Shown piece by piece: positions 1 through 64,000 of a DNA stretch of 64,000 bases. Both the position numbers and the translations under genes were made by a program. Location: the NCBI GenBank assembly GCA_958295905.1, contig OY282382.1, positions 3,806,001-3,870,000 on the forward strand. The letters are read 5' to 3'. Position 1 is the first letter of the stretch, and every line of letters begins with the position of its first letter. This stretch comes from an uncultured Vicinamibacterales bacterium. GTDB lineage: Bacteria; Acidobacteriota; Vicinamibacteria; Vicinamibacterales; UBA8438. The notes below the pieces were generated by a model, which was not told the origin of the DNA, searched no databases, and worked only from the letters and a program-made list of their open reading frames with translations.

Positions 1-165
1 CCGGTGTGACACCGCGACGGTCCGGGTGAGATCGATCGCGCCGGCCAGCGAGTCCCGCTCTCCCAGGGTGTCTTCGCCGAGTCGGACGACCCAGCTTCCC
101 CGGCCGTCCGACGGGGACTGATGGCAGCAGATGACATCGTGCACTTCGTCTGGAAACTGCAGCAT
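1..165 (-). CDS. small hypothetical protein, 3' end cut by window edge
   Basis: An open minus-strand frame starts at the ATG at 165 and stays open for all 55 codons to the edge. It begins MLQFPDEVHDVICC and continues with GSWVVRLGEDTLGERDSL. The pattern W-V-V-R-x-G followed by Ala/Arg-rich residues resembles small proteins of the DUF2188 type, but this is only an impression. No strong ribosome binding site is visible (AAAAAGCGG lies upstream). The gene would be divergent from nothing nearby; the next 500 bases carry a dispersed repeat. It could be a chance frame, although its composition looks protein-like. Confidence 0.4.
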   Translation of the reverse strand, partial: MLQFPDEVHDVICCHQSPSDGRGSWVVRLGEDTLGERDSLAGAIDLTRTVAVSHR

Positions 166-673
166 GTACCGCTTTTTCGGCCGCAATGCGCCGCGGCGAC
201 AGACCCCCGCGTCGAATGGCCGCCGTCTTGTCGCCGATCGCGCGAAGCGATCGATTCGGACCCGGCGGCGACTCCAAGATGTTGTGGTGGCCGAGGCATC
301 GTCCGACCAACAGCTTCGGCGTGCGCTCACCGTCGTCCAGGCGCTTCGCTTCGCTTCGCTCCGCCCGCACTGTCGCGGAGCTCTCGGCCTGACGACGGGT
401 CCGCGAAACGCCGGTCCGGACCGGCTCTTGTCGGACGACGCCCAAACCCTGAACCCCGGCATGTTGTGGTCGATGACCTGTCCACAATCCGTCACTCCGA
501 AGCAACCTCCCCGCCCGAAATCCGGCTGGACCTGGACTCCTTGAGCGGCCGGGATCTTTACCGTTTGAGTCCAGTTTTGATCGTGTTTTGTTCGCTGCCA
601 TGGGAGCGAACACAGCATCGGCGACTGCGCGGACCCACAGGCCTCGTCGGTCTGAGGCGGAGCCTCGCTGGAC
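166..673. other. 508-base spacer with a dispersed repeat
   Basis: I see no convincing gene here. Plus-strand open frames in this stretch have low-complexity Arg/Pro/Ser-rich translations. Bases about 237-500 match the spacer at 48.7-49.1 kb (see repeat entry). A short hairpin with arms GAGGC and GCCTC lies at about 654-666, just past the gdhA stop codon. It has no T-run, so any terminator role is weak. Confidence 0.5.
237..500. repeat. dispersed spacer repeat, copy 1
   Basis: The block contains CGATCGATTCGGACCCGGCG, then TTGTGGTGG, then GCATCGTCCGACCAACAG, and ends with CATGTTGTGGTCGA. The same ordered blocks, with scattered mismatches, occur at about 48,710-49,115. The repeat lies wholly in a spacer. 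Its edges are approximate because they were judged by eye. Confidence 0.6.
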
Positions 674-2014
674 CTAGACGGCCCCGTAGGCGAGCATGGC
701 GTCGGCGACCTTGACGAAGCCGGCCACGTTGGCGCCCCGCACGTAGTTCACGCCGCCGCCGCCGTCGCCGTAGGTACAGCACTTCTCGTGGATGTCCGCC
801 ATGATCTGCCGCAGCCGCTCGTGGACCTCCTCGCGCGACCAGCTCATGCGCAGAGCATTCTGGCTCTGCTCGAGCCCCGACACCGCCACCCCGCCGGCGT
901 TGGCGGCCTTGGAGGGGCCGTAGAGGACCCCGGCGGCGAGGAAACGCTCGGTGGCGTCGAGGCTGCACGGCATGTTGGCGCCCTCGCCGACGGCCCGGAC
1001 GCCGTTGCCGATCAGGGTGTCCGCGTCTCCGGCGGCGAGTTCGTTCTGGGTCGCGCACGGCAGCGCGACATCGCAGGGCACCCCCCAGGGCCCGGCCCCG
1101 GGGTGATAGGCGCATCCGAACCGGTCGGCGTACTCGGAGATGCGCCCCCGGCGAACCTCCTTGAGATCCTTGACGAACGCCAGCTTCTCCTGGTCGATGC
1201 CGTCCGGGTCATGCACGAAGCCGTCCGAATCGGACAGGGTCACGACCGTCGCGCCGAGCTCGACGGCCTTCTCTGCCGCGTAGATCGCGACGTTGCCGGA
1301 GCCGCTGACGGCGCAGGTCCAGCCCCGGAGCCCCTCGCCGCGCCGATTAAGCATGTTCTCGACGAAGTACACGCAGCCGTACCCGGTCGCCTCGGTGCGG
1401 ATCAGGCTGCCGCCGAAGGCGACGCCCTTGCCGGTGAGGGTGCCCGCGAAACGGTTGTTGATTCGCTTGTACTGGCCGAAGAGATACGAGATTTCCCGCG
1501 CCCCGACTCCGATGTCCCCGGCCGGTACGTCGACATCCTCCCCGATGTGCCGGGCGAGCTCGGTCATCATCGAGTGACAGAACCGCATCACCTCGGCGTC
1601 GCTCTTCCCCTTCGGGTTGAAGTCGGCCCCGCCCTTGGCCCCGCCCATCGGCAGTCCGGTCAGACTGTTCTTGAACGTCTGCTCGAAACCGAGGAACTTC
1701 AGCACCGACAGGGTCACGCTCCGGTGGAACCGCAGGCCCCCTTTGTAGGGTCCGATGGCGTTGTTGAACTGCACGCGGTAGGCGCGGTTGGTGCGGACGC
1801 GGTTGTCGTCGTCGAGCCAGCACACCCGGAAGACGATGATGCGATCGGGCTCGGTCATGCGCTCGAGAATGCCGCCCTCGGCATACCGGGGGTGCTCGCG
1901 CATGAAGGGAATCAGCGACCCCATCACCTCCCGCACCGCTTGGTGGAACTCGGGCTCGCCGGGGTTGCGGCGAACCAGGCCCCGCATGAAACGTTCGAGA
2001 TCCAGATCAGGCAT
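674..2014 (-). CDS. gdhA: NADP-type glutamate dehydrogenase
   Basis: Interconverts 2-oxoglutarate plus ammonia and glutamate in the cytoplasm. The 446-residue product has the length of the hexameric small GDH family. Visible motifs are the substrate-binding stretch YKGGLRFHRSV (about 90-100), the catalytic-lysine segment PMGGAKGGADF (Lys127) and PAGDIGVG (about 168). A Rossmann part follows with SGSGNVA. The start is the ATG at 2014: GGAGG lies 8 nt upstream, whereas the upstream ATG at 2029 overlaps that ribosome binding site. It lies 39 nt after the preceding membrane protein gene and 600 nt after apt on the same strand, so it may share their transcript. The C-terminus has the family's ASRMSW-like region (NALRMSWSREEV) intact. 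NADP preference is inferred from family type. Confidence 0.95.
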   Translation of the reverse strand: MPDLDLERFMRGLVRRNPGEPEFHQAVREVMGSLIPFMREHPRYAEGGILERMTEPDRIIVFRVCWLDDDNRVRTNRAYRVQFNNAIGPYKGGLRFHRSVTLSVLKFLGFEQTFKNSLTGLPMGGAKGGADFNPKGKSDAEVMRFCHSMMTELARHIGEDVDVPAGDIGVGAREISYLFGQYKRINNRFAGTLTGKGVAFGGSLIRTEATGYGCVYFVENMLNRRGEGLRGWTCAVSGSGNVAIYAAEKAVELGATVVTLSDSDGFVHDPDGIDQEKLAFVKDLKEVRRGRISEYADRFGCAYHPGAGPWGVPCDVALPCATQNELAAGDADTLIGNGVRAVGEGANMPCSLDATERFLAAGVLYGPSKAANAGGVAVSGLEQSQNALRMSWSREEVHERLRQIMADIHEKCCTYGDGGGGVNYVRGANVAGFVKVADAMLAYGAV

Positions 2015-2053
2015 GATGCCGGCCTCCACCCACCCGGCCGCGTGACGGAGCCC

Positions 2054-2605
2054 TCAGGAAGCCGGCGGCGAAGGCCCGCGCGGGTTCACCGCGGACTCGG
2101 GTTCCGACAGATGCCTGAGGGCTCGCGACACGCTCACGTACTCTTCATATCGACGCTGGTACTGCTCGAGCTTCTCCCGCTCCAAGGCCTCGAGCCGCGC
2201 CCGAAGGGGCGGTGCGGTCACGTCGGTGGCCTGCCCGAGCTCGGCCTCGACAGCTTCGCGCTTCGCGCGGTGCTCCGCATCCTGGCGCCTCTCCCAGTCG
2301 AGCCACTCGGTGCTCCACCGGGCATGCGCCGCCTCGAGATCGGCCGGGCCGAGCGGAAGCTGCGGTTGGCCTTCGGGCTCCAGAGCCCCGAAGGCCTCCG
2401 GAAAGGCCCGCCGCGCCGCGTTCACAAACGGATACCAGGCCAGGAGGACGCGCGGGTCGGTGCGCGCCCGCTCCGCCGCGGGACCGAACGCCGCCAGCAA
2501 CCCGAGGATCTGCGCGTCCCGCCGCCGGTCCCGCAGGGCGCCCGCGACCAGGAACGCGCCCAATCCGATAGCCGCCGCGACCGCCGCCAGCGCCAGCTCG
2601 ATCAT
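2054..2605 (-). CDS. membrane-anchored hypothetical protein
   Basis: A 183-residue protein not recognised as a named family. An N-terminal hydrophobic segment (residues 2-23, IELALAAVAAAIGLGAFLVA) is followed by basic residues, so it is probably a single-pass protein with the rest in the cytoplasm. Residues about 95-165 are rich in Glu, Arg and Gln (LEALEREKLEQYQRRYEEY), consistent with a coiled coil. It starts 15 nt after the apt stop codon and ends 39 nt before gdhA, so cotranscription is likely. The C-terminal tail is Pro/Ser-rich and probably disordered. Function unknown; nothing in the sequence links it to purine salvage beyond position. Confidence 0.75.
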   Translation of the reverse strand: MIELALAAVAAAIGLGAFLVAGALRDRRRDAQILGLLAAFGPAAERARTDPRVLLAWYPFVNAARRAFPEAFGALEPEGQPQLPLGPADLEAAHARWSTEWLDWERRQDAEHRAKREAVEAELGQATDVTAPPLRARLEALEREKLEQYQRRYEEYVSVSRALRHLSEPESAVNPRGPSPPAS

Positions 2606-2620
2606 GGGTCGTGCGGGGGG

Positions 2621-3136
2621 TCAGTAACGCAAACCGACGAAGAGCGGCGTCTCTCCCAGCCGTTCGCGGCCCCCGAGGAACGTCAGCTCGACGAGAAACG
2701 CGATGCTCACGATGTCCCCGCCCGCCCGCTGCACCAGATCCCGGACGGCGCAGGCGGTGCCTCCGGTGGCGAGCAGATCGTCGACGATGAGCACCCGCTG
2801 ACCCGGCTCGATCGCGTCCTCGTGGATCTCGAGGGCGTCCGACCCGTACTCCAGCTCGTAGGACTGCCGAAGGGTCCCCGCCGGCAGCTTGCCCGGTTTG
2901 CGGGCGGGAACGAAACCGGCCTGCAACCGCTGGGCGACCGGCGCCCCGAGAATGAAGCCGCGGCTCTCGATGCCCACGACCAAGTCGATCCGCTCGGCGC
3001 GGAACGGCTCGGACAACCCCTGCACCGCGTCCGACAGCCCGGCCGGGTCGCGAAGCAGGGTCGTGATGTCGCAGAAGCGAATGCCCGGCTTCGGGAAATC
3101 GGGAACGTGACGAATCTTCGATTTCAAGTGTTCCAT
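2621..3136 (-). CDS. apt: adenine phosphoribosyltransferase
   Basis: Purine salvage enzyme that forms AMP from adenine and PRPP in the cytoplasm. The 171 residues match the usual family length. The PRPP-binding motif VLIVDDLLATGGT is at residues 115-127. The N-terminal KIRHVPDFPKPGIRFCDITTL and the GIESRGFILGAP stretch (55-66) are typical of bacterial Apt. It begins an apparent operon with the membrane-anchored protein 15 nt downstream, and possibly gdhA. acyP lies 140 nt upstream on the same strand. No promoter element stands out in that gap. Confidence 0.95.
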   Translation of the reverse strand: MEHLKSKIRHVPDFPKPGIRFCDITTLLRDPAGLSDAVQGLSEPFRAERIDLVVGIESRGFILGAPVAQRLQAGFVPARKPGKLPAGTLRQSYELEYGSDALEIHEDAIEPGQRVLIVDDLLATGGTACAVRDLVQRAGGDIVSIAFLVELTFLGGRERLGETPLFVGLRY

Positions 3137-3276
3137 GGTGGCTTCGACGTGCAGCCGGGGAATCGCCGCCCTACGGATCCCGTTCTTCGCCCGACCCGAC
3201 CCGGCCGTCCGGCCGGTGTCTCGAACCGCAGCCCCCGGGCCGGCGGCGTCCCGCCGTCGACGTGCGCGGGCGCAGC

Positions 3277-3555
3277 CTATTCCATCTCGATGCGGAATGC
3301 CGGCGCCGCCGCCCGGGGAGGCGTCTCGTTCATGGCGACGGCATCGACGTGCCCCGCCGGCGGGCCCTGCCAGAGGGCTCGTTCGAACCGCTGCATCGCC
3401 TCCCGTTCGCCCTCGGCTTCGACCTCGACCCGCCCGTCGGAGAGATTCCGGACGAAGCCGCCGAGCCCCTCCCGGGCGGCGGCGTCACGCGCATGGAACC
3501 GGTACCCGACACCCTGCACCCGGCCGGAAACCACGAATCGCCTGGCGACAATCAC
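3277..3555 (-). CDS. acyP: acylphosphatase
   Basis: A small 92-residue cytoplasmic enzyme that hydrolyses carboxyl-phosphate bonds. The signature GRVQGVGYRFH (11-21) carries the phosphate-binding Arg19. The second catalytic residue is Asn37 in GGFVRNLSDGRVEVEAEG. Length and motif spacing are normal. It lies between tRNA-Pro (about 100 nt upstream) and apt (140 nt downstream), all on the minus strand. Confidence 0.93.
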   Translation of the reverse strand: MIVARRFVVSGRVQGVGYRFHARDAAAREGLGGFVRNLSDGRVEVEAEGEREAMQRFERALWQGPPAGHVDAVAMNETPPRAAAPAFRIEME

Positions 3556-3654
3556 CCCACCTCCGACGGACGCACGGGCCGCGTGGGCGGATTCGGTGTC
3601 GATTCGGCGTCCGACAGAGGCGCCGGAGGCTTAAAACCGATGGTGTATGGAAGG

Positions 3655-3731
<77 letters not shown>

Positions 3732-3741
3732 ACACAATCGC

Positions 3742-4494
3742 CTATTCTACCTCAACCGGCGGCGATTCGGCGAGGAAATCGACCGCATCGAGCGCGCCAT
3801 GGTTGGTCCAGTCCGGCTGCAGGGGCGTGACCGAGACCCAGCCCCCGCGTATCGCCGCGTAGTCGGATCGTTCGTTCGGCTCCCACTCGAGCTGCGCCGA
3901 GTCAATCCAGACCGACGTCCGTCCACTTCCCCCGGCCCCCGTCACTTCGAAGACCTGACGGCGGCTGGCCTGCACCGTGACTCGGATGCCGCGGGGAATC
4001 GTGCGCGGGATGTTGACATTCAGCAACGTGCGATCCGGCAGCCCTTCGAACAGCACCGCTTCCACCAATTGGCGGGCGATGTACCCCGCCCCGGCGTGGT
4101 CCATCCGTTCGCCGCGTTGCAACGAGACGGCAATCGCCGGCGTCCCGAGCAGAACCCCTTCGAGAGCGCCCGCCACGGTACCGGAGTAGGTCACGTCGTC
4201 GCCGATGTTCAGCCCGTTGTTGATGCCGGACACCACCAGATCCGGCACGGCGCCGATCACTTCGGACACCGCGATGTTGACGCAGTCGGCGGGCGTACCG
4301 TCGACCGAGTACCACCCCGGCGCCGCCTCCCGCAGTTGAAGCGGCCGGCGCAGCGTGAGGCCGTGCCCGACGGCGCTGCTCTCTTCCGCCGGCGCGACAA
4401 CCGTCACCCGGCCGAGCGGGGCCAGAGCATCGGCCAACGCCCGCAGCCCGTCCGCGGCTATGCCGTCGTCGTTGGTGACGAGAATCTGTCGCAT
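3742..4494 (-). CDS. surE: 5'/3'-nucleotidase SurE
   Basis: A nucleotidase acting on nucleoside monophosphates, usually tied to stationary-phase survival. The protein (250 residues) opens with MRQILVTNDDGI, whose two Asp residues bind metal. It continues with ESSAVGHGLT and VSGINNGLNIGDDVTYSGTV, all SurE signatures. The start is the ATG at 4494: the open frame extends further upstream, but its translation there is Arg/Pro-rich and unlike any SurE. The gene ends 10 nt before tRNA-Pro. The upstream neighbour hyi ends 109 nt away on the same strand. Confidence 0.95.
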   Translation of the reverse strand: MRQILVTNDDGIAADGLRALADALAPLGRVTVVAPAEESSAVGHGLTLRRPLQLREAAPGWYSVDGTPADCVNIAVSEVIGAVPDLVVSGINNGLNIGDDVTYSGTVAGALEGVLLGTPAIAVSLQRGERMDHAGAGYIARQLVEAVLFEGLPDRTLLNVNIPRTIPRGIRVTVQASRRQVFEVTGAGGSGRTSVWIDSAQLEWEPNERSDYAAIRGGWVSVTPLQPDWTNHGALDAVDFLAESPPVEVE

Positions 4495-4603
4495 GACCGG
4501 AGGGATGAATTCGGCCGGCGGCCGGCGGCGGGACACCGCGCCCCGCCGGGGCGCAGGCCCTTCGCCGCGGCCTCCTGAAGTCCGGAGCCGCCGGATTCCG
4601 GGC

Positions 4604-5368
4604 TCACCGGGCGCGGGCCGGGTCGATGCCATAGGGCCGCGCCCACTCGAGCCCCGCCAGGGTGCCGCCCGCGGGACGGTACTCGCAGGCCACCCAGCGC
4701 TCGTATCCCAGCCCGTCGAGCACATCGAACAGAAACGGATAGTGCACCTCCTGCGAGGTGTCCGGTTCGTGCCGGCCGGGGACCCCCGCAATCTGGATGT
4801 GGCTGATGACGTCCAGATTGGCCTTGATGGTCTCGGCCAGCCGGCCCTCCATGATCTGCATGTGGTAGATGTCGTACTGCAGAAAGACGTTGTCCTCCCC
4901 CACCCGATCGATGACGCGGCGGGCGTCGGCGGTGCGGGTCAGGAAATAGCCGGGCATGTCCCGCGTGTTGAGCGGCTCGAGCAGCAACCGCACGCCGAGC
5001 GGCCGGACCGCGGCCGACGCCCGACGCAGATTCGCCACGAACGTGGCCTCCGCCCGGGCATCGTCGGTCGTTCCGGCCAGGCAGTGCACCTGCCGGCAGC
5101 CGGTGGCTCGACAGTAATCGAGCGCGCGCGCCACCCCCCGGTCGAACTCCGCCTCGCGTCCCGGGACCGCGCCCACCATGGAGGGCAGGTTGAAGAGAAC
5201 CGCCTCGAGGCCGCTGTCCCGATACGCCCCCGCGATCTCCGCCGCGGTGTGCTCGTAGGGGCTCTGTATCTCCGCGCCGGTGAAGCCGACGCGCGCCGCC
5301 ACCCCGAATCGGTCGAGCATCTCGACCTCGTGGAACATCATCGAAAAGTTGGCGGCCAACTTCGGCAT
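4604..5368 (-). CDS. hyi: hydroxypyruvate isomerase-type TIM barrel protein
   Basis: A 254-residue sugar isomerase/epimerase barrel. It starts MPKLAANFSMMFHEV and has LLLEPLNTRDMPGYFL, LQYDIYHMQIMEG, HIQIAGVPGRHEPD and WVACEYRPAGGT. These carry the metal-binding Glu/Asp/Gln/Glu set typical of Hyi/OtnI proteins, which interconvert hydroxypyruvate and tartronate semialdehyde. A start at 5386 (adding MIPSAA) is also possible. It diverges from hemH with only 27 nt between start codons. Substrate is inferred from family; related epimerases are the alternative. Confidence 0.85.
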   Translation of the reverse strand: MPKLAANFSMMFHEVEMLDRFGVAARVGFTGAEIQSPYEHTAAEIAGAYRDSGLEAVLFNLPSMVGAVPGREAEFDRGVARALDYCRATGCRQVHCLAGTTDDARAEATFVANLRRASAAVRPLGVRLLLEPLNTRDMPGYFLTRTADARRVIDRVGEDNVFLQYDIYHMQIMEGRLAETIKANLDVISHIQIAGVPGRHEPDTSQEVHYPFLFDVLDGLGYERWVACEYRPAGGTLAGLEWARPYGIDPARAR

Positions 5369-5378
5369 GGCTGCAGAC

Positions 5379-5395
5379 GGTATCATGAACGGGCG
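5379..5395. promoter_or_regulatory. shared start region of hemH and hyi with a two-way -10-like box
   Basis: Only 27 nt separate the hyi and hemH start codons. The plus strand reads TATCAT (5381-5386), 9 nt before the hemH ATG. The minus strand reads ATGATACC over the same bases, about 10 nt before the hyi ATG. Either both mRNAs are nearly leaderless from a symmetric -10 element, or the promoters lie inside the opposing genes. No ribosome binding site is seen on either side. Confidence 0.4.
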
Positions 5396-6403
5396 ATGGC
5401 CCGACCGGCACCCGCCGCGCCGTTCGACGCGGTGCTCCTCATCAGCTTCGGCGGCCCTCAGGGACTCGACGACATCCGCCCCTTTCTCGCGAACGTGCTG
5501 CGCGGACGCCGCGTGCCTCCCGACCGCGTCGAGGAGGTGGCGCGGCACTACGAACGCTTCGGCGGGGTGTCCCCGATCACGTCTTTGACGCGGCGGCAGG
5601 CGGCGGGTCTGCAGGAGCGGTTCGATCGGGACGGCCCGCCGCTTCCCGTCTACGTCGGCATGCGGAACTGGCACCCGTTCCTCGCCGATACCCTGCAGGA
5701 AATGGCCGAAGCGGGAATCCGGCGCGCGATCGGGTTCATTCTCGCCGCGTTTCGTTCCCATTCGAGCTGCGGACAGTACCGCGACAACGTCCTGGCTGCG
5801 CGCCGCGAGGTCCGCGCCGCCGGCCGCCCCGACGTCGAGGTCTCGTACGTCGGAGACTGGCACGCGCACGAGCGCTTCATCGCCGCCTGGGCGGCGCGGG
5901 TCGGCGCCGCGATGGACACCCTGCCGGCGTCGGAGCGGAGCCGCGCCCGGCTCGTGTTCACCGCGCACAGCATCCCCCTCGGGATGGCCGGCGCCGATCG
6001 GTATCGCGGGCAGCTGAACGCCGCCGCCCGCCTCGTCGCGGAACGGCTGGGACGGACCGACTGGGCGCTGGTCTTTCAGAGCCGCAGCGGCCGCCCGCAG
6101 GACCCGTGGCTGGAACCCGACGTCTGCGACTATATCCGCACCGCGGCGGCGCACGGCCTTGATGCGGTGATCCTCTGTCCGCTGGGGTTCGTGGCCGACC
6201 ACATCGAGGTGCTCTACGATCTCGACGTGGAGGCGGCGGAGGTGTGCGCCGAGCTCGGCGTCACGATGCGGCGGGCGTCCGCGGTCAACGACGACCCGCG
6301 CTTTCTCGACATGATGGCGGACATCGTCCGGACGACCGTCGATCGCCACCGCGGGGGTCGGCCGCTGCCCATCTGCCCCGCGGCGGAGCCGCCGGCCGCC
6401 TGA
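5396..6403 (+). CDS. hemH: ferrochelatase
   Basis: Inserts Fe(II) into a porphyrin at the end of heme synthesis. The product has 335 residues. Visible features are AVLLISFGGPQG at the start, FILAAFRSHSSCGQYRDN, the catalytic-histidine motif FTAHSIPLGM, FQSRSGRPQDPWLEPDV and PLGFVADHIEVLYDLD, which holds the conserved Glu. The ATG at 5396 is chosen because the homologous N-terminus begins a few residues later. It stands alone on the plus strand, divergent from hyi. No CxxC-type iron-sulfur ligands are evident at the C-terminus. Confidence 0.93.
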   Translation: MARPAPAAPFDAVLLISFGGPQGLDDIRPFLANVLRGRRVPPDRVEEVARHYERFGGVSPITSLTRRQAAGLQERFDRDGPPLPVYVGMRNWHPFLADTLQEMAEAGIRRAIGFILAAFRSHSSCGQYRDNVLAARREVRAAGRPDVEVSYVGDWHAHERFIAAWAARVGAAMDTLPASERSRARLVFTAHSIPLGMAGADRYRGQLNAAARLVAERLGRTDWALVFQSRSGRPQDPWLEPDVCDYIRTAAAHGLDAVILCPLGFVADHIEVLYDLDVEAAEVCAELGVTMRRASAVNDDPRFLDMMADIVRTTVDRHRGGRPLPICPAAEPPAA

Positions 6404-6649
6404 TGCGGCTTCGACGGTGGCAAGCGGATGGCTCCCGAGACAGGATCTCTTGAAGTTCATCAACCTTGCATGACGGTGATCTGCGGATACTGACCTCTTC
6501 GCCTTGCGCTGCGACAATCCTCAGCGCCGGCGGAATTGTCGGGGTATGACGCTGCCCGTCAGCAGATTGTCCCGCGTCGGTTGTGCCGTTGAGAAGGGGT
6601 GGTTCGCCTTGCGCGTGGCAGGGCTGAGTATGGCGGCCCGGACTTCGGC
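6404..6649. other. spacer between convergent genes
   Basis: No gene seen. An inverted repeat with arms CGACAAT (6512-6518) and ATTGTCG (6535-6541) could act as a two-way transcript end for hemH and the small coiled-coil gene, but no T-run follows on either strand. Confidence 0.3.
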
Positions 6650-6958
6650 CTATCCAACGAGGCGCAGGATTGCGACGGTCAGCGCACCCGTCGCGAGCAC
6701 GGTCCCAACCATCCAGCGGACGAGCCTGGTTTCGAGGTTCGCGATCTCGGTGCGGACGGCAGCAACCTCGGCGCGTTGCTCGGCTCGCGACTCCGCGAGC
6801 TCCGTGCGCAGCTCCGCAAGTCCGGCCTTGAACTGGTCAGAGGTGACGTGGCCGCCCTGCTCGGCGCCGGCGCGGATGGCCTTAGCGATGACTTCGGCCT
6901 GGCGGCGCTCGACACCGCCGACGGTAAGCTGCTGGGCGACCGCGAGCGTGTCGAGCAT
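6650..6958 (-). CDS. small coiled-coil protein with C-terminal membrane anchor
   Basis: A 102-residue protein starting MLDTLAVAQQLTVGG. Residues about 38-80 (DQFKAGLAELRTELAESRAE, then VAAVRTEIANLETRLVRW) are strongly heptad-like. The last about 20 residues are hydrophobic and form a probable membrane segment (MVGTVLATGALTVAILRL). This layout resembles DUF1640/CCDC90-type proteins; function unknown. The promoter region and first ten codons are duplicated in tandem just upstream (see repeat), so a second ATG at 7007 opens an aborted 14-codon frame. It is likely a stand-alone gene, as the next gene upstream is 368 nt away. Confidence 0.75.
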   Translation of the reverse strand: MLDTLAVAQQLTVGGVERRQAEVIAKAIRAGAEQGGHVTSDQFKAGLAELRTELAESRAEQRAEVAAVRTEIANLETRLVRWMVGTVLATGALTVAILRLVG

Positions 6959-7022
6959 GCAATCAGCGTAGCATGAGCTGCTGGGCGACCGCGAGCGTGT
7001 CGAGCATGCAATCAGCGTAGCA
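6927..7022. repeat. tandem 49-bp duplication over the 5' end of the coiled-coil gene
   Basis: Bases 6927-6973 recur at 6976-7022 without a mismatch (47 nt, period 49). Each copy includes AGCATGCAATCAGCGTAGCA and, on the minus strand, a start codon plus the first ten codons MLDTLAVAQQ. The downstream copy belongs to the intact gene. The upstream copy gives a 14-codon orphan frame ending LMLR. Confidence 0.9.
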
Positions 7023-7325
7023 CGTGCAGCCTGCGGGGGTGACCCCCGCGGTTGGCGGTTTCGACGAGACTCTTGACTGCGTCCGGCAGCCGAGTTGCGA
7101 AGGGCGCGCTGGGGAGGCTCTGCCGAAACGCCGCGGCCGCCGCGCTCGATCGCCCGACGCCGACTTGGCCGCCGCGTCTCCCAGGCCCTCCCACCGCCCG
7201 AACACCGCCGCGCCGCCGCTCGGCCCCGTGCGGGTGGACGGCACGCCGCCAATCACGAGTCTCGGCTTCGGGGCGCTGCTGCGTGCGCTTGCCAGCCGCG
7301 CCCCCCCGCACTCTGCTGCCGACGC
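7023..7325. other. 303-base spacer
   Basis: I see no gene I can support. A short inverted repeat (GCGGGGGTGACCCCCGC) lies at about 7032-7048. Minus-strand frames give Arg/Ala/Pro-rich translations. One short stretch on the minus strand (AAAFRQSLPSAPFATRLPDA) looks more protein-like and could be a relic, but I recognise nothing in it. Confidence 0.35.
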
Positions 7326-7760
7326 CTACCCGGCGACCGGCTCGCGGACGCAGTGCTTGTCGAACGCCGCGATCAGCTGGGACGCGATGGTGCGGGCTTC
7401 CTGGTTTTCGATCTGGTGCCGCTCCATCATGTAGATCAGCTTGCCGTCCCGGAGCAGCGCGATCGACGGCGACGAGGGCGGATAGCCGGTGAAGTAGCCG
7501 CGGGCCCGCTCGGTGGCCTCGACGTCGGCGCCGGCGAACACCGTCGTGACGTGGTCCGGCTTCACCGGGTGCTGCAGCGCGAGGGCCACCCCCGGACGGG
7601 CCTTCCCCGCGGCGCAGCCGCACACCGAGTTGACCACGACCATTGTCGTTCCCGGTGTCCGGACCAGCGCCTCGTCGACCTCCGCCTCGGTGCGCAGCTC
7701 GCGGACGCCGAACCGGGTCAGTTCCTCGCGCATCGGCGCAATCATGAATTCTGGGTACAA
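7326..7760 (-). CDS. BrxA/BrxB family bacilliredoxin
   Basis: A thioredoxin-fold protein of the YphP/YqiW type, which reduces mixed disulfides with low-molecular-weight thiols. The active-site motif SVCGCAAGKARPG matches the family's CGC signature. EVDEALV and NQEARTIASQLIAAFDKHC are also typical. The start is the TTG at 7760: AAGGAG lies 7 nt upstream, and the resulting 144 residues (MYPEFMIAPMREELTRFG) equal the usual family length, whereas starting at 7802 adds unrelated residues. Whether this organism makes bacillithiol cannot be judged here. It stands alone between the coiled-coil gene and the symporter. Confidence 0.9.
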   Translation of the reverse strand: MYPEFMIAPMREELTRFGVRELRTEAEVDEALVRTPGTTMVVVNSVCGCAAGKARPGVALALQHPVKPDHVTTVFAGADVEATERARGYFTGYPPSSPSIALLRDGKLIYMMERHQIENQEARTIASQLIAAFDKHCVREPVAG

Positions 7761-7826
7761 GCGGATACTCCTTTCAATGCGTTGCCGTATTGAGCTTAGC
7801 ACAGGACGGGCGAGCCCGCCGACGCG

Positions 7827-9284
7827 TCAGGCGCGGCCCCGCAGGCTGGCCGCCGCGATGCGCCGGTTGAACGCGAGCAACAGGGCCAGCGCGATGCCCC
7901 ACTGGAACAGGCACGTGCCGAGCGAGCCGACCCGCGCGGGATTCCACCAACCGGCCGGATCGAACACCGCCACCGCCTGATAGGTCCACCAGGTGAACAT
8001 GGCCAGGAACTCCAGCGGCACCAGCCACGTCACCACCCATTCCCACGCGCGTCCGGCCTGCAGATGGCCGTCCGACAAGTCGACCAGCTCGCGCCGGAAC
8101 CGGCCGACCCCGAACCGCCGCACCCCCATCGCGATGCACAGGCCGCTGATCATGAGGGCCAGACCCCAGACCCAGTCCTGGTTGTCGAAGACGCTCAGGC
8201 TCGCGGCCGACGGCGCCCCCCCGACGATCACCGCCGCCGCGACCCAGCGAATCGCCCGCGCCCGCGGCATGCCGGTGTCCATCAGGATGCGCGTGGCGAG
8301 CTCGAACATCGCGATCAGCGACGACAGCGCGGCGCAGAACAGGGCGAGGAAGAACAGCGGCAGGAACAGCCCGCCGGCGGGGATGCGGTCGAAGAGCTGG
8401 GGAATCCAGATGAAGGTCAGCCCCTGGTTCCCGCCCGCCATCACCGCGAGCGCCTCGTTCTCGGAGAGGATCGCGAACGCGGTCGGCACGATGGCCATGC
8501 CCGCGAGCAGCGAGGCGGTGTTGTTGCCGACCCCGATGGCGGTGGAGTTGAGCACGACGTCCTCTTCGCGCTTCACGTACACCGCGTAGGTGAGGATGAG
8601 GCCCCAGCCCGCCCCCGTCGACCACGCCGATTGGGTCAGCGCCTCGAGCCACGTGCGGTAGCTGCCGAGGAGCGACAGATCCGGGTTGAAGAGGAAGCCG
8701 AGCCCCCGGCCCGCCCCCGGCAGGGTCACCGAGCGCACCACCGCCACCACAAGCAGGGCGAACAGCGTCGGGATGAGCACCCGGTTGGCCCGTTCGATGC
8801 CGGCCACGACCCCGCGGCTGATGATCGCGGCGGCAATCAGCACCGCCACGATCTGGAACGCGAGCGGCTGCCAGACCGAAGCGCTGAAGCTCGTCCAGTA
8901 TTCCTCGGCGGCCGAGCCCGGCAGGCTGCCGAAGAGGGTCACCGTGAAGTACTTCAGGGTCCAGCCCGTCACCACCGAGTAATAGAACAGGATCATCACG
9001 CTGGTGACGGCGACGAAGCCCCCCATCCAGGCGTAGCGCCGTCCCACGAGATCGGCGAAAGACCCGATGACCCCGCGCCGGCTGCCGCGGCCGAATCCGA
9101 ACTCGGCGATCAGCAGCGGCAGCGACCACAGGAACAGGAACAGCAGCCAGGGAATCAGGAAGGCGGCCCCGCCGTTCTCGGCTGCGACTCTGGGAAACCG
9201 CCAGAGGTTGCCGGTGCCGACGGCCATCCCCAGCCCCGCGAGGATGAGTCCCCAACGCGACGAGAACCGGTCTTGTGTTGCCAT
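7827..9284 (-). CDS. sodium:neurotransmitter symporter (SNF/NSS) family transporter
   Basis: A 485-residue inner-membrane transporter of the LeuT fold. The N-terminal WGLILAGLGMAVGTGNLWRF contains the GxxxGxGNLWRFP signature around the sodium site. The first helix is followed by about ten further hydrophobic segments, with NNTASLLAGMAIVP and FFLALFCAALSSLIAMFE in the middle. Substrate, probably an amino acid, is not readable. On the minus strand TTGATC, 17 nt and GATAGT end 8 nt before the ATG, so the mRNA may be leaderless. It diverges from clpB across a spacer with an AT-rich patch. Confidence 0.92.
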   Translation of the reverse strand: MATQDRFSSRWGLILAGLGMAVGTGNLWRFPRVAAENGGAAFLIPWLLFLFLWSLPLLIAEFGFGRGSRRGVIGSFADLVGRRYAWMGGFVAVTSVMILFYYSVVTGWTLKYFTVTLFGSLPGSAAEEYWTSFSASVWQPLAFQIVAVLIAAAIISRGVVAGIERANRVLIPTLFALLVVAVVRSVTLPGAGRGLGFLFNPDLSLLGSYRTWLEALTQSAWSTGAGWGLILTYAVYVKREEDVVLNSTAIGVGNNTASLLAGMAIVPTAFAILSENEALAVMAGGNQGLTFIWIPQLFDRIPAGGLFLPLFFLALFCAALSSLIAMFELATRILMDTGMPRARAIRWVAAAVIVGGAPSAASLSVFDNQDWVWGLALMISGLCIAMGVRRFGVGRFRRELVDLSDGHLQAGRAWEWVVTWLVPLEFLAMFTWWTYQAVAVFDPAGWWNPARVGSLGTCLFQWGIALALLLAFNRRIAAASLRGRA

Positions 9285-9292
9285 CCGGAGGA

Positions 9293-9321
9293 ACTATCGA
9301 GCATTGCGGAACGTCGATCAA
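9293..9321 (-). promoter_or_regulatory. promoter of the symporter gene
   Basis: -35 TTGATC (9316-9321), 17-nt spacer, -10 GATAGT (9293-9298), then 8 nt to the ATG at 9284. This places the transcript start at or next to the start codon. Confidence 0.5.
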
Positions 9322-9332
9322 GATTATATTAT
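9304..9332 (+). promoter_or_regulatory. possible clpB promoter at an AT-rich patch
   Basis: TTGCGG (9304-9309), 17 nt, TATTAT (9327-9332). It lies at the left end of an AT-rich patch (about 9321-9372) that stands out from its surroundings. A heat-shock sigma-32-type promoter was not seen. The leader to the clpB start would be about 125 nt. Confidence 0.35.
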
Positions 9333-9463
9333 AAACATCAATATATATGCTTTTAATACACTCATAATCAGGCATGGCACACCGAACTTCCGAACGGGCG
9401 GCGCGGCGGCCGCGACCGTCGGACGAAGCCTTGGGGGCGGAACGGCGGTGGAGAGGAGGGACC

Positions 9464-12070
9464 GTGAATCTCAAGCGCTGCACGGAGAAATCACAGGAAG
9501 CGGTGCTGGCCGCGCAACAACTCGCGGAACGGCATCACCACCCGCAAATCGAGCCGGAGCACCTGCTCGTCACCCTGATCGACCAGGCGGACGGGGTGGT
9601 GCCGGCGGTGCTGCGGCGCCTCGGCGTCGAGCCGCCGCGGATACTCCAGGAAGCCCGCGAGTGGCTGGCGGGCCGGCCCCAGGTCCATGGAGGGGCGGAG
9701 GCCGGCCCGTCCCCGCGCCTGCGCGCGGTCGCGCAGGCGGCGGAAGGCGAGGCGGAGCGGCTGCGCGATGACTACGTCAGCACCGAGCACCTGCTGACGG
9801 CGGTGGCCCTCGAGGGCGACCGGGGAGCGGCGTCCCGGCTGCTCGCGGCGCACGGGGTCACGTCGGCGCGGGTCCTCGAGGCGCTGTCCGCGGTGCGCGG
9901 GAGTCAGCGGGTCACGGACCCGCATCCGGAGGGCAAGTACGAGGCGCTCCAGCGCTACGGCCGCGATCTCGCCGAAGCCGCGGGTCAGGGCCGGCTCGAC
10001 CCGGTCATCGGGCGGGACGACGAGATCCGGCGGACGCTCCAGGTGCTCTCGCGGCGGACCAAGAACAACCCCGTGCTCATCGGCGAGCCGGGGGTCGGCA
10101 AGACCGCCATCGTCGAGGGTCTGGCCCATCGCATCGCCCGGGGCGACGTGCCGGAGGGGCTGAAGGAGAAGCGCATCATCAGCCTCGATCTCGGCGCGCT
10201 GGTGGCGGGCGCGAAGTACCGGGGCGAGTTCGAGGAACGCCTCAAGGCGGTGCTGAAGGAGATCGCCGACGCCGACGGCCGGATCATCCTCTTCATCGAC
10301 GAGCTGCACACGGTGGTCGGGGCGGGTTCGGCCGAAGGCGCCATCGACGCCTCGAACCTGCTCAAACCCATGCTCGCGCGCGGCGAGCTCCACACCATCG
10401 GCGCCACCACCCTCGACGAGTACCGGAAGCGCATCGAGAAGGACGCCGCCCTCGAGCGGCGGTTCCAGCCGGTCCTGGTTGCCGAACCGACGGTCGAAGA
10501 CACCATCAGCATCCTGCGCGGACTGCGCGAGCGCTACGAGATCCATCACGGGGTGCAGTTCAAGGACGCCGCCCTCGTGGCCGCCGCGACCCTGTCCCAC
10601 CGCTACATCCCCGATCGGTTCCTGCCCGACAAGGCCATCGACCTCATCGACGAGGCGGCGGCGAAGCTGCGCACCGAGATCGACTCGCTGCCGGCGGAGC
10701 TCGACGAGGTCGAGCGGCGCATCATGCAACTCGAGATCGAGCGGGAGGCCCTGCGCAAAGAGAAGGACGCGGCATCGGCCGAGCGCCTCGGACGCCTCGA
10801 GCGCGAACTGGCCGGCCTCAAGGAGACCCGCACCCGCCTGCACGCCCAGTGGCAGCAGGAGAAGGCGGCGATCCAGGCGACCCGCGGACTGACCGAGGAG
10901 CTGGAACAGGTCCGGCTCGCCGTCGAGCGGGCGCAGCGCGACGGCGACTACGCCCGCGCGTCGGAGCTGCAGTACGGCCGGCGGCCCGCGCTCGAGCGGG
11001 AGATCGCAGCCCAGTCACCGGCCGAGGGCGGCGGGGACGACCGCATGCTCAAGGAGCAGGTCGACGACGCGGACATCGCCGAGGTCGTCAGCCGGTGGAC
11101 CCGCATCCCGGTCAGCCGTCTCGTCGAGGGCGAGATCGAGAAGCTCTTGAAGATGGAAGGCCGGCTCCACGAACGGGTGATCGGGCAGGACGAGGCGGTC
11201 GCCGCGGTGTCGAATGCGATCCGGCGGGCCCGGGCCGGGCTGCAGGACCCGGCGCGCCCGCTCGGGAGCTTCATCTTCCTCGGGCCGACCGGGGTCGGCA
11301 AGACCGAGCTGGCCCGCGCTCTCGCCCGGTTCCTGTTCGACGACGAGCACGCGATGGTCCGCATCGACATGACCGAGTACCAGGAGAAGCACACCGTGGC
11401 GCGGATGATCGGGGCGCCCCCCGGCTACGTCGGCTACGAGGACGCGGGGCAGTTGACCGAGGCGGTCAGACGCCGCCCCTACGCGGTGGTGCTCTTCGAC
11501 GAGGTGGAGAAGGCGCACCCCGACGTGCTCAACGTGCTGCTGCAGCTCCTTGACGACGGGCAGTTGACGGACGGCAGGGGCCGGACCGTCGACTTCAAGA
11601 ACGCGGTGGTGATCATGACGTCGAACCTGGGCAGCCAGTTCATCGCGGCGCGGGCCGGCCCCGAGGGCGGCGACGTCGACGGGGCGGTGCGCGGGCGGGT
11701 CTTCGACGCCCTGCAGACGCACTTCCGACCGGAGTTCCTCAACCGGATCGACGACGTCATCCTGTTCCACGCGCTGGGTCGCGCCCACGTCCGCGAGATC
11801 GTCCGGATCCAGCTTCAGCAGCTCACCGAGCGTCTGGCGGATCGCCGGATGACCATCGAGCTGTCCGACGCGGCGCTGGACCTGCTGGCGGATCGCGGTT
11901 TCGATCCGGTCTACGGGGCGCGCCCGCTGAAACGTACCGTGCAGCGGATGGTGCTCGATCCGCTGGCGCGGCGGATGCTCGAGCACGAGCTTCTGGAGGG
12001 CGCCCGCATCCGGGTCGACGCGGCCGGGGCCGAGCTGGTATTCGAAACGGAGGCGTCGATGGCCGCGTGA
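9464..12070 (+). CDS. clpB: ATP-dependent disaggregase ClpB
   Basis: Hexameric AAA+ chaperone that works with DnaK to dissolve protein aggregates. The 868 residues hold a ClpN domain (1-150), AAA-1 with Walker A GEPGVGKT (207-214) and Walker B FIDELH (about 277), and a coiled-coil middle domain (about 410-530, [18 protein letters not shown]). AAA-2 has GPTGVGKT (about 607) and LFDEVEKAH (about 677). The GTG at 9464 is preferred: GGAGAGGAGG lies just upstream and the product begins [14 protein letters not shown], as ClpB should. The frame extends to 9374, but that part is Arg-rich. The stop is 3 nt from the convergent CDGSH gene. Confidence 0.97.
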
Positions 12071-12073
12071 CCG

Positions 12074-12292
12074 CTATTCCGAGGAATCGGCTTGGGGGGC
12101 GCCTTCCGCCGCTTCGAACCCGGCGGCCTTGTGGGAGCCGTCGCAGAAGGGCTTGTTCTCCGAGGCACCGCACCGGCACAGCGCGAAAGGCCGCCGGGCT
12201 ATCGGGTAGGCGGCGCCGTTCCAGTCGACGAGGGTGACGTCGTCGCCGGTGACCAGATAGGGACCGTTCTCTCGAACCTTGATTTCCGCCAT
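12074..12292 (-). CDS. CDGSH iron-sulfur domain protein
   Basis: A 72-residue protein with one CDGSH site. The ligands are visible as CRCGASENKPFCDGSH (Cys-x-Cys, Cys and His), which hold a 2Fe-2S cluster as in mitoNEET-like proteins. The N-terminal part (EIKVRENGPYLVTGDDVTLVDW) is the usual beta-rich lead. Role is probably redox or iron handling; the partner is unknown. It starts 4 nt after the rho stop codon on the same strand, so it is probably the last gene of the rho transcript, and converges with clpB. Confidence 0.92.
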   Translation of the reverse strand: MAEIKVRENGPYLVTGDDVTLVDWNGAAYPIARRPFALCRCGASENKPFCDGSHKAAGFEAAEGAPQADSSE

Positions 12293-12296
12293 TGCG

Positions 12297-13670
12297 TCAT
12301 CCCATCTTCTGCATCGAGGCCAGGAAATCCTGGTTCGAGCGGGTCTTGGACATCTTGTCGAGCAGCAGCTCCATCGCCTCGACCGCCGACAACGGGTTCA
12401 GGACCTTCCTCAGCACCCAGACCCGGTTGAGATCCTCGGGCCCCAGCAGCAGCTCTTCCTTGCGCGTGCCGCTCTTCTGGATGTCGATGGCCGGGAAGAC
12501 CCGCTTGTCGACCAGCTTGCGGTCCAGATGGATCTCCATGTTGCCGGTCCCCTTGAATTCCTCGAAGATGACGTCGTCCATGCGCGAGCCGGTGTCGACG
12601 AGGGCGGTGGCCATGATCGTCAGCGAGCCGCCCTCCTCGATGTTCCGCGCGGCGCCGAAGAACCGCTTCGGCTTCTGCAGCGCGTTCGAGTCGAGCCCGC
12701 CCGAGAGCACCTTGCCCGAGGGAGGAATCACCGTGTTGTAGGCGCGGGCGAGCCGCGTGACCGAGTCGAGCAGGATGAACACGTCCTTCTTGTGCTCGAC
12801 CAGGCGTTTCGCCTTCTCGATGACCATCTCGGCCACCTGCACGTGCCGCTGGGCCGGCTCGTCGAAGGTCGACGAGATCACCTCTCCGTCGACCGAACGC
12901 TGCATGTCGGTCACCTCTTCGGGCCGTTCGTCGATGAGCAGCACGATGAGATAGACCTCGGAGTGGTTCGCGGCGATGGACTGCGCGATCGCCTGCAGCA
13001 GCATCGTCTTGCCGGTACGCGGCGCGGCGACGATGAGACCGCGCTGTCCCTTCCCGATCGGGGTCATCATGTCCATGACCCGGGCCGAGAGATTGTCGGC
13101 GGTGGTCTCCAGCGTGACCCGCTCTTCGGGATAGAGCGGGGTCAGGTTCTCGAAGAACAGCTTGTCCCGGGCCTGATCGGGCGATTCGAAGTTGACCGCC
13201 TCGACCTTGATCAGCGCGAAGTACCGCTCCCCTTCCTTCGGCGGACGGATCTGCCCCGAGACGGTGTCCCCGGTCTGCAGATCGAACTTGCGAATCTGGG
13301 ACGGCGAGACGTAGATGTCGTCCGGGCCGGGCAGGTAGTTGTAGTCCGGCGCCCGGAGAAACCCGAAGCCGTCCGGCAGCACCTCGAGCACCCCCTCCGA
13401 GAAGATGAATCCGCTCTGCTCCGTCTGCGCCTTGAGGATCTGGAAGATCAGCTCCTGCTTGCGCATCCCCGTCGCGCCCGCGACGCTCAGATCCTTGGCG
13501 ATCTGCGTCAGCTTGGCGATGCTCATGTCCTTGAGCTCGCCGATGTTCAGGCCGTTGGCGGCGCGGCGATTGGGCTTGGCCGGAGGCTCCGCGGTGGCTG
13601 TATCGGCTGGAGCCGGGCCCGCCGGATGGGTGGAATCGCGCGCCGATGTGCGCTTCTGGTTCGTTGGCAT
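12297..13670 (-). CDS. rho: transcription termination factor Rho
   Basis: Hexameric RNA helicase that ends transcription. The product has 457 residues from the ATG at 13670. A disordered basic N-terminus (1-40) is followed by the Rho-N domain ([20 protein letters not shown], 41-60), an RNA-binding cold-shock fold ([20 protein letters not shown]) and the ATPase with Walker A APRTGKT (216-222). [23 protein letters not shown] and the Q-loop/R-loop segment [20 protein letters not shown] follow. A GTG at 13736 in the same frame would add 22 residues. It is driven by a near-consensus promoter about 100 nt upstream that encloses a perfect palindrome, with a leader of about 90 nt. The CDGSH gene follows 4 nt after it. 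Confidence 0.97.
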
Positions 13671-13769
13671 AGGAGATTGGCTGGAGGTAGAAATTTCGGT
13701 GAGCCGTGCGTGAATCGGACGCGAGGCATCCAGCACGAGGCCCGTGACGGGGAATGACTATCGGAACCG

Positions 13770-13799
13770 AGTATAGACACGCCCGAACTGGCGTGTCAA
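13770..13799 (-). promoter_or_regulatory. rho promoter with an enclosed palindromic operator
   Basis: Minus strand: -35 TTGACA (13794-13799), 18-nt spacer, -10 TATACT (13770-13775). A perfect inverted repeat GACACGCC-6 nt-GGCGTGTC (13776-13797) fills the spacer and overlaps the -35 box. The position is that of a repressor operator. The predicted transcript start is near 13763, giving a leader of about 90 nt before rho. Confidence 0.65.
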
Positions 13800-13855
13800 C
13801 CCGCGCTCCGGCCCGGTGGCCGGGGCCGACGGCGGAAGGCTGCCGGCCGTCCGCG

Positions 13856-14227
13856 TCAATAGGAGGCGGGGCTCTCGCCGATGCCGACGATGCTGCAGTC
13901 GAGGATCGGCTCCAGACCGAGGGCGCGGGCCTTGGCCACCACCCCGGGGTCGTCGGCGCCGGGATTCAGCCAGACCTCCTCGATCCCCCGCCGAGCGATC
14001 TCCTCCATGACTGATTCCCCGGCCGCGGGTTCGAGATAGACGGTCGCGAGGTCGATGCGGCCGGCGACGTCGAGAACCGAGGAATAGGCCGGCAGGCCCT
14101 CGATGACGTCGGCGGCCGGCGTGATCGGCACGACCTCGTAGCCGCGGCGGCGAAACGCCCGAACCGCCTTGTTCCCGAACTTCCTTCGGTCTCGCGACGC
14201 ACCCACGACGGCGACGACTCGGGCCAT
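13856..14227 (-). CDS. CoA-binding domain protein (YccU type)
   Basis: A 123-residue Rossmann-like protein: VVAVVGASRDRRKFGNKAVR (3-22), VVPITPAADVIEGLPAYSSV, ATVYLEPAAGESVMEEIARR and EEVWLNPGADDPGVVAKARA. These are the features of the small CoA_binding_2 proteins, which bind CoA or a related nucleotide; the physiological role is unknown. The start is the ATG at 14227, where TATACT lies just 5 nt upstream, so the mRNA is probably leaderless. It stands between the rho promoter and the divergent glycosyltransferase. Confidence 0.88.
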   Translation of the reverse strand: MARVVAVVGASRDRRKFGNKAVRAFRRRGYEVVPITPAADVIEGLPAYSSVLDVAGRIDLATVYLEPAAGESVMEEIARRGIEEVWLNPGADDPGVVAKARALGLEPILDCSIVGIGESPASY

Positions 14228-14232
14228 GCGGC

Positions 14233-14238
14233 AGTATA
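14233..14238 (-). promoter_or_regulatory. -10 box of the CoA-binding protein gene
   Basis: TATACT on the minus strand, 5 nt before the ATG at 14227. No clear -35 box is seen at the usual distance, and no ribosome binding site fits between. Confidence 0.45.
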
Positions 14239-14306
14239 GCAACCCGCGGTCGAACCCGGCGTCGCGCCGAGAGCGGCGAGTCCGCCGGCGGGCCGCAAGA
14301 CGCCGC

Positions 14307-14338
14307 TTGACGAGGCGTGAGTGAGGGCCGTATACAAT
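14307..14338 (+). promoter_or_regulatory. promoter of the glycosyltransferase gene
   Basis: TTGACG (14307-14312), 18 nt, TATACA (14331-14336) overlapping TACAAT (14333-14338). The -10 ends 6-8 nt before a GTG at 14345, which argues for a leaderless start there and rules out the earlier GTG at 14321. Confidence 0.55.
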
Positions 14339-14344
14339 CCCGCC

Positions 14345-16051
14345 GTGCCGTCCGCACGCGTCATGCTCCTCACCGTTCTCGCGTTCCTGACCTTCTTCGT
14401 CGGGCTCGGCCGGCCGGCGATTACCGACTCCGACGAGGCGTTCTATGCGCAGGCCGGCCGGGAGATGGCGGAGAGCGGCGACTGGGTGACGCCCCACTAC
14501 AATCGGCAGCCCCGGTTCGAGAAACCGGTGCTGTTCTACTGGCTGGTCGCGCTGACCTATCTCGCGGCGGGGATCGGCGAACTCGCCGCGCGGATCCCCT
14601 CGGCCCTGGCTGGACTCGGTCTCGTGCTGACCGCCTTCGCGTGCGCGCGGCGTTGGTACGACGACCGCACCGCGGTCCTTGCCGGCGCCATCACCGCCAC
14701 CAGCTTCGGGTACGTGGCGGTGGCGCGGCAGGCGCTGCCGGACCTCTCGCTGGCGTGCTTCATTACCGCCGCGACGTGGACCGGGTTCGAAGCCCTCGTC
14801 GTTCCCCGGTCCGCGGGCCGGGGCCGCCGCGGGTGGCTGGCCGCGGCCGGCGTCGCCCTCGCGGCCGCCTTTCTCACCAAGGGCCCCGTGGGAGTCGTCC
14901 TCCCCGCGCTGATCGTGGGCCCGCCGGCCGTCTGGCGGTGTCTCGTCGAGGGACGGGCGCGGGCCGTCAGGCCGGGACCGGCGTTCGCACGACTGGCCGG
15001 AGACGTGAGCCTGCCCGCGGTGGTCTGCGCGGCGTTGACGCTGCCCTGGTTCGCAGCGATGACCGCGACGCACGGGGTGGCGTACCTGGAGCGGTTCTTC
15101 TTCGCCGAGAACCTGGAGAGGTTCGCAACCGCCCGCTACAACGACCCGCGGCCGATCTGGTACTACGCGCCGATCGTGCTCGGCGGACTTCTGCCCTGGT
15201 CGCCCCTGATGCTGGTCTGGTGGCGGCCGGTCCGCCGGATGCTCGCCCGGGCCCGCCGGATCGAGCCCGCCGAGATCTGGCTCGGTCTGTGGGCGGCGGC
15301 GCCCCTCGTCTTCTACTCCATCTCGGTCGGCAAGCAGCCGCGGTACGTGCTGCCGGTCCTGCCCCCGCTGGCGATCCTGTTGGCGCGGGGGTTATCGCGG
15401 GCCCTGGCGCGGCAGGCCGCGGCCGGCGCCGGGCGGAATCGACTCCTGGCGGCCGGCGGGACGGTATCCGGCGTCGTGCTGCTTCTCTTCGGCTCGGCGG
15501 CGGCCCGGGCCGGCGTCCTGTTGAGCGACGGTTCCCCGGCCCCCATCCGGACCGCCGCGATCCTGATCATCCTGTCGGGCCTGGGGGTGGTGCTGGCCGC
15601 GCTTTCGCCGCGCCAGCGGCTCCTCCCGGCCGCGCTCGCCGGCGCCTCGGTCATCACCACCCTGAGTCTGCAGTATTCGGTTCTGTCGCGCCCCGGGCCG
15701 GAGCCCGTCGAACGCATGGCCGCGCTGGTCCGCACCGCGGGCTCCGGCGACCTGCCGTACGGCCGCTACCGGGTCTTCGCGCGGAATCTGCTCTATTACA
15801 CCGGCCGGCCCCACGTCGAGCTGATCACGCCCGAACAGCTCCACGTGTTTCTCGCCTCCCCCGAGCCGGTCCTGTGCGTGCTGCCGGACACCGACCTCGA
15901 GCAGGCGCGCGCGAACGGTGCGACGGCCTACGAGATCGGGCGCGTCGCCTATTTCGATACCGGCCGTCTCACGCTGCGGACGCTGTTGTGGCCGGACCCG
16001 GCCACCGACCTGCAGACCGTGGTGCTCGCGACCAATCGCGCACCGCCCTGA
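14345..16051 (+). CDS. ArnT/PMT-type membrane glycosyltransferase (GT-C fold)
   Basis: A 568-residue polytopic inner-membrane protein. The first helix is followed by the acidic motif TDSDEAFYAQ (28-36), the catalytic Asp/Glu loop of GT-C enzymes such as ArnT, which use undecaprenyl-phosphate sugars. LTKGPVG (about 180), then PRPIWYYAPIVLGGLLPWSP and ISVGKQPRYVLPVLPPLA match the family. The C-terminal 110 residues form a soluble periplasmic-type domain (YGRYRVFARNLLYYTGRPHV). The promoter position supports the GTG at 14345 (VPSARVMLLTVLAF); the ATG at 14363 is the alternative. The acceptor (lipid A, a glycolipid or protein) cannot be read from sequence. A single-gene unit. Confidence 0.85.
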   Translation: MPSARVMLLTVLAFLTFFVGLGRPAITDSDEAFYAQAGREMAESGDWVTPHYNRQPRFEKPVLFYWLVALTYLAAGIGELAARIPSALAGLGLVLTAFACARRWYDDRTAVLAGAITATSFGYVAVARQALPDLSLACFITAATWTGFEALVVPRSAGRGRRGWLAAAGVALAAAFLTKGPVGVVLPALIVGPPAVWRCLVEGRARAVRPGPAFARLAGDVSLPAVVCAALTLPWFAAMTATHGVAYLERFFFAENLERFATARYNDPRPIWYYAPIVLGGLLPWSPLMLVWWRPVRRMLARARRIEPAEIWLGLWAAAPLVFYSISVGKQPRYVLPVLPPLAILLARGLSRALARQAAAGAGRNRLLAAGGTVSGVVLLLFGSAAARAGVLLSDGSPAPIRTAAILIILSGLGVVLAALSPRQRLLPAALAGASVITTLSLQYSVLSRPGPEPVERMAALVRTAGSGDLPYGRYRVFARNLLYYTGRPHVELITPEQLHVFLASPEPVLCVLPDTDLEQARANGATAYEIGRVAYFDTGRLTLRTLLWPDPATDLQTVVLATNRAPP

Positions 16052-16123
16052 CCGGGATGGCCGCGCCCGGCGGCGGACGCGCCGGCGGCCTCAGGGGAGC
16101 GGAGGCGCGGCGGTGCGGGACGG

Positions 16124-16639
16124 TCAGACGCAGAGCGAGTCGGTGATGCCGGCCTTGTCGGCCAGGCGGGACTCTACGAGCTCGGGGACCAGACCGTGTA
16201 TCGACCCTCCCAGGGCGAACACTTCCTTGACGAGCCGGGAGCTGAGATACGTATAGGACTCCGCCGGCATCATCAGGACGGTCTCGATGGTCGAGCTGAG
16301 GCGCCGGTTCATGAGGGCCATCTGCATCTCGAACTCGAAGTCCGAGATGGCCCGCAGGCCGCGGACGATCACGTGCGCCTGCCGGTTCCGCGCATAGTCG
16401 ACGAGCAACCCCTCGAACGTGTCGACCTCGACGCCCGGCTGGGACTTGAACACCCCCCGGGCCATCTCCACCCGCTCGGCGACGCTGAACAACGGCGATT
16501 TCGCGGGGTTGACGAGGATGGCCACCACGATCCGGTCGAAGAGCGCCGCTCCCCGCTGGATGATGTCGACGTGGCCGTTCGTCAAGGGATCGAAGGTGCC
16601 GGGATAGACGGCGATACGTTCGGGCCGGTTGGCTGCCAT
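16124..16639 (-). CDS. coaD: phosphopantetheine adenylyltransferase
   Basis: Fourth step of CoA synthesis: 4'-phosphopantetheine plus ATP gives dephospho-CoA. The 171 residues include the nucleotidyltransferase HxGH-type motif YPGTFDPLTNGHVDII (12-27), IVRGLRAISDFEFEMQMA and the C-terminal SSRLVKEVFALGG. Length is normal for the hexameric enzyme. It follows rsmD by 6 nt, the common rsmD-coaD pairing of many bacteria, so both are probably on one transcript. Confidence 0.96.
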   Translation of the reverse strand: MAANRPERIAVYPGTFDPLTNGHVDIIQRGAALFDRIVVAILVNPAKSPLFSVAERVEMARGVFKSQPGVEVDTFEGLLVDYARNRQAHVIVRGLRAISDFEFEMQMALMNRRLSSTIETVLMMPAESYTYLSSRLVKEVFALGGSIHGLVPELVESRLADKAGITDSLCV

Positions 16640-16645
16640 GGCGTG

Positions 16646-17242
16646 TCACGTTCCCCCGTCCGAGACGACGGCCTGCATGGTGCCATGCATGGCGTGTGCT
16701 CTGTCAACCGCGGGACGGTAGAACCGGAGCGCGCTGTCGCCCGCGCGCACCGATCTCAGCGCTTCGAGCGTGGGCGGGGCCGGAGGATCCCGATACCGCG
16801 CGTGCTCGATGACCAGGAGGCTCCCCGGGCCGAGATGGACGGCCGCCGCGGCCAGCAGGGCGCCGATGTCCGGTGCGTCGTACGGCGGGTCGAGCAGTAC
16901 CAGGTCGAACACCGCGGGGACGAGGCGGCGAAGGGCGGCCGGCAGCGCGGCCCGCCTCACCGTGCAGCGATCGGCGAGGCCGCAGACCGCGGCGTTGCGG
17001 CGGATCAGTGCGGCCGCCCGCGGATCGCGATCGATGAAGACGACGTGGGCGGCGCCGCGGCTCAGCGCTTCCAGACCGACGGCGCCGGTGCCGGCGCAGC
17101 CGTCGAGCACCCGCGCACCCTCGACAGCGGGACCCAGGATGCCGAAGAGGGTCTCCCGCAGGCGATCGGAAGTCGGGCGCAGACCGTCCCAGCGCGGCGT
17201 GAACAGCCGGCGTCCCTTGCGCGTGCCCGCGATGATCCGCAT
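16646..17242 (-). CDS. rsmD: 16S rRNA m2G966 methyltransferase
   Basis: A 198-residue SAM-dependent methyltransferase acting on 16S rRNA guanine 966. It begins MRIIAGTRKGRRL, has the SAM motif VLDGCAGTGAVGLEALSRGA and the catalytic motif LVLLDPPYDAPD. These are the RsmD hallmarks. The start is the ATG at 17242; upstream residues in the same frame are Arg-rich and unlike the family. It sits 76 nt downstream of recG and 6 nt upstream of coaD. The recG-rsmD-coaD order recurs in many bacteria. Confidence 0.94.
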   Translation of the reverse strand: MRIIAGTRKGRRLFTPRWDGLRPTSDRLRETLFGILGPAVEGARVLDGCAGTGAVGLEALSRGAAHVVFIDRDPRAAALIRRNAAVCGLADRCTVRRAALPAALRRLVPAVFDLVLLDPPYDAPDIGALLAAAAVHLGPGSLLVIEHARYRDPPAPPTLEALRSVRAGDSALRFYRPAVDRAHAMHGTMQAVVSDGGT

Positions 17243-17318
17243 GTTCGCCCCGCGGCTGCGCCGTCTCCACGGCGACGGGAGCCCGCGGCAGGCGCTCCGC
17301 GGCCTCAACCGCGGGCCC

Positions 17319-19475
17319 CTACCCTACACCGGCCAACCCGAAGCGCTCCCGCCAGCCGGCGTCGAGCCGGGCCAACAGGTCGGCGGCGATGCCCCCGCGC
17401 AGCGCCCGTTCCGCCTCGTCCCGCGCGACGTCCATGATGTCGTGATCGCGAACCAGGTTCGCGACGCGCAGGGTCGGCAGACCGGATTGCCGTGTCCCCA
17501 GCACCTCTCCCGGGCCGCGCAGCTGCAGATCGCGCTCGGCGAGCTCGAAGCCGTCGGTGGTGCCGGCGACCGCCTCGAGCCGCGCGCGGCCGACGTCCGA
17601 CAGCGGCTCGCGATAGAGCAGCCGGCACCAGGCCCGGCCCGACCCGCGGCCGACCCGCCCCCGGAGCTGGTGAAGCTGCGCCAATCCGAATCGCTCCGCG
17701 TGCTCCACGACCATCACGCTGGCCCCCGGCACGTCCACCCCGACCTCGATGACCGTCGTGGCCACGAGCACGTCCACGCCGCCGCGGGCGAACCGCGCCA
17801 TGACCGCCTCGCGTTCGTCGGACTTCATACGCCCGTGCAACAGCGCGACGGCATGGTCGGGAAACCGGCGCGCCAGGGTGTCGACCATCACGGCGGCCGC
17901 CTTCAGATCGACCTTGTCCGACTCGTCGACGAGCGGATAGACGACGTAGGCCTGCCGTCCGAGGCGGAGTTCACGATCCACCAGCGCATGGACCGCGTCC
18001 CGGCGGGATTCCGGCTCGATCCGCGTGTCCACCGGCGTGCGGCCCGGCGGCCGGTCCCGAATCACGGATACGTCGAGGTCGCCGTAGGCGGTGAGGGCCA
18101 GACTGCGGGGAATCGGGGTCGCGGTCATGACGAGCACGTCCGGGCGCCTGCCCTTCTCCCGCAGGGTCGCCCGTTGCCTGACCCCGAATCGATGCTGCTC
18201 GTCGATAATCGCAAGTCCGAGCGCGCGGAACTCGACGGCTTGTTGCACGAGCGCGTGGGTCCCCACCACCAGATGGGCGTCTCCCCGCTCCAGCGCCGCG
18301 ATGGTGTCCCGCCGCGCCCTTGCCCCGTGGCTACCGGTCAGGACAACCACCCGGAAACGCGATCGGGCCAGCAGCGGCCGCAGGGTCAGATAGTGCTGTT
18401 CGGCGAGTAGCTCGGTCGGGGCCATGAACGCGACCTGCAAGCCGTTCTCCAGGGCGACGAGGGCCGCCAACAGGGCCACGATGGTCTTGCCGCATCCCAC
18501 GTCCCCTTGCAGGAGCCGGTTCATCGGACAGGGTCGGCAGAGGTCGTCGACGATGGCGCGAAGGGCGTCCTTCTGGCCGGGAGTCAGTCGGAACGGCAGC
18601 GCCGCGAGGGCCGAGCGGCGGATCCGGTCGTCCACCCGGACGGTATGCGGCTTGCGTTCCCGGGTGCGGGCCTCGACGCGAACCTGCAGGCCCAGCCGAA
18701 ACAGAAACAGCTCCTCCAGAATCAGCCGCACCTGAGCCGGGCTGCGGAACCGGTTCAACCGGGAGAGGGAGGTGTCCGGGGGCGGGAAATGGGCGTCCCG
18801 GAGAGCCCGGCGGCGATCCGGCAGACGCCGCCGCACCCGGAGGTCCGCGGGCAGGGGATCGTCCAGATCGGCCGGCATCTGCTCGATCGCGCGGTGCACC
18901 AGCCCCCGCAACCGCTTCGTCGTCAGGGTGCCTGTACGCTCGTACACGGGGACCACGCGGGCGCTGTGCAGCCCCTCCGGCCCGGCCTCCTGCTCGTTTC
19001 CATCCCCGTCCCCCTCCCCGGCGCCGAGCAGCTCGTACTGCGGGTTGGTCAGACGCAGCCCCCCCGGGTCGCGCCACTCCGGCGTTCCGTAGAGCTGGAT
19101 CCGCTGGCCCGGCGAGAAGGCCGTCTTCAGATACGGTTGGTTCATCCACACGGCCCGAAACGTGCCGGCGTCGTCCCGCGCCAGCATCTCGAACAGCGAG
19201 AAGCCCCGCCGACGGGTATGCCGCATGCCGGTGCTGACCACCTGCCCGCGGACCGCGGCGGCTTCACCCGGCCGCAGCTCGCTGGAAAGGACGAGGCGGC
19301 TGCGATCTTCGTAGCGGATGGGAAACCGGTGGAGGAGATCGTCGCAGGTGCGCAGCCCCGCCCGCTCGAGCTCCGCGGCGCGGCGCGGTCCGACCCCCTT
19401 CAGGTACCGCAACTCGACGCCGAGGTCCGAACCGGCGGACGCTCGCGGCTCCCCGTTCCCCACGGACGGTTGCAT
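17319..19475 (-). CDS. recG: ATP-dependent DNA helicase RecG
   Basis: Remodels stalled replication forks and Holliday junctions. The 718 residues hold an N-terminal HhH-like stretch (YLKGVGPRRAAELERAGL), the wedge OB domain (about 60-150, VRGQVVSTGMRHTRRRGF), the helicase motor with Walker A GDVGCGKT and box II IIDEQHRFG, and motifs VMTATPIPRSLALT and VLVATTVIEVGVDVP. The C-terminus has QLRGRVGRGSGRAWCRLLY. Length is slightly above the classical 690. It starts 7 nt downstream of the exported protein gene and may be cotranscribed with it. Confidence 0.96.
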   Translation of the reverse strand: MQPSVGNGEPRASAGSDLGVELRYLKGVGPRRAAELERAGLRTCDDLLHRFPIRYEDRSRLVLSSELRPGEAAAVRGQVVSTGMRHTRRRGFSLFEMLARDDAGTFRAVWMNQPYLKTAFSPGQRIQLYGTPEWRDPGGLRLTNPQYELLGAGEGDGDGNEQEAGPEGLHSARVVPVYERTGTLTTKRLRGLVHRAIEQMPADLDDPLPADLRVRRRLPDRRRALRDAHFPPPDTSLSRLNRFRSPAQVRLILEELFLFRLGLQVRVEARTRERKPHTVRVDDRIRRSALAALPFRLTPGQKDALRAIVDDLCRPCPMNRLLQGDVGCGKTIVALLAALVALENGLQVAFMAPTELLAEQHYLTLRPLLARSRFRVVVLTGSHGARARRDTIAALERGDAHLVVGTHALVQQAVEFRALGLAIIDEQHRFGVRQRATLREKGRRPDVLVMTATPIPRSLALTAYGDLDVSVIRDRPPGRTPVDTRIEPESRRDAVHALVDRELRLGRQAYVVYPLVDESDKVDLKAAAVMVDTLARRFPDHAVALLHGRMKSDEREAVMARFARGGVDVLVATTVIEVGVDVPGASVMVVEHAERFGLAQLHQLRGRVGRGSGRAWCRLLYREPLSDVGRARLEAVAGTTDGFELAERDLQLRGPGEVLGTRQSGLPTLRVANLVRDHDIMDVARDEAERALRGGIAADLLARLDAGWRERFGLAGVG

Positions 19476-19482
19476 CCGGCGT

Positions 19483-20142
19483 TCACTGCGCGATGACCGC
19501 CAGGCCGGGCAACAGGCGGAGTTCGGTGATGCCGTAGGGCAGAGGAATCGGCTCGTCGAGGCGTGAGCCCGCCGGCTGCTCGGGGGTCCGGGTAAAGTGC
19601 CGCACCACCTCCTGCAACACCTGCACGGGTACCGGAATGCCGCCGATGGTCACCGCCTCCACGTCCACGCGGGCCGTGCCGTTCGCGGATCGGACCCGGC
19701 CGCTCGCGGTCACGACGAGCTGTCCGGCCAGATACCGGACGAGGTCGAACCCGGTTCGTTCCCGGGATTCGCGGATGACGTCGAGATCGATGACCGCCTC
19801 GGCCGACAGGCGATCCTCCCCGATGCGCACGACCGGCGCCCGGATGCCCACCGGTAGATGCCGCGCTCCCTGAAAGGCGAGATAAGCGTTGACTTCCGAT
19901 TCGAGCAGCGGCGTCAACCGAACCTCCGAGGAGACCTCGGAGGCGTGCCGCAGGATGTCGAGGAGCTTCCCTTCCAACCGAGCCCCGGACGCCTCCGAGT
20001 CGGCGTCGGCAGCCTGCGCCGCGCCACCGGTCTCCGCGGTCCGCACCGCTTCGCCGGTCATCGCCCCCACATCGGCCGGAGCCGTCGGGCCGCCGGCCAC
20101 GAACGCCAACATCGCCGCCCATCCCGTCTGTCGATGGCCCAT
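19483..20142 (-). CDS. exported hypothetical protein
   Basis: A 219-residue protein that I cannot place in a family with certainty. The start has basic residues, then a hydrophobic stretch (WAAMLAFVAGGPTAPADV), consistent with a signal peptide cleaved near residue 22-27. Residues 50-195 alternate in a beta-rich way (LTPLLESEVNAYLAFQGA, RLSAEAVIDLDVIR, then GQLVVTASGRVRSANGTARV). That pattern resembles periplasmic lipid-binding DUF2993-like or other beta-sheet proteins, but this is only a guess. The ATG at 20142 has TATACT 7 nt upstream, so a leaderless mRNA is likely. It diverges from lexA and precedes recG by 7 nt. Confidence 0.7.
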   Translation of the reverse strand: MGHRQTGWAAMLAFVAGGPTAPADVGAMTGEAVRTAETGGAAQAADADSEASGARLEGKLLDILRHASEVSSEVRLTPLLESEVNAYLAFQGARHLPVGIRAPVVRIGEDRLSAEAVIDLDVIRESRERTGFDLVRYLAGQLVVTASGRVRSANGTARVDVEAVTIGGIPVPVQVLQEVVRHFTRTPEQPAGSRLDEPIPLPYGITELRLLPGLAVIAQ

Positions 20143-20149
20143 CTGATGC

Positions 20150-20155
20150 AGTATA
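20150..20155 (-). promoter_or_regulatory. -10 box of the exported protein/recG unit
   Basis: TATACT on the minus strand, 7 nt before the ATG at 20142. The region between this gene and lexA (20143-20254) is AT-richer than its surroundings and must hold both divergent promoters. I could not identify a LexA box with confidence. Confidence 0.45.
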
Positions 20156-20254
20156 TAGCGATTTTGTTCGCTTTTTCTTTGTATTTCAGGTAAAGTTACG
20201 GTTTCGTTGGTGTTTCATGACGCATTCTGGACCGGCGCCAGTCAGGAGAGCCGC

Positions 20255-20860
20255 GTGCAACCTCTGACCAGACGACAACGGGAGATTCTGGACTACCTCA
20301 AGGAGTTCATCGAAGAACGGGGGTACGCCCCGAGCCTCGAGGAGATCGGAAGCCGGTTCGGCCTCTCGTCGCTGGCCACGGTCCACAAGCATCTGACGAA
20401 CCTGCAGGACAAGGGCTTCATTCGCCGGTCCTGGAACCGCAGCCGCTCGGTGGAGCTCGTGCAGATTCGGGCGGGGGGCCGCGCTCTCGATCTGCCGTTG
20501 TGGGGCTACGTGGCCGCCGGCGAGCCGATCGAGGCGGTGGTCAGCGCAGAGACGGTGACGGTGCCGGAAGACCTGGTGGGATCGCGTGAAGCGTATGCCC
20601 TGCGGGTGCGCGGGAACTCCATGATCGACGAGCAGATTCGCGACGGCGATCTCGTCGTCGTCGAGAAGCGTCAGGTCCCGCAGAACGGCGAAATGGTGAT
20701 CGCGCTGCTCGACGGGTCGGACGTCACCCTCAAGACGTTCTACCGCGAGAAGGGGCGTATCCGCCTGCAACCGGCGAACGAAGCCCTCGCTCCCATCATC
20801 GTCAAGGCGGACTCGGTCGAGGTGCAGGGAGTCGTGATCGGGGTGATCCGGCGCTACTAG
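20255..20860 (+). CDS. lexA: SOS repressor LexA
   Basis: Represses the DNA-damage regulon and cleaves itself when RecA is activated. The product has 201 residues, the standard length. An N-terminal winged helix (LTRRQREILDYLKEFIEERG, SLEEIGSRFGLSSLATVHKH) is followed by the cleavage site Ala-Gly in GYVAAGEPIEAV. The catalytic Ser is in GNSMIDEQIRDGD and the catalytic Lys in LLDGSDVTLKTF. The start is the GTG at 20255, with CAGGAGAG just upstream. A TTG at 20207 in the same frame would add residues unlike LexA. It is monocistronic by spacing (311 nt to the next gene). Confidence 0.96.
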   Translation: MQPLTRRQREILDYLKEFIEERGYAPSLEEIGSRFGLSSLATVHKHLTNLQDKGFIRRSWNRSRSVELVQIRAGGRALDLPLWGYVAAGEPIEAVVSAETVTVPEDLVGSREAYALRVRGNSMIDEQIRDGDLVVVEKRQVPQNGEMVIALLDGSDVTLKTFYREKGRIRLQPANEALAPIIVKADSVEVQGVVIGVIRRY

Positions 20861-21171
20861 TGGACTGTCCTGGAGAGAGGCTTTCCATCCCGCCGGCCAT
20901 TTTGCTCGACGTTTGCGGCCGTGAGTCGGCGGCAGGACGGCGGAGCTCTCAGCGGTCGTTTTCTACGCATGTGACCCGGCTCGGCGGCAGAGCGGCTTCT
21001 GCGCCGGTCCACCGGGCGTTCGCGGCCGGACCGCCGGCTGACGCATCGGCGCCGCAGAGTTCACTGACGTTCACTGATATAGTCGAGTCGACCCGCGGCG
21101 GTTGGTTGCCCCCCCGGGAGGCTCCGGCCGAGCGGCGGGAATCGACCACGGACCGCAAGGATTGGCATCTC
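20861..21171. other. 311-base spacer with a tandem operator-like repeat
   Basis: No gene seen, though the frame of the next gene is open through it. The notable element is GTTCACTGA at 21059-21067 repeated at 21069-21077 (period 10, one helical turn). The second copy runs straight into TATAGT (21078-21083), a plausible -10 box about 90 nt before the DUF3467 start codon. Confidence 0.45.
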
Positions 21172-21486
21172 ATGGAAGAGCGCAAGCAGATCAACTTCAC
21201 CATCGTGCCCGACGACGCGTCCGACGAGCCACGCATCTACTCCAATTTCTGCGCGATTTCACACACCCCCTTCGACTTCACGCTGACGTTCTGCGAGGTC
21301 CTGCCGCCCACGGAGAAGGCCGTGCGGGAGGCAGCGGCGGATCGTGTGCTCAAGGCGCCGGTCCGGTCGCGCATCGTCGTGCCGATGGCGTTCGTCCCGA
21401 ATCTCATCAAGGCGTTGCAGGACCATCTGAGAGCCTGTTCGGAATCGGGCGGCAAACCCGACTGGAACAAACCGGCGGTCCACTGA
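21172..21486 (+). CDS. DUF3467 family protein
   Basis: A 104-residue protein. MEERKQINFTIVPDDASDEP, then YSNFCAISHTPFDFTLTFCE and PMAFVPNLIKALQDHL are the DUF3467 pattern: a small protein with a YSNF/H-x-P-x-D core. Members are found widely and have no settled biochemical role; some structures suggest small oligomeric binding proteins. The start is the ATG at 21172, where similarity begins; the open frame upstream is spacer-like. rsmA follows 19 nt later, so cotranscription is likely. Confidence 0.85.
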   Translation: MEERKQINFTIVPDDASDEPRIYSNFCAISHTPFDFTLTFCEVLPPTEKAVREAAADRVLKAPVRSRIVVPMAFVPNLIKALQDHLRACSESGGKPDWNKPAVH

Positions 21487-21505
21487 GACCGAAACCGATA
21501 CCGGG

Positions 21506-22354
21506 ATGCCGACCGCGCCTGGTCCGGCCCGACGGCCGCCGGCCCGGAAACGCTTCGGCCAGCATTTCCTCGAGGCCGCGTGGGTCTCCAAGCTGGTGGC
21601 GCGCATCGGGCCGGCGCCGGGGGAGCTGTTCCTGGAGATCGGCGCAGGGGCGGGGCAGCTGACGCTCCCCTTGGCGGCGGCCGGGGCGGAGGTGGTCGCG
21701 GTCGAGCTGGACCGCCGGCTCGCCGCCCGTCTGCAGGCGATCGTCCCGGCGTCGGTCCGGGTCGTCGCGGCGGACGTGCTGGACCAGGACTTGGCGCGCC
21801 TCGTCGCCGAACCGCGCGCCGGCCGCCCGGACCGGCCGGCGCGCGTGGCCGGCAACCTGCCGTACAACGTGTCGACGCCCATCCTGCGCCGCCTGCTCGA
21901 GACCCAGCGCCGGCACGCGTGTTTTCAAGACGCCACGCTCATGCTGCAGCGCGAGGTCGCGGATCGGGTCGTCGGTCAACCGGGCGCGCGCGCCTACGGC
22001 CCCCTGGCCATTCTGACGCAGGTCGCGGCGCAGGCGGAGCGGGTGCTGGCCCTGCCTCCGGGGGCGTTCCGGCCGCCCCCGCGCGTACGATCGGCCGTGG
22101 TCGCCCTGCGATTCCGTCCATCGCCGGTGCCGATCGGCGACCGGATGCTGTTCGAACGGGTGGTTCGAAGTCTGTTCTCGCAACGGCGCAAGACGGTGCT
22201 CAACGCTTTCAGTCCGCTGGCCCGCAGCGTGTCGCCCCGCCCGCCGCGGGAGCTGCTCGAACGGGCGGGGCTGGCGCCGGACCGCCGTCCCGCCACGCTC
22301 GACCTGGCGGAGCTGGCCAGACTCGCGGACACCCTGGCCCCCCCGCCCCGATGA
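21506..22354 (+). CDS. rsmA: 16S rRNA dimethyladenosine transferase
   Basis: Dimethylates two adjacent adenines (A1518/A1519) in helix 45 of 16S rRNA during 30S maturation. The 282 residues include KRFGQHFLEAAWVSKL at the N-terminus, SAM motif FLEIGAGAGQLT (about 41-52), VELDRRLAA, the catalytic NLPYNVSTPIL and the C-terminal helical domain (SLFSQRRKTVLNAF). The last codons overlap a 37-bp direct repeat that recurs 71 nt downstream, in front of RNase J. It follows the DUF3467 gene by 19 nt. Confidence 0.95.
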   Translation: MPTAPGPARRPPARKRFGQHFLEAAWVSKLVARIGPAPGELFLEIGAGAGQLTLPLAAAGAEVVAVELDRRLAARLQAIVPASVRVVAADVLDQDLARLVAEPRAGRPDRPARVAGNLPYNVSTPILRRLLETQRRHACFQDATLMLQREVADRVVGQPGARAYGPLAILTQVAAQAERVLALPPGAFRPPPRVRSAVVALRFRPSPVPIGDRMLFERVVRSLFSQRRKTVLNAFSPLARSVSPRPPRELLERAGLAPDRRPATLDLAELARLADTLAPPPR

Positions 22355-22452
22355 GCATCCCGCTCCGCCCGCCGCTCCACCTGCCGCCGGTGCGGGACGG
22401 CGATCCTTTTCGGGCGCCCCGATGAGCATCCCGCTCCGCCCGCCGCTCCACC
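22345..22452. repeat. 37-bp direct repeat between rsmA and RNase J
   Basis: GCCCCGATGAGCATCCCGCT and the 17 bases after it occur at 22345-22381 and again at 22416-22452 (period 71), with no mismatch. The first copy contains the rsmA stop codon. The second would supply a false ATG (22422) in frame with RNase J. Confidence 0.85.
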
Positions 22453-22496
22453 GTATCCCCGCTCCGGTTTCCGGCCGATACAGCCAACCAGGAAGC

Positions 22497-24185
22497 ATGA
22501 CTGCGATACCAGAACCTTCCGCGGCGGCCGAACCGAAACTGGAGGTCGTCCCCTACGGCGGCCTCGGCGAGTTCGGCATGAACATGCTGCTCGTCACCTG
22601 GCGCGACACCGCCATCCTCGTCGATGCCGGGGCGATGTTCCCGGGACCGGAGCTGCCGGGGGTCGATCTGGTCATCCCGGATCTCGGTCATCTGGAGGAG
22701 CGCGTCGGCAGGCTCTCGGCGGTGGTGCTGACCCACGGGCACGAAGACCACATCGGGGCGCTGCCGTACGTCTGGCCGCTCCTGGACGGCCCGGTGTACG
22801 GCACGCCGCTGACTCTTGCCCTGGCCGGCCACAAGCTGGCGGAGCATGGTTTCGACCCCGACGAGCGCTGCCGCCCGCTGCGCCCCGGCGACACCACCGA
22901 GATCGGGGACGTCGCCCTGGAGTTCATCCGGGTCACCCACAGCATGCCGGACTGCGTGGCCGTCGCTCTGCACACCCCGGCCGGGGTCGTCGTGCACAGC
23001 GGCGACTTCAAGATCGACCAGACCCCGATCGACGGTCAGGCCCTGGACGTGCATCGCTTCGCGGAGCTCGGACGGCAGGGGGTCCTCGCGTTCTTCGGGG
23101 ACAGCACCAACATCGAACGGCCGGGGTTCACCGGGTCGGAGATCGACGTCCTGCCCGGGCTCGAAGAAGTGTTCGCCGGCGCGAAGGGCAGGATCGTGGT
23201 CGCCGCATTCGCGTCGAGCCTGCACCGGATCCGGATTCTCGCGGACTTGGCGGCGCAGTTCGACCGCAAACTGGCCTTCGTGGGGCGGGGCATCGTTCAG
23301 AACACGCAGATTGCGACGCGGCTGGGGTATCTGCACCTCCCCGCGGGATTACAGATTCGAGACTCGGAGATCGGCGACCACCCCGCCCGGAGGGTCGCCT
23401 GCGTCGCGACCGGGTCCCAGGGCGAGCCGCTGGCCGCGTTGTCGCGGATCGCCATCGACGACCATCGGCACGTCCGGCTCGAGCCGGACGACGTGGTGGT
23501 CTTCTCGGCCCGCGCCATTCCGGGCAACCAGCGGGCCATCGGCCGGGTGATGGACCATATCGCCCACCGCGGGGCGGAAGTTCTGCACAACGACCGGAAG
23601 GCGGTGCACGTCTCCGGACACGGAAGCGCCGAAGAGTTGAAATTGTTGCTCTCCCTCGTCAGGCCGCGCTACTTCGTGCCGATACATGGGGAGTACAGGT
23701 ACCTCGCGGAGCACGCGCGCATCGCCGGACGGGTCACCGGAGGCGCCACCACCGTGTTGCTGGCCGAAGATGGGGACGTCATTCGCCTCGCGCCGGGCGC
23801 TGGACGCATCGCGGGCCGCGTCGCGACCGGCCGCATCCTCATCGACGGCGCCCGATCCGGTGTGGTCGGCGACGAGGTGCTGCGACACCGCAGGCATCTC
23901 GCCGCGGACGGCGTGGTCGTGCCGGTGATTGCGGTCAACCGTCAGGAAGGACGGATCGAGGGCGCCCCGGACGTCGCGACCCGCGGCGTCGTGCTCGACG
24001 GCCGGACGAGCGACGTGCTCGATGCCGTGCCCGAGTGGCTGACCGAGGTCATCGGCCGGGCCAGCCCCGAGGAACGATCCGATCACGATCTGCTCACGGA
24101 GCGGGTCCGCATCGAGTTGCAACGCCTGTTTCGGAAACGGGCGGGCCGGCGCCCCCTCGTGCTGCCGGTCATCATGGAGGTTTGA
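22497..24185 (+). CDS. rnj: ribonuclease J
   Basis: A metallo-beta-lactamase/beta-CASP ribonuclease, with endo- and 5'-exonuclease activity in RNA maturation and decay. The 562 residues contain YGGLGEFGMNMLLV, the zinc motif LTHGHEDHIGALPY, HSGDFKIDQTPIDG, FGDSTNIERPGFT, and the beta-CASP motifs ATGSQGEP and VHVSGHGSAEELKL with PIHGEYRYL. The start is the ATG at 22497 (MTAIPEPSAAAEP) with AGGAAG just upstream. An ATG at 22422 in the same frame lies inside the direct repeat and is not credible. ftsK starts 3 nt after the stop codon. Confidence 0.94.
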   Translation: MTAIPEPSAAAEPKLEVVPYGGLGEFGMNMLLVTWRDTAILVDAGAMFPGPELPGVDLVIPDLGHLEERVGRLSAVVLTHGHEDHIGALPYVWPLLDGPVYGTPLTLALAGHKLAEHGFDPDERCRPLRPGDTTEIGDVALEFIRVTHSMPDCVAVALHTPAGVVVHSGDFKIDQTPIDGQALDVHRFAELGRQGVLAFFGDSTNIERPGFTGSEIDVLPGLEEVFAGAKGRIVVAAFASSLHRIRILADLAAQFDRKLAFVGRGIVQNTQIATRLGYLHLPAGLQIRDSEIGDHPARRVACVATGSQGEPLAALSRIAIDDHRHVRLEPDDVVVFSARAIPGNQRAIGRVMDHIAHRGAEVLHNDRKAVHVSGHGSAEELKLLLSLVRPRYFVPIHGEYRYLAEHARIAGRVTGGATTVLLAEDGDVIRLAPGAGRIAGRVATGRILIDGARSGVVGDEVLRHRRHLAADGVVVPVIAVNRQEGRIEGAPDVATRGVVLDGRTSDVLDAVPEWLTEVIGRASPEERSDHDLLTERVRIELQRLFRKRAGRRPLVLPVIMEV

Positions 24186-24188
24186 CGG

Positions 24189-26555
24189 GTGTCCCGATCC
24201 ACGCTGTCACGCTGGGGAAGCGAGTTCTTCGGGGTGGCGCTGTTCGCGGCTGCGCTCTTCGCGCTGGTCGCCCTCGCCACCCACGACCCTCTCGATCCGG
24301 TCTGGTTCTTCAGCACCGACGGGCACGAGACGCCCGTGAACTTCGCGGGGCGCGTGGGCGCGTTCGTGGCCGAGCTGTCGTTTCAGGTGGTCGGTTTCAG
24401 CAGCTACCTGCTGCCGCTGGTCCTGATCGCGCTCGGCTGGCACTACTTCTGGTGCAGGCCCGTCGAGGGGGCGTACATCCGGGCCGTCGGGCTGGGGCTG
24501 ACACTGGCCTGCACCACGTCTTTCCTCACCTTGGCGTTCTCCGCCTTCGACACCGCCGAGCGCCCGTTCGGAGCCGGTGGATACGTCGGGGGGTGGATCG
24601 CGGACCTTCTGGCGGAGTATCTCAACCGCACCGGCTCGATTATCCTCATTCTGACCTTCCTGTTCCTCGCCGTTCTCCTCATGACCCAGGTCTCGTTCGG
24701 ACACGTGCTGAGCCGGTCGGTGGCCGGGGTCGGCCGGAGCGGAGCCGCCCTGCGGGACGCCGCGTACGCCCAGTGGATCAACCGCCGCCGCGAACGCGGC
24801 CGGGGGCGCCGGAACGTCGTCCCGAAGCGCGACCGGGCGGCGGCCCCGGCTCCCGAGGCGGCGGCGGGCCCGCCCGCCGCCCGGCCGGCACGGGCACGGA
24901 CACGGACCCGCGGGGGCCGGACGGCGGCGCCGGCGCCCCCCCGCGAAGAACGACAGGTCTCCGCGACGGCGGCTCGCCGCGAAGAACGCGAGAGCCCCGC
25001 GCCGGCGATCCGGGCGGCGCAGCCCGATCCGCCGCCGATGACGCCGGCGGCGCCGGCGTCCGCCCCGACGCCCGATCGCCGGGAGCGGGTCTTCACGCTG
25101 CCCCCGCTGTCCCTGCTCGACCCGCTGCAGGAGAAACAGCAGTTCGATGAGCGCGAGCTCCTCGACAACGCCCGCCTGCTCGAGAACAAGTGCCAGGAAT
25201 TCTCGGTGCGGGGGACGGTCATCCAGATACACCCGGGACCGGTGGTGACGACCTACGAGTTCCGCCCCGATCCCGGCGTCAAGTACAGCCGCGTGACCGG
25301 TCTCGCCGACGACCTCTGTCTGGCGATGCAGGCGGAATCGATTCTCATCGAGCGGCTTGCCGGCAAATCCACCGTCGGCATCCAGATACCGAACCGCGTG
25401 CGGGAGCAGATCTCGCTGCGGCAGATGCTGCAGTCGTCCCCCTATTGCGACAGCGAGTCGAAGTTGGCGTTGGCGCTGGGGCGGCGGATCCACGGAGAGC
25501 CGATCGCCGGCGATCTGGGGAAGATGCCCCATCTCCTGATCGCCGGTTCGACGGGCACCGGCAAGAGCGTGGCGATGAATGCGATGCTCACCAGCATCCT
25601 CTACAAGGCCACGCCGGAGGACGTGCGGTTCATCCTGATCGACCCCAAGCGGCTCGAGCTCGGCATGTACAAGGACATTCCCCACCTGCTGACCCCGGTG
25701 GTGGTCGAGCCCAAGCTGGCCGCGAACGCCCTGCGCTGGGCCGTCCACGAAATGGAGGAACGATACAAGCAGTTGGCGGCGGAAGGGGTGCGGAACCTGG
25801 AACAGTACAACCGCAACGTGCGCGAGCAGTTGCGGGAGCAGGCGGAGCGGCCCGACGAGGCGCCTCCGGACCCGGAAGAGCTTCCGAAGCGGTTGCCCTA
25901 CATCGTGCTGGCCATCGACGAGCTGGCCGACCTGATGATGCTCGCGGGCCGCGAGGTGGAAGAATCGATCGCGCGGTTGGCCCAGATGGCCCGGGCGGTG
26001 GGCATACATCTGATCCTGGCCACCCAGCGTCCGTCGGTCGATGTGATCACGGGCCTGATCAAGGCCAATCTCCCGTCCCGCATCTCGTTCCGCGTCTCGT
26101 CCAAGGTCGATTCACGCACGATTCTCGACAGCAACGGGGCCGAGAAGCTCCTGGGCCGCGGCGACATGCTGTATCTGCCGCCGGCCTCGTCGCGGCTGGT
26201 GCGGGTGCACGGACCCTACATCTCCGAGCAGGAAACGGCGCGCGTCTGTGGTTTTCTGCGCAAGCAGGGCAGCCCCGACTACGACACGACGATCACCGCC
26301 GAGGAGAAGCCGGCCGACGCCGAGGCCTTCGAGAAGGACGAGCTCTATGACGAGGCGGCGCGTATCGTCGTGGCGGCGGGTCAGGCCTCCATCTCCTACC
26401 TCCAGCGCCGCCTCCACATCGGATTCAGCCGGGCCGGCCGGCTCGTCGACATGATGGAAGCGGACGGGCTCGTCTCGGCCGGGAGCGGCGGCAAGGCCCG
26501 CGAGGTGCTCGTCGGGACGGACTACTTCGAAGAGGTCGACATGCAGCTCCGCTGA
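24189..26555 (+). CDS. ftsK: DNA translocase FtsK
   Basis: Septum-anchored motor that pumps chromosome termini during division and activates dimer resolution. The 788 residues from a GTG have four membrane helices (about 14-170), a Pro/Ala/Arg-rich linker (170-290), the alpha/beta motor with Walker A GSTGTGKSVAMNAM and Walker B VLAIDELADLMM, and the C-terminal gamma winged helix (IVVAAGQASISYLQRRLHIG, GRLVDMMEADGLV) that reads polar DNA motifs. The linker is short compared with E. coli FtsK and close to SpoIIIE/short FtsK. It is 3 nt downstream of RNase J, so translation may be coupled. Confidence 0.95.
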   Translation: MSRSTLSRWGSEFFGVALFAAALFALVALATHDPLDPVWFFSTDGHETPVNFAGRVGAFVAELSFQVVGFSSYLLPLVLIALGWHYFWCRPVEGAYIRAVGLGLTLACTTSFLTLAFSAFDTAERPFGAGGYVGGWIADLLAEYLNRTGSIILILTFLFLAVLLMTQVSFGHVLSRSVAGVGRSGAALRDAAYAQWINRRRERGRGRRNVVPKRDRAAAPAPEAAAGPPAARPARARTRTRGGRTAAPAPPREERQVSATAARREERESPAPAIRAAQPDPPPMTPAAPASAPTPDRRERVFTLPPLSLLDPLQEKQQFDERELLDNARLLENKCQEFSVRGTVIQIHPGPVVTTYEFRPDPGVKYSRVTGLADDLCLAMQAESILIERLAGKSTVGIQIPNRVREQISLRQMLQSSPYCDSESKLALALGRRIHGEPIAGDLGKMPHLLIAGSTGTGKSVAMNAMLTSILYKATPEDVRFILIDPKRLELGMYKDIPHLLTPVVVEPKLAANALRWAVHEMEERYKQLAAEGVRNLEQYNRNVREQLREQAERPDEAPPDPEELPKRLPYIVLAIDELADLMMLAGREVEESIARLAQMARAVGIHLILATQRPSVDVITGLIKANLPSRISFRVSSKVDSRTILDSNGAEKLLGRGDMLYLPPASSRLVRVHGPYISEQETARVCGFLRKQGSPDYDTTITAEEKPADAEAFEKDELYDEAARIVVAAGQASISYLQRRLHIGFSRAGRLVDMMEADGLVSAGSGGKAREVLVGTDYFEEVDMQLR

Positions 26556-26610
26556 ACGCGGAGCGCGGCCCGATCGGGTGAACGGCGCGGCGCCCGGCGG
26601 CGCCGACTCG

Positions 26611-28143
26611 TCAGGTCCCGGAGGAGCCGTCCCCCCAGGAAGCCTCGAACGGCAGCGCGGCCAAAGCGCGCACGCCCACGCCGGTGGCGCCCTTGGCGCA
26701 GTACGGCTTGTTCTCGTCGTGCCAGGCGGTGCCGGCGATGTCGAGATGGGCCCAGGGCCGGCCGCCGCTGAACGCCTTCAGGAACATCCCCGCGGTGATC
26801 GCCCCGCCGTCGCGCCCCCCGATGTTGGCGAGGTCGGCGGTCTCGCTCTTCAACTGCTCGGCATACTCGTCGAACGCCGGCAGCGGCCACAGCCGCTCCC
26901 CCGCCCCGGCCGCGGTCCGGCGGACGGACTCGACCCACGCCGCCGGCGTCCCCACGAGACCCGAGGCATGATGTCCCAGGGCGACGACGCAGGCGCCGGT
27001 GAGGGTCGCGATGTCCACCAAGTGGGTCGCGCCGAGCTCTTGCGCGAGGATGAGGGCGTCGGCGAGGATCAGCCTCCCCTCGGCGTCCGTGTTGAGCACC
27101 TCGACCCGTTTGCCGTCGGCCGCGGTCAGCACGTCGCCCGGGCGGATGGCCCGCCCTCCCGGCATGTTCTCCACCGCCGGCACGATGCCGATCACGCGCA
27201 CGGGCGGGGCCAGTTGTCCGATCGCCCGCATCGCGCACACCACCGCGGCCCCGCCGGACATGTCGCGCTTCATGAGGTCCATGCCGTCGGACGGCTTGAT
27301 CGAAATGCCTCCGGTGTCGAACGTCACGCCCTTGCCGATCAGACCCAGCACCGGCCCGGTTCCGTCTCCGGCATCCTCGGGCTCGTAGCGCATGACGATG
27401 ACCCGCGGAGGCTCGGCGCTGCCCTGCGCCACGCCCTCGACGAGCCCCATTCCGTGCGAGGCGATGGCCTCTTCGGTGAGCACCTCCACCGAGGTTCGGG
27501 GGCCGCTGGCGAGGTCGAGGGCCCGGTCCGCGAAGACCCGCGGGGTGAACAGGTTCGCGGGCTCGTTGGACAGCTCCCGCGCCAGATTCGAGCAGCTCCC
27601 GAGGAGCGCCCCGCGCCGGGCGGCCGCCTGCACGTCCGCATCCGGCTCGCGGCCCAGGGCCAGATCGACCCCGGCCAGCGGCAGAGTCTCCGGGTCGTCC
27701 GTCTTGAACCGGTCATCGCGAAACGCCCCCAGCACCAACCCCTCGGCGACGGCCTGCACCGTCGACGGCGTCCCGCCGGAACCGCCGCAGACGAAGACGA
27801 GGCGCCGGGCCCGGCGGCTGCGCGCGGCCATGCCGGCGGCCCCGGCCACCGTCCGCGCGCGATCGGCGGCATAGGCGCCGCGGGGGCCCGCCCCCACCAG
27901 GAGCACCCGGCGGGTTCCCCAGGCGGCGTCGGCCACGTCCGTGAGGTACAGCTCGTGGACCTTTCCGCTCAGCTCGCCGGAGGCCCGGGCCCGGCCGATG
28001 GCGCCGGCCGCCGCGGTATCGAGCTCCTGCAGGTCGGTGTTGTCGTCGTCCTCGAAGATCGGCGCGCAGAGAAGATCGGCGCCATAGCTGCGCAGCGCGT
28101 CGGAGCGGCAGTCGACGGGCAGGACTTCGTGTGCCGTGTGCAT
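26611..28143 (-). CDS. pepA: leucyl aminopeptidase (M17)
   Basis: Zinc/manganese aminopeptidase that trims N-terminal residues from peptides in the cytoplasm. The product has 510 residues from the ATG at 28143. The signature NTDAEGRL is present, with GKGVTFDTGGISIKP, DMSGGAAV and the metal ligands around KRDMSG. The N-terminal macro-like domain covers about 1-170. The frame is open further upstream, but TATAAT lies 6 nt before the 28143 ATG and the residues beyond it are Arg/Pro-rich. It converges with ftsK, with 55 nt between stop codons. Confidence 0.95.
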   Translation of the reverse strand: MHTAHEVLPVDCRSDALRSYGADLLCAPIFEDDDNTDLQELDTAAAGAIGRARASGELSGKVHELYLTDVADAAWGTRRVLLVGAGPRGAYAADRARTVAGAAGMAARSRRARRLVFVCGGSGGTPSTVQAVAEGLVLGAFRDDRFKTDDPETLPLAGVDLALGREPDADVQAAARRGALLGSCSNLARELSNEPANLFTPRVFADRALDLASGPRTSVEVLTEEAIASHGMGLVEGVAQGSAEPPRVIVMRYEPEDAGDGTGPVLGLIGKGVTFDTGGISIKPSDGMDLMKRDMSGGAAVVCAMRAIGQLAPPVRVIGIVPAVENMPGGRAIRPGDVLTAADGKRVEVLNTDAEGRLILADALILAQELGATHLVDIATLTGACVVALGHHASGLVGTPAAWVESVRRTAAGAGERLWPLPAFDEYAEQLKSETADLANIGGRDGGAITAGMFLKAFSGGRPWAHLDIAGTAWHDENKPYCAKGATGVGVRALAALPFEASWGDGSSGT

Positions 28144-28149
28144 CGGCGG

Positions 28150-28155
28150 ATTATA
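28150..28155 (-). promoter_or_regulatory. consensus -10 box of pepA
   Basis: A perfect TATAAT on the minus strand ends 6 nt before the pepA ATG. No ribosome binding site fits between them, so the mRNA is probably leaderless. A -35 box is not obvious. Confidence 0.5.
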
Positions 28156-28464
28156 ACGCGCGGCGATCCCGGAACGGGACGCTCCGGGACGCTCCTGCCC
28201 GCGTCCTCTCCCCGCCCGGGGGCGCCCCGGGTCCGCGACCGATGCGCGGGCGCACGTCGGATTTCCTCTGAAAATACGGGGGGACGGCAGGAGGGCCTCT
28301 GGAGGCATCGGGTTGGCGATTCCGCGCCGTTCTCGGCATCGCGGCCCCCTCCCGAACGAGCTTTCTCGGGCTTTGGCGCCTGGGATCCCTCGGGGAGCCG
28401 GTTCCAGCGGCGGCGCCTCGCTTTCTTGACGTGCGCCCCCGATGCTCCCCGATGCGCCGCGCGC

Positions 28465-28493
28465 TGGCGTCCGGGCGGCCGTCGCGCTACAAT
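28465..28493 (+). promoter_or_regulatory. promoter of the PKD-like secreted protein gene
   Basis: TGGCGT (28465-28470), 17 nt, TACAAT (28488-28493), then 6 nt to the ATG at 28500. The arrangement matches that before the glycosyltransferase gene (TACAAT, 6 nt, start). Confidence 0.4.
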
Positions 28494-28499
28494 CGAGCC

Positions 28500-28937
28500 A
28501 TGCATGAATCTGGCTCGCGGCGGTGCGCCGGCGGCATCCCCGCGGGCTTGGCGCTGCTCGTCCTCGCGCTCCCGGCGGGCGCGGCCGCCCAGGATGGCGA
28601 ACGGCCGGAATTGACCCTTCGCGCCCGTCCGAACGTGGCGTTCGCCCCGAACCCGATCTCGTTCACGGGCCTGTTGCGGGGGGGGGCGGACGACTACGAG
28701 GACTTCTACTGCGTCAGCGCCGAGTGGGACTGGGACGACGGGACGGTATCGGAGAGCGTCTTCGACTGCGAGCCCTACGAGCCGGGCGTGAGCGAGATCC
28801 GGCGCCGTTTCTCGCGGCGGCACACCTACCAGAGCGCGGGACGCTACGAGATCCGGCTCAATCTCAAGCGCCGTGACGACGTGGTCACCTCGGCCCGGGT
28901 CCGGGTCACGATCCAGGGCGGCCGATTCCCCGACTGA
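28500..28937 (+). CDS. secreted protein with a PKD-like fold
   Basis: A 145-residue exported protein. A signal peptide is clear (GGIPAGLALLVLALPAGAAAQ, cleavage after AAA/AAQ near residue 30). The mature part has FAPNPISFTGLLRGG, AEWDWDDGT and a late HTYQSAGRYEIRLNL, the pattern of one PKD/immunoglobulin-like beta sandwich (W-D-W-D-D-G and H-x-Y-x-x-x-G-x-Y). Two Cys residues (in YCVSA and FDCEP) could form a disulfide. Probably a periplasmic or surface binding module; partner unknown. The start follows a TACAAT box by 6 nt. Its 3' end overlaps the JAMM gene tail-to-tail by 32 nt. Confidence 0.75.
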   Translation: MHESGSRRCAGGIPAGLALLVLALPAGAAAQDGERPELTLRARPNVAFAPNPISFTGLLRGGADDYEDFYCVSAEWDWDDGTVSESVFDCEPYEPGVSEIRRRFSRRHTYQSAGRYEIRLNLKRRDDVVTSARVRVTIQGGRFPD

Positions 28938-29346
28938 CCGTCGTGCGCAGCTCGACCGATCTCAATCGGCCGCCGTCGAGGCGGTAGGCCCGTACTTCCG
29001 ACAGGGCCGGCGACGCGATTACGTACAGCAGCCCGGTGTCGTCGGCTTCCCGCGTATCCGTCGCGGACGGCAACGGCGGTGATGCGGGATGGGAGTGATA
29101 GGCGCCGATCACCGCGAGGCCGACCCGACGGGCGGTCCTGATGGCGGCGAAGTGGTCGGCCGGGTCGATCAGATACCGGGTACGACTCTGCCGCAGGTTG
29201 CGGGCGGGATGGGCGCGCGTGATCTGCGTGCCGGTACCCGTGGCGAGACCGATGAGCAGACCGCAGCACTCGTCCGGCAGGGCGCGGCGCGCATGCTCGA
29301 GAATGCCGTCGCGCACCGCGCGGCGGATATGAACGACGTCGCCCAC
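28906..29346 (-). CDS. JAMM (M67) family metallopeptidase
   Basis: A Zn-dependent isopeptidase-like protein of about 146 residues. The JAMM motif YHSHPASPPLPSATDTREA gives the His-x-His and Asp zinc ligands, and the Glu in LPDECCGLLIG is the catalytic acid. Prokaryotic members remove sulfur-carrier or ubiquitin-like tails, or cleave cysteine conjugates; which applies here is unknown. The start is uncertain: the GTG at 29346 (VGDVVHIRRAVRDG) is preferred because the frame upstream (to 29424) runs into a direct repeat. It lies 119 nt downstream of tyrA and may be the tail of the aromatic operon. Confidence 0.82.
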   Translation of the reverse strand: MGDVVHIRRAVRDGILEHARRALPDECCGLLIGLATGTGTQITRAHPARNLRQSRTRYLIDPADHFAAIRTARRVGLAVIGAYHSHPASPPLPSATDTREADDTGLLYVIASPALSEVRAYRLDGGRLRSVELRTTVSRGIGRPGS

Positions 29347-29359
29347 GGTAAGGGATGCT

Positions 29360-29465
29360 CCCCTGCTCCGGCGGACCCGGCTCCGCGGGGTCCGCGGGAG
29401 CGCAGAACGGGGTGAGGGACGCATGGACGATGCCCCCCTGCTCCGGCGGACCCGGCTCCGCGGGG
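29360..29465. repeat. 31-bp direct repeat between tyrA and the JAMM gene
   Basis: CCCCTGCTCCGGCGGACCCG plus 11 more bases occurs at 29360-29390 and 29435-29465 (period 75). Each unit is itself a near-palindrome (CTCCGGCGGACCCGGCTCCG region). The second copy abuts the tyrA stop codon. On the minus strand the repeat could fold downstream of tyrA, but no T-run follows. Confidence 0.85.
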
Positions 29466-30401
29466 CTACTCCTGCCGCCGATCGCCGCGCAGCCGGGCCA
29501 GATGCGCCCGCCAGACACCGGCCGAGTCGAAGACGCGATCGATTTCCTCCCCGGTATCCAGCCCCGAACGGAGCGCCTGCAGCTCGGCGATGAAGTCGTC
29601 GAGGGCATCGCCGACGGCATCGGCGTTCGAGCGGCAGATGTCCCGCCAGATGTCCGGCGGGCTCGACGCGAGTCGGGTGGCGTCGAACAATCCCCGCCCG
29701 GTCAGCGCCAATCCGCGTTCCCCGGCCCGGTTGCCGACGACGTGCATGAGGGCGCTGGCCGCGAGCTGCGGCAGGTGGCTGACGAACGCGAGAAGCCTAT
29801 CGTGCTCCGCCGGGTCGAGCACGTGGGGCTCGGCGCCGAGGGTCCGGACGAACTCAGACAACCGCTCCAACACCCCTGCCGCCGCCGCGCCGTCCGGCGT
29901 GAACAGCCAGGGGCGCTTGACGAACAGATCCGGACGGGCGTGTTCGATCCCGCCCCGCGGGGCCCCGCCGAGGGGATGTCCACCCACGAACGTGAACCGC
30001 GACGGAAGCTGGCGGGCCGCCTCGACCGTCGTGCGTTTGGTGCTCCCGACGTCGGTCACCACGGCGGCGGTCGTGACGTGCCGCTCCAGCTCCGCGAGCC
30101 GGTCTATGTTCTGTTCGATCGGCGCCGCGAGAATGACGAGATCGGCCCCGGCCATGACGACCGGGTCGTCGGCGGCCACGTCGATCGCGTGGAGCACCAT
30201 CGCCTTCTCGAGGACCTCCTTGCGATCGACGCCGATGACGAGGCAGGAAGGCCAGTGCCGGCGCGCCGCGAGCGCGATCGAGCCGCCGATGAGCCCGAGC
30301 CCGACGATCGCCACCTTGTCGAACGGCGGCGGGCCCGCCGCCGCGGGTTGCGGCTGGAGCATCGGAAGGGTCCGGGGAGGGTCGGTCACCGGTTTCACCA
30401 C
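29466..30401 (-). CDS. tyrA: prephenate dehydrogenase
   Basis: Oxidative decarboxylation of prephenate (or arogenate) on the route to tyrosine. A 311-residue protein with the Rossmann motif VAIVGLGLIGGSIALA (about 30-45), VILAAPIEQN, VTDVGSTKR and the catalytic-His region FVGGHPLGGAPRGG, then SHLPQLAASALM. It has no ACT or mutase domain. GTG start at 30401 or 30398; the first 28 residues are Pro-rich. It follows the DAHP synthase gene by 3 nt as the last clear member of the aromatic operon. Prephenate versus arogenate and NAD versus NADP are not decidable by eye. Confidence 0.93.
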   Translation of the reverse strand: MVKPVTDPPRTLPMLQPQPAAAGPPPFDKVAIVGLGLIGGSIALAARRHWPSCLVIGVDRKEVLEKAMVLHAIDVAADDPVVMAGADLVILAAPIEQNIDRLAELERHVTTAAVVTDVGSTKRTTVEAARQLPSRFTFVGGHPLGGAPRGGIEHARPDLFVKRPWLFTPDGAAAAGVLERLSEFVRTLGAEPHVLDPAEHDRLLAFVSHLPQLAASALMHVVGNRAGERGLALTGRGLFDATRLASSPPDIWRDICRSNADAVGDALDDFIAELQALRSGLDTGEEIDRVFDSAGVWRAHLARLRGDRRQE

Positions 30402-30404
30402 GGG

Positions 30405-31454
30405 TCAGGTCCCCCAGCCGCGATAGGCGGCCGGCTCGAGACAGATGCTGCGCCCGATGGCCGGCGCGATGATCCGCAGCTCGGCCATGAGGCGGTCGAA
30501 CTGGGCCGGGAAGATCGACTGCGCGCCGTCGCTCAGGGCATGGTCGGGATCCGGATGGACCTCGATGATCAGGCCGTCGGCGCCGGCCGCGATCGCCGCG
30601 CGGGCCATCGGGGCGACCTTGTCGCGCAGGCCGGTGCCGTGGCTGGGGTCGGCGATGATCGGGAGATGGCTCAGCTTCTGGACCACCGGGACCGCGGAGA
30701 TGTCCATGGTGTTCCGGGTATAGTTCTCGAACGTCCGGATGCCGCGCTCGCACAGGACGACGTTCGGGTTGCCCCCCGACAGCAGGTACTCCGCCGACAG
30801 CAGCCACTCTTCAATGTTGGCCGAGATGCCCCGTTTGAGGAGAATCGGCGTGCCGCTCCGCCCCAGCTCCCGCAACAGGCTGTAGTTCTGCATGTTGCGG
30901 GCACCCACCTGCAGAATGTCCGCATACCGGGACACCAGCTCGATCTGGCTGACGTCCATGACCTCGGAGACCACCTTCAGGCCCTCGGCGTCGGCCGCCG
31001 CGCGCATCAGCCGCAGCGCCTCCTCTCCCAGCCCCTGGAAGCTGTAGGGCGAGCTCCGCGGCTTGAAGGCGCCGCCCCGCAGCACCTTCGCGCCCGCGTT
31101 CTTCACGGCCGCGGCGGCCGCGCCGATCTGCTCCTCGGTCTCCACCGAGCAGGGCCCGGCCATGACGATCACCTCGTCGCCGCCGACCCGGACCTCACCC
31201 AAGGGAACGGTGGTGTTCTCGGGCCTGAACGTCCGGCTGGCGAGCTTGTAGGGCTCGGTGATCCGCGCGACTTCCTGGACGCCGTCCATCACCTCGATGA
31301 GACGGGCGTCGAACGACCGGACGCCCCCCACCGCGCCCAGCATGCTGCGAAGCTGATCGGTCGACCGGTGCACGTCGAACTGGTGTTCCACCAGGTGCGC
31401 GATGACCCGCTGAATCTGCTCTTCGCTCGCGCGTTCTTCCATGACGACAACCAT
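30405..31454 (-). CDS. aroF: DAHP synthase, type I-beta
   Basis: First step of the shikimate pathway: phosphoenolpyruvate plus erythrose 4-phosphate gives DAHP. The 349 residues have an N-terminal ferredoxin-like regulatory domain (about 1-75, [20 protein letters not shown]), as in Thermotoga DAHPS. A barrel follows with [55 protein letters not shown] and [11 protein letters not shown]. The small N-terminal domain is where Phe/Tyr inhibit in characterised relatives. It sits between the chorismate mutase gene (46 nt upstream) and tyrA (3 nt downstream), so pathway entry and the tyrosine branch are co-expressed with trp. Confidence 0.95.
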
Positions 31455-31500
31455 GACCCCGCCTTCCTCCTGTCTCGGCGCCCGCCCCGATCCGCCCGCG

Positions 31501-31815
31501 TCACCCCGACGAACGCTCCAAGCGCCGGGCTTCGTCGATGATGCGCTCGAACAGCCGCGTCATCGCGTCCCCATCGAGCGGGCCGGCGTTCTCCGACCGC
31601 ACGTGATTCAGCACCTCGCGCTCGCGATGCGGCTGATAGACCTCGAGCCCCACGGTCTCCTTGAGCCGTCCGATCTCCTGCGCACAGCCCGCCCGCTCGT
31701 TCAGCAACGCCACGAGCCGGGCGTCGAGCTCGTCCATCCGGTTCCGAATCTCCGTGATCCGCCGTTCCACCGCCGCCGCCCCGGGCGACGCGGATTGCCG
31801 GTTTCCTGACGTCAT
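31501..31815 (-). CDS. chorismate mutase (AroQ type)
   Basis: Converts chorismate to prephenate. A 104-residue all-helical protein: [20 protein letters not shown] carries the first catalytic Arg, [13 protein letters not shown] the Lys region, and [18 protein letters not shown] the second Arg/Glu set. No prephenate dehydratase domain is attached. The start is taken as the ATG at 31815, with GGGAGGGAGG about 10 nt upstream. The ATG at 31848 (MTQSREGG) is the alternative; further upstream is repeat sequence. It lies between trpA (162 nt away) and the DAHP synthase gene. Confidence 0.9.
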
Positions 31816-31977
31816 GCCGCGCGCGCCTCCCTCCCGGCTCTGGGTCATCGCCGTCCTTCGGCTCCGCCCGCCGCCGAACCAACCCACGGCGCCTTCCACG
31901 GCGCATGCTCCCAGCCTGGAAATCGTGGCCTGCGGCTTCGCCGGCCGCCCGGCCAATCGTCCCGCCGGCGCGCCGTT
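31816..31977. repeat. hairpin-repeat relatives in the trpA/chorismate mutase gap
   Basis: The 162-nt gap contains pieces shared with the hairpin repeat family: CGAACCAACCC near 31874, CCTGCGGCTTCGCC near 31930, and GCCGTTCTACGGCGCC at about 31970-31985. The last is a palindrome that includes the trpA stop codon. This copy is more diverged than those at 46.9 and 53.6 kb. Confidence 0.5.
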
Positions 31978-32790
31978 CTACGGCGCCGGCGCCAGGTCTG
32001 CGTCGCCCTTCAGCCAGGCCACGTAGCCCTCGACCGCGGTCACCAAGCCGCTCGAGTCCGCCCGGCGGGCGATCGTGTCCACCAGCGCGCTTCCCACCAC
32101 CCCGGCGTCCGCGTACCGTCCCACCTCGCGCAGATGCTCGGGGCTCGACAGCCCGAATCCGATCGCCACCGGCAACGCCGTCACCGCCCGAATCCGCTCC
32201 ACGAGCCCGCGCACGCCGGCCGCCATCTCCGCCCGCGCACCCGTCACCCCGAGCCTCGAGATGCCGTAGAGAAAACCGCGCCCCAGATCGGCCGCCCGCC
32301 GGATCCGATCGTCGCTCGTCGTCGGGCTCAGCAAGAAGATCGGATCGATGCCCGCGTCCACGACGGTCCGACGAAAACCGTCTCCTTCTTCAATCGGCAG
32401 ATCGAGCATGAGCACGCCGTCGACGCCCGCCGCCGCCGCCCGGGCGGCGAAACGGTCCGGCCCCAGGCGGAGCACGGGGTTCGCATAGGTGAACACCACC
32501 ACCGCGGCGCGGAGCTCCGCGCGCACGCTCTCGATGAGATCCAGCGTACCGGTCAGGGTCGTGCCGGACGCCAGGGCGCGTTCCGAGGCGCGCTGGATGA
32601 CCGGTCCGTCGGCCAGGGGATCGGAGAACGGCACGCCGACCTCGATCACGTCCGCCCCGGCCCGGTCCAACGCCCGGAGAATGGCCCCCGAGCGCTCCCG
32701 ATCGGGATCGCCCGCGGTGACGTAGGTCACCAGACCGGTGCGGCCGGCGGCGCGCAGGTCCGCAAAGCGGTCCGCAATGCGCGAGCTCAT
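31978..32790 (-). CDS. trpA: tryptophan synthase alpha subunit
   Basis: Cleaves indole-3-glycerol phosphate to indole, which is channelled to TrpB. The 270-residue barrel has the catalytic Glu50 in [15 protein letters not shown] and Asp61 next to it. Also visible are [21 protein letters not shown] and [13 protein letters not shown]. The ATG at 32790 overlaps the trpB stop by 4 nt (ATGA), indicating translational coupling. The stop codon lies within a GGCGCCG-type palindrome of the local repeat family. Confidence 0.96.
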
Positions 32791-34064
32791 GCCTTCGACT
32801 CCGATCCGGAGGCCCCGCCGGCCGCGGCGGGGTCGACGCCGAACCCCCGGTCGCGCGCGATCTCGACGTCCTTGTCCCCTCGGCCGGAGAGGTTGACGAG
32901 GAGAACCGCCCGCGGATCGCAGCCCGCGGCCACCGTTTCGACATGGGCCAGCGCGTGCGCCGACTCGAGCGCGGGAATGATCCCTTCCAGCCGCGCCACC
33001 CGCTGAAACGCCTGCAGCGCCTGGTCGTCCGACACCCAGGTGTATTCCGCGCGCCCGAGATCGCGCAACCACGCATGCTCGGGGCCCACCGCCGCGTAGT
33101 CCAGACCGGCCGACACCGAATGGGTCGGCTCGATGTTGCCGTGCAGGTCCTGGAGGATGATGCTCCGCGTGCCCTGCAGGACCCCGACCGCGCCGGTGGC
33201 GAACCGCGCCGCATGACGGCCGGAGACGAGGGCCTCGCCGCCCGCCTCCACCCCGATCAACCGCACCTGGGCGTCGTCGACGAACCCGTCGAAGATGCCC
33301 AGGGCGTTGCTGCCGCCGCCCACGCAGGCGACGACCGCCGCCGGCAACTGCCCGGTCAGGTCCAGGATCTGCCGCCTTGCCTCGCGTCCGATGACCGACT
33401 GGAACTCGCGCACCATCAGCGGGTAGGGATGAGGACCGAGCACCGACCCCAACAGATAGTAGGTGTCGTAGACGTTGGTCACCCAGTCGCGCATCGCCTC
33501 GTTGATAGCGTCCTTCAGGGTCCGGCGGCCCGCGTCCACGCCGGTCACCTTCGCGCCGAGCAAACGCATCCTGACCACGTTCAGGGCTTGGCGCGCCATG
33601 TCCTCGGCCCCCATGTAGACCTCGCAGGCGAGCCCCAGCAGGGCGCAGGCGGTGGCGGTGGCCACCCCGTGCTGTCCCGCGCCGGTCTCCGCCACCACCC
33701 GGCGCTTGCCCATCCGGACCGCCAGCAGCGCCTGCCCGAGCGCGTTGTTGATCTTGTGGGCGCCGGTGTGCGCAAGGTCCTCGCGCTTGAGGAACACCCG
33801 GGCGCCCCCCAGTTGCTCGGACCACCGGCCGGCTTCGTACATCGGAGTCGGGCGGCCGACGACCCGATCGAGGAGGATGACGAGCTCCTGCCGAAAAGCC
33901 GAATCGGCGCGGGCGGCGAGGTACGCCTCTTCCAACTCCGCCACCGGCGCCACCAGGGTCTCGGGAACGAAGCGGCCGCCGTAGGCGCCGAAGTATCCGC
34001 GCGCGTCCGGATCCCGTTGCCCGAAGACCGCGCCGACCGCGGCGGTGGTGTCCGTCGTCGTCAT
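32787..34064 (-). CDS. trpB: tryptophan synthase beta subunit
   Basis: PLP enzyme joining indole and serine into tryptophan. The product has 425 residues from the ATG at 34064. [14 protein letters not shown] opens the fold, the PLP lysine is Lys104 in [12 protein letters not shown], and [12 protein letters not shown] is the phosphate-binding loop. It is the classical TrpB1 type that pairs with TrpA. The frame is open to 34217, but the added residues are Arg/Gly-rich and lie in a 165-nt gap after trpF. That gap holds a CCCCCC...GGGGGG hairpin and could carry an internal promoter. It overlaps trpA by 4 nt. Confidence 0.96.
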
Positions 34065-34229
34065 AGGCTCCCTCGTCACGCCTTGTCGCGCCGGGCGTCC
34101 TTCAACCCGCCGGCGCCCCCCGGCACCCTGGGGGGAGTGATCGATACCAGGTGGCCAACCGCACCCAGGCGCAGCCCGTCTTCCACGATCCCGTTCGCGC
34201 GCTTGGCGGGACAGCACCGGTAGTCTTCG

Positions 34230-34877
34230 TCAGCGTCCCTGACCAACCGGTGCGGTTGCCGCCGGTTCCCCGGCCGCCAAAGCGGCAAAGAATGCGCGCA
34301 GGCGCTCCGGGTCCTTCACCCCCGGCTCCGACTCCACCCCCGACGACACGTCCAGGCCGTAGGGCGCGACCTGCCGCACCGCGTCGGCCACGTTCCCGGC
34401 CCGCAGCCCCCCCGACAACACCAGCGGACGCCGCCGCGCCATCCGCGCCGCGCGGCTCCAGTCGACCCGCCGCCCCGTGCCCCCCATCCGCACCGGGTCG
34501 AACGCATCGACGAGGAGGGTCGCCCCGGACCACACCGATTCCGGATCTTCGCCGCCGCCGGACAGCCGCACCGCCTTGATGACGCGCCGGCGGCACCGCC
34601 GGCACACCGCGGTCGACTCCCGCCCATGCAGCTGCACCGCGCCGAGCCCGACCTCGTCGGCGATCGCGTTGACTTCGTCGACCGGCTGATCGACGAACAC
34701 CCCCACCCCGCTCACGTGCGGCGGCAGTCCGCCGAGGATCGCCGCCGCGGCCTCCGGCTCCACGAACCGCGGGCTGCGGGGCCAGAAGATGAAGCCCACC
34801 CACGCCGCGCCGAGCCGCGCCGCGAGGTCCGCGTCCTGCGGCCGCGTGATGCCGCAGATCTTGACCGGCACGGTCAT
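34230..34877 (-). CDS. trpF: phosphoribosylanthranilate isomerase
   Basis: Third step of tryptophan synthesis, an Amadori rearrangement. A 215-residue barrel starting MTVPVKICGITRPQDADLAA, with the catalytic Cys in KICGIT and the catalytic Asp in LVDAFDP. VGVFVDQPVDEVN and LSGGLRAGNVADAV are family features. The ATG at 34877 overlaps the trpC stop by 4 nt. The last residues are Ala/Pro-rich and extend slightly beyond the usual end. Confidence 0.95.
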   Translation of the reverse strand: MTVPVKICGITRPQDADLAARLGAAWVGFIFWPRSPRFVEPEAAAAILGGLPPHVSGVGVFVDQPVDEVNAIADEVGLGAVQLHGRESTAVCRRCRRRVIKAVRLSGGGEDPESVWSGATLLVDAFDPVRMGGTGRRVDWSRAARMARRRPLVLSGGLRAGNVADAVRQVAPYGLDVSSGVESEPGVKDPERLRAFFAALAAGEPAATAPVGQGR

Positions 34878-35743
34878 CGCGCGCCCCCCGCCGACACGCC
34901 CCCGGCGGCCGGGGCGGTCTCCGGCGCCGGGACCGCGGCCAGCAGATCGCGGAGGGCGGTCCCGGGGTCGGGGGCGGTCATGAAGGTCTCTCCGATCAGG
35001 AACGCCGGGTAGCCGGCCGCGCCCAGCCGCACGAGGTCGGCGCCCGTCCGCAGACCGCTCTCCGCCACCCCGATCGCGCCCGCCGGCATCTGCCCGGCGA
35101 GCCGGCGCGATGCCTCGACGTCGACGGCCAAGGTCCGCAGGTTGCGGTTGTTCACCCCGATGACCCCCGCCCCGGCCCGCGCCGCCCGGTCCAGCTCTTC
35201 CCCGTCGTGCACCTCGACGAGGACCCCCAGCCCCAACGCCGTCGCCCGGGCGCGAAGCGCGCCGAGCTCGGCGTCGTCGAGGGCGGCGGCAATCAGCAGC
35301 ACCGCGTCGGCGCCGGCCGCCGCCGCCTCCAGCAACTGATACGGGGCGACGATGAAGTCCTTGCGGAGCACGGGGATGCCGACGGCGGCCCGCACCGCGC
35401 GCAGGTGGTCGAGCGACCCGTCGAAGAACGTCGGCTCCGTCAGCACGGAGACCGCCGCCGCCCCGTTCCGTTCGTAGGCCGCGGCGATGGCCTCGGGCCG
35501 GTAGTCGCGGCGAAGAATCCCCCGCGAAGGCGACCGGCGCTTGCACTCCGCGATGACGTTGGCGCCGCCGGGTGCGGTCAGGGCCGCCTCGAACCGGGCC
35601 CGGCCGTCGAGGGCCGGCGGGACCCTGGACGCCAGGACCGTCTCCGGACAACGGCGCCGGCGGTCGCGCACCGCCTGCCGGGTGGCGGCGACGATCGTCG
35701 CCAGCAGGTCCGGGCCGGGGTCGAAGCGCGGGTTCGACGTCAT
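34874..35743 (-). CDS. trpC: indole-3-glycerol phosphate synthase
   Basis: Ring closure that forms indole-3-glycerol phosphate. A 289-residue barrel: the catalytic Lys is in VIAECKRRSPSRG, the second Lys in VLRKDFIVAPYQL, and the catalytic Glu in VLVEVHDGEEL. GVNNRNLRTL and AESGLRTGADLVRLG complete the phosphate site. It is not fused to trpF, which follows as a separate, overlapping gene (ATGA). The C-terminal tail (about 265-289) is Ala/Pro-rich and probably disordered. It overlaps trpD by 4 nt. Confidence 0.96.
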   Translation of the reverse strand: MTSNPRFDPGPDLLATIVAATRQAVRDRRRRCPETVLASRVPPALDGRARFEAALTAPGGANVIAECKRRSPSRGILRRDYRPEAIAAAYERNGAAAVSVLTEPTFFDGSLDHLRAVRAAVGIPVLRKDFIVAPYQLLEAAAAGADAVLLIAAALDDAELGALRARATALGLGVLVEVHDGEELDRAARAGAGVIGVNNRNLRTLAVDVEASRRLAGQMPAGAIGVAESGLRTGADLVRLGAAGYPAFLIGETFMTAPDPGTALRDLLAAVPAPETAPAAGGVSAGGAR

Positions 35744-36761
35744 GCCTCCCCCTCCGCGGCGGTCGCCGCCACCAGCCGGTCCAGCGTCTCCTGCGCCCGG
35801 CCGGCGTCGAGGGCCGCGGCGGCCGTCGCGACCCCGTCCCGCAGGTCCGCGGCGCGCCCCGTGATGAACAGACCCGCCGCCGCGTTGGCCAGCACCATGT
35901 CCCGCGGGGGACCCGGCCGGCCCGCCAGCACGGCGCGGGCGATGGCCGTGTTGTCGTCGGGAGACTCCGCGCGGAGGTCCCCGATCCCGGCCACCGGCAA
36001 CCCGAAGTCGTCCGGATGCAGGAAGAAGCTGCGGACGATGCCGTCGCGGCACTCCGACACCTTGGTGTGCCCGGTGGTGGAGATCTCGTCCAGGCCGTCG
36101 GCGCCGTGCGCCACCCAGGCCCGTTCGGTCCCGAGGTCGGCGAGGGCCCGGGCCAGCAGATCGGTGTGGTCGGGCCGCGACACCCCGACGAGTTGCCGGA
36201 CGACGCCGGCCGGATTGGTCAGGGGGCCGAGCAGGTTGAAGACGGTGCGCACGCCGAGCTCGCGCCGGGTGGGGGCCGCGTGACGCATCGACGGATGGAA
36301 GGTGGGCGCGAACAGGAACGCGATGCCGCAGGTGTCGAGGCAGCGCTCGACGACCGGCGGGGGCGCGTCAACCGCGACCCCGAGGGCGCCGAAGAGATCC
36401 GCGCTCCCGCACCGGCTCGAGACGGCGCGGTTGCCGTGCTTGGCGACGGTGACGCCGCAGGCGGCGAGGACGAGGGCGGCAAGCGACGAGACGTTGAACG
36501 TCGACGCGCGATCGCCGCCGGTGCCGCAGGTATCGAACCGCGGGCGGCGACCCGCCGGCACCGCGACCGCGTTCGCGCGCATCGTCGTCGCCAGCCCGAC
36601 GATCTCGGACGGCCGCTCCCCCTTCATGGACAGCGCCATCAGCAGCCCTGCGATCTGGGCGGGGGCGGCGCGCCCCGCCATGATCTCCTGCATCGCGTCC
36701 GCCGCCTCGCCGACGCTCAGGTCCCGGCGGCGGTGCAGCCTTTCTATCAGATCGGCGAACA

Positions 36762-36762
<1 letters not shown>
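35740..36762 (-). CDS. trpD: anthranilate phosphoribosyltransferase
   Basis: Transfers phosphoribose from PRPP to anthranilate. The 340 residues show an N-terminal helical domain (LIERLHRRRDLSVGEAADAM), the PRPP loop DTCGTGGDRASTFNVS, KHGNRAVSSRCGSADL, and the metal/PRPP segment HGADGLDEIS. Length is normal, and it is not fused to trpG. The start codon overlaps the trpG stop (TGATG), and the 3' end overlaps trpC by 4 nt. Confidence 0.96.
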
Positions 36763-37328
<566 letters not shown>

Positions 37329-37343
37329 GGTGCGCGCCCCGCG

Positions 37344-38816
37344 TCAGACCATCTCCAGGGCCCGCAGGAGGGCCGAGGCCTTGTCCCGGGTCTCGTTGTA
37401 CTCCGCCGTCGGGTCCGAATCGGCGACGATGCCCGCCCCCGCCTGCACGCGGGCCCGGCCGTCGCGCATGGTGATGGTCCGGATGGTGATGCAGCAGTCG
37501 AGGTTGCCCGCGAAGTCGACGTAGCCGATGGCCCCCGCGTAGATGCCCCGGCGCGCCGGCTCGAGGTCCGAGATGATCTCCATCGCGCGTATCTTCGGGG
37601 CGCCCGACACGGTGCCGGCCGGGAAGCACGCGGCGAGCGCGTCGAGCCGGTCGCAATCCTCCCGCAGCCGTCCCTCGACCCGCGAGACCAAGTGCATGAC
37701 GTGCGAGTAGCGCTCCAGCTCCATGAACTGCGCCACCCGCACCGTCCCGAAGTCGGACACCCGCCCGATGTCGTTCCGGCCGAGGTCGACGAGCATGACG
37801 TGCTCGGCCCGCTCCTTCTCGTTCCGTTTCAGTTCCTCCGCCAGCCGCCGGTCCTCCGCGTCGTCCCGGCCGCGGGGGCGGGTGCCGGCAATCGGGTGCG
37901 TGATCACCCCGCGCCCCTCCACCCGCACGAGCATCTCCGGCGACGAGCCGATGATCGACAGCCCGCCCATGCGGATGAAGTACATGTACGGCGAGGGGTT
38001 CACGTGCCGCAGGGCGCGGTAGACGCTGAACGGGTCGGCGGTCACCTCGGTCTCGAACCGCCGCGACAGGACCACCTGGAAAATGTCGCCGTCCGCGATG
38101 TGGTCCTTCGCGGTCCGCACCGCCCGCTCGAACGCGTCCTGGCTGGTGTTCGAGCGGACTTCCCGCGGACCCGACGCGGTCACCGCCGGCTCCGACAGGC
38201 TGCGCTCCAGCTCCTGTTCGAGGAAGTGGATCCTGGCGCAGGCGAAGCGGTAGGCGGCGTCGAGGTCGGCGCCGGGGTCGACGCGGGCGTTGGCGATGAC
38301 GAGTATCCGGTGCTTGACGTGGTCGAACGCGAGAATCGTGTCGAACACCATGAAGCCGGCTTGGTCGTCCCCGCTCGTGGGCGCGCCGCGCCGCTCCCAA
38401 ACCCCCTCGAGCCCCGGCTCGAACCACTGGGCGGCGTCGTAGCCGAGGAAGCCGACGGCGCCGCCGGTGAACCGCGGCATTCCCGGCACGGTCGGGGCCC
38501 GGTAGTCGCTCATGACGCGCCGCAGCCGGTCGAGGAAGGGACCGCGGTCGGCGGTGGTGACGCCGCCCTCTTCGGTGATGGTCTCGCCGTCCCGCGCCCG
38601 CAGCACGAGGAACGGATCCTTGCCGAGGAACGAGTAGCGCGCGACCTGCTCGCCCCCCTCCACGCTCTCGAGCAGGAACGCATAGCCGGCATGCTCCGCC
38701 ACCTTGAGGAACGCCGACAGCGGGGTCAGCAGGTCCGCCAGTATCTCGTTGCAGACCGGCACGAACGTGCCGCGCCCGGCCAGCTCCCGAAACGTCTCGA
38801 ACGAAGTGATGCTCAT
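37344..38816 (-). CDS. trpE: anthranilate synthase large subunit
   Basis: Makes anthranilate from chorismate. The 490 residues contain the tryptophan feedback motif LLES (residues about 48-51, in FLLESVEGGE), so the enzyme is probably inhibited by Trp. The chorismate-binding half has GDIFQVVLSRRFE, PSPYMYFI, ITHPIAGTRPRG and FPAGTVSGAPKIRAMEI. It follows aroDE with a 4-nt overlap (ATGA) and precedes trpG by 15 nt. Expression is predicted to be set by the attenuator in front of aroDE. Confidence 0.97.
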   Translation of the reverse strand: MSITSFETFRELAGRGTFVPVCNEILADLLTPLSAFLKVAEHAGYAFLLESVEGGEQVARYSFLGKDPFLVLRARDGETITEEGGVTTADRGPFLDRLRRVMSDYRAPTVPGMPRFTGGAVGFLGYDAAQWFEPGLEGVWERRGAPTSGDDQAGFMVFDTILAFDHVKHRILVIANARVDPGADLDAAYRFACARIHFLEQELERSLSEPAVTASGPREVRSNTSQDAFERAVRTAKDHIADGDIFQVVLSRRFETEVTADPFSVYRALRHVNPSPYMYFIRMGGLSIIGSSPEMLVRVEGRGVITHPIAGTRPRGRDDAEDRRLAEELKRNEKERAEHVMLVDLGRNDIGRVSDFGTVRVAQFMELERYSHVMHLVSRVEGRLREDCDRLDALAACFPAGTVSGAPKIRAMEIISDLEPARRGIYAGAIGYVDFAGNLDCCITIRTITMRDGRARVQAGAGIVADSDPTAEYNETRDKASALLRALEMV

Positions 38817-40309
38817 GCCGGCGTATCCTGCGCGGTTCGGTTCCGCGATGCCAGGGCGGCGCGCGCCGCGTTCAGGAACAGGTCCGTGGACGGACGTGCG
38901 CCGCACCACCACTCGAACTGCCGCACCGCCTGGGCCGCGAGCATGTCGAGGCCGCCGAGGGTGCGGCAACCCGCGGCCTCCGCGTCGCGCATCAGCCGCG
39001 TCCGCGCGGGGTTGTAGACGAGGTCGTAGACGGTGCTCCCGCCCGCCAGCGCCTCCGCCGGCACCGGGGTGTCGCCGACGTGCGGCGCGGTTCCGACCGG
39101 CGTGGTGTTCACCAGCAGGTCCCAGGACCCGGGCGGCGGAGGCAGGCCGCCCGCGGCGCCGCCCGCGAGGGCCGCGACCTCGGCGGCGCGCGCGGGACGG
39201 CGGGCGCGCACCGTCACCGCGCCCCCCGCGCCGGCCAGACCCAATGCCACCGACCGGGCGGCGCCGCCGGCGCCGAGCACGCAGCACCGGAGCCCCTCGA
39301 CGCCGCCGCGCGCCTCGAGCGGCGCGAGAAAACCGGCGACGTCGGTATTCAGTCCCTGCCACCTGTCCCCGTCGGCCCGGAGCGTATTCACCGCCCCGGT
39401 CCGCCGGCCGACCGGATCGACGTCGCCCACATGGTCCAGAATCGATTCCTTGAACGGCGCGGTGACGCTGAGACCCTGCACGTCGAGCGCCTGCACGAGC
39501 TCCATGAGGTCGCCGGGGCCGGCCGCCTCGAACGGCACGTAGATCGCATCGAGCCCGGCGTCCGCGAAGCCGGCGTTGTGCATGACCGGCGACAGCGAAT
39601 GCGCGATCGGGGAGCCGGCCACGCCGTAGACCGCCGTCGACGCCGACGTCCGATGACACCGGTAGCGCTCGATCATGTCGGACAGGGGAATCTGCCCGGG
39701 GGCGACCCCGTCGCCGGCATAGGTCCAGGCCGATCCGAACCGCGCCGGCAGCAGGCGGGTCGGCACGCCGATCGGCCCCATCCCCACCAGCACCGCCGGC
39801 TCGCCCCGCGTGCCGCGCGCCAGCCGATGCAGCCGCACGACGTCGGCGCCCGAACGGCTGTGGGCGGCGATCTTGACGACTTCCGCCCCGGTGGCCCGCA
39901 TCGCCCGGTACGGCGACTTCAGATCGGCCGGGGTGGCCTCGAAATCGTGCATCGACAGCACGACGTTCCGGCCCCGCCGATTGGCGATCAATCGGTCGAA
40001 GCCGCCGCGCCATTCGAGATCCACCCAGTCGGCGCCGAGCTCGAACGCGCGCTGCAGGATGCGCCGCCGTTCTTCTTCCGACCCGGCGAACCGTCCGCCC
40101 TCCCAGGCCGGCCGGCACGTGATCAGGGTCGGGACGGACCGCCCGGCGAGCGCGCCCGCGACGTCGAGGTCCCGCACGCCGTCGAGCCGCAACTCGACGA
40201 GGTCGGCACCGCGCACCGCGTCCCGGGCCGCGCGCAGTCCGGCGGTGGTCTCAGCGGTCACGGTCGCGCACAGTCGAGCCTGGGACATGGGGAGCCGCAA
40301 AGTCTTCAC
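38813..40309 (-). CDS. aroDE: bifunctional 3-dehydroquinate dehydratase (type I)/shikimate dehydrogenase
   Basis: Catalyses steps 3 and 4 of the shikimate pathway in one 498-residue chain. Residues about 8-225 are a type I dehydroquinase: Glu in VELRLDGV, His in SMHDFEATP and the Schiff-base Lys in EVVKIAAHS. Residues about 228-490 are AroE: GSPIAHSLSPVMHN, the catalytic Lys in SVTAPFKESIL, LNTDVAGF and the Rossmann loop VLGAGGAARS. The fusion resembles plant and chlamydial enzymes. The GTG at 40309 is favoured because GGAGAGG lies 10 nt upstream, inside the 3' arm of the attenuator hairpin; an ATG at 40288 is the alternative. It is the first structural gene of the operon. Confidence 0.95.
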   Translation of the reverse strand: MKTLRLPMSQARLCATVTAETTAGLRAARDAVRGADLVELRLDGVRDLDVAGALAGRSVPTLITCRPAWEGGRFAGSEEERRRILQRAFELGADWVDLEWRGGFDRLIANRRGRNVVLSMHDFEATPADLKSPYRAMRATGAEVVKIAAHSRSGADVVRLHRLARGTRGEPAVLVGMGPIGVPTRLLPARFGSAWTYAGDGVAPGQIPLSDMIERYRCHRTSASTAVYGVAGSPIAHSLSPVMHNAGFADAGLDAIYVPFEAAGPGDLMELVQALDVQGLSVTAPFKESILDHVGDVDPVGRRTGAVNTLRADGDRWQGLNTDVAGFLAPLEARGGVEGLRCCVLGAGGAARSVALGLAGAGGAVTVRARRPARAAEVAALAGGAAGGLPPPPGSWDLLVNTTPVGTAPHVGDTPVPAEALAGGSTVYDLVYNPARTRLMRDAEAAGCRTLGGLDMLAAQAVRQFEWWCGARPSTDLFLNAARAALASRNRTAQDTPA

Positions 40310-40311
40310 AC

Positions 40312-40347
40312 AAAAAAAGCCTCTCCAACCGGTGGGCCGGAGAGGCT
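40312..40347 (-). terminator. attenuator terminator of the aromatic/trp operon
   Basis: Minus strand: AGCCTCTCC (40339-40347), a 12-nt loop, GGAGAGGCT (40318-40326), then seven T (40312-40318). It is a textbook intrinsic terminator placed only 3 nt before the aroDE GTG. Its 3' arm contains GGAGAGG, the probable aroDE ribosome binding site. Confidence 0.9.
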
Positions 40348-40429
40348 GTCGCTGTCTGCTGCGGGTGTGGATTCAGGCGGGCAGACGCACCTCTCCGGGC
40401 TGGCTGAACCAGTACCCCCACCAAGCCCG
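40337..40429 (-). promoter_or_regulatory. antiterminator and pause hairpins of the attenuator
   Basis: CCGGAGAGG (40390-40398) inside the leader peptide is perfectly complementary to CCTCTCCGG (40337-40345), the 5' arm of the terminator. A second 6-bp match, GTCTGC with GCAGAC, extends this antiterminator. CGGGCT (40424-40429), directly before the Trp codons, pairs with AGCCCG (40396-40401) to give the alternative first hairpin. A ribosome held at the Trp codons would cover CGGGCT and free the antiterminator. Confidence 0.85.
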
Positions 40430-40486
40430 CGCTCCGGCGCCCGCTGCAAAGACGATCCGATACGGCGACGAACTTGTCTGCTCCAC
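40373..40486 (-). CDS. trpL: Trp/aromatic leader peptide of the attenuator
   Basis: A 37-codon frame from a GTG at 40486 (AGGT 4 nt upstream) to TGA at 40373-40375. Residues 21-27 read Ala-Trp-Trp-Gly-Tyr-Trp-Phe, so three Trp, one Tyr and one Phe codon fall within six codons. They sit right after the first strand of the pause hairpin, and the stop codon lies between the antiterminator strands. The composition fits sensing of tryptophan and perhaps all three aromatic amino acids, matching an operon that makes Trp, Tyr and common precursors. Identified from position and structure; no homology search was done. Confidence 0.88.
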   Translation of the reverse strand: MEQTSSSPYRIVFAAGAGARAWWGYWFSQPGEVRLPA

Positions 40487-40529
40487 GATTACCTGCTTTG
40501 CCGCCGACCCGTCGCCGAAAGCGGCTTTC

Positions 40530-40559
40530 ACCGTAGCAAACGCCGCCGGCCGGTGTCAA
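40530..40559 (-). promoter_or_regulatory. promoter of the aromatic/trp operon
   Basis: Minus strand: consensus -35 TTGACA (40554-40559), 18 nt, -10 TACGGT (40530-40535). The predicted start near 40523 gives about 36 nt before the leader peptide GTG and about 210 nt before aroDE. Confidence 0.65.
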
Positions 40560-40598
40560 GATTCCCTGCCGCCGGCGGTCTGCAACGCTCTTTTCCGC

Positions 40599-40628
40599 TT
40601 GACCCGTAAGCACTTCCTTCGATATAAG
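40599..40628 (+). promoter_or_regulatory. promoter of the S55-domain protein gene
   Basis: TTGACC (40599-40604), 18 nt, TATAAG (40623-40628). It lies back-to-back with the trp operon promoter, with -35 boxes about 40 nt apart. The leader to the ATG at 40670 is about 35 nt. Confidence 0.55.
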
Positions 40629-40669
40629 GAACTCGTTCTCCAGCGTGACGGCTCGGCCCTTCTTCTTCC

Positions 40670-42514
40670 ATGAATCTGTCCAGACCGCTCCTGCCGCTTG
40701 CCCTCGCGACCGGCGGGTTCCTGGCCGTGCTGCCGGCGGCCACCGTCACCATGCCGGTGGACGAGGTGCGGGCGGGCATGCAGGGTACCGGCGTCACCGT
40801 CTTCGACGGCGCCGAACGGAGCGAGTTCACGGCCGAGATCATCGGCGTGCTCGAGAACTCGTTCGGGCCGCGCCGCAACCTCATCCTGGCCCGGCTCGAC
40901 GGCGGCCCCCTGGCCGCGAGCGGGGTGATTCAGGGCATGAGCGGAAGCCCCGTCCATATCGACGGGCGGCTCGTCGGCGCCGTCTCCTACGCTCTGGGCT
41001 CGTTCTCCAAGGCCACGATTGCCGGCATCACCCCCATCGAAGAGATGCTGCGCGACGATACGCAGGCGCCGGCGCGGGTCGCCGACGCCGCGCTGAACCT
41101 CGTTCTGCCGCTGGCGGCGGACACCCTGACGGGCCTGTTGCCCATCCGCCTCGAGCGTCCGGAACCGTTCGCGGCGCGGCGGAGCGACCTCGACGCGCTC
41201 GGCCTGACGACCGGCGCCGGAGCCTCGTTCGGGGGACGGCTGCGCCCCATCACGACCCCCCTCAGCATGAACGGGTTCACACCGGCCGCGTTCGACCGCA
41301 TCGCGCCGCTTTTCCGCTCGGCGGGTCTGGCCCCGGTCGTGGGAGGGACGGCGGCCGGCCGGGCCGGGGCGCAGTCCGACGCCCCGCTCGTGGCCGGCGA
41401 CGCGGTGGGCGTGAGTCTCATGCAGGGCGACCTGTCGATGGCGGGAACCGGCACCGTCACCCTCGTCGAGGGCGGCCGGGTGTACGCCTTCGGGCACCCC
41501 TTCTACAACCTCGGGTCGTCCCGTTTTCCGATGACCCGCGCCTACGTCCACACGGTGCTCCCGAGCCGGGCGATCTCCTCCCGCATCGCCACCGTCGGCG
41601 AAACTCTCGGCACCATCGACCAGGACCGTTCCAGCGGCATCAGCGGCAGTCTCGGTCCGGGTCCGCGCCTGGTGCCCATCCGCGTCACCCTCGACGCGCC
41701 GGACCGGCAGCGGACGGACACCTTCGACTTCCAGGTCGTGGAAGACGACCTCTTCACGCCGCTGCTCGCGTACAACGCGATGTTGAACACCCTGTTCTCG
41801 CACCATCGGCAGGTGGGCGCGGCGACCTACGCGGTGCGCGGAGAGGTCGCCCTGGAAGGACATCCGCCGGTCCGGTTCGAAGAGACGTTCGCCGGCGCCG
41901 CGGCCACCGTCCTCGCCTCGGTGTACGTCTCGGGACCGTTGACGGCGCTGGTCAACAACGGGCTGGAACCGGTGACGGTCGAGCGGGTGGACGTGTCGGT
42001 CACCGCGTGGGACGGGGCCCGGACCGCGGTGCTGGAGCGCATCTGGCTGGACGATCCCCGGCCGCGGCCGGGGCGGACGGCGCCCCTGCGTCTGGCCATC
42101 CGCACCCGCAACGGCGAGGTGGTCATTCGGACCGTGATGATCGACCTGCCGTCGGCGGCGCGCGGCCCGCTCCAGGTGCTGGCGGCCGACGGCGCGACCC
42201 TGGCGCAGCAGGAGCGGCAGCAGGCGGGACAGGCGGCGCGCGCCACGGACCTCCGCCAGCTCATGGACGCGCTGAACACCGCGCGGCGCAACGACCGCCT
42301 CTATGTTCAACTGCGGCGCAGCGACGCCGGTGCGGTCGTGAACGGCCGCCGGCAGCCCTCCCTCCCCCCCTCGGTGCTGGAAGTGCTGGGGACCGATCGC
42401 TACGGCGGCGGTCTCGCCCGGATGAGCATCGCCGCGGTGCGCGAGTGGGAGGTTCCGGTCGACCATGTCGTCTCCGGGGCGCGCGTCCTGACGCTGGACC
42501 TCGGTATGCCCTAG
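40670..42514 (+). CDS. exported SpoIVB-type (S55) peptidase domain protein
   Basis: A 614-residue exported protein. The N-terminus is a signal peptide (LLPLALATGGFLAVLPAA). Residues 28-110 hold the S55 signature: EVRAGMQGTGVTVFDG, then GVIQGMSGSPVHIDGRLVGA, where the Ser of GMSGSP (89-94) is the proposed nucleophile. A second motif, VYAFGHPFYNLGSSRFPM (about 260), recurs in S55 proteins. The C-terminal 250 residues look beta-rich, followed by a short coiled coil (QERQQAGQAARATDLRQLMD). SpoIVB cleaves SpoIVFA in spore formers; here no sporulation context is seen, so the substrate is unknown. It precedes the beta-propeller and SpmA-SpmB genes on the same strand. Confidence 0.85.
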   Translation: MNLSRPLLPLALATGGFLAVLPAATVTMPVDEVRAGMQGTGVTVFDGAERSEFTAEIIGVLENSFGPRRNLILARLDGGPLAASGVIQGMSGSPVHIDGRLVGAVSYALGSFSKATIAGITPIEEMLRDDTQAPARVADAALNLVLPLAADTLTGLLPIRLERPEPFAARRSDLDALGLTTGAGASFGGRLRPITTPLSMNGFTPAAFDRIAPLFRSAGLAPVVGGTAAGRAGAQSDAPLVAGDAVGVSLMQGDLSMAGTGTVTLVEGGRVYAFGHPFYNLGSSRFPMTRAYVHTVLPSRAISSRIATVGETLGTIDQDRSSGISGSLGPGPRLVPIRVTLDAPDRQRTDTFDFQVVEDDLFTPLLAYNAMLNTLFSHHRQVGAATYAVRGEVALEGHPPVRFEETFAGAAATVLASVYVSGPLTALVNNGLEPVTVERVDVSVTAWDGARTAVLERIWLDDPRPRPGRTAPLRLAIRTRNGEVVIRTVMIDLPSAARGPLQVLAADGATLAQQERQQAGQAARATDLRQLMDALNTARRNDRLYVQLRRSDAGAVVNGRRQPSLPPSVLEVLGTDRYGGGLARMSIAAVREWEVPVDHVVSGARVLTLDLGMP

Positions 42515-42828
42515 GCGTCTGCGCCGAAGGAACGGCGCGGACTCCTGGAGGGTTGGTTGGGCGGTGAGCGGAGCCGCAGGCGACGCTCTCCGGGCTAGTG
42601 GTTTGTCACGTCATAATTTTTGGATAGACGGACTTGATGGGTCGAATGATGCGATTCTCCGGCAGGGGGGATTCTCCCGGGGTCGCGGTGAGTTCCCACG
42701 ACGCCCCCTGATACCTGCTCGTGGCGCCGCACCGGGGGCCTGCGCCGCAGAACGGCGCCGACCGCCGCAGGTCGGGTTGACGGAACCCACGCGTTCGTCC
42801 CCCCCCGCCGTCTCCGGATTCCTTCCCG
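42515..42828. other. 314-base spacer with a hairpin-repeat copy
   Basis: No gene seen. Bases about 42515-42600 carry an inverted-orientation copy of the hairpin repeat: GCGCCGAAGGAACGGCGCGG, then ACTCCTGGAGGGTTGGTTGG, then GCGGAGCCGCAGGCGA. Near 42750, GCGCCGCAGAACGGCGCCG is a further piece of the same core. A short AT-richer patch (CGTCATAATTTTTGGATAGA, about 42609) may hold the promoter of the next gene. Confidence 0.55.
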
Positions 42829-44997
42829 ATGAAACGCAGCCTCTTCCTGATCGTGCTCATCGCCGCCGCCACCCTGACCGCATCCGCGCCGGTCTTCTGG
42901 CAGGTGTCGACGCAGGCGGAGTTTCTGCGCGGCGGGGTCGACGCCCTGTCGGTCGACGCCGAGGGCCGTCTCCGGCTGGGTCCGGCCGCCGAGACCGTAT
43001 TCGAGACGCCCGAGCCGTCCGTGTGGTCGATCGAGCGCGCGTCCGACGGAGCCGTCTGGGCCGGGAGCGGGACCGACGGGCGGCTGTATCGTGTCGGGCC
43101 GGATGGCGCGGGCGCCGTCGTCTTCGACACCGACCAGCTCGACGTGCACGCCCTTGCGGCCGACCGGGAGGGCGGCGTCTTCGCCGGCACCTCGCCGGAC
43201 GGACGCGTGTATCACGTCACCGCCGGCGGCGACGCGCGGGTCGTGCTGGATCCCGACGAGACGTATATCTGGGCTCTCGCCCTCTCCCGCGACGGCGCCC
43301 TGTACGTGGCCACCGGCAACCCCGGCCGCATCTATCGGGTACCTGCCGGCGGCGGGCGCGAGCTGGTGTACGAGAGCGATGCGACGCACATCCTCGCGCT
43401 GGCTCCCGCGGCGGACGGTACGCTGCTGGCCGGCACGGAGTCGCCCGGCCAGGTGTTGCGCATAGACCCGACCGGCCGGGCGTTCGCACTGCTCGACGCG
43501 CCGTACGAGGAGATCCGCTCGCTGCGGCTCCAGCCCGACGGGTCGCTGCTCGCGGTGGCGGTGAGCGGCCGGCCGGCGCCGGCCGCGCCCCCCGCGACGC
43601 CCCCGCCGGCCGCGGCCTCCGCCGCCCCGGTGCCGACGGTCTCGGTGACCACGAGCGTCACCGCCGTCGTGGTCGGAGGCGCCGCGACCCCCGCCACGCC
43701 GCGGGCATCGACCTCCGCGTCGGCGAACACCGGCCGGAAGGGGGCCGTCTATCACATCACCGCGGACGGGCTGTGGGACCGGCTGTGGCAGTCGAGCCTG
43801 GACACCCCGTTCGACGCGGCGTTCGACGATCGGGGGGCGCTGGTCGTCGGCACCGGACCGAACGGCAAGCTGTATCGGGTGTCGCGGAATCCGCCGCGGA
43901 CGACCCTGTCGGGTCAGGCCCCCGCCGGGCAGGTGACCCGGCTGCTGCCGGAGCCGGACGGATCGATGGCCTACGCCACCGCCAACCCCGGAAAGATCAT
44001 GCGGATGGCGAACCGCCCCGCGGCCCGGGGCACCTACGAGTCCGAGGTGCACGACGCGGCGGCGGCGGCCCGCTGGGGCACGATTCGCTGGCGGGGCGCG
44101 ACGCCGGGCGGGAGCCGCATTGAGCTGGCCACGCGATCCGGGAACACCGCGATCCCCAACGCCACCTGGAGCGCCTGGTCGGCCGCCCATACCGATGCGT
44201 CGGGCACCCCGATCACCAGCCCCAACGCGCGCTACCTGCAGTGGCGGGCCACCCTCTACGGCGGCGACGCATCGCCGGTGCTGACCTCGGTGACCGCCGC
44301 GTACCTGCCGCGCAACCGCCGGCCCGAGATCACCCAGCTCACCGTTCACCCCCCCGGCACCGCCTTCCAGCAGTCCTTCAGCACGAGCGACCCGCCGATT
44401 GCCGGGCTCGACGAGCGATCGTCGCCCCGGCCGGCGACCGCAAGCACCGTCGGCCGCGAGATCTATCGCAAGGGCATTCAGACGTTTCGGTGGCAGGCGA
44501 GCGACGACAACCGCGATCCGCTCGACTACGCCGTGTCCTATCAGCGGGCCGGCGGCGCAGAGTGGCGCGTCCTGCGAACCGGGTTGCGGGACACCGTATT
44601 CGCCTGGGACACCACGATGGTCCCGGATGGCGCCTATCGCGTGAAGATCACCGCATCCGATGCGCGGGGGAACGCCCCCGGCGCGGCCCTGACCGGCGAG
44701 CGCGACAGCACCGTGTTCGACATCGACAACACCGCGCCCCGCATCGAGGTGGCGGCGCGGCGGCGCGAGGGCAACCGGGTCGTCCTGCCCTTCACCGTGC
44801 GCGACGCGCAGTCACCGGTTCAACGGGTCGAGATCGCTGCCGGGAACGACGAGTGGCGGGTCGTCTATCCCCTTGACGGGGTGCCCGACGGTCTGGTGGA
44901 ACGGTTCGAGGTGGTCCTCGACGCCGCCCGCGACGCGCCGATCATCATTCGGGCCACCGATGCCCTCCGCAACACCGTGAGCGTCTTCGGGGAGTAG
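42829..44997 (+). CDS. secreted beta-propeller protein with Ig-like C-terminus
   Basis: A 722-residue exported protein. A signal peptide (KRSLFLIVLIAAATLTASAP) is followed by repeated blades containing S-x-D-G-x-x-W/Y-x-G-T/S patterns (ERASDGAVWAGSGTDGRLYR, LYVATGNPGRIYRV, LLAGTESPGQVLRI, LVVGTGPNGKLYRV). A Pro/Ala linker (about 245-300) interrupts the propeller. The C-terminal third (about 400-722) has fibronectin/Ig-like strands (TFRWQASDDNRDPLDYAVSY, PDGAYRVKITASDA, SPVQRVEIAAGNDEWRVVYP). Likely a periplasmic or surface scaffold; no enzyme motif is visible. It is in line with the S55 protein upstream and SpmA-SpmB 52 nt downstream. Confidence 0.8.
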   Translation: MKRSLFLIVLIAAATLTASAPVFWQVSTQAEFLRGGVDALSVDAEGRLRLGPAAETVFETPEPSVWSIERASDGAVWAGSGTDGRLYRVGPDGAGAVVFDTDQLDVHALAADREGGVFAGTSPDGRVYHVTAGGDARVVLDPDETYIWALALSRDGALYVATGNPGRIYRVPAGGGRELVYESDATHILALAPAADGTLLAGTESPGQVLRIDPTGRAFALLDAPYEEIRSLRLQPDGSLLAVAVSGRPAPAAPPATPPPAAASAAPVPTVSVTTSVTAVVVGGAATPATPRASTSASANTGRKGAVYHITADGLWDRLWQSSLDTPFDAAFDDRGALVVGTGPNGKLYRVSRNPPRTTLSGQAPAGQVTRLLPEPDGSMAYATANPGKIMRMANRPAARGTYESEVHDAAAAARWGTIRWRGATPGGSRIELATRSGNTAIPNATWSAWSAAHTDASGTPITSPNARYLQWRATLYGGDASPVLTSVTAAYLPRNRRPEITQLTVHPPGTAFQQSFSTSDPPIAGLDERSSPRPATASTVGREIYRKGIQTFRWQASDDNRDPLDYAVSYQRAGGAEWRVLRTGLRDTVFAWDTTMVPDGAYRVKITASDARGNAPGAALTGERDSTVFDIDNTAPRIEVAARRREGNRVVLPFTVRDAQSPVQRVEIAAGNDEWRVVYPLDGVPDGLVERFEVVLDAARDAPIIIRATDALRNTVSVFGE

Positions 44998-45049
44998 CGG
45001 GCGACGCGGCGGCCGCGGCGGCCCTGCCCCGCACCTCCACTGCCGACAG

Positions 45050-46351
45050 ATGCTGAACGGCCTGATCGTCTTCGCAGCCCTCGCGTCGGTCTTCCTGGCC
45101 GCCCTGACGGGCCAGATGCAGGCGCTGACCGACGCGATCGTCTCGTCGGCCCGGGGAGCCGTCGAGCTCGCCATCGGGCTCATCGGCCTGATGGCGTTCT
45201 TCCTCGGATTGATGCGGGTGATCGAGGACGCCGGCGCCCTGCGCCACCTCGCGCGGCTGCTCGGCCCCCTCATGCGGCGCCTCTTCCCGGGGGTTCCCGT
45301 CCACAGCCCCGCGATGAGCGCCATGATTCTGAACATCGCGGCCAACATGCTCGGGCTCGCGAATGCCGCGACCCCGTTCGGCATCAAGGCGATGGAGGAG
45401 CTCGACAAGCTGAACGGCGAGCGCGGGACCGCGACCAACGCGATGGTCCTGTTCCTCGCCATCAACACCTCGGCCCTCGCCATCCTCCCGTCCGGGGTCG
45501 TGTCGATGCGGGCGTCCGTCGGGTCCGAGGACGCCGCGGGCATCTTCTTCCCCACGTGGTTCGCCAGCGGCTGCGCCACCCTCGTCGGAGTGACCGCGGC
45601 CATCCTGCTGAGCCGGCTGGCCGCCTACCGGCGCACCGAGCCCGGGCCGGCGGCGGATGCCCCGCCCCCCGGCACCGGCGGTGACGCGGGTTCCGCCGTC
45701 GACGCGCCCGCGGCGCTCGATCCCATACCGGGGCGGCGTTGGGCCGGACGTCTGTTCTGGTTCGCTCTCGGCGGCCTGCTCGGACGCTTCATCTGGCAGC
45801 ACCGGACCGACCCGCCCTTCGAGGTCCTCGCCGGCGTCACGTCGGCCTGGATGCTCCCGCTGGTGGTGGCGGTGCTCGTGATGTACGGCTGGACGCGGGG
45901 GGTCCGGGTCTACGACTCGCTGGTGACCGGCGCCCGCCAGGGCTTCGACGTCGCGGTGCGCATCATCCCCTACCTGGTGGCCATTCTCGTCGTCGTGGGG
46001 ATGTTCCGGGCCTCGGGCGGCATCGACCTCATCACCACGGTGCTCTCGCCCCTCACGGCGCTGATCGGGCTGCCGGCCGCGGCCCTGCCGATGGCCATCC
46101 TCCGGCCCCTGACGGGGAGCGGGGCCTATGCGGTGATGGCCGAGATCATGACCGCGGAGGGTCCCGACTCGGTGGTCGGGTACATGGTCAGCACCTTCCA
46201 GGGAAGCACCGAGACGACGTTCTACACGCTGGCGGTGTACTACGGGGCGGTGGGCATCCGCCGGACCCGTCACACCGTGCCGGCGTGCCTGCTCGCCGAC
46301 ACCGCGGGCATCCTCGGCGCGGTGTTCATCGTCAATCTGATGTTCGGGTAG
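45050..46351 (+). CDS. SpmA-SpmB fusion (nucleoside recognition/Gate domain membrane protein)
   Basis: A 433-residue polytopic membrane protein. The first half (1-190; MLNGLIVFAALASVFLAALT, IGLMAFFLGLMRVIEDAG, NIAANMLGLANAATPFG, AINTSALAILPSGVVSMR) matches spore maturation protein A. The second half (about 225-433; ARQGFDVAVRIIPYLVAILV, ILRPLTGSGAYAVMAEIM, STFQGSTETTFYTLAVYYG) matches SpmB. In Bacillus these are two genes affecting spore core dehydration. The fused form is found in many non-spore-formers and is probably a transporter or channel of unknown substrate. The linker (about 190-225) is Pro/Ala/Gly-rich. It sits 52 nt after the beta-propeller gene, so cotranscription is likely. Confidence 0.9.
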   Translation: MLNGLIVFAALASVFLAALTGQMQALTDAIVSSARGAVELAIGLIGLMAFFLGLMRVIEDAGALRHLARLLGPLMRRLFPGVPVHSPAMSAMILNIAANMLGLANAATPFGIKAMEELDKLNGERGTATNAMVLFLAINTSALAILPSGVVSMRASVGSEDAAGIFFPTWFASGCATLVGVTAAILLSRLAAYRRTEPGPAADAPPPGTGGDAGSAVDAPAALDPIPGRRWAGRLFWFALGGLLGRFIWQHRTDPPFEVLAGVTSAWMLPLVVAVLVMYGWTRGVRVYDSLVTGARQGFDVAVRIIPYLVAILVVVGMFRASGGIDLITTVLSPLTALIGLPAAALPMAILRPLTGSGAYAVMAEIMTAEGPDSVVGYMVSTFQGSTETTFYTLAVYYGAVGIRRTRHTVPACLLADTAGILGAVFIVNLMFG

Positions 46352-46485
46352 GCGTTCGTGCCGTCCCGGGAGCGCTTGCGGACAGGGGTCGCGTACGAAA
46401 GTTGATCCAGCCGGCCGAAGAATCGGCCGAGTGGCCGTGGGCGGCGGGTCGGGGGCCGTCGAGCTTGCCGTCTGCTCCCGGGTGG

Positions 46486-46713
46486 CTACCGTCCCCCGCC
46501 GTTCGCCGGGTTTCGACCGCCGCCGGCTATCAGGACCTTGACTTCGGCCAGACCGATTTCGACCGTTCGCAAGCGCGCGTCAATGCTCCGGATATCGCTG
46601 CGAAGATCGTCGATTCTACCGTTCACGCTGGAAAACTGCGCCAGCATCAGCCCGGTCAGCAACCCGCCGAGGGTGATTCCCGTCCCGATGATCCACTTCG
46701 CGTCGTTGCTCAT
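46486..46713 (-). CDS. small membrane-anchored coiled-coil protein
   Basis: A 75-residue protein starting MSNDAKWIIGTGITLGGLLT. One N-terminal hydrophobic segment (WIIGTGITLGGLLTGLMLA) is followed by heptad-like residues (NGRIDDLRSDIRSIDARLRT, VEIGLAEVKVLI) and a Gly/Asn tail. It mirrors the coiled-coil protein at 6.7 kb with the anchor at the other end. An ATG at 46743 would add ten residues, but that stretch lies in repeat-like sequence (GGTTGGTTGGAGGCGGAGCC), so the ATG at 46713 is preferred. Function unknown. Confidence 0.6.
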   Translation of the reverse strand: MSNDAKWIIGTGITLGGLLTGLMLAQFSSVNGRIDDLRSDIRSIDARLRTVEIGLAEVKVLIAGGGRNPANGGGR

Positions 46714-47272
46714 CCCGGATGGCTCCGCCTCCAACCAACCCAACGATCACATCATCATCCACTGCCAACCGCCTGTCAAATCCAGCAGGATGCCTGCGGC
46801 CGGCGGAACGCCCCGCCCCACTGAATCGTCCTCGTCGGCGGCGAGCCCGGCCCGAATCGTTCGCCTGCGGCTCCGATTGCCGCCCAACCAACCCTCCGGG
46901 AGTCCGCGCCGTAGAACGGCGCGGACTCCCGGCCCCAGCGGGCTGCCCCCGCCGCAGTGGCATGTCGTCGTTCTCCGGGGCGCCGGGGCCTTGCGCGCCG
47001 CACGAGATGGAATCCCGACGCCGCGCCTACTCACACCGAAGGACGTCCATGGGCGCAACGCGCCGCGCCGACGTGACACGTGTCCGGCTCGGAACGCCTC
47101 GACCACCGCGGGCGTCCCCGCACCGTCCCCGCGCCGGCGCGCCCCCAAAACCCGGTCTTGGTGACGACGGCCCTCTCGGTCACCGGGGTAGAGTCCCGAC
47201 ATGCCCAGGGAGGCGGCTCGGGCCGGGCGCCGCCTCGTCGAGTCACCATCGGCATCCCGAGATGCTCCGGCG
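46714..47272. other. 559-base spacer with the clearest hairpin repeat
   Basis: No gene that I can support. Bases 46842-46945 carry the best-preserved hairpin repeat (separate entry). The rest (46946-47272) gives only Arg/Pro-rich frames in both directions. A stretch at about 47030-47130 translates on the minus strand to protein-like but unrecognised residues. Confidence 0.5.
46896..46932. repeat. 16-bp-stem perfect hairpin, core of a dispersed repeat family
   Basis: CCGGGAGTCCGCGCCG, loop TAGAA, CGGCGCGGACTCCCGG: every base of the 16-bp stem pairs. It is preceded by CCTGCGGCTCCGATTGCCGC and CCAACCAACCC, which also flank the copies near 42.5 and 53.6 kb. No T-run follows, so this is a repeat rather than a typical terminator. 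Confidence 0.9.
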
Positions 47273-48289
47273 TCACGACTCCGCCGACTCGCCGTAGCGG
47301 GCGCCGTCGCCGCAGCGCACCGCGGCGGTCCCCCGATCGTCGAGGTCGAGCCGTTTCAGCAACTTCGCCAGCCCCTGGCGGGTCACCCCGAGCGCCGACG
47401 CCGCCTTGGCCCGGCGGCCCCCGGCCTGCGCGAGGGCGCCGCTGACGAAGCGCCGCTCGAACACCTGCCGCGCCTCGTGCAGCGTCGGCATCCCGTTCTG
47501 CCCGCCCGCCCCGCCGGTTATGGCGGTCGGCAGCAAGGCTGGTCCCACCACGCCGCTCCGCGGCCCCCGCACGACGAGCGCCGCCACGATGTTCTCGAGC
47601 TGCCGCACGTTGCCCGGCCAGTGGTACCGGGCCAGCGCCTCCAGGGTGGACCGGGCGGGCATGGCCCGGCTCCCGGTGAGCGACCGGGCCCGCTCCCAGA
47701 AGTGCTCGGCGAGCAGCCGCACGTCGTCGCCCCGGTCCCGCAACGGCGGCACCTCGATGCGCAGCACGTCGAGTCGATACAGCAGGTCCTCCCGGAACTG
47801 CCTGGTCCTGACGTCACTCTCCAGGGGCCGGTTCGTGGCTGCGACCACCCGCACGTCGACCGCCCGTGGCACCGTATCCCCCACCCGGCGAATCTCGCCG
47901 TCCTGCAACACCCGCAGCAGCTTGGCCTGGGCGCGCGGCGACAGCTCCCCCACTTCGTCGAGAAACAGCGTGCCCCGGTCGGACGCCTCGAAGAGCCCGG
48001 CCCGGTCGGTCATCGCGCCGGTGAACGCGCCCCGGACGTAGCCGAACAGCTCCGCCTCGACGAGCTCGTCGGTCAGGGCGGCGCAGTTGACGGCCCCGAA
48101 ACGGCGCTCGGGCCGGCCGCTCAACCGGTGCACCCCGCGCGCCACGAGTTCCTTGCCGCAGCCGCTCTCGCCGGTGACGAGGACTGGGAACGGCGACTCG
48201 GCGACCCGGCGCAGGCTGCCGCGCAGCCGGGTCATGACGTCGCTCCGGCCCAGAAGTCCAAGATCGTTCGAACGGGTGTCGCGTTGCAC
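47273..48289 (-). CDS. sigma-54-interacting AAA+ transcriptional activator without sensor domain
   Basis: A 338-residue bacterial enhancer-binding protein. Walker A is [15 protein letters not shown], and the sigma-54 contact loop [16 protein letters not shown] (GAFTGA intact) precedes Walker [24 protein letters not shown] and [12 protein letters not shown] follow. The C-terminus is a FIS-type helix-turn-helix ([20 protein letters not shown]). The AAA+ domain starts about 14 residues after the GTG at 48289, so there is no receiver, GAF or PAS domain, as in PspF. The start is supported by GGAGG in GGAGGGACTCA before the GTG. It should activate sigma-54 promoters; targets and partner regulator are not visible. 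It stands alone between long repeat-bearing spacers. Confidence 0.92.
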
Positions 48290-49552
48290 TGAGTCCCTCC
48301 GTCATCGAGTTCCGGCCGCCGTCGTTCGTGCCCCCGTCCCGCCGGAACGCGGTCCCGGGCGACGAGGCGAACACGCCGGCCCCTCGGCAATCGACCGGCG
48401 CCGGCGCCAGCCGCGTGTTGCGTCCCGAATCTAAAACCCCACCGTGGTCCGTCCGATAGGTCACGCCCCATTGCAAAATGCCGGCCGGAAGCGCCCGGCG
48501 CCGGCGCCCTGTCCGCCGTGCGGTACAGAGCGCACGGCTCCGCCCGACATCGCAGGAACTGCGCAGGCCCGACCGCATCATCCGCGCGCTTTCTAACCGC
48601 TCCCGAATGCGGCAACCGGCGGCGGCCGGACGACCGGCGGCTCTTCCGGCCGCGGCGGAAGGTTCCCTTTCGCACCGCCCGCCGGCCCTTGGCTGTTGCC
48701 GAATGCGTAACCGCGATCGATTCGAGCCCGGCGCCGACCCCAAGCTGTGGTGGTGGTCCGGGCATCGTCCGACCGACAGTTTCGGCCTGCGCCCACCGGC
48801 GTCAAGGCCCGTCGCTTCGCTCCGCGGGAGCGTCTCACGCTGACTGCGCGTGACGGCTCGCCCCCGATTCGAGGGGCGCCACCGTCTTGCCGACCGCTCG
48901 GCGCCGCGTGAGACCCACGATTTCCGCACGTCCGGAGCCCCAGAACCCGGCCACGATGCTGCCGTGCGGAGCGTGGGATGCTGCTTCGCTCCGCCCCCGC
49001 TTCGCGGGCTTCCCGCTCTCGGCCTTGACGACGGCTCCGCGCACACTTGGCCAGACCGGCATTTATCGGACGATGCCCTGCCCTGACCCCCTACATGTTG
49101 TGGTCGACCGGTCTGGATTGACGTACTCTACGGGCGACTGTTGACAGGCGCCTCTTCCATCAAGGGCAGGTACGCCCGCTACCCCGTTGGCGCGGTGCCC
49201 CGCCACGTCCGGAATCGTGGTGCGGACAGCACCTCCGTCAGAACCACGATCCCGCTCGACGCGCCGGTCGTTTGCTGCGAAACATGTCCCGACGCTTGGC
49301 GGCGTTGGGGTGATCGGCGTCCCCGATCATCATGACGGTTTGGAGATTGGCGACGGCGTCCGCCTGGCCGACGTCACGGAAGGGGCGATTCAAGGCCGAC
49401 ATCCGCGATCTTCCGCCGGATGCGCCGATGTTGACCGATGGGCGGAACACAAGGCTCTTCCGCGGGAGCGGGATCCTGAAGATCGAAGGCCGGAACTCCG
49501 TGGGGAACGGTGTCGGCGCCGGGCTCGGGGTGGCGGGTCAAGTCCTTGCCGG
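48290..49552. other. 1.26-kb spacer with dispersed repeat and possible gene relics
   Basis: No intact gene seen. Bases about 48,695-49,130 hold the longest copy of the dispersed spacer repeat. At 49,200-49,500 the minus strand has an open stretch with protein-like composition (ADAVANLQTVMMIGDADHPN, AAKRRDMFRSKRPA) that matches no family I recognise. It could be the remains of a gene. A GTTGACA-type sequence occurs at about 49,139. Confidence 0.45.
48695..49130. repeat. dispersed spacer repeat, copy 2 (longest)
   Basis: It includes CGATCGATTCGAGCCCGGCG, then TGTGGTGGTGG and GCATCGTCCGACCGACAG as in copy 1. At 48,836-48,960 it has CACGCTGACTGCGCGTGACG, CCGATTCGAGGGGCGCCACC and GTCTTGCCGACC as in copy 3 (57.7 kb). 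It ends CATGTTGTGGTCGA at about 49,093, again as in copy 1. Copies 1 and 3 therefore match different parts of this one. Confidence 0.65.
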
Positions 49553-50485
49553 TCAGAACCGGTATTTCATGTTGAGGCTGACAGCCAGGAATCGAAGGTC
49601 GTTCGTCCTTACATAGTACGTAACAGGCACCGGCGGGTTGCCGGCCACGGACGCATGGCCACGCAGATAATCGTATTCCGATTCGTCATCGAATTCACCG
49701 AGACCCACCCATCGAAACTTGACGCCGAGGGTGACCGGATCGCTGACCTGATAATCCAGGCCGGCGATTGCCTGATAGCCGATCAGCGTATCCGACAGCC
49801 TGGCTCTGTCAATGGTGTTCGTGCCCAAAAAGCGCCGGTTCAACTCCTCTTCCCTCACGCCTGCGGGATCGACGATCAGGTTGTCGGGTCCGAGGATATT
49901 CGTCCGGTGCCACAGCGTCCGGTACTCGACCGATACGTCCGAAAAACCGATTCCCATCCCCAGGTACGGAGTAAGCTTCGAGCCGGAGCGAAAATCGTAG
50001 TACATGTTGGCGAAAACGCTGTGCGACATCGCGTCATCAACGGCGTCCTGGACCATGTCGAGCGTCGGATCCGTGGTGGGGTCGTAATTCGGACCGTAGG
50101 GTATGGCCGTGCTGTCGTGGGTGGTGCTGCGATAGAAATATTCTCCATCGACTCTGAGGTTCCGCATGTGATATCCCAGGACCATCCCGGCCAGGATCCC
50201 CGCTCCTCCATCGAACGACTCCTCCAGAGGCCCCCACGGCTGAGGAGCGTCGCTGCACGCTCCCGGTTCGACCTGAACACGTTCAGGGTTCAGGGTCACG
50301 TCGCACCGGACCGACAACACACCGGACGATGATGACCAATCATCCAGCCCCCCGGTCGTCGCGTCGATTCGGGGAGCCGCCGCGACTCCCAGCTCCATCC
50401 CCAGGTACCAGCCGTCCTGCGCCCGCGCCCGACCGGGAAACACGAACAGGACCAGCACGATCGCCACCGGCAGACCCCTCCGCAT
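49553..50485 (-). CDS. outer-membrane beta-barrel protein
   Basis: A 310-residue exported protein. A signal peptide (RRGLPVAIVLVLFVFPGRARA) is followed by alternating-hydrophobic strands, among them GWYLGMELGVAAAP, GILAGMVLGYHMRNLRVDGE, KLTPYLGMGIGFSDVSVEYR, QAIAGLDYQVSDPVTLGVKF and a final LAVSLNMKYRF ending in Phe. This is the pattern of OmpA-like/surface-antigen barrels. The ATG at 50485 has GGGGAGG just upstream. The open frame continues to 50608, but that part is the tail of a decayed upstream gene. Role, whether a porin or structural, is unknown. Confidence 0.85.
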   Translation of the reverse strand: MRRGLPVAIVLVLFVFPGRARAQDGWYLGMELGVAAAPRIDATTGGLDDWSSSSGVLSVRCDVTLNPERVQVEPGACSDAPQPWGPLEESFDGGAGILAGMVLGYHMRNLRVDGEYFYRSTTHDSTAIPYGPNYDPTTDPTLDMVQDAVDDAMSHSVFANMYYDFRSGSKLTPYLGMGIGFSDVSVEYRTLWHRTNILGPDNLIVDPAGVREEELNRRFLGTNTIDRARLSDTLIGYQAIAGLDYQVSDPVTLGVKFRWVGLGEFDDESEYDYLRGHASVAGNPPVPVTYYVRTNDLRFLAVSLNMKYRF

Positions 50486-50579
50486 GGTTCCTCCCCGCCC
50501 GTCTTTGCAGGCCGGTTCACGTGCAGGGCCGGTCATGATTGCCCGTCCCCGCTCGAATGTACCAACATTCTCCCTCGTG

Positions 50580-50808
50580 CCGCTCCCCTCGTCGCGCCGT
50601 GTGACCACGATCAGATAGGTGCCGCCGCCTCTCTCGGATGGCTTTCAGTTCAGCGGGATACCGCGTTCGCTCGCCCGACTGGTTCCCCCCCCGGAAGCGG
50701 GAGTGTTCTGATGTCACGACCGCGGAAGTTACGCCGTTTGAGGAACCGCCGCACGAATGCATCCGTCTGCGAGTCCTCGCAAAGCAGCGTGATGTGGACT
50801 CGACTCAC
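50580..50808 (-). pseudogene. decayed partner gene, TOPRIM-like remnant
   Basis: From a GTG at 50808, overlapping the previous stop (GTGA), the frame reads VSRVHITLLCEDSQTDAFVR and FLKRRNFRGRDIRTLPLPGG. A run of eight G (minus strand, about 50,691-50,698) then shifts it; with seven G the next frame would continue NQSGERTRYPAELKAIRERR. A second shift at a GGCGGCGGC tract leads into TYLIVVTRRDEGS. An acidic CED motif followed by a VVTxxDEG motif resembles TOPRIM or DUF4276-like nuclease partners of ATPases. The remains then run into the leader of the outer-membrane protein gene. Family placement is tentative; the frame disruption is directly visible. Confidence 0.65.
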
Positions 50809-51235
50809 TCTCTGTCCCAACCTCGTATCATCGTTTCCGACAGCGAGATGCCGTCGACCGTCCGGTCCGGCTGGTCGTTGACCCGCACCGGCCCGGTCCC
50901 GTCCCGGTAGAACCATCGGCCCTTCGCTCCAGCCAGGTAGTCGATGCTCGCCGAGCGCCTCGAACAACCCGGCGATCGCGCCCATGTTCTCCTGCGCGGC
51001 GTGGCGGTACCAGCCAACGAAGTTCTGCATGAATGGTTCGAGAAACTCGTCTTCGCTTCTCGTCTCCGGTTCGAAGAGCGGAGGACACGGACCGGCGACG
51101 ACGAAGTTCGCGATCGCCCGCCGGAACCGTGTCAGCTTTCGATTGTCGGGCCTCTCGTTCAGAGCTCCGATGCCCGAGCGCGACCAATCGAAAGGGTATT
51201 CCGGCCCTTTGCATAGTCGTCGTGGTACAACTGGG
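50805..51235 (-). pseudogene. truncated, frameshifted AAA-type ATPase C-terminus
   Basis: Three frames join into one protein-like sequence. LYHDDYAKGRNTLSIG (from about 51,232) is followed after a shift by SGIGALNERPDNRKLTRFRR, AIANFVVAGPCPPLFEPETR and EDEFLEPFMQNFVGWYRHAA, up to EALGEH. After a second shift near 50,944 comes DYLAGAKGRWFYRDGTGPVR to ISLSETMIRGWDRE and a stop at 50805. It resembles the C-terminal part of AAA family ATPases paired with nuclease-like partners, from memory of such proteins. The Walker A region and everything N-terminal is missing: the fragment starts about 10 nt past the stop of the CxxCH protein gene, which marks a deletion or rearrangement junction. Confidence 0.7.
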
Positions 51236-51244
51236 CGGTGCCGC

Positions 51245-53335
51245 CTAGTGCGCCAGCGGGTCGGGGCGGATCTGGAACTTCACCGCCTTCTGGTTCGTGC
51301 CGGGGCCGCCCTCGAGGTGCCAGGCGGCGTAGTTCGAGTAGCTCGACCAGAGCCCCCTGCCCTTCCAGCCGGCCGCCGGGTCGTCGATGCGACCGTTCGA
51401 CGACCGGGAAAAGAAGCCCATCGGATACGGCACCCGCAGGGTGACGAACTGCTCGGTGTCGGGCACGAAGACCTCGAGCGAGTCGGTGTTCACGACGCCG
51501 TACAGGGGCACGTCGGGCCCGAGGCCGAGAACGTCGTGGTGGTCGACCTGGGTGAGGTAACTCTCGTCGGCGTTGATCGGGAACGCCTCGGCGTTCTGGT
51601 AGATCGGCTTGTCCATCCGGTAGAAGGTCCAGCCCTCGGGGCATCCCTGCCCGTCCGCCTGCGGGCCCGAGATGTCGGCGCATTGGCTGCGGTCGAACCT
51701 CGCGAAGTGGCCGCTGCCCCGCCAGTCCTGCCACGCGACGCCCTCGGTGGTCAGGTGCAGGCCGCCGCTCCCGTAGGCGGTGGGGTTCGTGACCGAGGGG
51801 GGCGGCTCGTACAGCTCGGCCACACACGACCCGGGCGGGTTGTCGCCGAGCTCGAGGCGGACGAGCTGGCGCTGGGTCCGGCCGTTGCCCGAGCACCAGA
51901 CGCTGGCGTCGGCGGGGTTCACCGCCGGCGAATAGCAGCCGAACTGGATGCGGTGGTCGCGGGTCGGGTCGATGGCCTCGCCCGGCTCGGTCCAACCCGG
52001 GGTGATGACGCCGTCCTGGTTGGTGTCGACGACGCCGGGGCACCAGCCCTGCGCCGCCTCCGCGTCGCCCGTCTCGTCCCAGATCTCCATGTCGATCCAG
52101 CCGAGTCCGCTGTTGAAGCCGTAGTAGATGCGTTCGTCCTCGCCGATCTGGTTGTGGTCGGCCGAGAAGCAGGTGTCGATCTCCGAGAACGCCTCGGTCT
52201 CGGGATCGTACATGAACACCTGCCGCGTCCCCTGCGCGAGCGGGTAGTGGCGGCCGAAGGCGTTCTCGGTGCAGAACGCCGGCTGCTCGCCGGGGGCGCG
52301 GACGCGGCCGGTCAGCCACACCCGCCCGTCGCCGTCCATGGCGACGCTGCGGGGGTCGGACTGCCGGGCCCAGACCGGGTCGTCGCCCCAGTACGGCGAC
52401 TCGGGGGTCCGCCCCTGGATGGTCGGGCCGCTCGACGGGATGTCGATGGTGAAGGCGCGGTGCTCGACGGGGTCGACGACGGCGAGGATGTCGCTCGGCT
52501 GCACGACGCCGTAGACCAGTCCGTCGGCGTTGACGGTGGCGTCCCGCACGTCGGACGCGGCGCTGTCGGTGCGCCCGTCGGTCTGCGTGCCCCAGTCCCA
52601 CAGGGTGACGACGACGTTGCGCTCGATGCCGGTCGGCCGGGGCGGGGTCTGGGTGGGGGCCTCGCCGGCCGCGATGCGCTCGGTCCAGTCCGCGAACATG
52701 CGGCGCTGGTCGCCCAGCCGCCCGAACGCGCCCGCCATGCTCGACCCCATCGGGCCCATCGCGACCCGGCGGTCCCACGCCGCGAGGTGCGAGTCGGCGG
52801 CATCGAGAATGTCGCCCGGTATCTCCCGCGTCGCGCGGTTGCCGACTTGGTGGCAGTTCATGCAGCCGGTCACTTGGCTGCCCAACTCCTGTTGCGAATG
52901 CTCTCCTTCCGGCAACTCCAGCATCGACAGCCACCACGCGGCCGGATAGACGGCGGCCGCCGCGCGGGCATCGGGCGCCACCACGCCTTCGAGGTCGACG
53001 GTCTGACCCGGCGACGCGGTGACCCGCGGCGAGTCGACGAGGCCGTAGCCGCGCACGAACAGCTCATAGGTCGCGTCGGGCAGGTCGGGGAGCACGTAGC
53101 GCCCTTCGTCGTCGGTGGCGACGATGCGAATGAACCGGGTCGGCAGATCCGTGGTCTCGGCGACGACCCAGACCCCCGCCTCGGGTCCCGCGCTGCTGGT
53201 GACGACGCCCCCGATGTCGTCGGCGTCGATCGTCACCCCGCCGGCTTCCTGTCGCCCCTCGACGGCCAAGCCGGACACCGCGGCGAGCATCGCCGCCGCC
53301 ACTCCCGCCAACAGTCCTCTGCGCAGTCTGCCCAT
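51245..53335 (-). CDS. secreted protein with carboxypeptidase-regulatory domain and CxxCH heme site
   Basis: A 696-residue exported protein. The signal peptide is RGLLAGVAAAMLAAVSGLAV. Residues about 40-115 form a carboxypeptidase regulatory-like/SpaA-type beta sandwich (GGVVTSSAGPEAGVWVVAET, DEGRYVLPDLPDATYELFVR). A single c-type heme site, GCMNCHQVGNRATRE, lies near residue 158. The C-terminal 450 residues look like a beta-propeller with D-x-D-G repeats (DGDGRVWLTGRVR, NPADASVWCSGNG) and many Trp and Cys residues. It may be a quinoprotein-like or lyase-like electron-transfer protein; no catalytic motif is certain. It follows the DUF1552 gene on the same strand but is separated by a strong terminator. 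Confidence 0.8.
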   Translation of the reverse strand: MGRLRRGLLAGVAAAMLAAVSGLAVEGRQEAGGVTIDADDIGGVVTSSAGPEAGVWVVAETTDLPTRFIRIVATDDEGRYVLPDLPDATYELFVRGYGLVDSPRVTASPGQTVDLEGVVAPDARAAAAVYPAAWWLSMLELPEGEHSQQELGSQVTGCMNCHQVGNRATREIPGDILDAADSHLAAWDRRVAMGPMGSSMAGAFGRLGDQRRMFADWTERIAAGEAPTQTPPRPTGIERNVVVTLWDWGTQTDGRTDSAASDVRDATVNADGLVYGVVQPSDILAVVDPVEHRAFTIDIPSSGPTIQGRTPESPYWGDDPVWARQSDPRSVAMDGDGRVWLTGRVRAPGEQPAFCTENAFGRHYPLAQGTRQVFMYDPETEAFSEIDTCFSADHNQIGEDERIYYGFNSGLGWIDMEIWDETGDAEAAQGWCPGVVDTNQDGVITPGWTEPGEAIDPTRDHRIQFGCYSPAVNPADASVWCSGNGRTQRQLVRLELGDNPPGSCVAELYEPPPSVTNPTAYGSGGLHLTTEGVAWQDWRGSGHFARFDRSQCADISGPQADGQGCPEGWTFYRMDKPIYQNAEAFPINADESYLTQVDHHDVLGLGPDVPLYGVVNTDSLEVFVPDTEQFVTLRVPYPMGFFSRSSNGRIDDPAAGWKGRGLWSSYSNYAAWHLEGGPGTNQKAVKFQIRPDPLAH

Positions 53336-53474
53336 TCCGCCCTCCCCCGCGGCCGCGATGGCGGCCGGCGCTTCCCCGGTTCCTGACCCGGCACCGACGG
53401 TCCCGGCGTTCGCCCGCCGCTGGAGCGGCGCCGCGATACCGCCACAGAACCCGCCGGGTCCCCCACAAACGAAA

Positions 53475-53496
53475 GGCCCGGCACGAATGCCGGGCC
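53475..53496 (-). terminator. intrinsic terminator with a TTCG tetraloop after the DUF1552 gene
   Basis: Minus strand: GGCCCGGCA, loop TTCG, TGCCGGGCC, then TTTCGTTTG. It has a perfect 9-bp GC-rich stem with a very stable loop. It separates the DUF1592-DUF1552 unit from the CxxCH protein gene. Confidence 0.8.
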
Positions 53497-53569
53497 CAAG
53501 GTGTTGCGTCTACCGGGCCTCGACCCGATAGGTGGATGCGCGACCTCACGGTCGCGTTTGGAGTTCACT

Positions 53570-53682
53570 AGCCCGGCAATCGTCGCCTGCGGCTCCGATT
53601 GCCGCCCAACCAACCCTCCAGGAGTCCGCGCCTCCGGGGGGAGGCGGCGCCGGTTCTACGGCGCAGACTCTTGGCGCGAACT
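53570..53682. repeat. hairpin repeat family, copy with expanded loop
   Basis: CCTGCGGCTCCGATTGCCGC, CCAACCAACCCTCCAGGAGT and CCGCGCC, then a 27-nt loop, then GGCGCAGACTC (one mismatch to the left arm). The first 50 bases are nearly identical to 46,858-46,907. It lies in the 364-nt spacer (53336-53699) between the terminator and the DUF1552 stop codon; no gene is seen in that spacer. Confidence 0.8.
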
Positions 53683-53699
53683 TTCTATGGCGCAAGCCC

Positions 53700-55034
53700 T
53701 CAGCCGACCGTCAGCAGGTCGAGCTTGCCGGTGGCGTCGCTCATCTTGTCGACGCGCACCCCCATCTTGTCGAGAATCGTCAGGTGCAGATTCGAGATGG
53801 AGGTTCTCTCCGGGTAGCGCAGATGACCGCTCGCGCGCAGCTTGCCGGAGCCGCCGCCGACGAGCACGAGGGGCAGGCCCTTGTTGTCGTGGCGGTTGCT
53901 GTCGGACATCCCGGCGCCGTACAGCATCATCATGTTGTCGAGCAGGTTGCCGTCGCCGTCCGGCGTCGCGCGCGCCTTCTCTAGGAAGTAGGCGAAGAGC
54001 GACAGATGGTACTCGTTGATCTTCGCGATTTTTTCGTAGAGAGCCGGATCGTCCCGGTGGTGCGACGTCGGATGATGAGAGTCGGGGACCCCGATCTCGG
54101 GGTACGTCCGGCCGCTGATCTCCCGCGCCATCATGTAGGTGCCGACCCGCGTCAGGTCCGTCTGATAGGCCAGCAGCAGCATATCGAACATCAGCCTGGC
54201 GTGCTCGCCGTAGGTCGCCGGAATGCCCGCCGGCTGATCCACTTGCGGCAGTTCGCGGTCGCTCTGCTCCTCGGCCTTCTGAATCCGGCGCTCGATGTCC
54301 CGGACCGCCTCGATATACTCGTTCACCCGAATCTGGTCGTTGGGTCCGAGACCGCGCTGCAACGCGCTGATCTTGTCGGACACCGAGTCGAGAATGCTCT
54401 GATCCTTGCGGATGCGGTCGAGCCGCGCCGCCGGATCGGTCGACCCGCTGTCGCCGAAAAGCCGCTCGAAGACCGCCCGCGGGTTGTTCTCGCCGAGCAG
54501 CGGCGTGGTCTCGTTCCGCCACGAGATGGTGTTGGTGTAGGTGCAACTGAACCCGACGTCGCAAGAACCGGACACGTCGCGGCTGTCCAGCGCCAGCTCG
54601 AGCGAGCCGAGCTGCGTATGCCGGGCCGTCTCCCTGGCGATCAACTGGTCGACGGACACGCCCGCGCGGAGGTTCGACTCGGTGCGGGCGGGGGTCACGC
54701 CGGTCAGGAACCGGGTAGCCGCGCTGGCGTGGACGCCGGCGTTGCTCGGCACCCCGTTGAGGCCCGTCAACAGCGTCATCTGATCGCGATAGGCCGCAAT
54801 CGGGTTGAGCAGCCGGGTCGTCTCGAACCCCAATCCCTCCGACTCGGGCGTCCAGTGCTTCATCGCCATCCCGTTCGGCACGTAGAAGACGCCGAACCGG
54901 CGGACGGGGTTGGCGGCGCTGTTGCGGATGGCGGCGAAGGCCGGAACCATGCCGTCCAACAGCGGAAGCGCCAAGCCGGCGCCGATGCCCCGCAACACGG
55001 TGCGGCGCGGGATAGCTTTCCTGGTGATGATCAT
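53700..55034 (-). CDS. DUF1552 protein, Tat-exported
   Basis: A 444-residue protein. The N-terminus AIPRRTVLRGIGAGLALPLL is a twin-arginine signal, so it is exported folded. The body has FGVFYVPNGMAMKHWTP, LTGLNGVPSNAGVHASAATR, FDMLLLAYQTDLTRVGTYMM, and VPDSHHPTSHHRDD with LLDNMMMLYGAGMSDSNRHD, the hallmarks of DUF1552 (an alkaline-phosphatase-like/DUF1501-related fold). Its partner is always a DUF1592-type cytochrome, here overlapping by 4 nt upstream (ATGA). GGAGG lies 8 nt before the ATG. The substrate is not established for the family. A strong terminator lies 204 nt past its stop codon. Confidence 0.92.
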   Translation of the reverse strand: MIITRKAIPRRTVLRGIGAGLALPLLDGMVPAFAAIRNSAANPVRRFGVFYVPNGMAMKHWTPESEGLGFETTRLLNPIAAYRDQMTLLTGLNGVPSNAGVHASAATRFLTGVTPARTESNLRAGVSVDQLIARETARHTQLGSLELALDSRDVSGSCDVGFSCTYTNTISWRNETTPLLGENNPRAVFERLFGDSGSTDPAARLDRIRKDQSILDSVSDKISALQRGLGPNDQIRVNEYIEAVRDIERRIQKAEEQSDRELPQVDQPAGIPATYGEHARLMFDMLLLAYQTDLTRVGTYMMAREISGRTYPEIGVPDSHHPTSHHRDDPALYEKIAKINEYHLSLFAYFLEKARATPDGDGNLLDNMMMLYGAGMSDSNRHDNKGLPLVLVGGGSGKLRASGHLRYPERTSISNLHLTILDKMGVRVDKMSDATGKLDLLTVG

Positions 55035-57535
55035 GAGTCGGACCTCCGCATCTGGAACGCGGTGCTCTTCACGATTCCGAGGATTATGGATGACCAGCGA
55101 TAATCGTCGCCAGCCGCTTCACGCACGATCTTCCGGACGGTTGGAGCGTCATAATATTCGATCCCGCGCCCCAGGGCATACCCCATCAGCTTCTCGGTCA
55201 CGGTGCCGACGAAATCGTCGGGCCTCGCCAGCAGCAGGTCGCGGAGCCCGGTCGGACCGTCGAACGCGGCGCCGTCGGGCAGCGTTCCCGAGGCGTCGAC
55301 GGGAACGCCCGCGGTGGTCGCCCGCCACCGGCCGATCGCGTCGAAGTTCTCCAGCGAGAACCCGATGGGGTCCATGGGCGCGTGACACACCGAGCACGCC
55401 GGATCCTCCCGGTGCCGAACCATCGCCTGCCGCATCGTGAGCGGCTCACCGTCCTCGTTCTCTTCCTCGAGGGTCGGCACGTCGGGCGGCGGCTCCGGCG
55501 GCGGAGCCCCCAGCAGGTTCTCGAGCACCCACTTGCCCCGCAGCACCGGCGACGTCCGGTTCGGATAGGACGTGACCGTCATGACGCTGCCGTGGCTCAG
55601 CAGCCCGGCACGCGCGCCTTCCGCGAACGTCACCTTCCGGAAGCGGTTCCCGTAGACCTCGGGGATGCCGTAGTGCGCAGCAAGACGCTCGTTGACGTAG
55701 GTGTAGTCGGCGCGCAGCAGGTCCAGCATGCTTCGATCTTCCCGAATCAGGCTGTTGATGAACAAGCTGGTCTCGGCCTCGAAGGCGGCGCGCAGGTTGT
55801 CGTCGAAGTCGGGAAAGAGCAGCGGATCCGGATACACGCCCTCGAGGTTCCGGAAGTGGAGCCACTGCCCCGCGAAGTTGTCCACGAGGGCGGCGGCGCG
55901 GGGGTCGGCGAGCATGCGGCGCACCTGCCGGTCGAGCACCTCGGGATCGGTCAGCGTCCCGTTCTCGGCCACCGCCAGCAGCTCGTCGTCGGGAATGCTG
56001 CTCCACAGGAAGAACGACAGCCGCGACGCGAGATCGAGGTCGGAGATCGCGTAGATGGCGTCGGGCGGACTGTCGACCGGGTCCTGCTGGATGCGGTAGA
56101 GGAACTCCGGATCGGCGAGGACCCGCTCCAGGGCGAGACCGATACCGGCGTCGAAGCTGCCGCCCTGACGGCCGATCTCGAAAAAGTCGAGCAGCGTCCG
56201 CACATCGTCGTCCGACACCGGACGCCGGTACGCGCGCCGGGCGAGCGCGCCCAGGATCTCGGCGGCGCACGGCCGCTCCTCGGCCTCGGTGGCGGGCGCG
56301 CACGTGAATACGCGGCGCCGCGTCGGGGTGTCGCCGGGGCCGTCCACGGTGAGCGGACCGTGGATCCGCACGCTGTCGAGGGCCGGATTGCTGTCCGGCA
56401 TGTCGTTGATGGCGAGGGCGAATCCGGCCTGCCGCGGCTGCAGCACGCCGTCTTCTTCCCACGTCTCCCGCGGGAAGGACACCCCGATGAGATGCGGTCC
56501 CGCGTCGACCTTGATGCGGATCTCGAGGTTGTCGTCGGCGTGCAGCGTGTACGACTCCCACGCGTCGTCGCCGCGGATGTTGCCGGCGAAGCTCATCGGC
56601 GCGGGCATGCCCGGCGCCTGCCCGCCGAACGTGAACTGCCGGATCCGCCGACCGTCGAGGCGAATCTCGACGTCGTGCGGCTGATCGATGCCGCGCACGT
56701 ATCCCACGTAGTTGGTGCGCAGACGCAGCTGGATCAGATACTCTCCGTCAACCGGAAAGTGATGCCGCACCGCGGCGCCGCCGCGCGAGCCGAAGGGCAG
56801 ATCCTCGTGCTGCTGGTTGTCCTGTATCAGGTTCAGGGGAACGTCGTAGGCGGCGATGACCGTCCCGCCGGCCGGGGGCCGGCCGATGGCGAGCCGGCTG
56901 ATCTTGCGGGCGGCGGATACGTAACGCTCGAAGAGGGCCGGCGACAGGGACAGGGCGCCCGCGTTGTTGTCGAAGCCGAAGCGGTCCGGAGCGTCGGCGG
57001 GAATCCACTCGCCGACGTCGATCTCCAGATCCAGCAGATCGCGAATGACGTTCCGGTACTCCGTCTGGTTCAGGCGGTGGAACGCCTGGGTTCGACCCGG
57101 GTTCGGCCGGGCCTCGGCCGCCCGATCCAGTTCGTCCTCGAGCCACTGCCGAAATCCGTCGTAGGTCGCCTTGTCGGGCCGCGGACGCGGCTGCGGCGGC
57201 ATGGCGCCGACCCGCAGCTTCCGCACCACGCTCTCCCAGACCTCGGGATCTTCGGCGACGTCGTCAATGTCGACGGTGTCGAGGGCCAACCCCACCGCGC
57301 GCAACTGCGACACGAGCCTCGACCGCGGCTCACCGGCGCCGTTCACGAACGCGCTGTTGTGGCAGGTCACGCAGTACTGGTCGAGAAGCGCACGCTGCTG
57401 CGAGGCCGCCGCTGCGCCGGACGAGGACCGGCCCGCGGACTGCACCCCCTGTGCGGTGCACACCAGCGCCGCGAGAACCGCCACGCCCAATCCACCAAGA
57501 TAACGTCGGAGCGCCTGACCCTGCTTTTGTGTCAT
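55031..57535 (-). CDS. DUF1592 multi-domain c-type cytochrome
   Basis: An 834-residue exported protein. A signal peptide (LRRYLGGLGVAVLAALVCTA) is followed by a heme site CVTCHN (55-60) and a DUF1587 segment (FHRLNQTEYRNVIRDLLDL). Next comes a carbohydrate-binding-like beta region (HDVEIRLDGRRIRQFTFGGQ), DUF1595/DUF1592 (RPVSDDDVRTLLDFF, DLASRLSFFLWSSIPDDELL), DUF1588 with a second site CSVCHAPMDPIGFSLENFD (about 715-733), and DUF1585 at the end (EYYDAPTVRKIVREAA). This set is typical of Planctomycetes and Acidobacteria. The ATG at 57535 starts the signal peptide; the frame upstream is spacer-like. It is the first gene of a two-gene unit with DUF1552, probably a periplasmic oxidative enzyme system of unknown substrate. 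Confidence 0.93.
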   Translation of the reverse strand: MTQKQGQALRRYLGGLGVAVLAALVCTAQGVQSAGRSSSGAAAASQQRALLDQYCVTCHNSAFVNGAGEPRSRLVSQLRAVGLALDTVDIDDVAEDPEVWESVVRKLRVGAMPPQPRPRPDKATYDGFRQWLEDELDRAAEARPNPGRTQAFHRLNQTEYRNVIRDLLDLEIDVGEWIPADAPDRFGFDNNAGALSLSPALFERYVSAARKISRLAIGRPPAGGTVIAAYDVPLNLIQDNQQHEDLPFGSRGGAAVRHHFPVDGEYLIQLRLRTNYVGYVRGIDQPHDVEIRLDGRRIRQFTFGGQAPGMPAPMSFAGNIRGDDAWESYTLHADDNLEIRIKVDAGPHLIGVSFPRETWEEDGVLQPRQAGFALAINDMPDSNPALDSVRIHGPLTVDGPGDTPTRRRVFTCAPATEAEERPCAAEILGALARRAYRRPVSDDDVRTLLDFFEIGRQGGSFDAGIGLALERVLADPEFLYRIQQDPVDSPPDAIYAISDLDLASRLSFFLWSSIPDDELLAVAENGTLTDPEVLDRQVRRMLADPRAAALVDNFAGQWLHFRNLEGVYPDPLLFPDFDDNLRAAFEAETSLFINSLIREDRSMLDLLRADYTYVNERLAAHYGIPEVYGNRFRKVTFAEGARAGLLSHGSVMTVTSYPNRTSPVLRGKWVLENLLGAPPPEPPPDVPTLEEENEDGEPLTMRQAMVRHREDPACSVCHAPMDPIGFSLENFDAIGRWRATTAGVPVDASGTLPDGAAFDGPTGLRDLLLARPDDFVGTVTEKLMGYALGRGIEYYDAPTVRKIVREAAGDDYRWSSIILGIVKSTAFQMRRSDS

Positions 57536-58090
57536 GAGATGCCGGCCCACCGTCGGCGGAAAGAGCGACCGCCGCTGGCGATTGGATCGCTCCCGCCCCG
57601 CCGGGACACGCATAGTTTCGCCGCTCTTGGCAGGGGGTGTCAACAAGTGTCAACCAGGAGACAGGGGCATCCCACGCTGACGGCGCGTGACGGCCCGCCC
57701 CCGATTCGAGGGTCGCCACCGTCTTGCCGACCGGCCGGCGCCGCGTGAGACCCGCGATTCCGCCCGTCCGGAGCCCCGGGACCCGCCACGATTCCGCCTG
57801 CGCACGGCGGTGGCGGAATTGTGGGATGGTCCTGACCAGGAGACCCGGGAAGTTGACGGCTCGGTTCCGCAACGCGGTCGCGGTCTGTCTGTTGGCATGG
57901 TGTCAACCGGGAGACCAGCGGAAGTTGACGGATTGAGCGCGGTGGGGCTGCGGGCGCGGCCGGCGTCCCCGGCGGCCGATGCGGCACGGGGTTCCACCGA
58001 GGGCGGCACCTGCGGTAGCATGACGCGGTAACGTGGCTCGGGGCCTGCATCGAAGCCCCTGACGCTATTCGAGTCCAGGAGAGATTCTCG
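57536..58090. other. 555-base spacer with three kinds of repeat
   Basis: No gene seen. (1) Two TTGACA hexamers 10 nt apart on the minus strand (57638-57643 and 57648-57653) may be -35 elements or operator half-sites for the DUF1592 gene. (2) A copy of the dispersed spacer repeat lies at about 57,660-57,790. (3) An inverted repeat ATTCCGCC/GGCGGAAT spans 57,791-57,819. (4) GGAAGTTGACGG preceded by a GGAGACC-type box occurs twice, at 57,828-57,858 and 57,899-57,931. Confidence 0.55.
57660..57790. repeat. dispersed spacer repeat, copy 3
   Basis: CACGCTGACGGCGCGTGACG, CCGATTCGAGGGTCGCCACC, GTCTTGCCGACCGGCCGGCG and CCGCGTGAGACCCGCGATTC match 48,836-48,945 with few mismatches. On the minus strand both copies keep an open frame reading GLTRRRxVGKTVAxLESGA. 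Confidence 0.75.
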
Positions 58091-59698
58091 ATGAGCGCGA
58101 ACAGATCCGCAGATCGATCGACGGTACGAATCGGCGGCCTCGCCGTGTTGGGAGGATGTCTGGGACTGGTTGCCGCGTCCCTCCCGGCCCGCGCCAACAC
58201 CGACGGCCTTCCCCTCGTGGCCGCCGCCCGGGTGTCCGACGCGCCGGCGGTCGAGCGGCTGCTGCGGCAGGGCGCCGACGTCGACCAGAGCCAGCCCGAC
58301 GGCGCCACCGCCCTGCACTGGGCCGCATTCCGGGACGACGAGCGGATTGCCGCGCTGCTCTTGGAGGCGGGGGCCGGCGCCGACGCGGCCAACGAGCTCG
58401 GGGCGACCCCGCTGTGGCTCGCGGCCGAGAACGGCAGCGCGCCGATGATCGAGCGTCTGCTCGCGGCCGGCGCCGATGCGAACGTGCAGTTGCCGGAAGG
58501 CGAAACCCCGGTGATGACCGCGTCTCGGGCCGGCAGCGCGGACGGCGTGCGCGCCCTGCTCCAGGCCGGCGCCGACGTCAACGCGGTCGAACACTCCCGA
58601 GGCCAGACCGCGTTGATGTGGGCGGTGGCCCAGGGTCATCACGACGTGGCCGGCCTCCTCGTGCGCCACGGAGCGGATGTCGAGGCCCGTTCGAAGGAGC
58701 GCCCGCGGCTGATGCACGCCGACGCCACCAACGGATCGCAGTACGACCAGGGGGTCATGTGGAACCGGGGCGGGTTCACGCCCCTGCTGTTCGGGGCGCG
58801 GCACGGCCGCATCGCGGCCGCGGACGTTCTGCTCGACGGCGGGGCCGACGTCGACAGCCCGGCGCCCACCGGAGCGACCCCGCTCGTGCTCGCCGCCCAC
58901 AGCGGCCAGGGTGCGTTCGCCGCGCATCTGCTCGACCGCGGCGCCGACCCGAACGCGATGGGGGCCGGATACACCGCCCTCCACGCCGCCGTGCTGCGCG
59001 GTGACCGGGCGCTCGTACGAGCCCTGCTGGCGCACGGCGCCGACCCGAACCTCAGGCTGCGCTCGGGGACCCCGGTGCGGCGGGCGAGTCAGGACTGGGC
59101 GTTCAACCCGTCGCTGATCAGCGCGACCCCCTACTGGCTCGCGGCCTGGTTCCACGACGCCGACGTCATGCGCGATCTCGCGGAGGCCGGCGCCGATCCC
59201 CGATTGGCGACCCTGGAGCGCTGGCGCACGGTGTTCGAGCGGGCCGGCGGCGTGGGGCCGCCCCATCTGGCCGGTGGTTTCATTCCCCCGCTGGTCGCGG
59301 CCACGCGCGGACCGGCCAACCGCGGGCGCTTCTTCAACACCGCGTTGCGCGATCCCGACGCGGAGGAGCGCAAGACGCTCGCCGCGGTGCGGACCGCGTT
59401 CGAGTTCGGCGCCGACGTCAACGCCGCCGATCTGCACGGCGACACCGCGATGCACGCGGCGGCGCAGCGCAACTTCAATACGATCGTCCGGTTCCTGGCC
59501 GAGCACGGCGCCGACGTCGACGTGAAGAACGACGCGGGTCGAACCCCGCTCGATCTTGCCAAGGCCGCCGAGGCCACCCGCGCCCGCATCGACGACCCCA
59601 GCCGGTACCCCGCCGGCAACAGCGCGGAGGTGCTGCGCGAGCTGGGAGCGGAGGACGAGCGCACCGCCGATTCGGACGAGCAGTCCGATCAGGGCTGA
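58091..59698 (+). CDS. secreted ankyrin-repeat protein
   Basis: A 535-residue protein with a signal peptide (GGLAVLGGCLGLVAASLPAR, cleavage near residue 36). Residues about 38-330 and 420-510 carry some nine ankyrin repeats (GATALHWAAFRDDERIAALL, GETPVMTASRAGSADGVRAL, GDTAMHAAAQRNFNTIVRFL). An insert between them (about 330-420) has NPSLISATPYWLAAWFHDAD and RWRTVFERAGGVGPPHLAGG. AGGAGAG lies 7 nt before the ATG. Exported ankyrin proteins of this kind often lie next to DUF1592/DUF1552 genes in Acidobacteria-like genomes and here diverge from them. Probably a periplasmic protein-binding scaffold. Confidence 0.9.
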   Translation: MSANRSADRSTVRIGGLAVLGGCLGLVAASLPARANTDGLPLVAAARVSDAPAVERLLRQGADVDQSQPDGATALHWAAFRDDERIAALLLEAGAGADAANELGATPLWLAAENGSAPMIERLLAAGADANVQLPEGETPVMTASRAGSADGVRALLQAGADVNAVEHSRGQTALMWAVAQGHHDVAGLLVRHGADVEARSKERPRLMHADATNGSQYDQGVMWNRGGFTPLLFGARHGRIAAADVLLDGGADVDSPAPTGATPLVLAAHSGQGAFAAHLLDRGADPNAMGAGYTALHAAVLRGDRALVRALLAHGADPNLRLRSGTPVRRASQDWAFNPSLISATPYWLAAWFHDADVMRDLAEAGADPRLATLERWRTVFERAGGVGPPHLAGGFIPPLVAATRGPANRGRFFNTALRDPDAEERKTLAAVRTAFEFGADVNAADLHGDTAMHAAAQRNFNTIVRFLAEHGADVDVKNDAGRTPLDLAKAAEATRARIDDPSRYPAGNSAEVLRELGAEDERTADSDEQSDQG

Positions 59699-59733
59699 TT
59701 TTCCCGGACGTCCGTGGTGAAACCCCGCGCTGC

Positions 59734-60243
59734 ATGATCCGCCCCATTCTTCGCCATGGTGCCGACGTCCTCCACCAGCCGGCCCGCCGGGTGGTGGACT
59801 TCGACGATGGCCTGCAGACGCTCATCGACGACATGATCCAGACCATGCACGCCGCCCCCGGCGTCGGTCTCGCGGCGCCGCAGGTGGGGGTCGGACTGCG
59901 CGTATTCGTCGCCGATCCGTCGTCCGGGCGGTCCATCGACGATCTCGTCGCCGTGGTCAATCCCCGCGTCGTCGAGCAGGAGGGCGCGCAACGGGAAGAG
60001 GAAGGCTGCCTCAGCCTGCCGGGATTCGCGGCGCGCGTGACGCGGCCGGCACGGATGGTCATCCAGGGCTACGACCGCGAGGGCACGGAGATCACCATCG
60101 AGGGCGAGACGTTGTTCGCCCGCGTGCTCCAGCACGAACTGGATCATCTCGACGGCACCCTGTTCATCGACCGCATGCAGGGTCTTCGACGCGAGCAGAT
60201 CGTGCGGCGGGTGCGCAAGCTCCAGCGCGCGGGCAAGTGGTGA
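59734..60243 (+). CDS. def: peptide deformylase
   Basis: Removes the formyl group from nascent proteins. The 169 residues contain all three motifs: GVGLAAPQVG (43-52), EEGCLSLPGF with the metal Cys, and QHELDHLDGTLF with both metal His and the catalytic Glu. Length is normal. fmt begins inside its last codons (GTGA overlap), coupling the two formyl-cycle enzymes. Confidence 0.97.
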   Translation: MIRPILRHGADVLHQPARRVVDFDDGLQTLIDDMIQTMHAAPGVGLAAPQVGVGLRVFVADPSSGRSIDDLVAVVNPRVVEQEGAQREEEGCLSLPGFAARVTRPARMVIQGYDREGTEITIEGETLFARVLQHELDHLDGTLFIDRMQGLRREQIVRRVRKLQRAGKW

Positions 60244-61205
60244 AGATCGCCTTCTTCGGGACCCCGGCGTTCGCGGTGCCGTCGCTGGAGCGTCTGGTCG
60301 CGGCCGGCGAACGGGTCGTGCTGGCGGTGACGCAGCCCGACCGCCCCCGCGGAAGGGGCCAACGGCTCCGGCCTTCTCCCGTGAAGACCTCGGCCGGGGA
60401 CCACGGGATCCCCGTCCTTCAACCCGAGCGGGCGCGCGAGCCGGCCCTCGCGGCGGGGCTCGCGGCCAGCGGCGCCGACATCGGCGTCGTCGTCGCCTAC
60501 GGTCAATTCCTGCCCGACGCGGTTCTCGCGACGCCGCGGCACGGCGTCATCAACGTGCATGCCTCGTTGCTGCCGCGTTACCGGGGCGCGGCGCCGATAC
60601 AACGCGCCGTCATCGCGGGCGAACGGGAGACCGGCGTCACCCTGATCCGCCTGGTCCAGGAGATGGACGCGGGTCCGATGCTCGCCCGCACGTCCCTGCC
60701 CATCGCCGGGCATGAGACGAGCGCGGACGTCGAGCGGGAGCTCGCCGCCGTCGGCGCGGATCTGCTGGTCGCCACGGTTCGCGATATCGCCGGGGGGCGG
60801 GTCCGCGCGCAGCCGCAGGATCACGCCCGGGCGACCTACGCGCCGCGCCTCACCCGGGAGGATGGCCGGATCGACTGGAACCGGCCGGCCAGGACCATTC
60901 ACGACCTCGTGCGCGGCTTGCGCCCGTGGCCTCCCGCGTTCGCCTTCCTCGACGGATCGCGGTATCTGATCCGGCGCACCGAGCCTGTCCCGCCATCGTC
61001 CTCCGGACGCCTCCCCGCGCCCTCCCCCGGGGCGATCGTCGAGGCCCGCGGTGATCGGTTGCAGGTCGCGTGCGGCGCGGGTACCGTGCTGTCGATCCTC
61101 GAGATTCAGCCCGAGGGCGGCCGGGCGCAGTCGACCCGCGACTTCCTGGCGGGACGGCGCATCGGGTCCGACGCCGTCTTCCGGCCGGCGGCGCCCGCCG
61201 GATGA
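60240..61205 (+). CDS. fmt: methionyl-tRNA formyltransferase
   Basis: Formylates initiator Met-tRNA. The GTG at 60240 gives VKIAFFGTPAFAVPSLERL, the standard N-terminus; a GTG at 60237 would add one residue. NVHASLLPRYRGAAPIQRAV contains the catalytic Asn/His region and SLLPRYRGAAP loop, and ETGVTLIRLVQEMDAGPML follows. The C-terminal OB-like domain covers about 205-320. It overlaps def by 4 nt and is followed by rsmB after 94 nt. Confidence 0.96.
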   Translation: MKIAFFGTPAFAVPSLERLVAAGERVVLAVTQPDRPRGRGQRLRPSPVKTSAGDHGIPVLQPERAREPALAAGLAASGADIGVVVAYGQFLPDAVLATPRHGVINVHASLLPRYRGAAPIQRAVIAGERETGVTLIRLVQEMDAGPMLARTSLPIAGHETSADVERELAAVGADLLVATVRDIAGGRVRAQPQDHARATYAPRLTREDGRIDWNRPARTIHDLVRGLRPWPPAFAFLDGSRYLIRRTEPVPPSSSGRLPAPSPGAIVEARGDRLQVACGAGTVLSILEIQPEGGRAQSTRDFLAGRRIGSDAVFRPAAPAG

Positions 61206-61299
61206 TCCGCGCGCCCGGGGTCCGCGGCAACGCCCGGAGCGCCACTGAGGCCGGGGGAGGCTTGGAGCGGGACGCGCGGGGGCGCCCGCCACGAATTCC

Positions 61300-62778
61300 A
61301 TGACGCGCGCGAACCGGGCCCGCGCCGCCGCCTACGACGTCGTGCAGGCGGTGCTCCGCGGCGACGACCTGCCACGGGCGCTGGCCGCCTTCCGCGACCC
61401 GCTCACCGACGATCGAGACCGGGCGCTGGTGACCGAGCTCGCCAGCGGCACGTTCCGCTGGCGGGCGGCGCTGGACCATGTGGTCGAGGGCGCCGCCGAT
61501 CGTCCGATCGCACGTATCGATCGGGACGTGCTGACGGTGCTCCGCCTCGGCGCCTACCAGTTGTTGCACCTCGATCGGGTGCCCCCGGCGGCAGCGGTCA
61601 ACGAATCGGTCCGCCTCGTCAGGCGGGTCGGCAAGGCGGGCGCGGCCGGATTCGTCAACGCCGTGCTCCGCCGGGTGGCGGCGAGCCGGCGGACGCCGGG
61701 GTTGCCTCCCCCCCCGGGAGGCGCCGCGGATCGAGAGGCCCACTTGGCGTACCTCAGCGTGACCGCGTCGCATCCACGCTGGCTCGTCGAACGGTGGCTC
61801 GATCGCTGCGGCTTCCCCGCAGCCGCCGACTGGATTCACTTCAACAACACCACCCCGCCCCTGACGTTGCGGGCCAACCGGCTTCGAACCTCGCGCGGGG
61901 AGCTCGGGCGGCAGCTTGCGGAGCACGGCGTCGAGACCGAGCCGACGCGGTTCGCGCGCGACGGGCTCAGGGTCGAGTCCGGGAACCCCTACCGAACCCC
62001 GCTCGCGGGCCGGGGGCTCTTTCTCGCCCAGGACGAGGCCAGCCAACTGGTGGCCGAGTTGGTCGGCGCCCGGCCCGGCGAGCGCGTGCTGGACGCCTGC
62101 GCCGCGCCCGGCGGCAAGACCCTCGCCATCGCGGGGGCCATGGACCGCCGCGGCCTGCTCGTCGCCGGGGACCTGCGGCCGGCGCGGGTCCGGCTGCTCC
62201 GCCGGACCCTCGCCGGCATGGGCGCGGCGGCCGTCGGCATCGTACGCCTCGATCTGCGCCGCGGGATCCCGTTCCCCCCGGTGTTCGACCGGGTCCTCGT
62301 CGACGCGCCCTGCTCGGGGCTGGGCATTCTTCGGCGCGACCCGGAAATACGGTGGCGCCGCCGCCCCGCCGACCTGCCGCGCTTCGCGGCGGAACAGTTG
62401 ACCATGGCCGGCCACGCGGCCGGCGCGGTCCGTCCCGGCGGACACCTCGTCTACGCCACCTGCTCCAGCGAGCCGGAAGAGAACGAGGACGTCGTGGCCG
62501 CGTTCCTGGAAGCCCATCCCGATTTCGAACCGGTCCATCCCGATCGAGCCGGCCCGGTCTCGACGGGCCTCCGTCGGGTCCTCGACGAGCGGGGGCGTCT
62601 GGCGACCAGGCCCTCCGACCACCGACTCGACGCCTTCTTCGCCGCCGTTCTGCAACGACGCGCCGTCCTGCGACGGAACCCCGGGCGCGCCCCCGGCAAC
62701 CCGCGCGGCGGCACGGCGCGGGCTTCTGCGACCGGCGCCGAGCGCGCGGAACCGCGAGGGTGCGCGTCAAGCCGGTGA
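61300..62778 (+). CDS. rsmB: 16S rRNA m5C967 methyltransferase
   Basis: The 492-residue protein has an N-terminal NusB-like RNA-binding domain (1-140, RARAAAYDVVQAVLRGDDLP, AAAVNESVRLVRRVGKAGAA). The methyltransferase domain follows, with DACAAPGGKTLAIA for SAM, VDAPCSGLGILRRDPEIRW holding the catalytic Cys, and YATCSSEPEENEDVV holding the second Cys. The last about 40 residues are Arg/Ala-rich and may be non-functional extension. def-fmt-rsmB is a widely kept order. Confidence 0.95.
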   Translation: MTRANRARAAAYDVVQAVLRGDDLPRALAAFRDPLTDDRDRALVTELASGTFRWRAALDHVVEGAADRPIARIDRDVLTVLRLGAYQLLHLDRVPPAAAVNESVRLVRRVGKAGAAGFVNAVLRRVAASRRTPGLPPPPGGAADREAHLAYLSVTASHPRWLVERWLDRCGFPAAADWIHFNNTTPPLTLRANRLRTSRGELGRQLAEHGVETEPTRFARDGLRVESGNPYRTPLAGRGLFLAQDEASQLVAELVGARPGERVLDACAAPGGKTLAIAGAMDRRGLLVAGDLRPARVRLLRRTLAGMGAAAVGIVRLDLRRGIPFPPVFDRVLVDAPCSGLGILRRDPEIRWRRRPADLPRFAAEQLTMAGHAAGAVRPGGHLVYATCSSEPEENEDVVAAFLEAHPDFEPVHPDRAGPVSTGLRRVLDERGRLATRPSDHRLDAFFAAVLQRRAVLRRNPGRAPGNPRGGTARASATGAERAEPRGCASSR

Positions 62779-62969
62779 GGCGCCGCCGCGGGAGTATCCG
62801 GCGTGGCCGGCCCCCGCGGCATTCCCATGGCGCCAATGCCCCGAAGGGTCCGTTCGGGAGGCCTCGATGCGGAGAACGGCGCGGGAACCGCCAACCTGAC
62901 GGTGCCGGGGGGCGCCCGAACCGCTCGAACCGTGACCCTGGTGGGAACCTGTAGTATTTTGTGGGTAGA

Positions 62970-63785
62970 ATGTCTGCCCCATCCGACACGTCGTTGCGTT
63001 CAGCGCCAGTACGTTCTTCGGCGGCGCGGCGGAAGCGGCCGGCGCCGCCCCCCGCCCGCCGCTCACCCGTGCGGAGCTGGGCGTCGCGGCTGGTGATGAC
63101 CGGCGTCCTCGTGTCGACCGCGGGCGTCATCTTCCTGCTGTTCGCGGTGGTGGGCATGCAGATCGCGTTGCGGTTCCGGGAGGTCTCGGTACCGAACCTG
63201 GTTGGCCAGAGCGCGGATCAGGCGGCGGCGACCCTCGATCCACTCGGTCTTCAGGTACGGGTCGAACCGCTGGCTCGAATCGATCCCGGCATTCCCGCCG
63301 GCCATGTCGTGGACCAGGATCCGGCCACCGGGCTGACCACCCGCAGCGGGCGAAGCGTCAAGGTGTGGCTCAGTTCCGGCGCCAGCGCCGGTTCGGTGCC
63401 CACTTTGATCGGACAGTCGGAGCGCAGCGCCCGCGCCCGGCTCGAGGAGGACGCCCTGCCCCTGCGCAGCATCTCGGAGATCCGGTCCGGCCGCTATCCC
63501 ACCGACACGGTGGTGGCCCAGGAACCGCCCCCCCGGGGGTCGGCGGCCACGGTTTCCGTCCTCGTCAATCGCGGGGAGCGCGGCGCCACCTACGTCATGC
63601 CGGATCTCATCGGCGTCTACGGCGCAGACGCCGCCGAGGTGCTGCGGGCCCGCGGATTCCGCGTCTCGGTCGTCGGCGACCATCCCTATCCCGGCGTCGA
63701 GCCGGGGGTCGTCCTGCGCCAGTTCCCGCAGACGGGGTTCCAGATCGCCCACGGCGAAGCGATCTCCCTCGAGGTCAGTCGATGA
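62970..63785 (+). CDS. PASTA-domain membrane protein without kinase domain
   Basis: A 271-residue protein with a basic cytoplasmic N-terminus (1-40), one membrane helix (about 43-66, [20 protein letters not shown]) and three extracytoplasmic PASTA domains. They start at [32 protein letters not shown] and [21 protein letters not shown] domains bind peptidoglycan fragments in Ser/Thr kinases and PBPs. The start is the ATG at 62970; a GTG at 62961 is possible. TAGTAT lies 12 nt upstream. It sits between rsmB and rpe, where Firmicutes keep prkC, and overlaps rpe by 4 nt (ATGA). Confidence 0.9.
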
Positions 63786-64000
63786 GCGTCCGCATCGCGC
63801 CCTCGATTCTCTCGGCCGACTTCGCCGCCCTCGGGACGGCCGTCGCGGCCGCGGAGGCGGGCGGAGCGGATCTGATACACGTCGACGTCATGGATGGGCA
63901 CTTCGTGCCCAATCTCACGATCGGGCCGCCCGTGGTCGCGTCGCTGCACCGGGCGGCCACCGTCCCTCTGGACGCGCACCTGATGATCACGGACCCGGAT
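63782..64000 (+). CDS. rpe: ribulose-phosphate 3-epimerase, cut by right edge
   Basis: The first 73 codons are present: [20 protein letters not shown], then [20 protein letters not shown] with the metal-binding His and catalytic Asp, then [11 protein letters not shown]. It interconverts ribulose 5-phosphate and xylulose 5-phosphate. The start overlaps the PASTA gene stop (ATGA), which indicates translational coupling. Confidence 0.95.

Follow-up and report, generated by a model that had tools for sequence, protein, structure and literature searches.

Does the DNA ahead of an aromatic amino acid supraoperon in an uncultured member of the Vicinamibacterales control that operon and, if so, which amino acids does it sense? 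On the minus strand of the 64,000-nucleotide stretch that we analyzed (the window), an initial annotation had recognized the parts of a ribosome-mediated attenuator. Comparison across relatives provides the anatomy of this leader, its conservation, the covariation of its stems, the placement of its codons, and the content of the operon behind it. Together, these data support, with a probability of about 0.9, a ribosome-mediated transcription attenuator that would set the aromatic supraoperon by charged tRNA-Trp and, less certainly, tRNA-Tyr.

The leader and its operon

The promoter, the 37-codon frame with its GTG start, the antiterminator, and the run of seven T had been placed correctly on the minus strand by the initial annotation, and the observation of attenuator parts in the window is real (Table 1). 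The competing terminator is also present, but its stem, described as 9 bp, has 13 bp and a CACC loop (-24.1 kcal/mol); the antiterminator pairing is perfect, with a computed energy of -19.2 kcal/mol. The leader frame encodes MEQTSSSPYRIVFAAGAGARAWWGYWFSQPGEVRLPA, in which WWGYWF occupies codons 22 to 27. Its GTG, 44 nt past the -10 box, is the sole in-frame ATG, GTG, or TTG 3' of the predicted transcription start.

Table 1. Features of the attenuator region and the neighboring genes in the window
Feature	Position	Strand	Basis or remark
Promoter TTGACA-18-TACGGT	40530..40559	-	Sequence, kept in relatives; TTGACA 40559-40554, TACGGT 40535-40530, spacer 18
Leader peptide frame	40373..40486	-	Sequence, comparison; GTG start at 40486, 37 sense codons, TGA stop ending at 40373
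Possible pause hairpin 1:2	40390..40430	-	CGGGCT with AGCCCG; -15.9 kcal/mol in the window
Control codons Trp-Trp-Gly-Tyr-Trp-Phe	40406..40423	-	-27 to -12 from GGAGAG, within the order-wide aromatic-codon window; codon starts Trp1 40423, Trp2 40420, Tyr 40414, Trp3 40411, Phe 40408
Strand 2 (antiterminator 5' arm), CCGGAGAGG	40390..40398	-	Inside the leader frame; perfect complement of 40337-40345
Strand 3	40335..40347	-	Antiterminator 3' arm CCTCTCCGG (40337-40345) and terminator 5' arm
Strand 4 and T7, intrinsic terminator	40312..40330	-	Strand 4 40318-40330, T7 40318-40312; 13-bp stem, 40347-40335 with 40330-40318; 3:4 covariation
aroDE (fused 3-dehydroquinate dehydratase and shikimate dehydrogenase), first operon gene	38813..40288	-	Pfam PF01487, PF08501, PF18317
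trpE	37344..38816	-	Pfam; TIGR00564 above cut-off
trpG, trpD, trpC, trpF, trpB, trpA	31978..37328	-	Pfam
Chorismate mutase	31501..31956	-	PF01817, 3e-24; exact start uncertain
DAHP synthase	30405..31454	-	PF00793
tyrA (prephenate dehydrogenase)	29466..30401	-	PF02153, PF20463
Gene with SpoIVB peptidase S55 domain	40670..42514	+	Divergent; adjoins the operon

Behind the leader, the gene order is aroDE-trpEGDCFBA-chorismate mutase-DAHP synthase-tyrA, and it continues through tyrA in each of the 20 genomes examined from the order, with a few single genes undetected. The terminator cannot serve the S55 peptidase gene, which is divergent. The roughly 1.1 kb after tyrA (28308-29466), where one might expect another gene of the aromatic pathway, gave no Pfam match in the frames tried.

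Conservation across the order

Named records place the source in the Vicinamibacterales of the Acidobacteriota, as the initial annotation had guessed at phylum level. Of 60 related genomes, 58 yielded aroDE, and the regions upstream of it were inspected; a covariance model (R1), in which the terminator is the sole structural element, was made from 53 aligned leaders (alignment A1). At E <=0.01, R1 matched 144 of the 162 genomes of the order, mostly at 1e-10 to 1e-25, in 82 of 86 genera and in 94 of the 100 better genomes; R1 was trained on part of the searched genomes, and these fractions count all members, seen and unseen. The alignment upstream of aroDE that had been proposed as a check thus finds the leader, its Trp codons, and its stems conserved. 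Several of the 18 genomes in which R1 had no match are incomplete, and in some (G018 and G024, for example) aroDE runs off a contig or is broken.

In the 6.3-Mb source genome, R1 found a single copy, at an E value of 8.8e-22; no second copy was seen, the next match being at 0.43. Because nothing else in the genome scored better than 0.4, and because the same layout precedes aroDE in almost all relatives, the attenuator in the window is more than a chance arrangement. A TTGAC-N17/18-TAnnnT promoter precedes the leader in 89 of 99 relatives (1.25 expected in shuffled sequence), and a short frame, predicted to be translated, is open in 95 of 100 leaders.

Outside the order, R1 gave weak matches only; these were inspected individually, and several (L117, L124-L126, and L129-L134) were dropped as resembling ordinary terminators or chance. 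Inspection by eye found no such leader before aroDE in families f17, f18, and f19 of the class. Two records titled Bifidobacterium breve and Acidimicrobiia (L239 and L270) carry the operon and leader; both are probably mislabeled, as the contigs match Vicinamibacterales genomes.

Two stems that share one strand

If the leader works by alternative folding, compensatory changes should be found in both stems, as the initial annotation had suggested looking for. Across the aligned leaders, both the antiterminator (2:3) and the terminator (3:4) covary above controls, which were shuffles and slid pairings. For the terminator, 95.3% of cells are paired and eight pairs have two-sided changes, in 31 cells compared with 8.5 ± 2.3 after shuffling and 3 to 6 after sliding. 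For the antiterminator, 83.8% of cells are paired, with a covariation score of 0.215 versus 0.172 ± 0.009 for shuffles and at most 0.108 for slid pairings. Its two-sided changes number 16 versus 7.3 ± 2.0 after shuffling, but sliding by +1 still gives 15, so this stem is better told from its controls by score and by percentage paired. Examples are GCCGAGGGGGCG/CGCCCCTTCGGC versus CTGGAGAGGC/GCCTCTCCAG, and in relatives with an altered strand 3 (L044, L047, L048, and L049), strand 2 is altered too. Strand 3 is common to both stems, making them mutually exclusive. Compared with dinucleotide shuffles, the region from strand 2 to strand 3 has a mean stability z score of -2.1.

The position of the reading frame relative to strand 2 also fits ribosome control. 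The stop codon falls 8 to 22 nt past the first base of strand 2 in 96 of 100 leaders, and a ribosome footprint reaches about 12 to 15 nt ahead of the A site. With this spacing, strand 2 would be left exposed by a ribosome held at the control codons but masked by one at the stop.

Taken with the comparative data, this geometry leads us to infer stalling, an order of folding, termination in vivo, and the identity of the acting amino acids as follows. When charged tRNA-Trp or tRNA-Tyr is scarce, the ribosome would stall on the Trp/Tyr cluster 12 to 33 nt before strand 2 and leave strand 2 free, allowing 2:3 to form first and polymerase to read on. When charged tRNAs are plentiful, the ribosome would cross strand 2 and reach the stop a short way past it; strand 3 would pair with strand 4, and transcription would end at the T run.

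Both states, whose folding the initial annotation had proposed, were computed with the ribosome placed at the aromatic codons and at the stop. In a transcript that has only just reached the end of strand 3, the RNA outside the ribosome is predicted to adopt 2:3 (-28 to -30 kcal/mol) if the ribosome sits on Trp1, Trp2, Tyr, or Trp3. Moving Phe into the A site shortens 2:3 (-18.3), and moving the stop there abolishes 2:3 and leaves the terminator. In the complete leader, however, equilibrium favors the terminator for all of these positions, even when strand 2 is free. The switch must therefore be kinetic, with 2:3 winning by forming first, and the accepted model of attenuation is likewise a race between ribosome and polymerase (PMC1183508).

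Control codons

Codon statistics came from 100 leaders (alignment A2), using an 8-codon window from -33 to -12 relative to strand 2; apart from the per-family table, codon and pair counts are uncorrected for relatedness. At least two Trp codons occur in 92 of 100 leaders, a figure biased upward where frames compete because the leader frame was chosen by Trp counts; Tyr and Phe were not used in that choice. In the 93 leaders in frame with strand 2, the combined share of Trp, Tyr, and Phe is 16% at -33, 43 to 83% across -27 to -12 (83% at -15 and 43% at -12), and then 4, 2, and 3% at -9, -6, and -3. Aromatic codons are thus gone from 9 nt before strand 2 onward, which is where a stalled ribosome would cover it. 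In about 7 of 100 leaders, the Trp codons lie in another frame relative to strand 2, and the reading of those is less certain.

The codons also follow the genes. Trp and Tyr codons precede aro, trp, and tyrA genes, and in sister family f16 of the same class (L334, L335, and L336) a single aro-his-trp superoperon is preceded by a leader with many His and aromatic codons. In L334, the order is aroDE, thiF, hisZ, hisG, further his genes to hisIE, trpE, trpGD...trpA, chorismate mutase, and DAHP synthase (hisZ assigned by TIGR00443; hisD, hisC, hisA, and hisF from translations alone). The f16 leaders end in HHHRHHS, FHRYHRT, FHYHWHP, HHHRYHA, FHHHRHYD, FFHFRYHP, or similar; their strands 2 and 3 are again complementary but differ in sequence (GGGTTTCCTGGAGAG and CTCTTCAGGGAACCC), and strand 2 comes after the stop codon. 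That the codons differ where the operon differs is the strongest argument that they would be read for their amino acids. A natural swap from Trp/Tyr to His between sister families also makes the matching of codons to operons testable across many genomes.

Which amino acids, and by what kind of control

A simpler version of the same attenuator would sense Trp alone, with the Tyr and Phe codons as passengers. Trp is the commonest residue, at 33% of the control region, and Phe, at 5.3% there versus 6.8% in the preceding 14 codons, is not enriched. Tyr behaves differently: it makes up 11.2% of codons between the first Trp and strand 2 versus 4.0% in the preceding 14, and it occurs in the 8-codon window of 90 of 100 leaders (about 20 expected) and in 14 of 15 families. 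Its preferred place is -15, occupied by Tyr in 52 of 93 leaders and by Trp or Phe in another 25, and its spelling as both TAT and TAC indicates that the residue, not a base alone, is kept. The operon itself includes chorismate mutase and tyrA, and the f16 leaders mix His with aromatic codons before a mixed operon. We therefore regard sensing of Trp alone as unlikely, though a serious alternative, and the attenuator is best read as sensing Trp plus Tyr. The operon would very probably be switched on when tryptophan is short and probably when tyrosine is short. The earlier proposal that one leader may sense all aromatic amino acids was thus supported for Tyr, but its Phe part found little support, and we rejected Phe sensing as a general feature.

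Control of another kind would have to account for the same features. A TnaC- or Erm-like arrest peptide, in which the nascent peptide stalls the ribosome and the ligand is a free amino acid or drug, would be in keeping with the conserved WWWY motif and C-terminal GEA, EEA, or EGA residues. However, the latter are encoded by strand 2 (GGAGAGGC and variants) and are explained by RNA pairing; W, Y, and F interchange, their spacing to strand 2 follows footprint geometry, and a stall favoring readthrough at high Trp has the wrong sign for a biosynthetic operon, making this reading very improbable. Still more improbable is a simple constitutive terminator next to a short frame that is there by chance, acting as an unregulated limit on the operon. 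The terminator is indeed the strongest conserved element (mean z of -4.3 against dinucleotide shuffles), but such a device leaves unexplained the conservation of strand 2, the fixed Trp distance, the stop position, the promoter spacing, and the His swap. Least probable of all is a protein- or tRNA-binding attenuator such as TRAP or a T-box, even though the same genes are so controlled in other phyla: neither needs a coding frame with control codons, no TRAP repeats were recognized by eye, and nothing in the region matched Rfam at the gathering cut-off. The best subthreshold Rfam score, 16.3 bits for Phe_leader against a cut-off of 55, was dismissed. Ribosome-mediated attenuation, in comparison, is strongly supported across more than 140 genomes.

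Synchronization without a conserved pause hairpin

The pause hairpin described in the initial annotation can be drawn in the window, but it is not kept across relatives: in 96 leaders folded against dinucleotide shuffles, the 1:2 region had a mean z of -0.22 (standard deviation, 1.08). In E. coli, the pause hairpin would bring ribosome and polymerase into step, which poses the question of how an attenuator without a conserved one is synchronized. Among the 89 relatives with the promoter pattern, 36 in-frame ATG or GTG codons lie 9 to 14 nt past the -10 box (L044, L052, and L085 have examples), compared with 3 for the other two frames together. If transcription begins about 7 nt past the -10 box, this suggests that leader mRNAs with such starts are nearly leaderless. 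One tentative view, to which we give somewhat less than even odds, is that these leaders form an attenuator type specific to the phylum, whose control codons follow operon content in evolution and whose synchrony may come from a translation start near the 5' end, not from a pause hairpin. The pattern is not universal among members, and the window leader lies outside it.

Other loci of the phylum carry leaders of related appearance. Trp-rich leaders (SWWWY, NWWWC, GWWWC, and SWLWWSW) with a terminator precede a TrpB-like gene (NF009057 family) in loci from other families (L115, L116, L121, L122, L123, and L212). In genus g162 of family f58 (L118, L119, and L120), the leader MTRPAILLLLVLVLVLVTQGAN (from L119) and a GGGGGCT/AGCCCCC stem stand before ilvE (TIGR01122), likely a branched-chain amino acid attenuator.

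Comparison with known systems

The mechanism is of a known kind; what is new is the family, its Trp plus Tyr content, the unconserved pause hairpin, and the His swap. Rfam holds no such family. Attenuators predicted in Acidobacteria were without functions (PMC2965389), and others were predicted before tyrA supraoperons in other phyla (PMC1173090). The openly accessible literature searched gave no description for this phylum; a subscription paper, for example Lopatovskaya 2010 (cited in PMC4833913), might contain an earlier prediction. Among the sources searched, this is the first concrete function for an attenuator in the Acidobacteriota.

The closest likeness is to the E. coli trp leader and the Rfam trp leader family, which share the promoter, the short peptide with adjacent Trp codons, the 2:3 antiterminator competing with an intrinsic 3:4 terminator, and the trp genes downstream. 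The initial description as a complete E. coli-type attenuator is not right on two points, the pause hairpin and the placement of strand 2. The leader described here differs in lacking a sequence match to that family, in having Tyr codons conserved beside Trp and no conserved pause hairpin, and in having strand 2 within the frame with the stop beyond it; aroDE is the first gene, and the operon reaches tyrA. Actinobacterial trp leaders (mentioned in PMC4833913), likened here by description, are likewise leader-peptide attenuators of trp genes outside the Proteobacteria, in another phylum. The Bacillus aromatic supraoperon (PMC1173090) also joins trp and aro genes with tyrA in one transcription unit under attenuation, but its sensor is the TRAP protein, whereas here it would be a ribosome on a leader peptide.

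The thr and ilvGMEDA leaders of E. coli likewise combine control codons for more than one product of the operon behind them. Here the codons are Trp plus Tyr, before a supraoperon of the common, Trp, and Tyr branches, and in f16 they are His plus aromatic.
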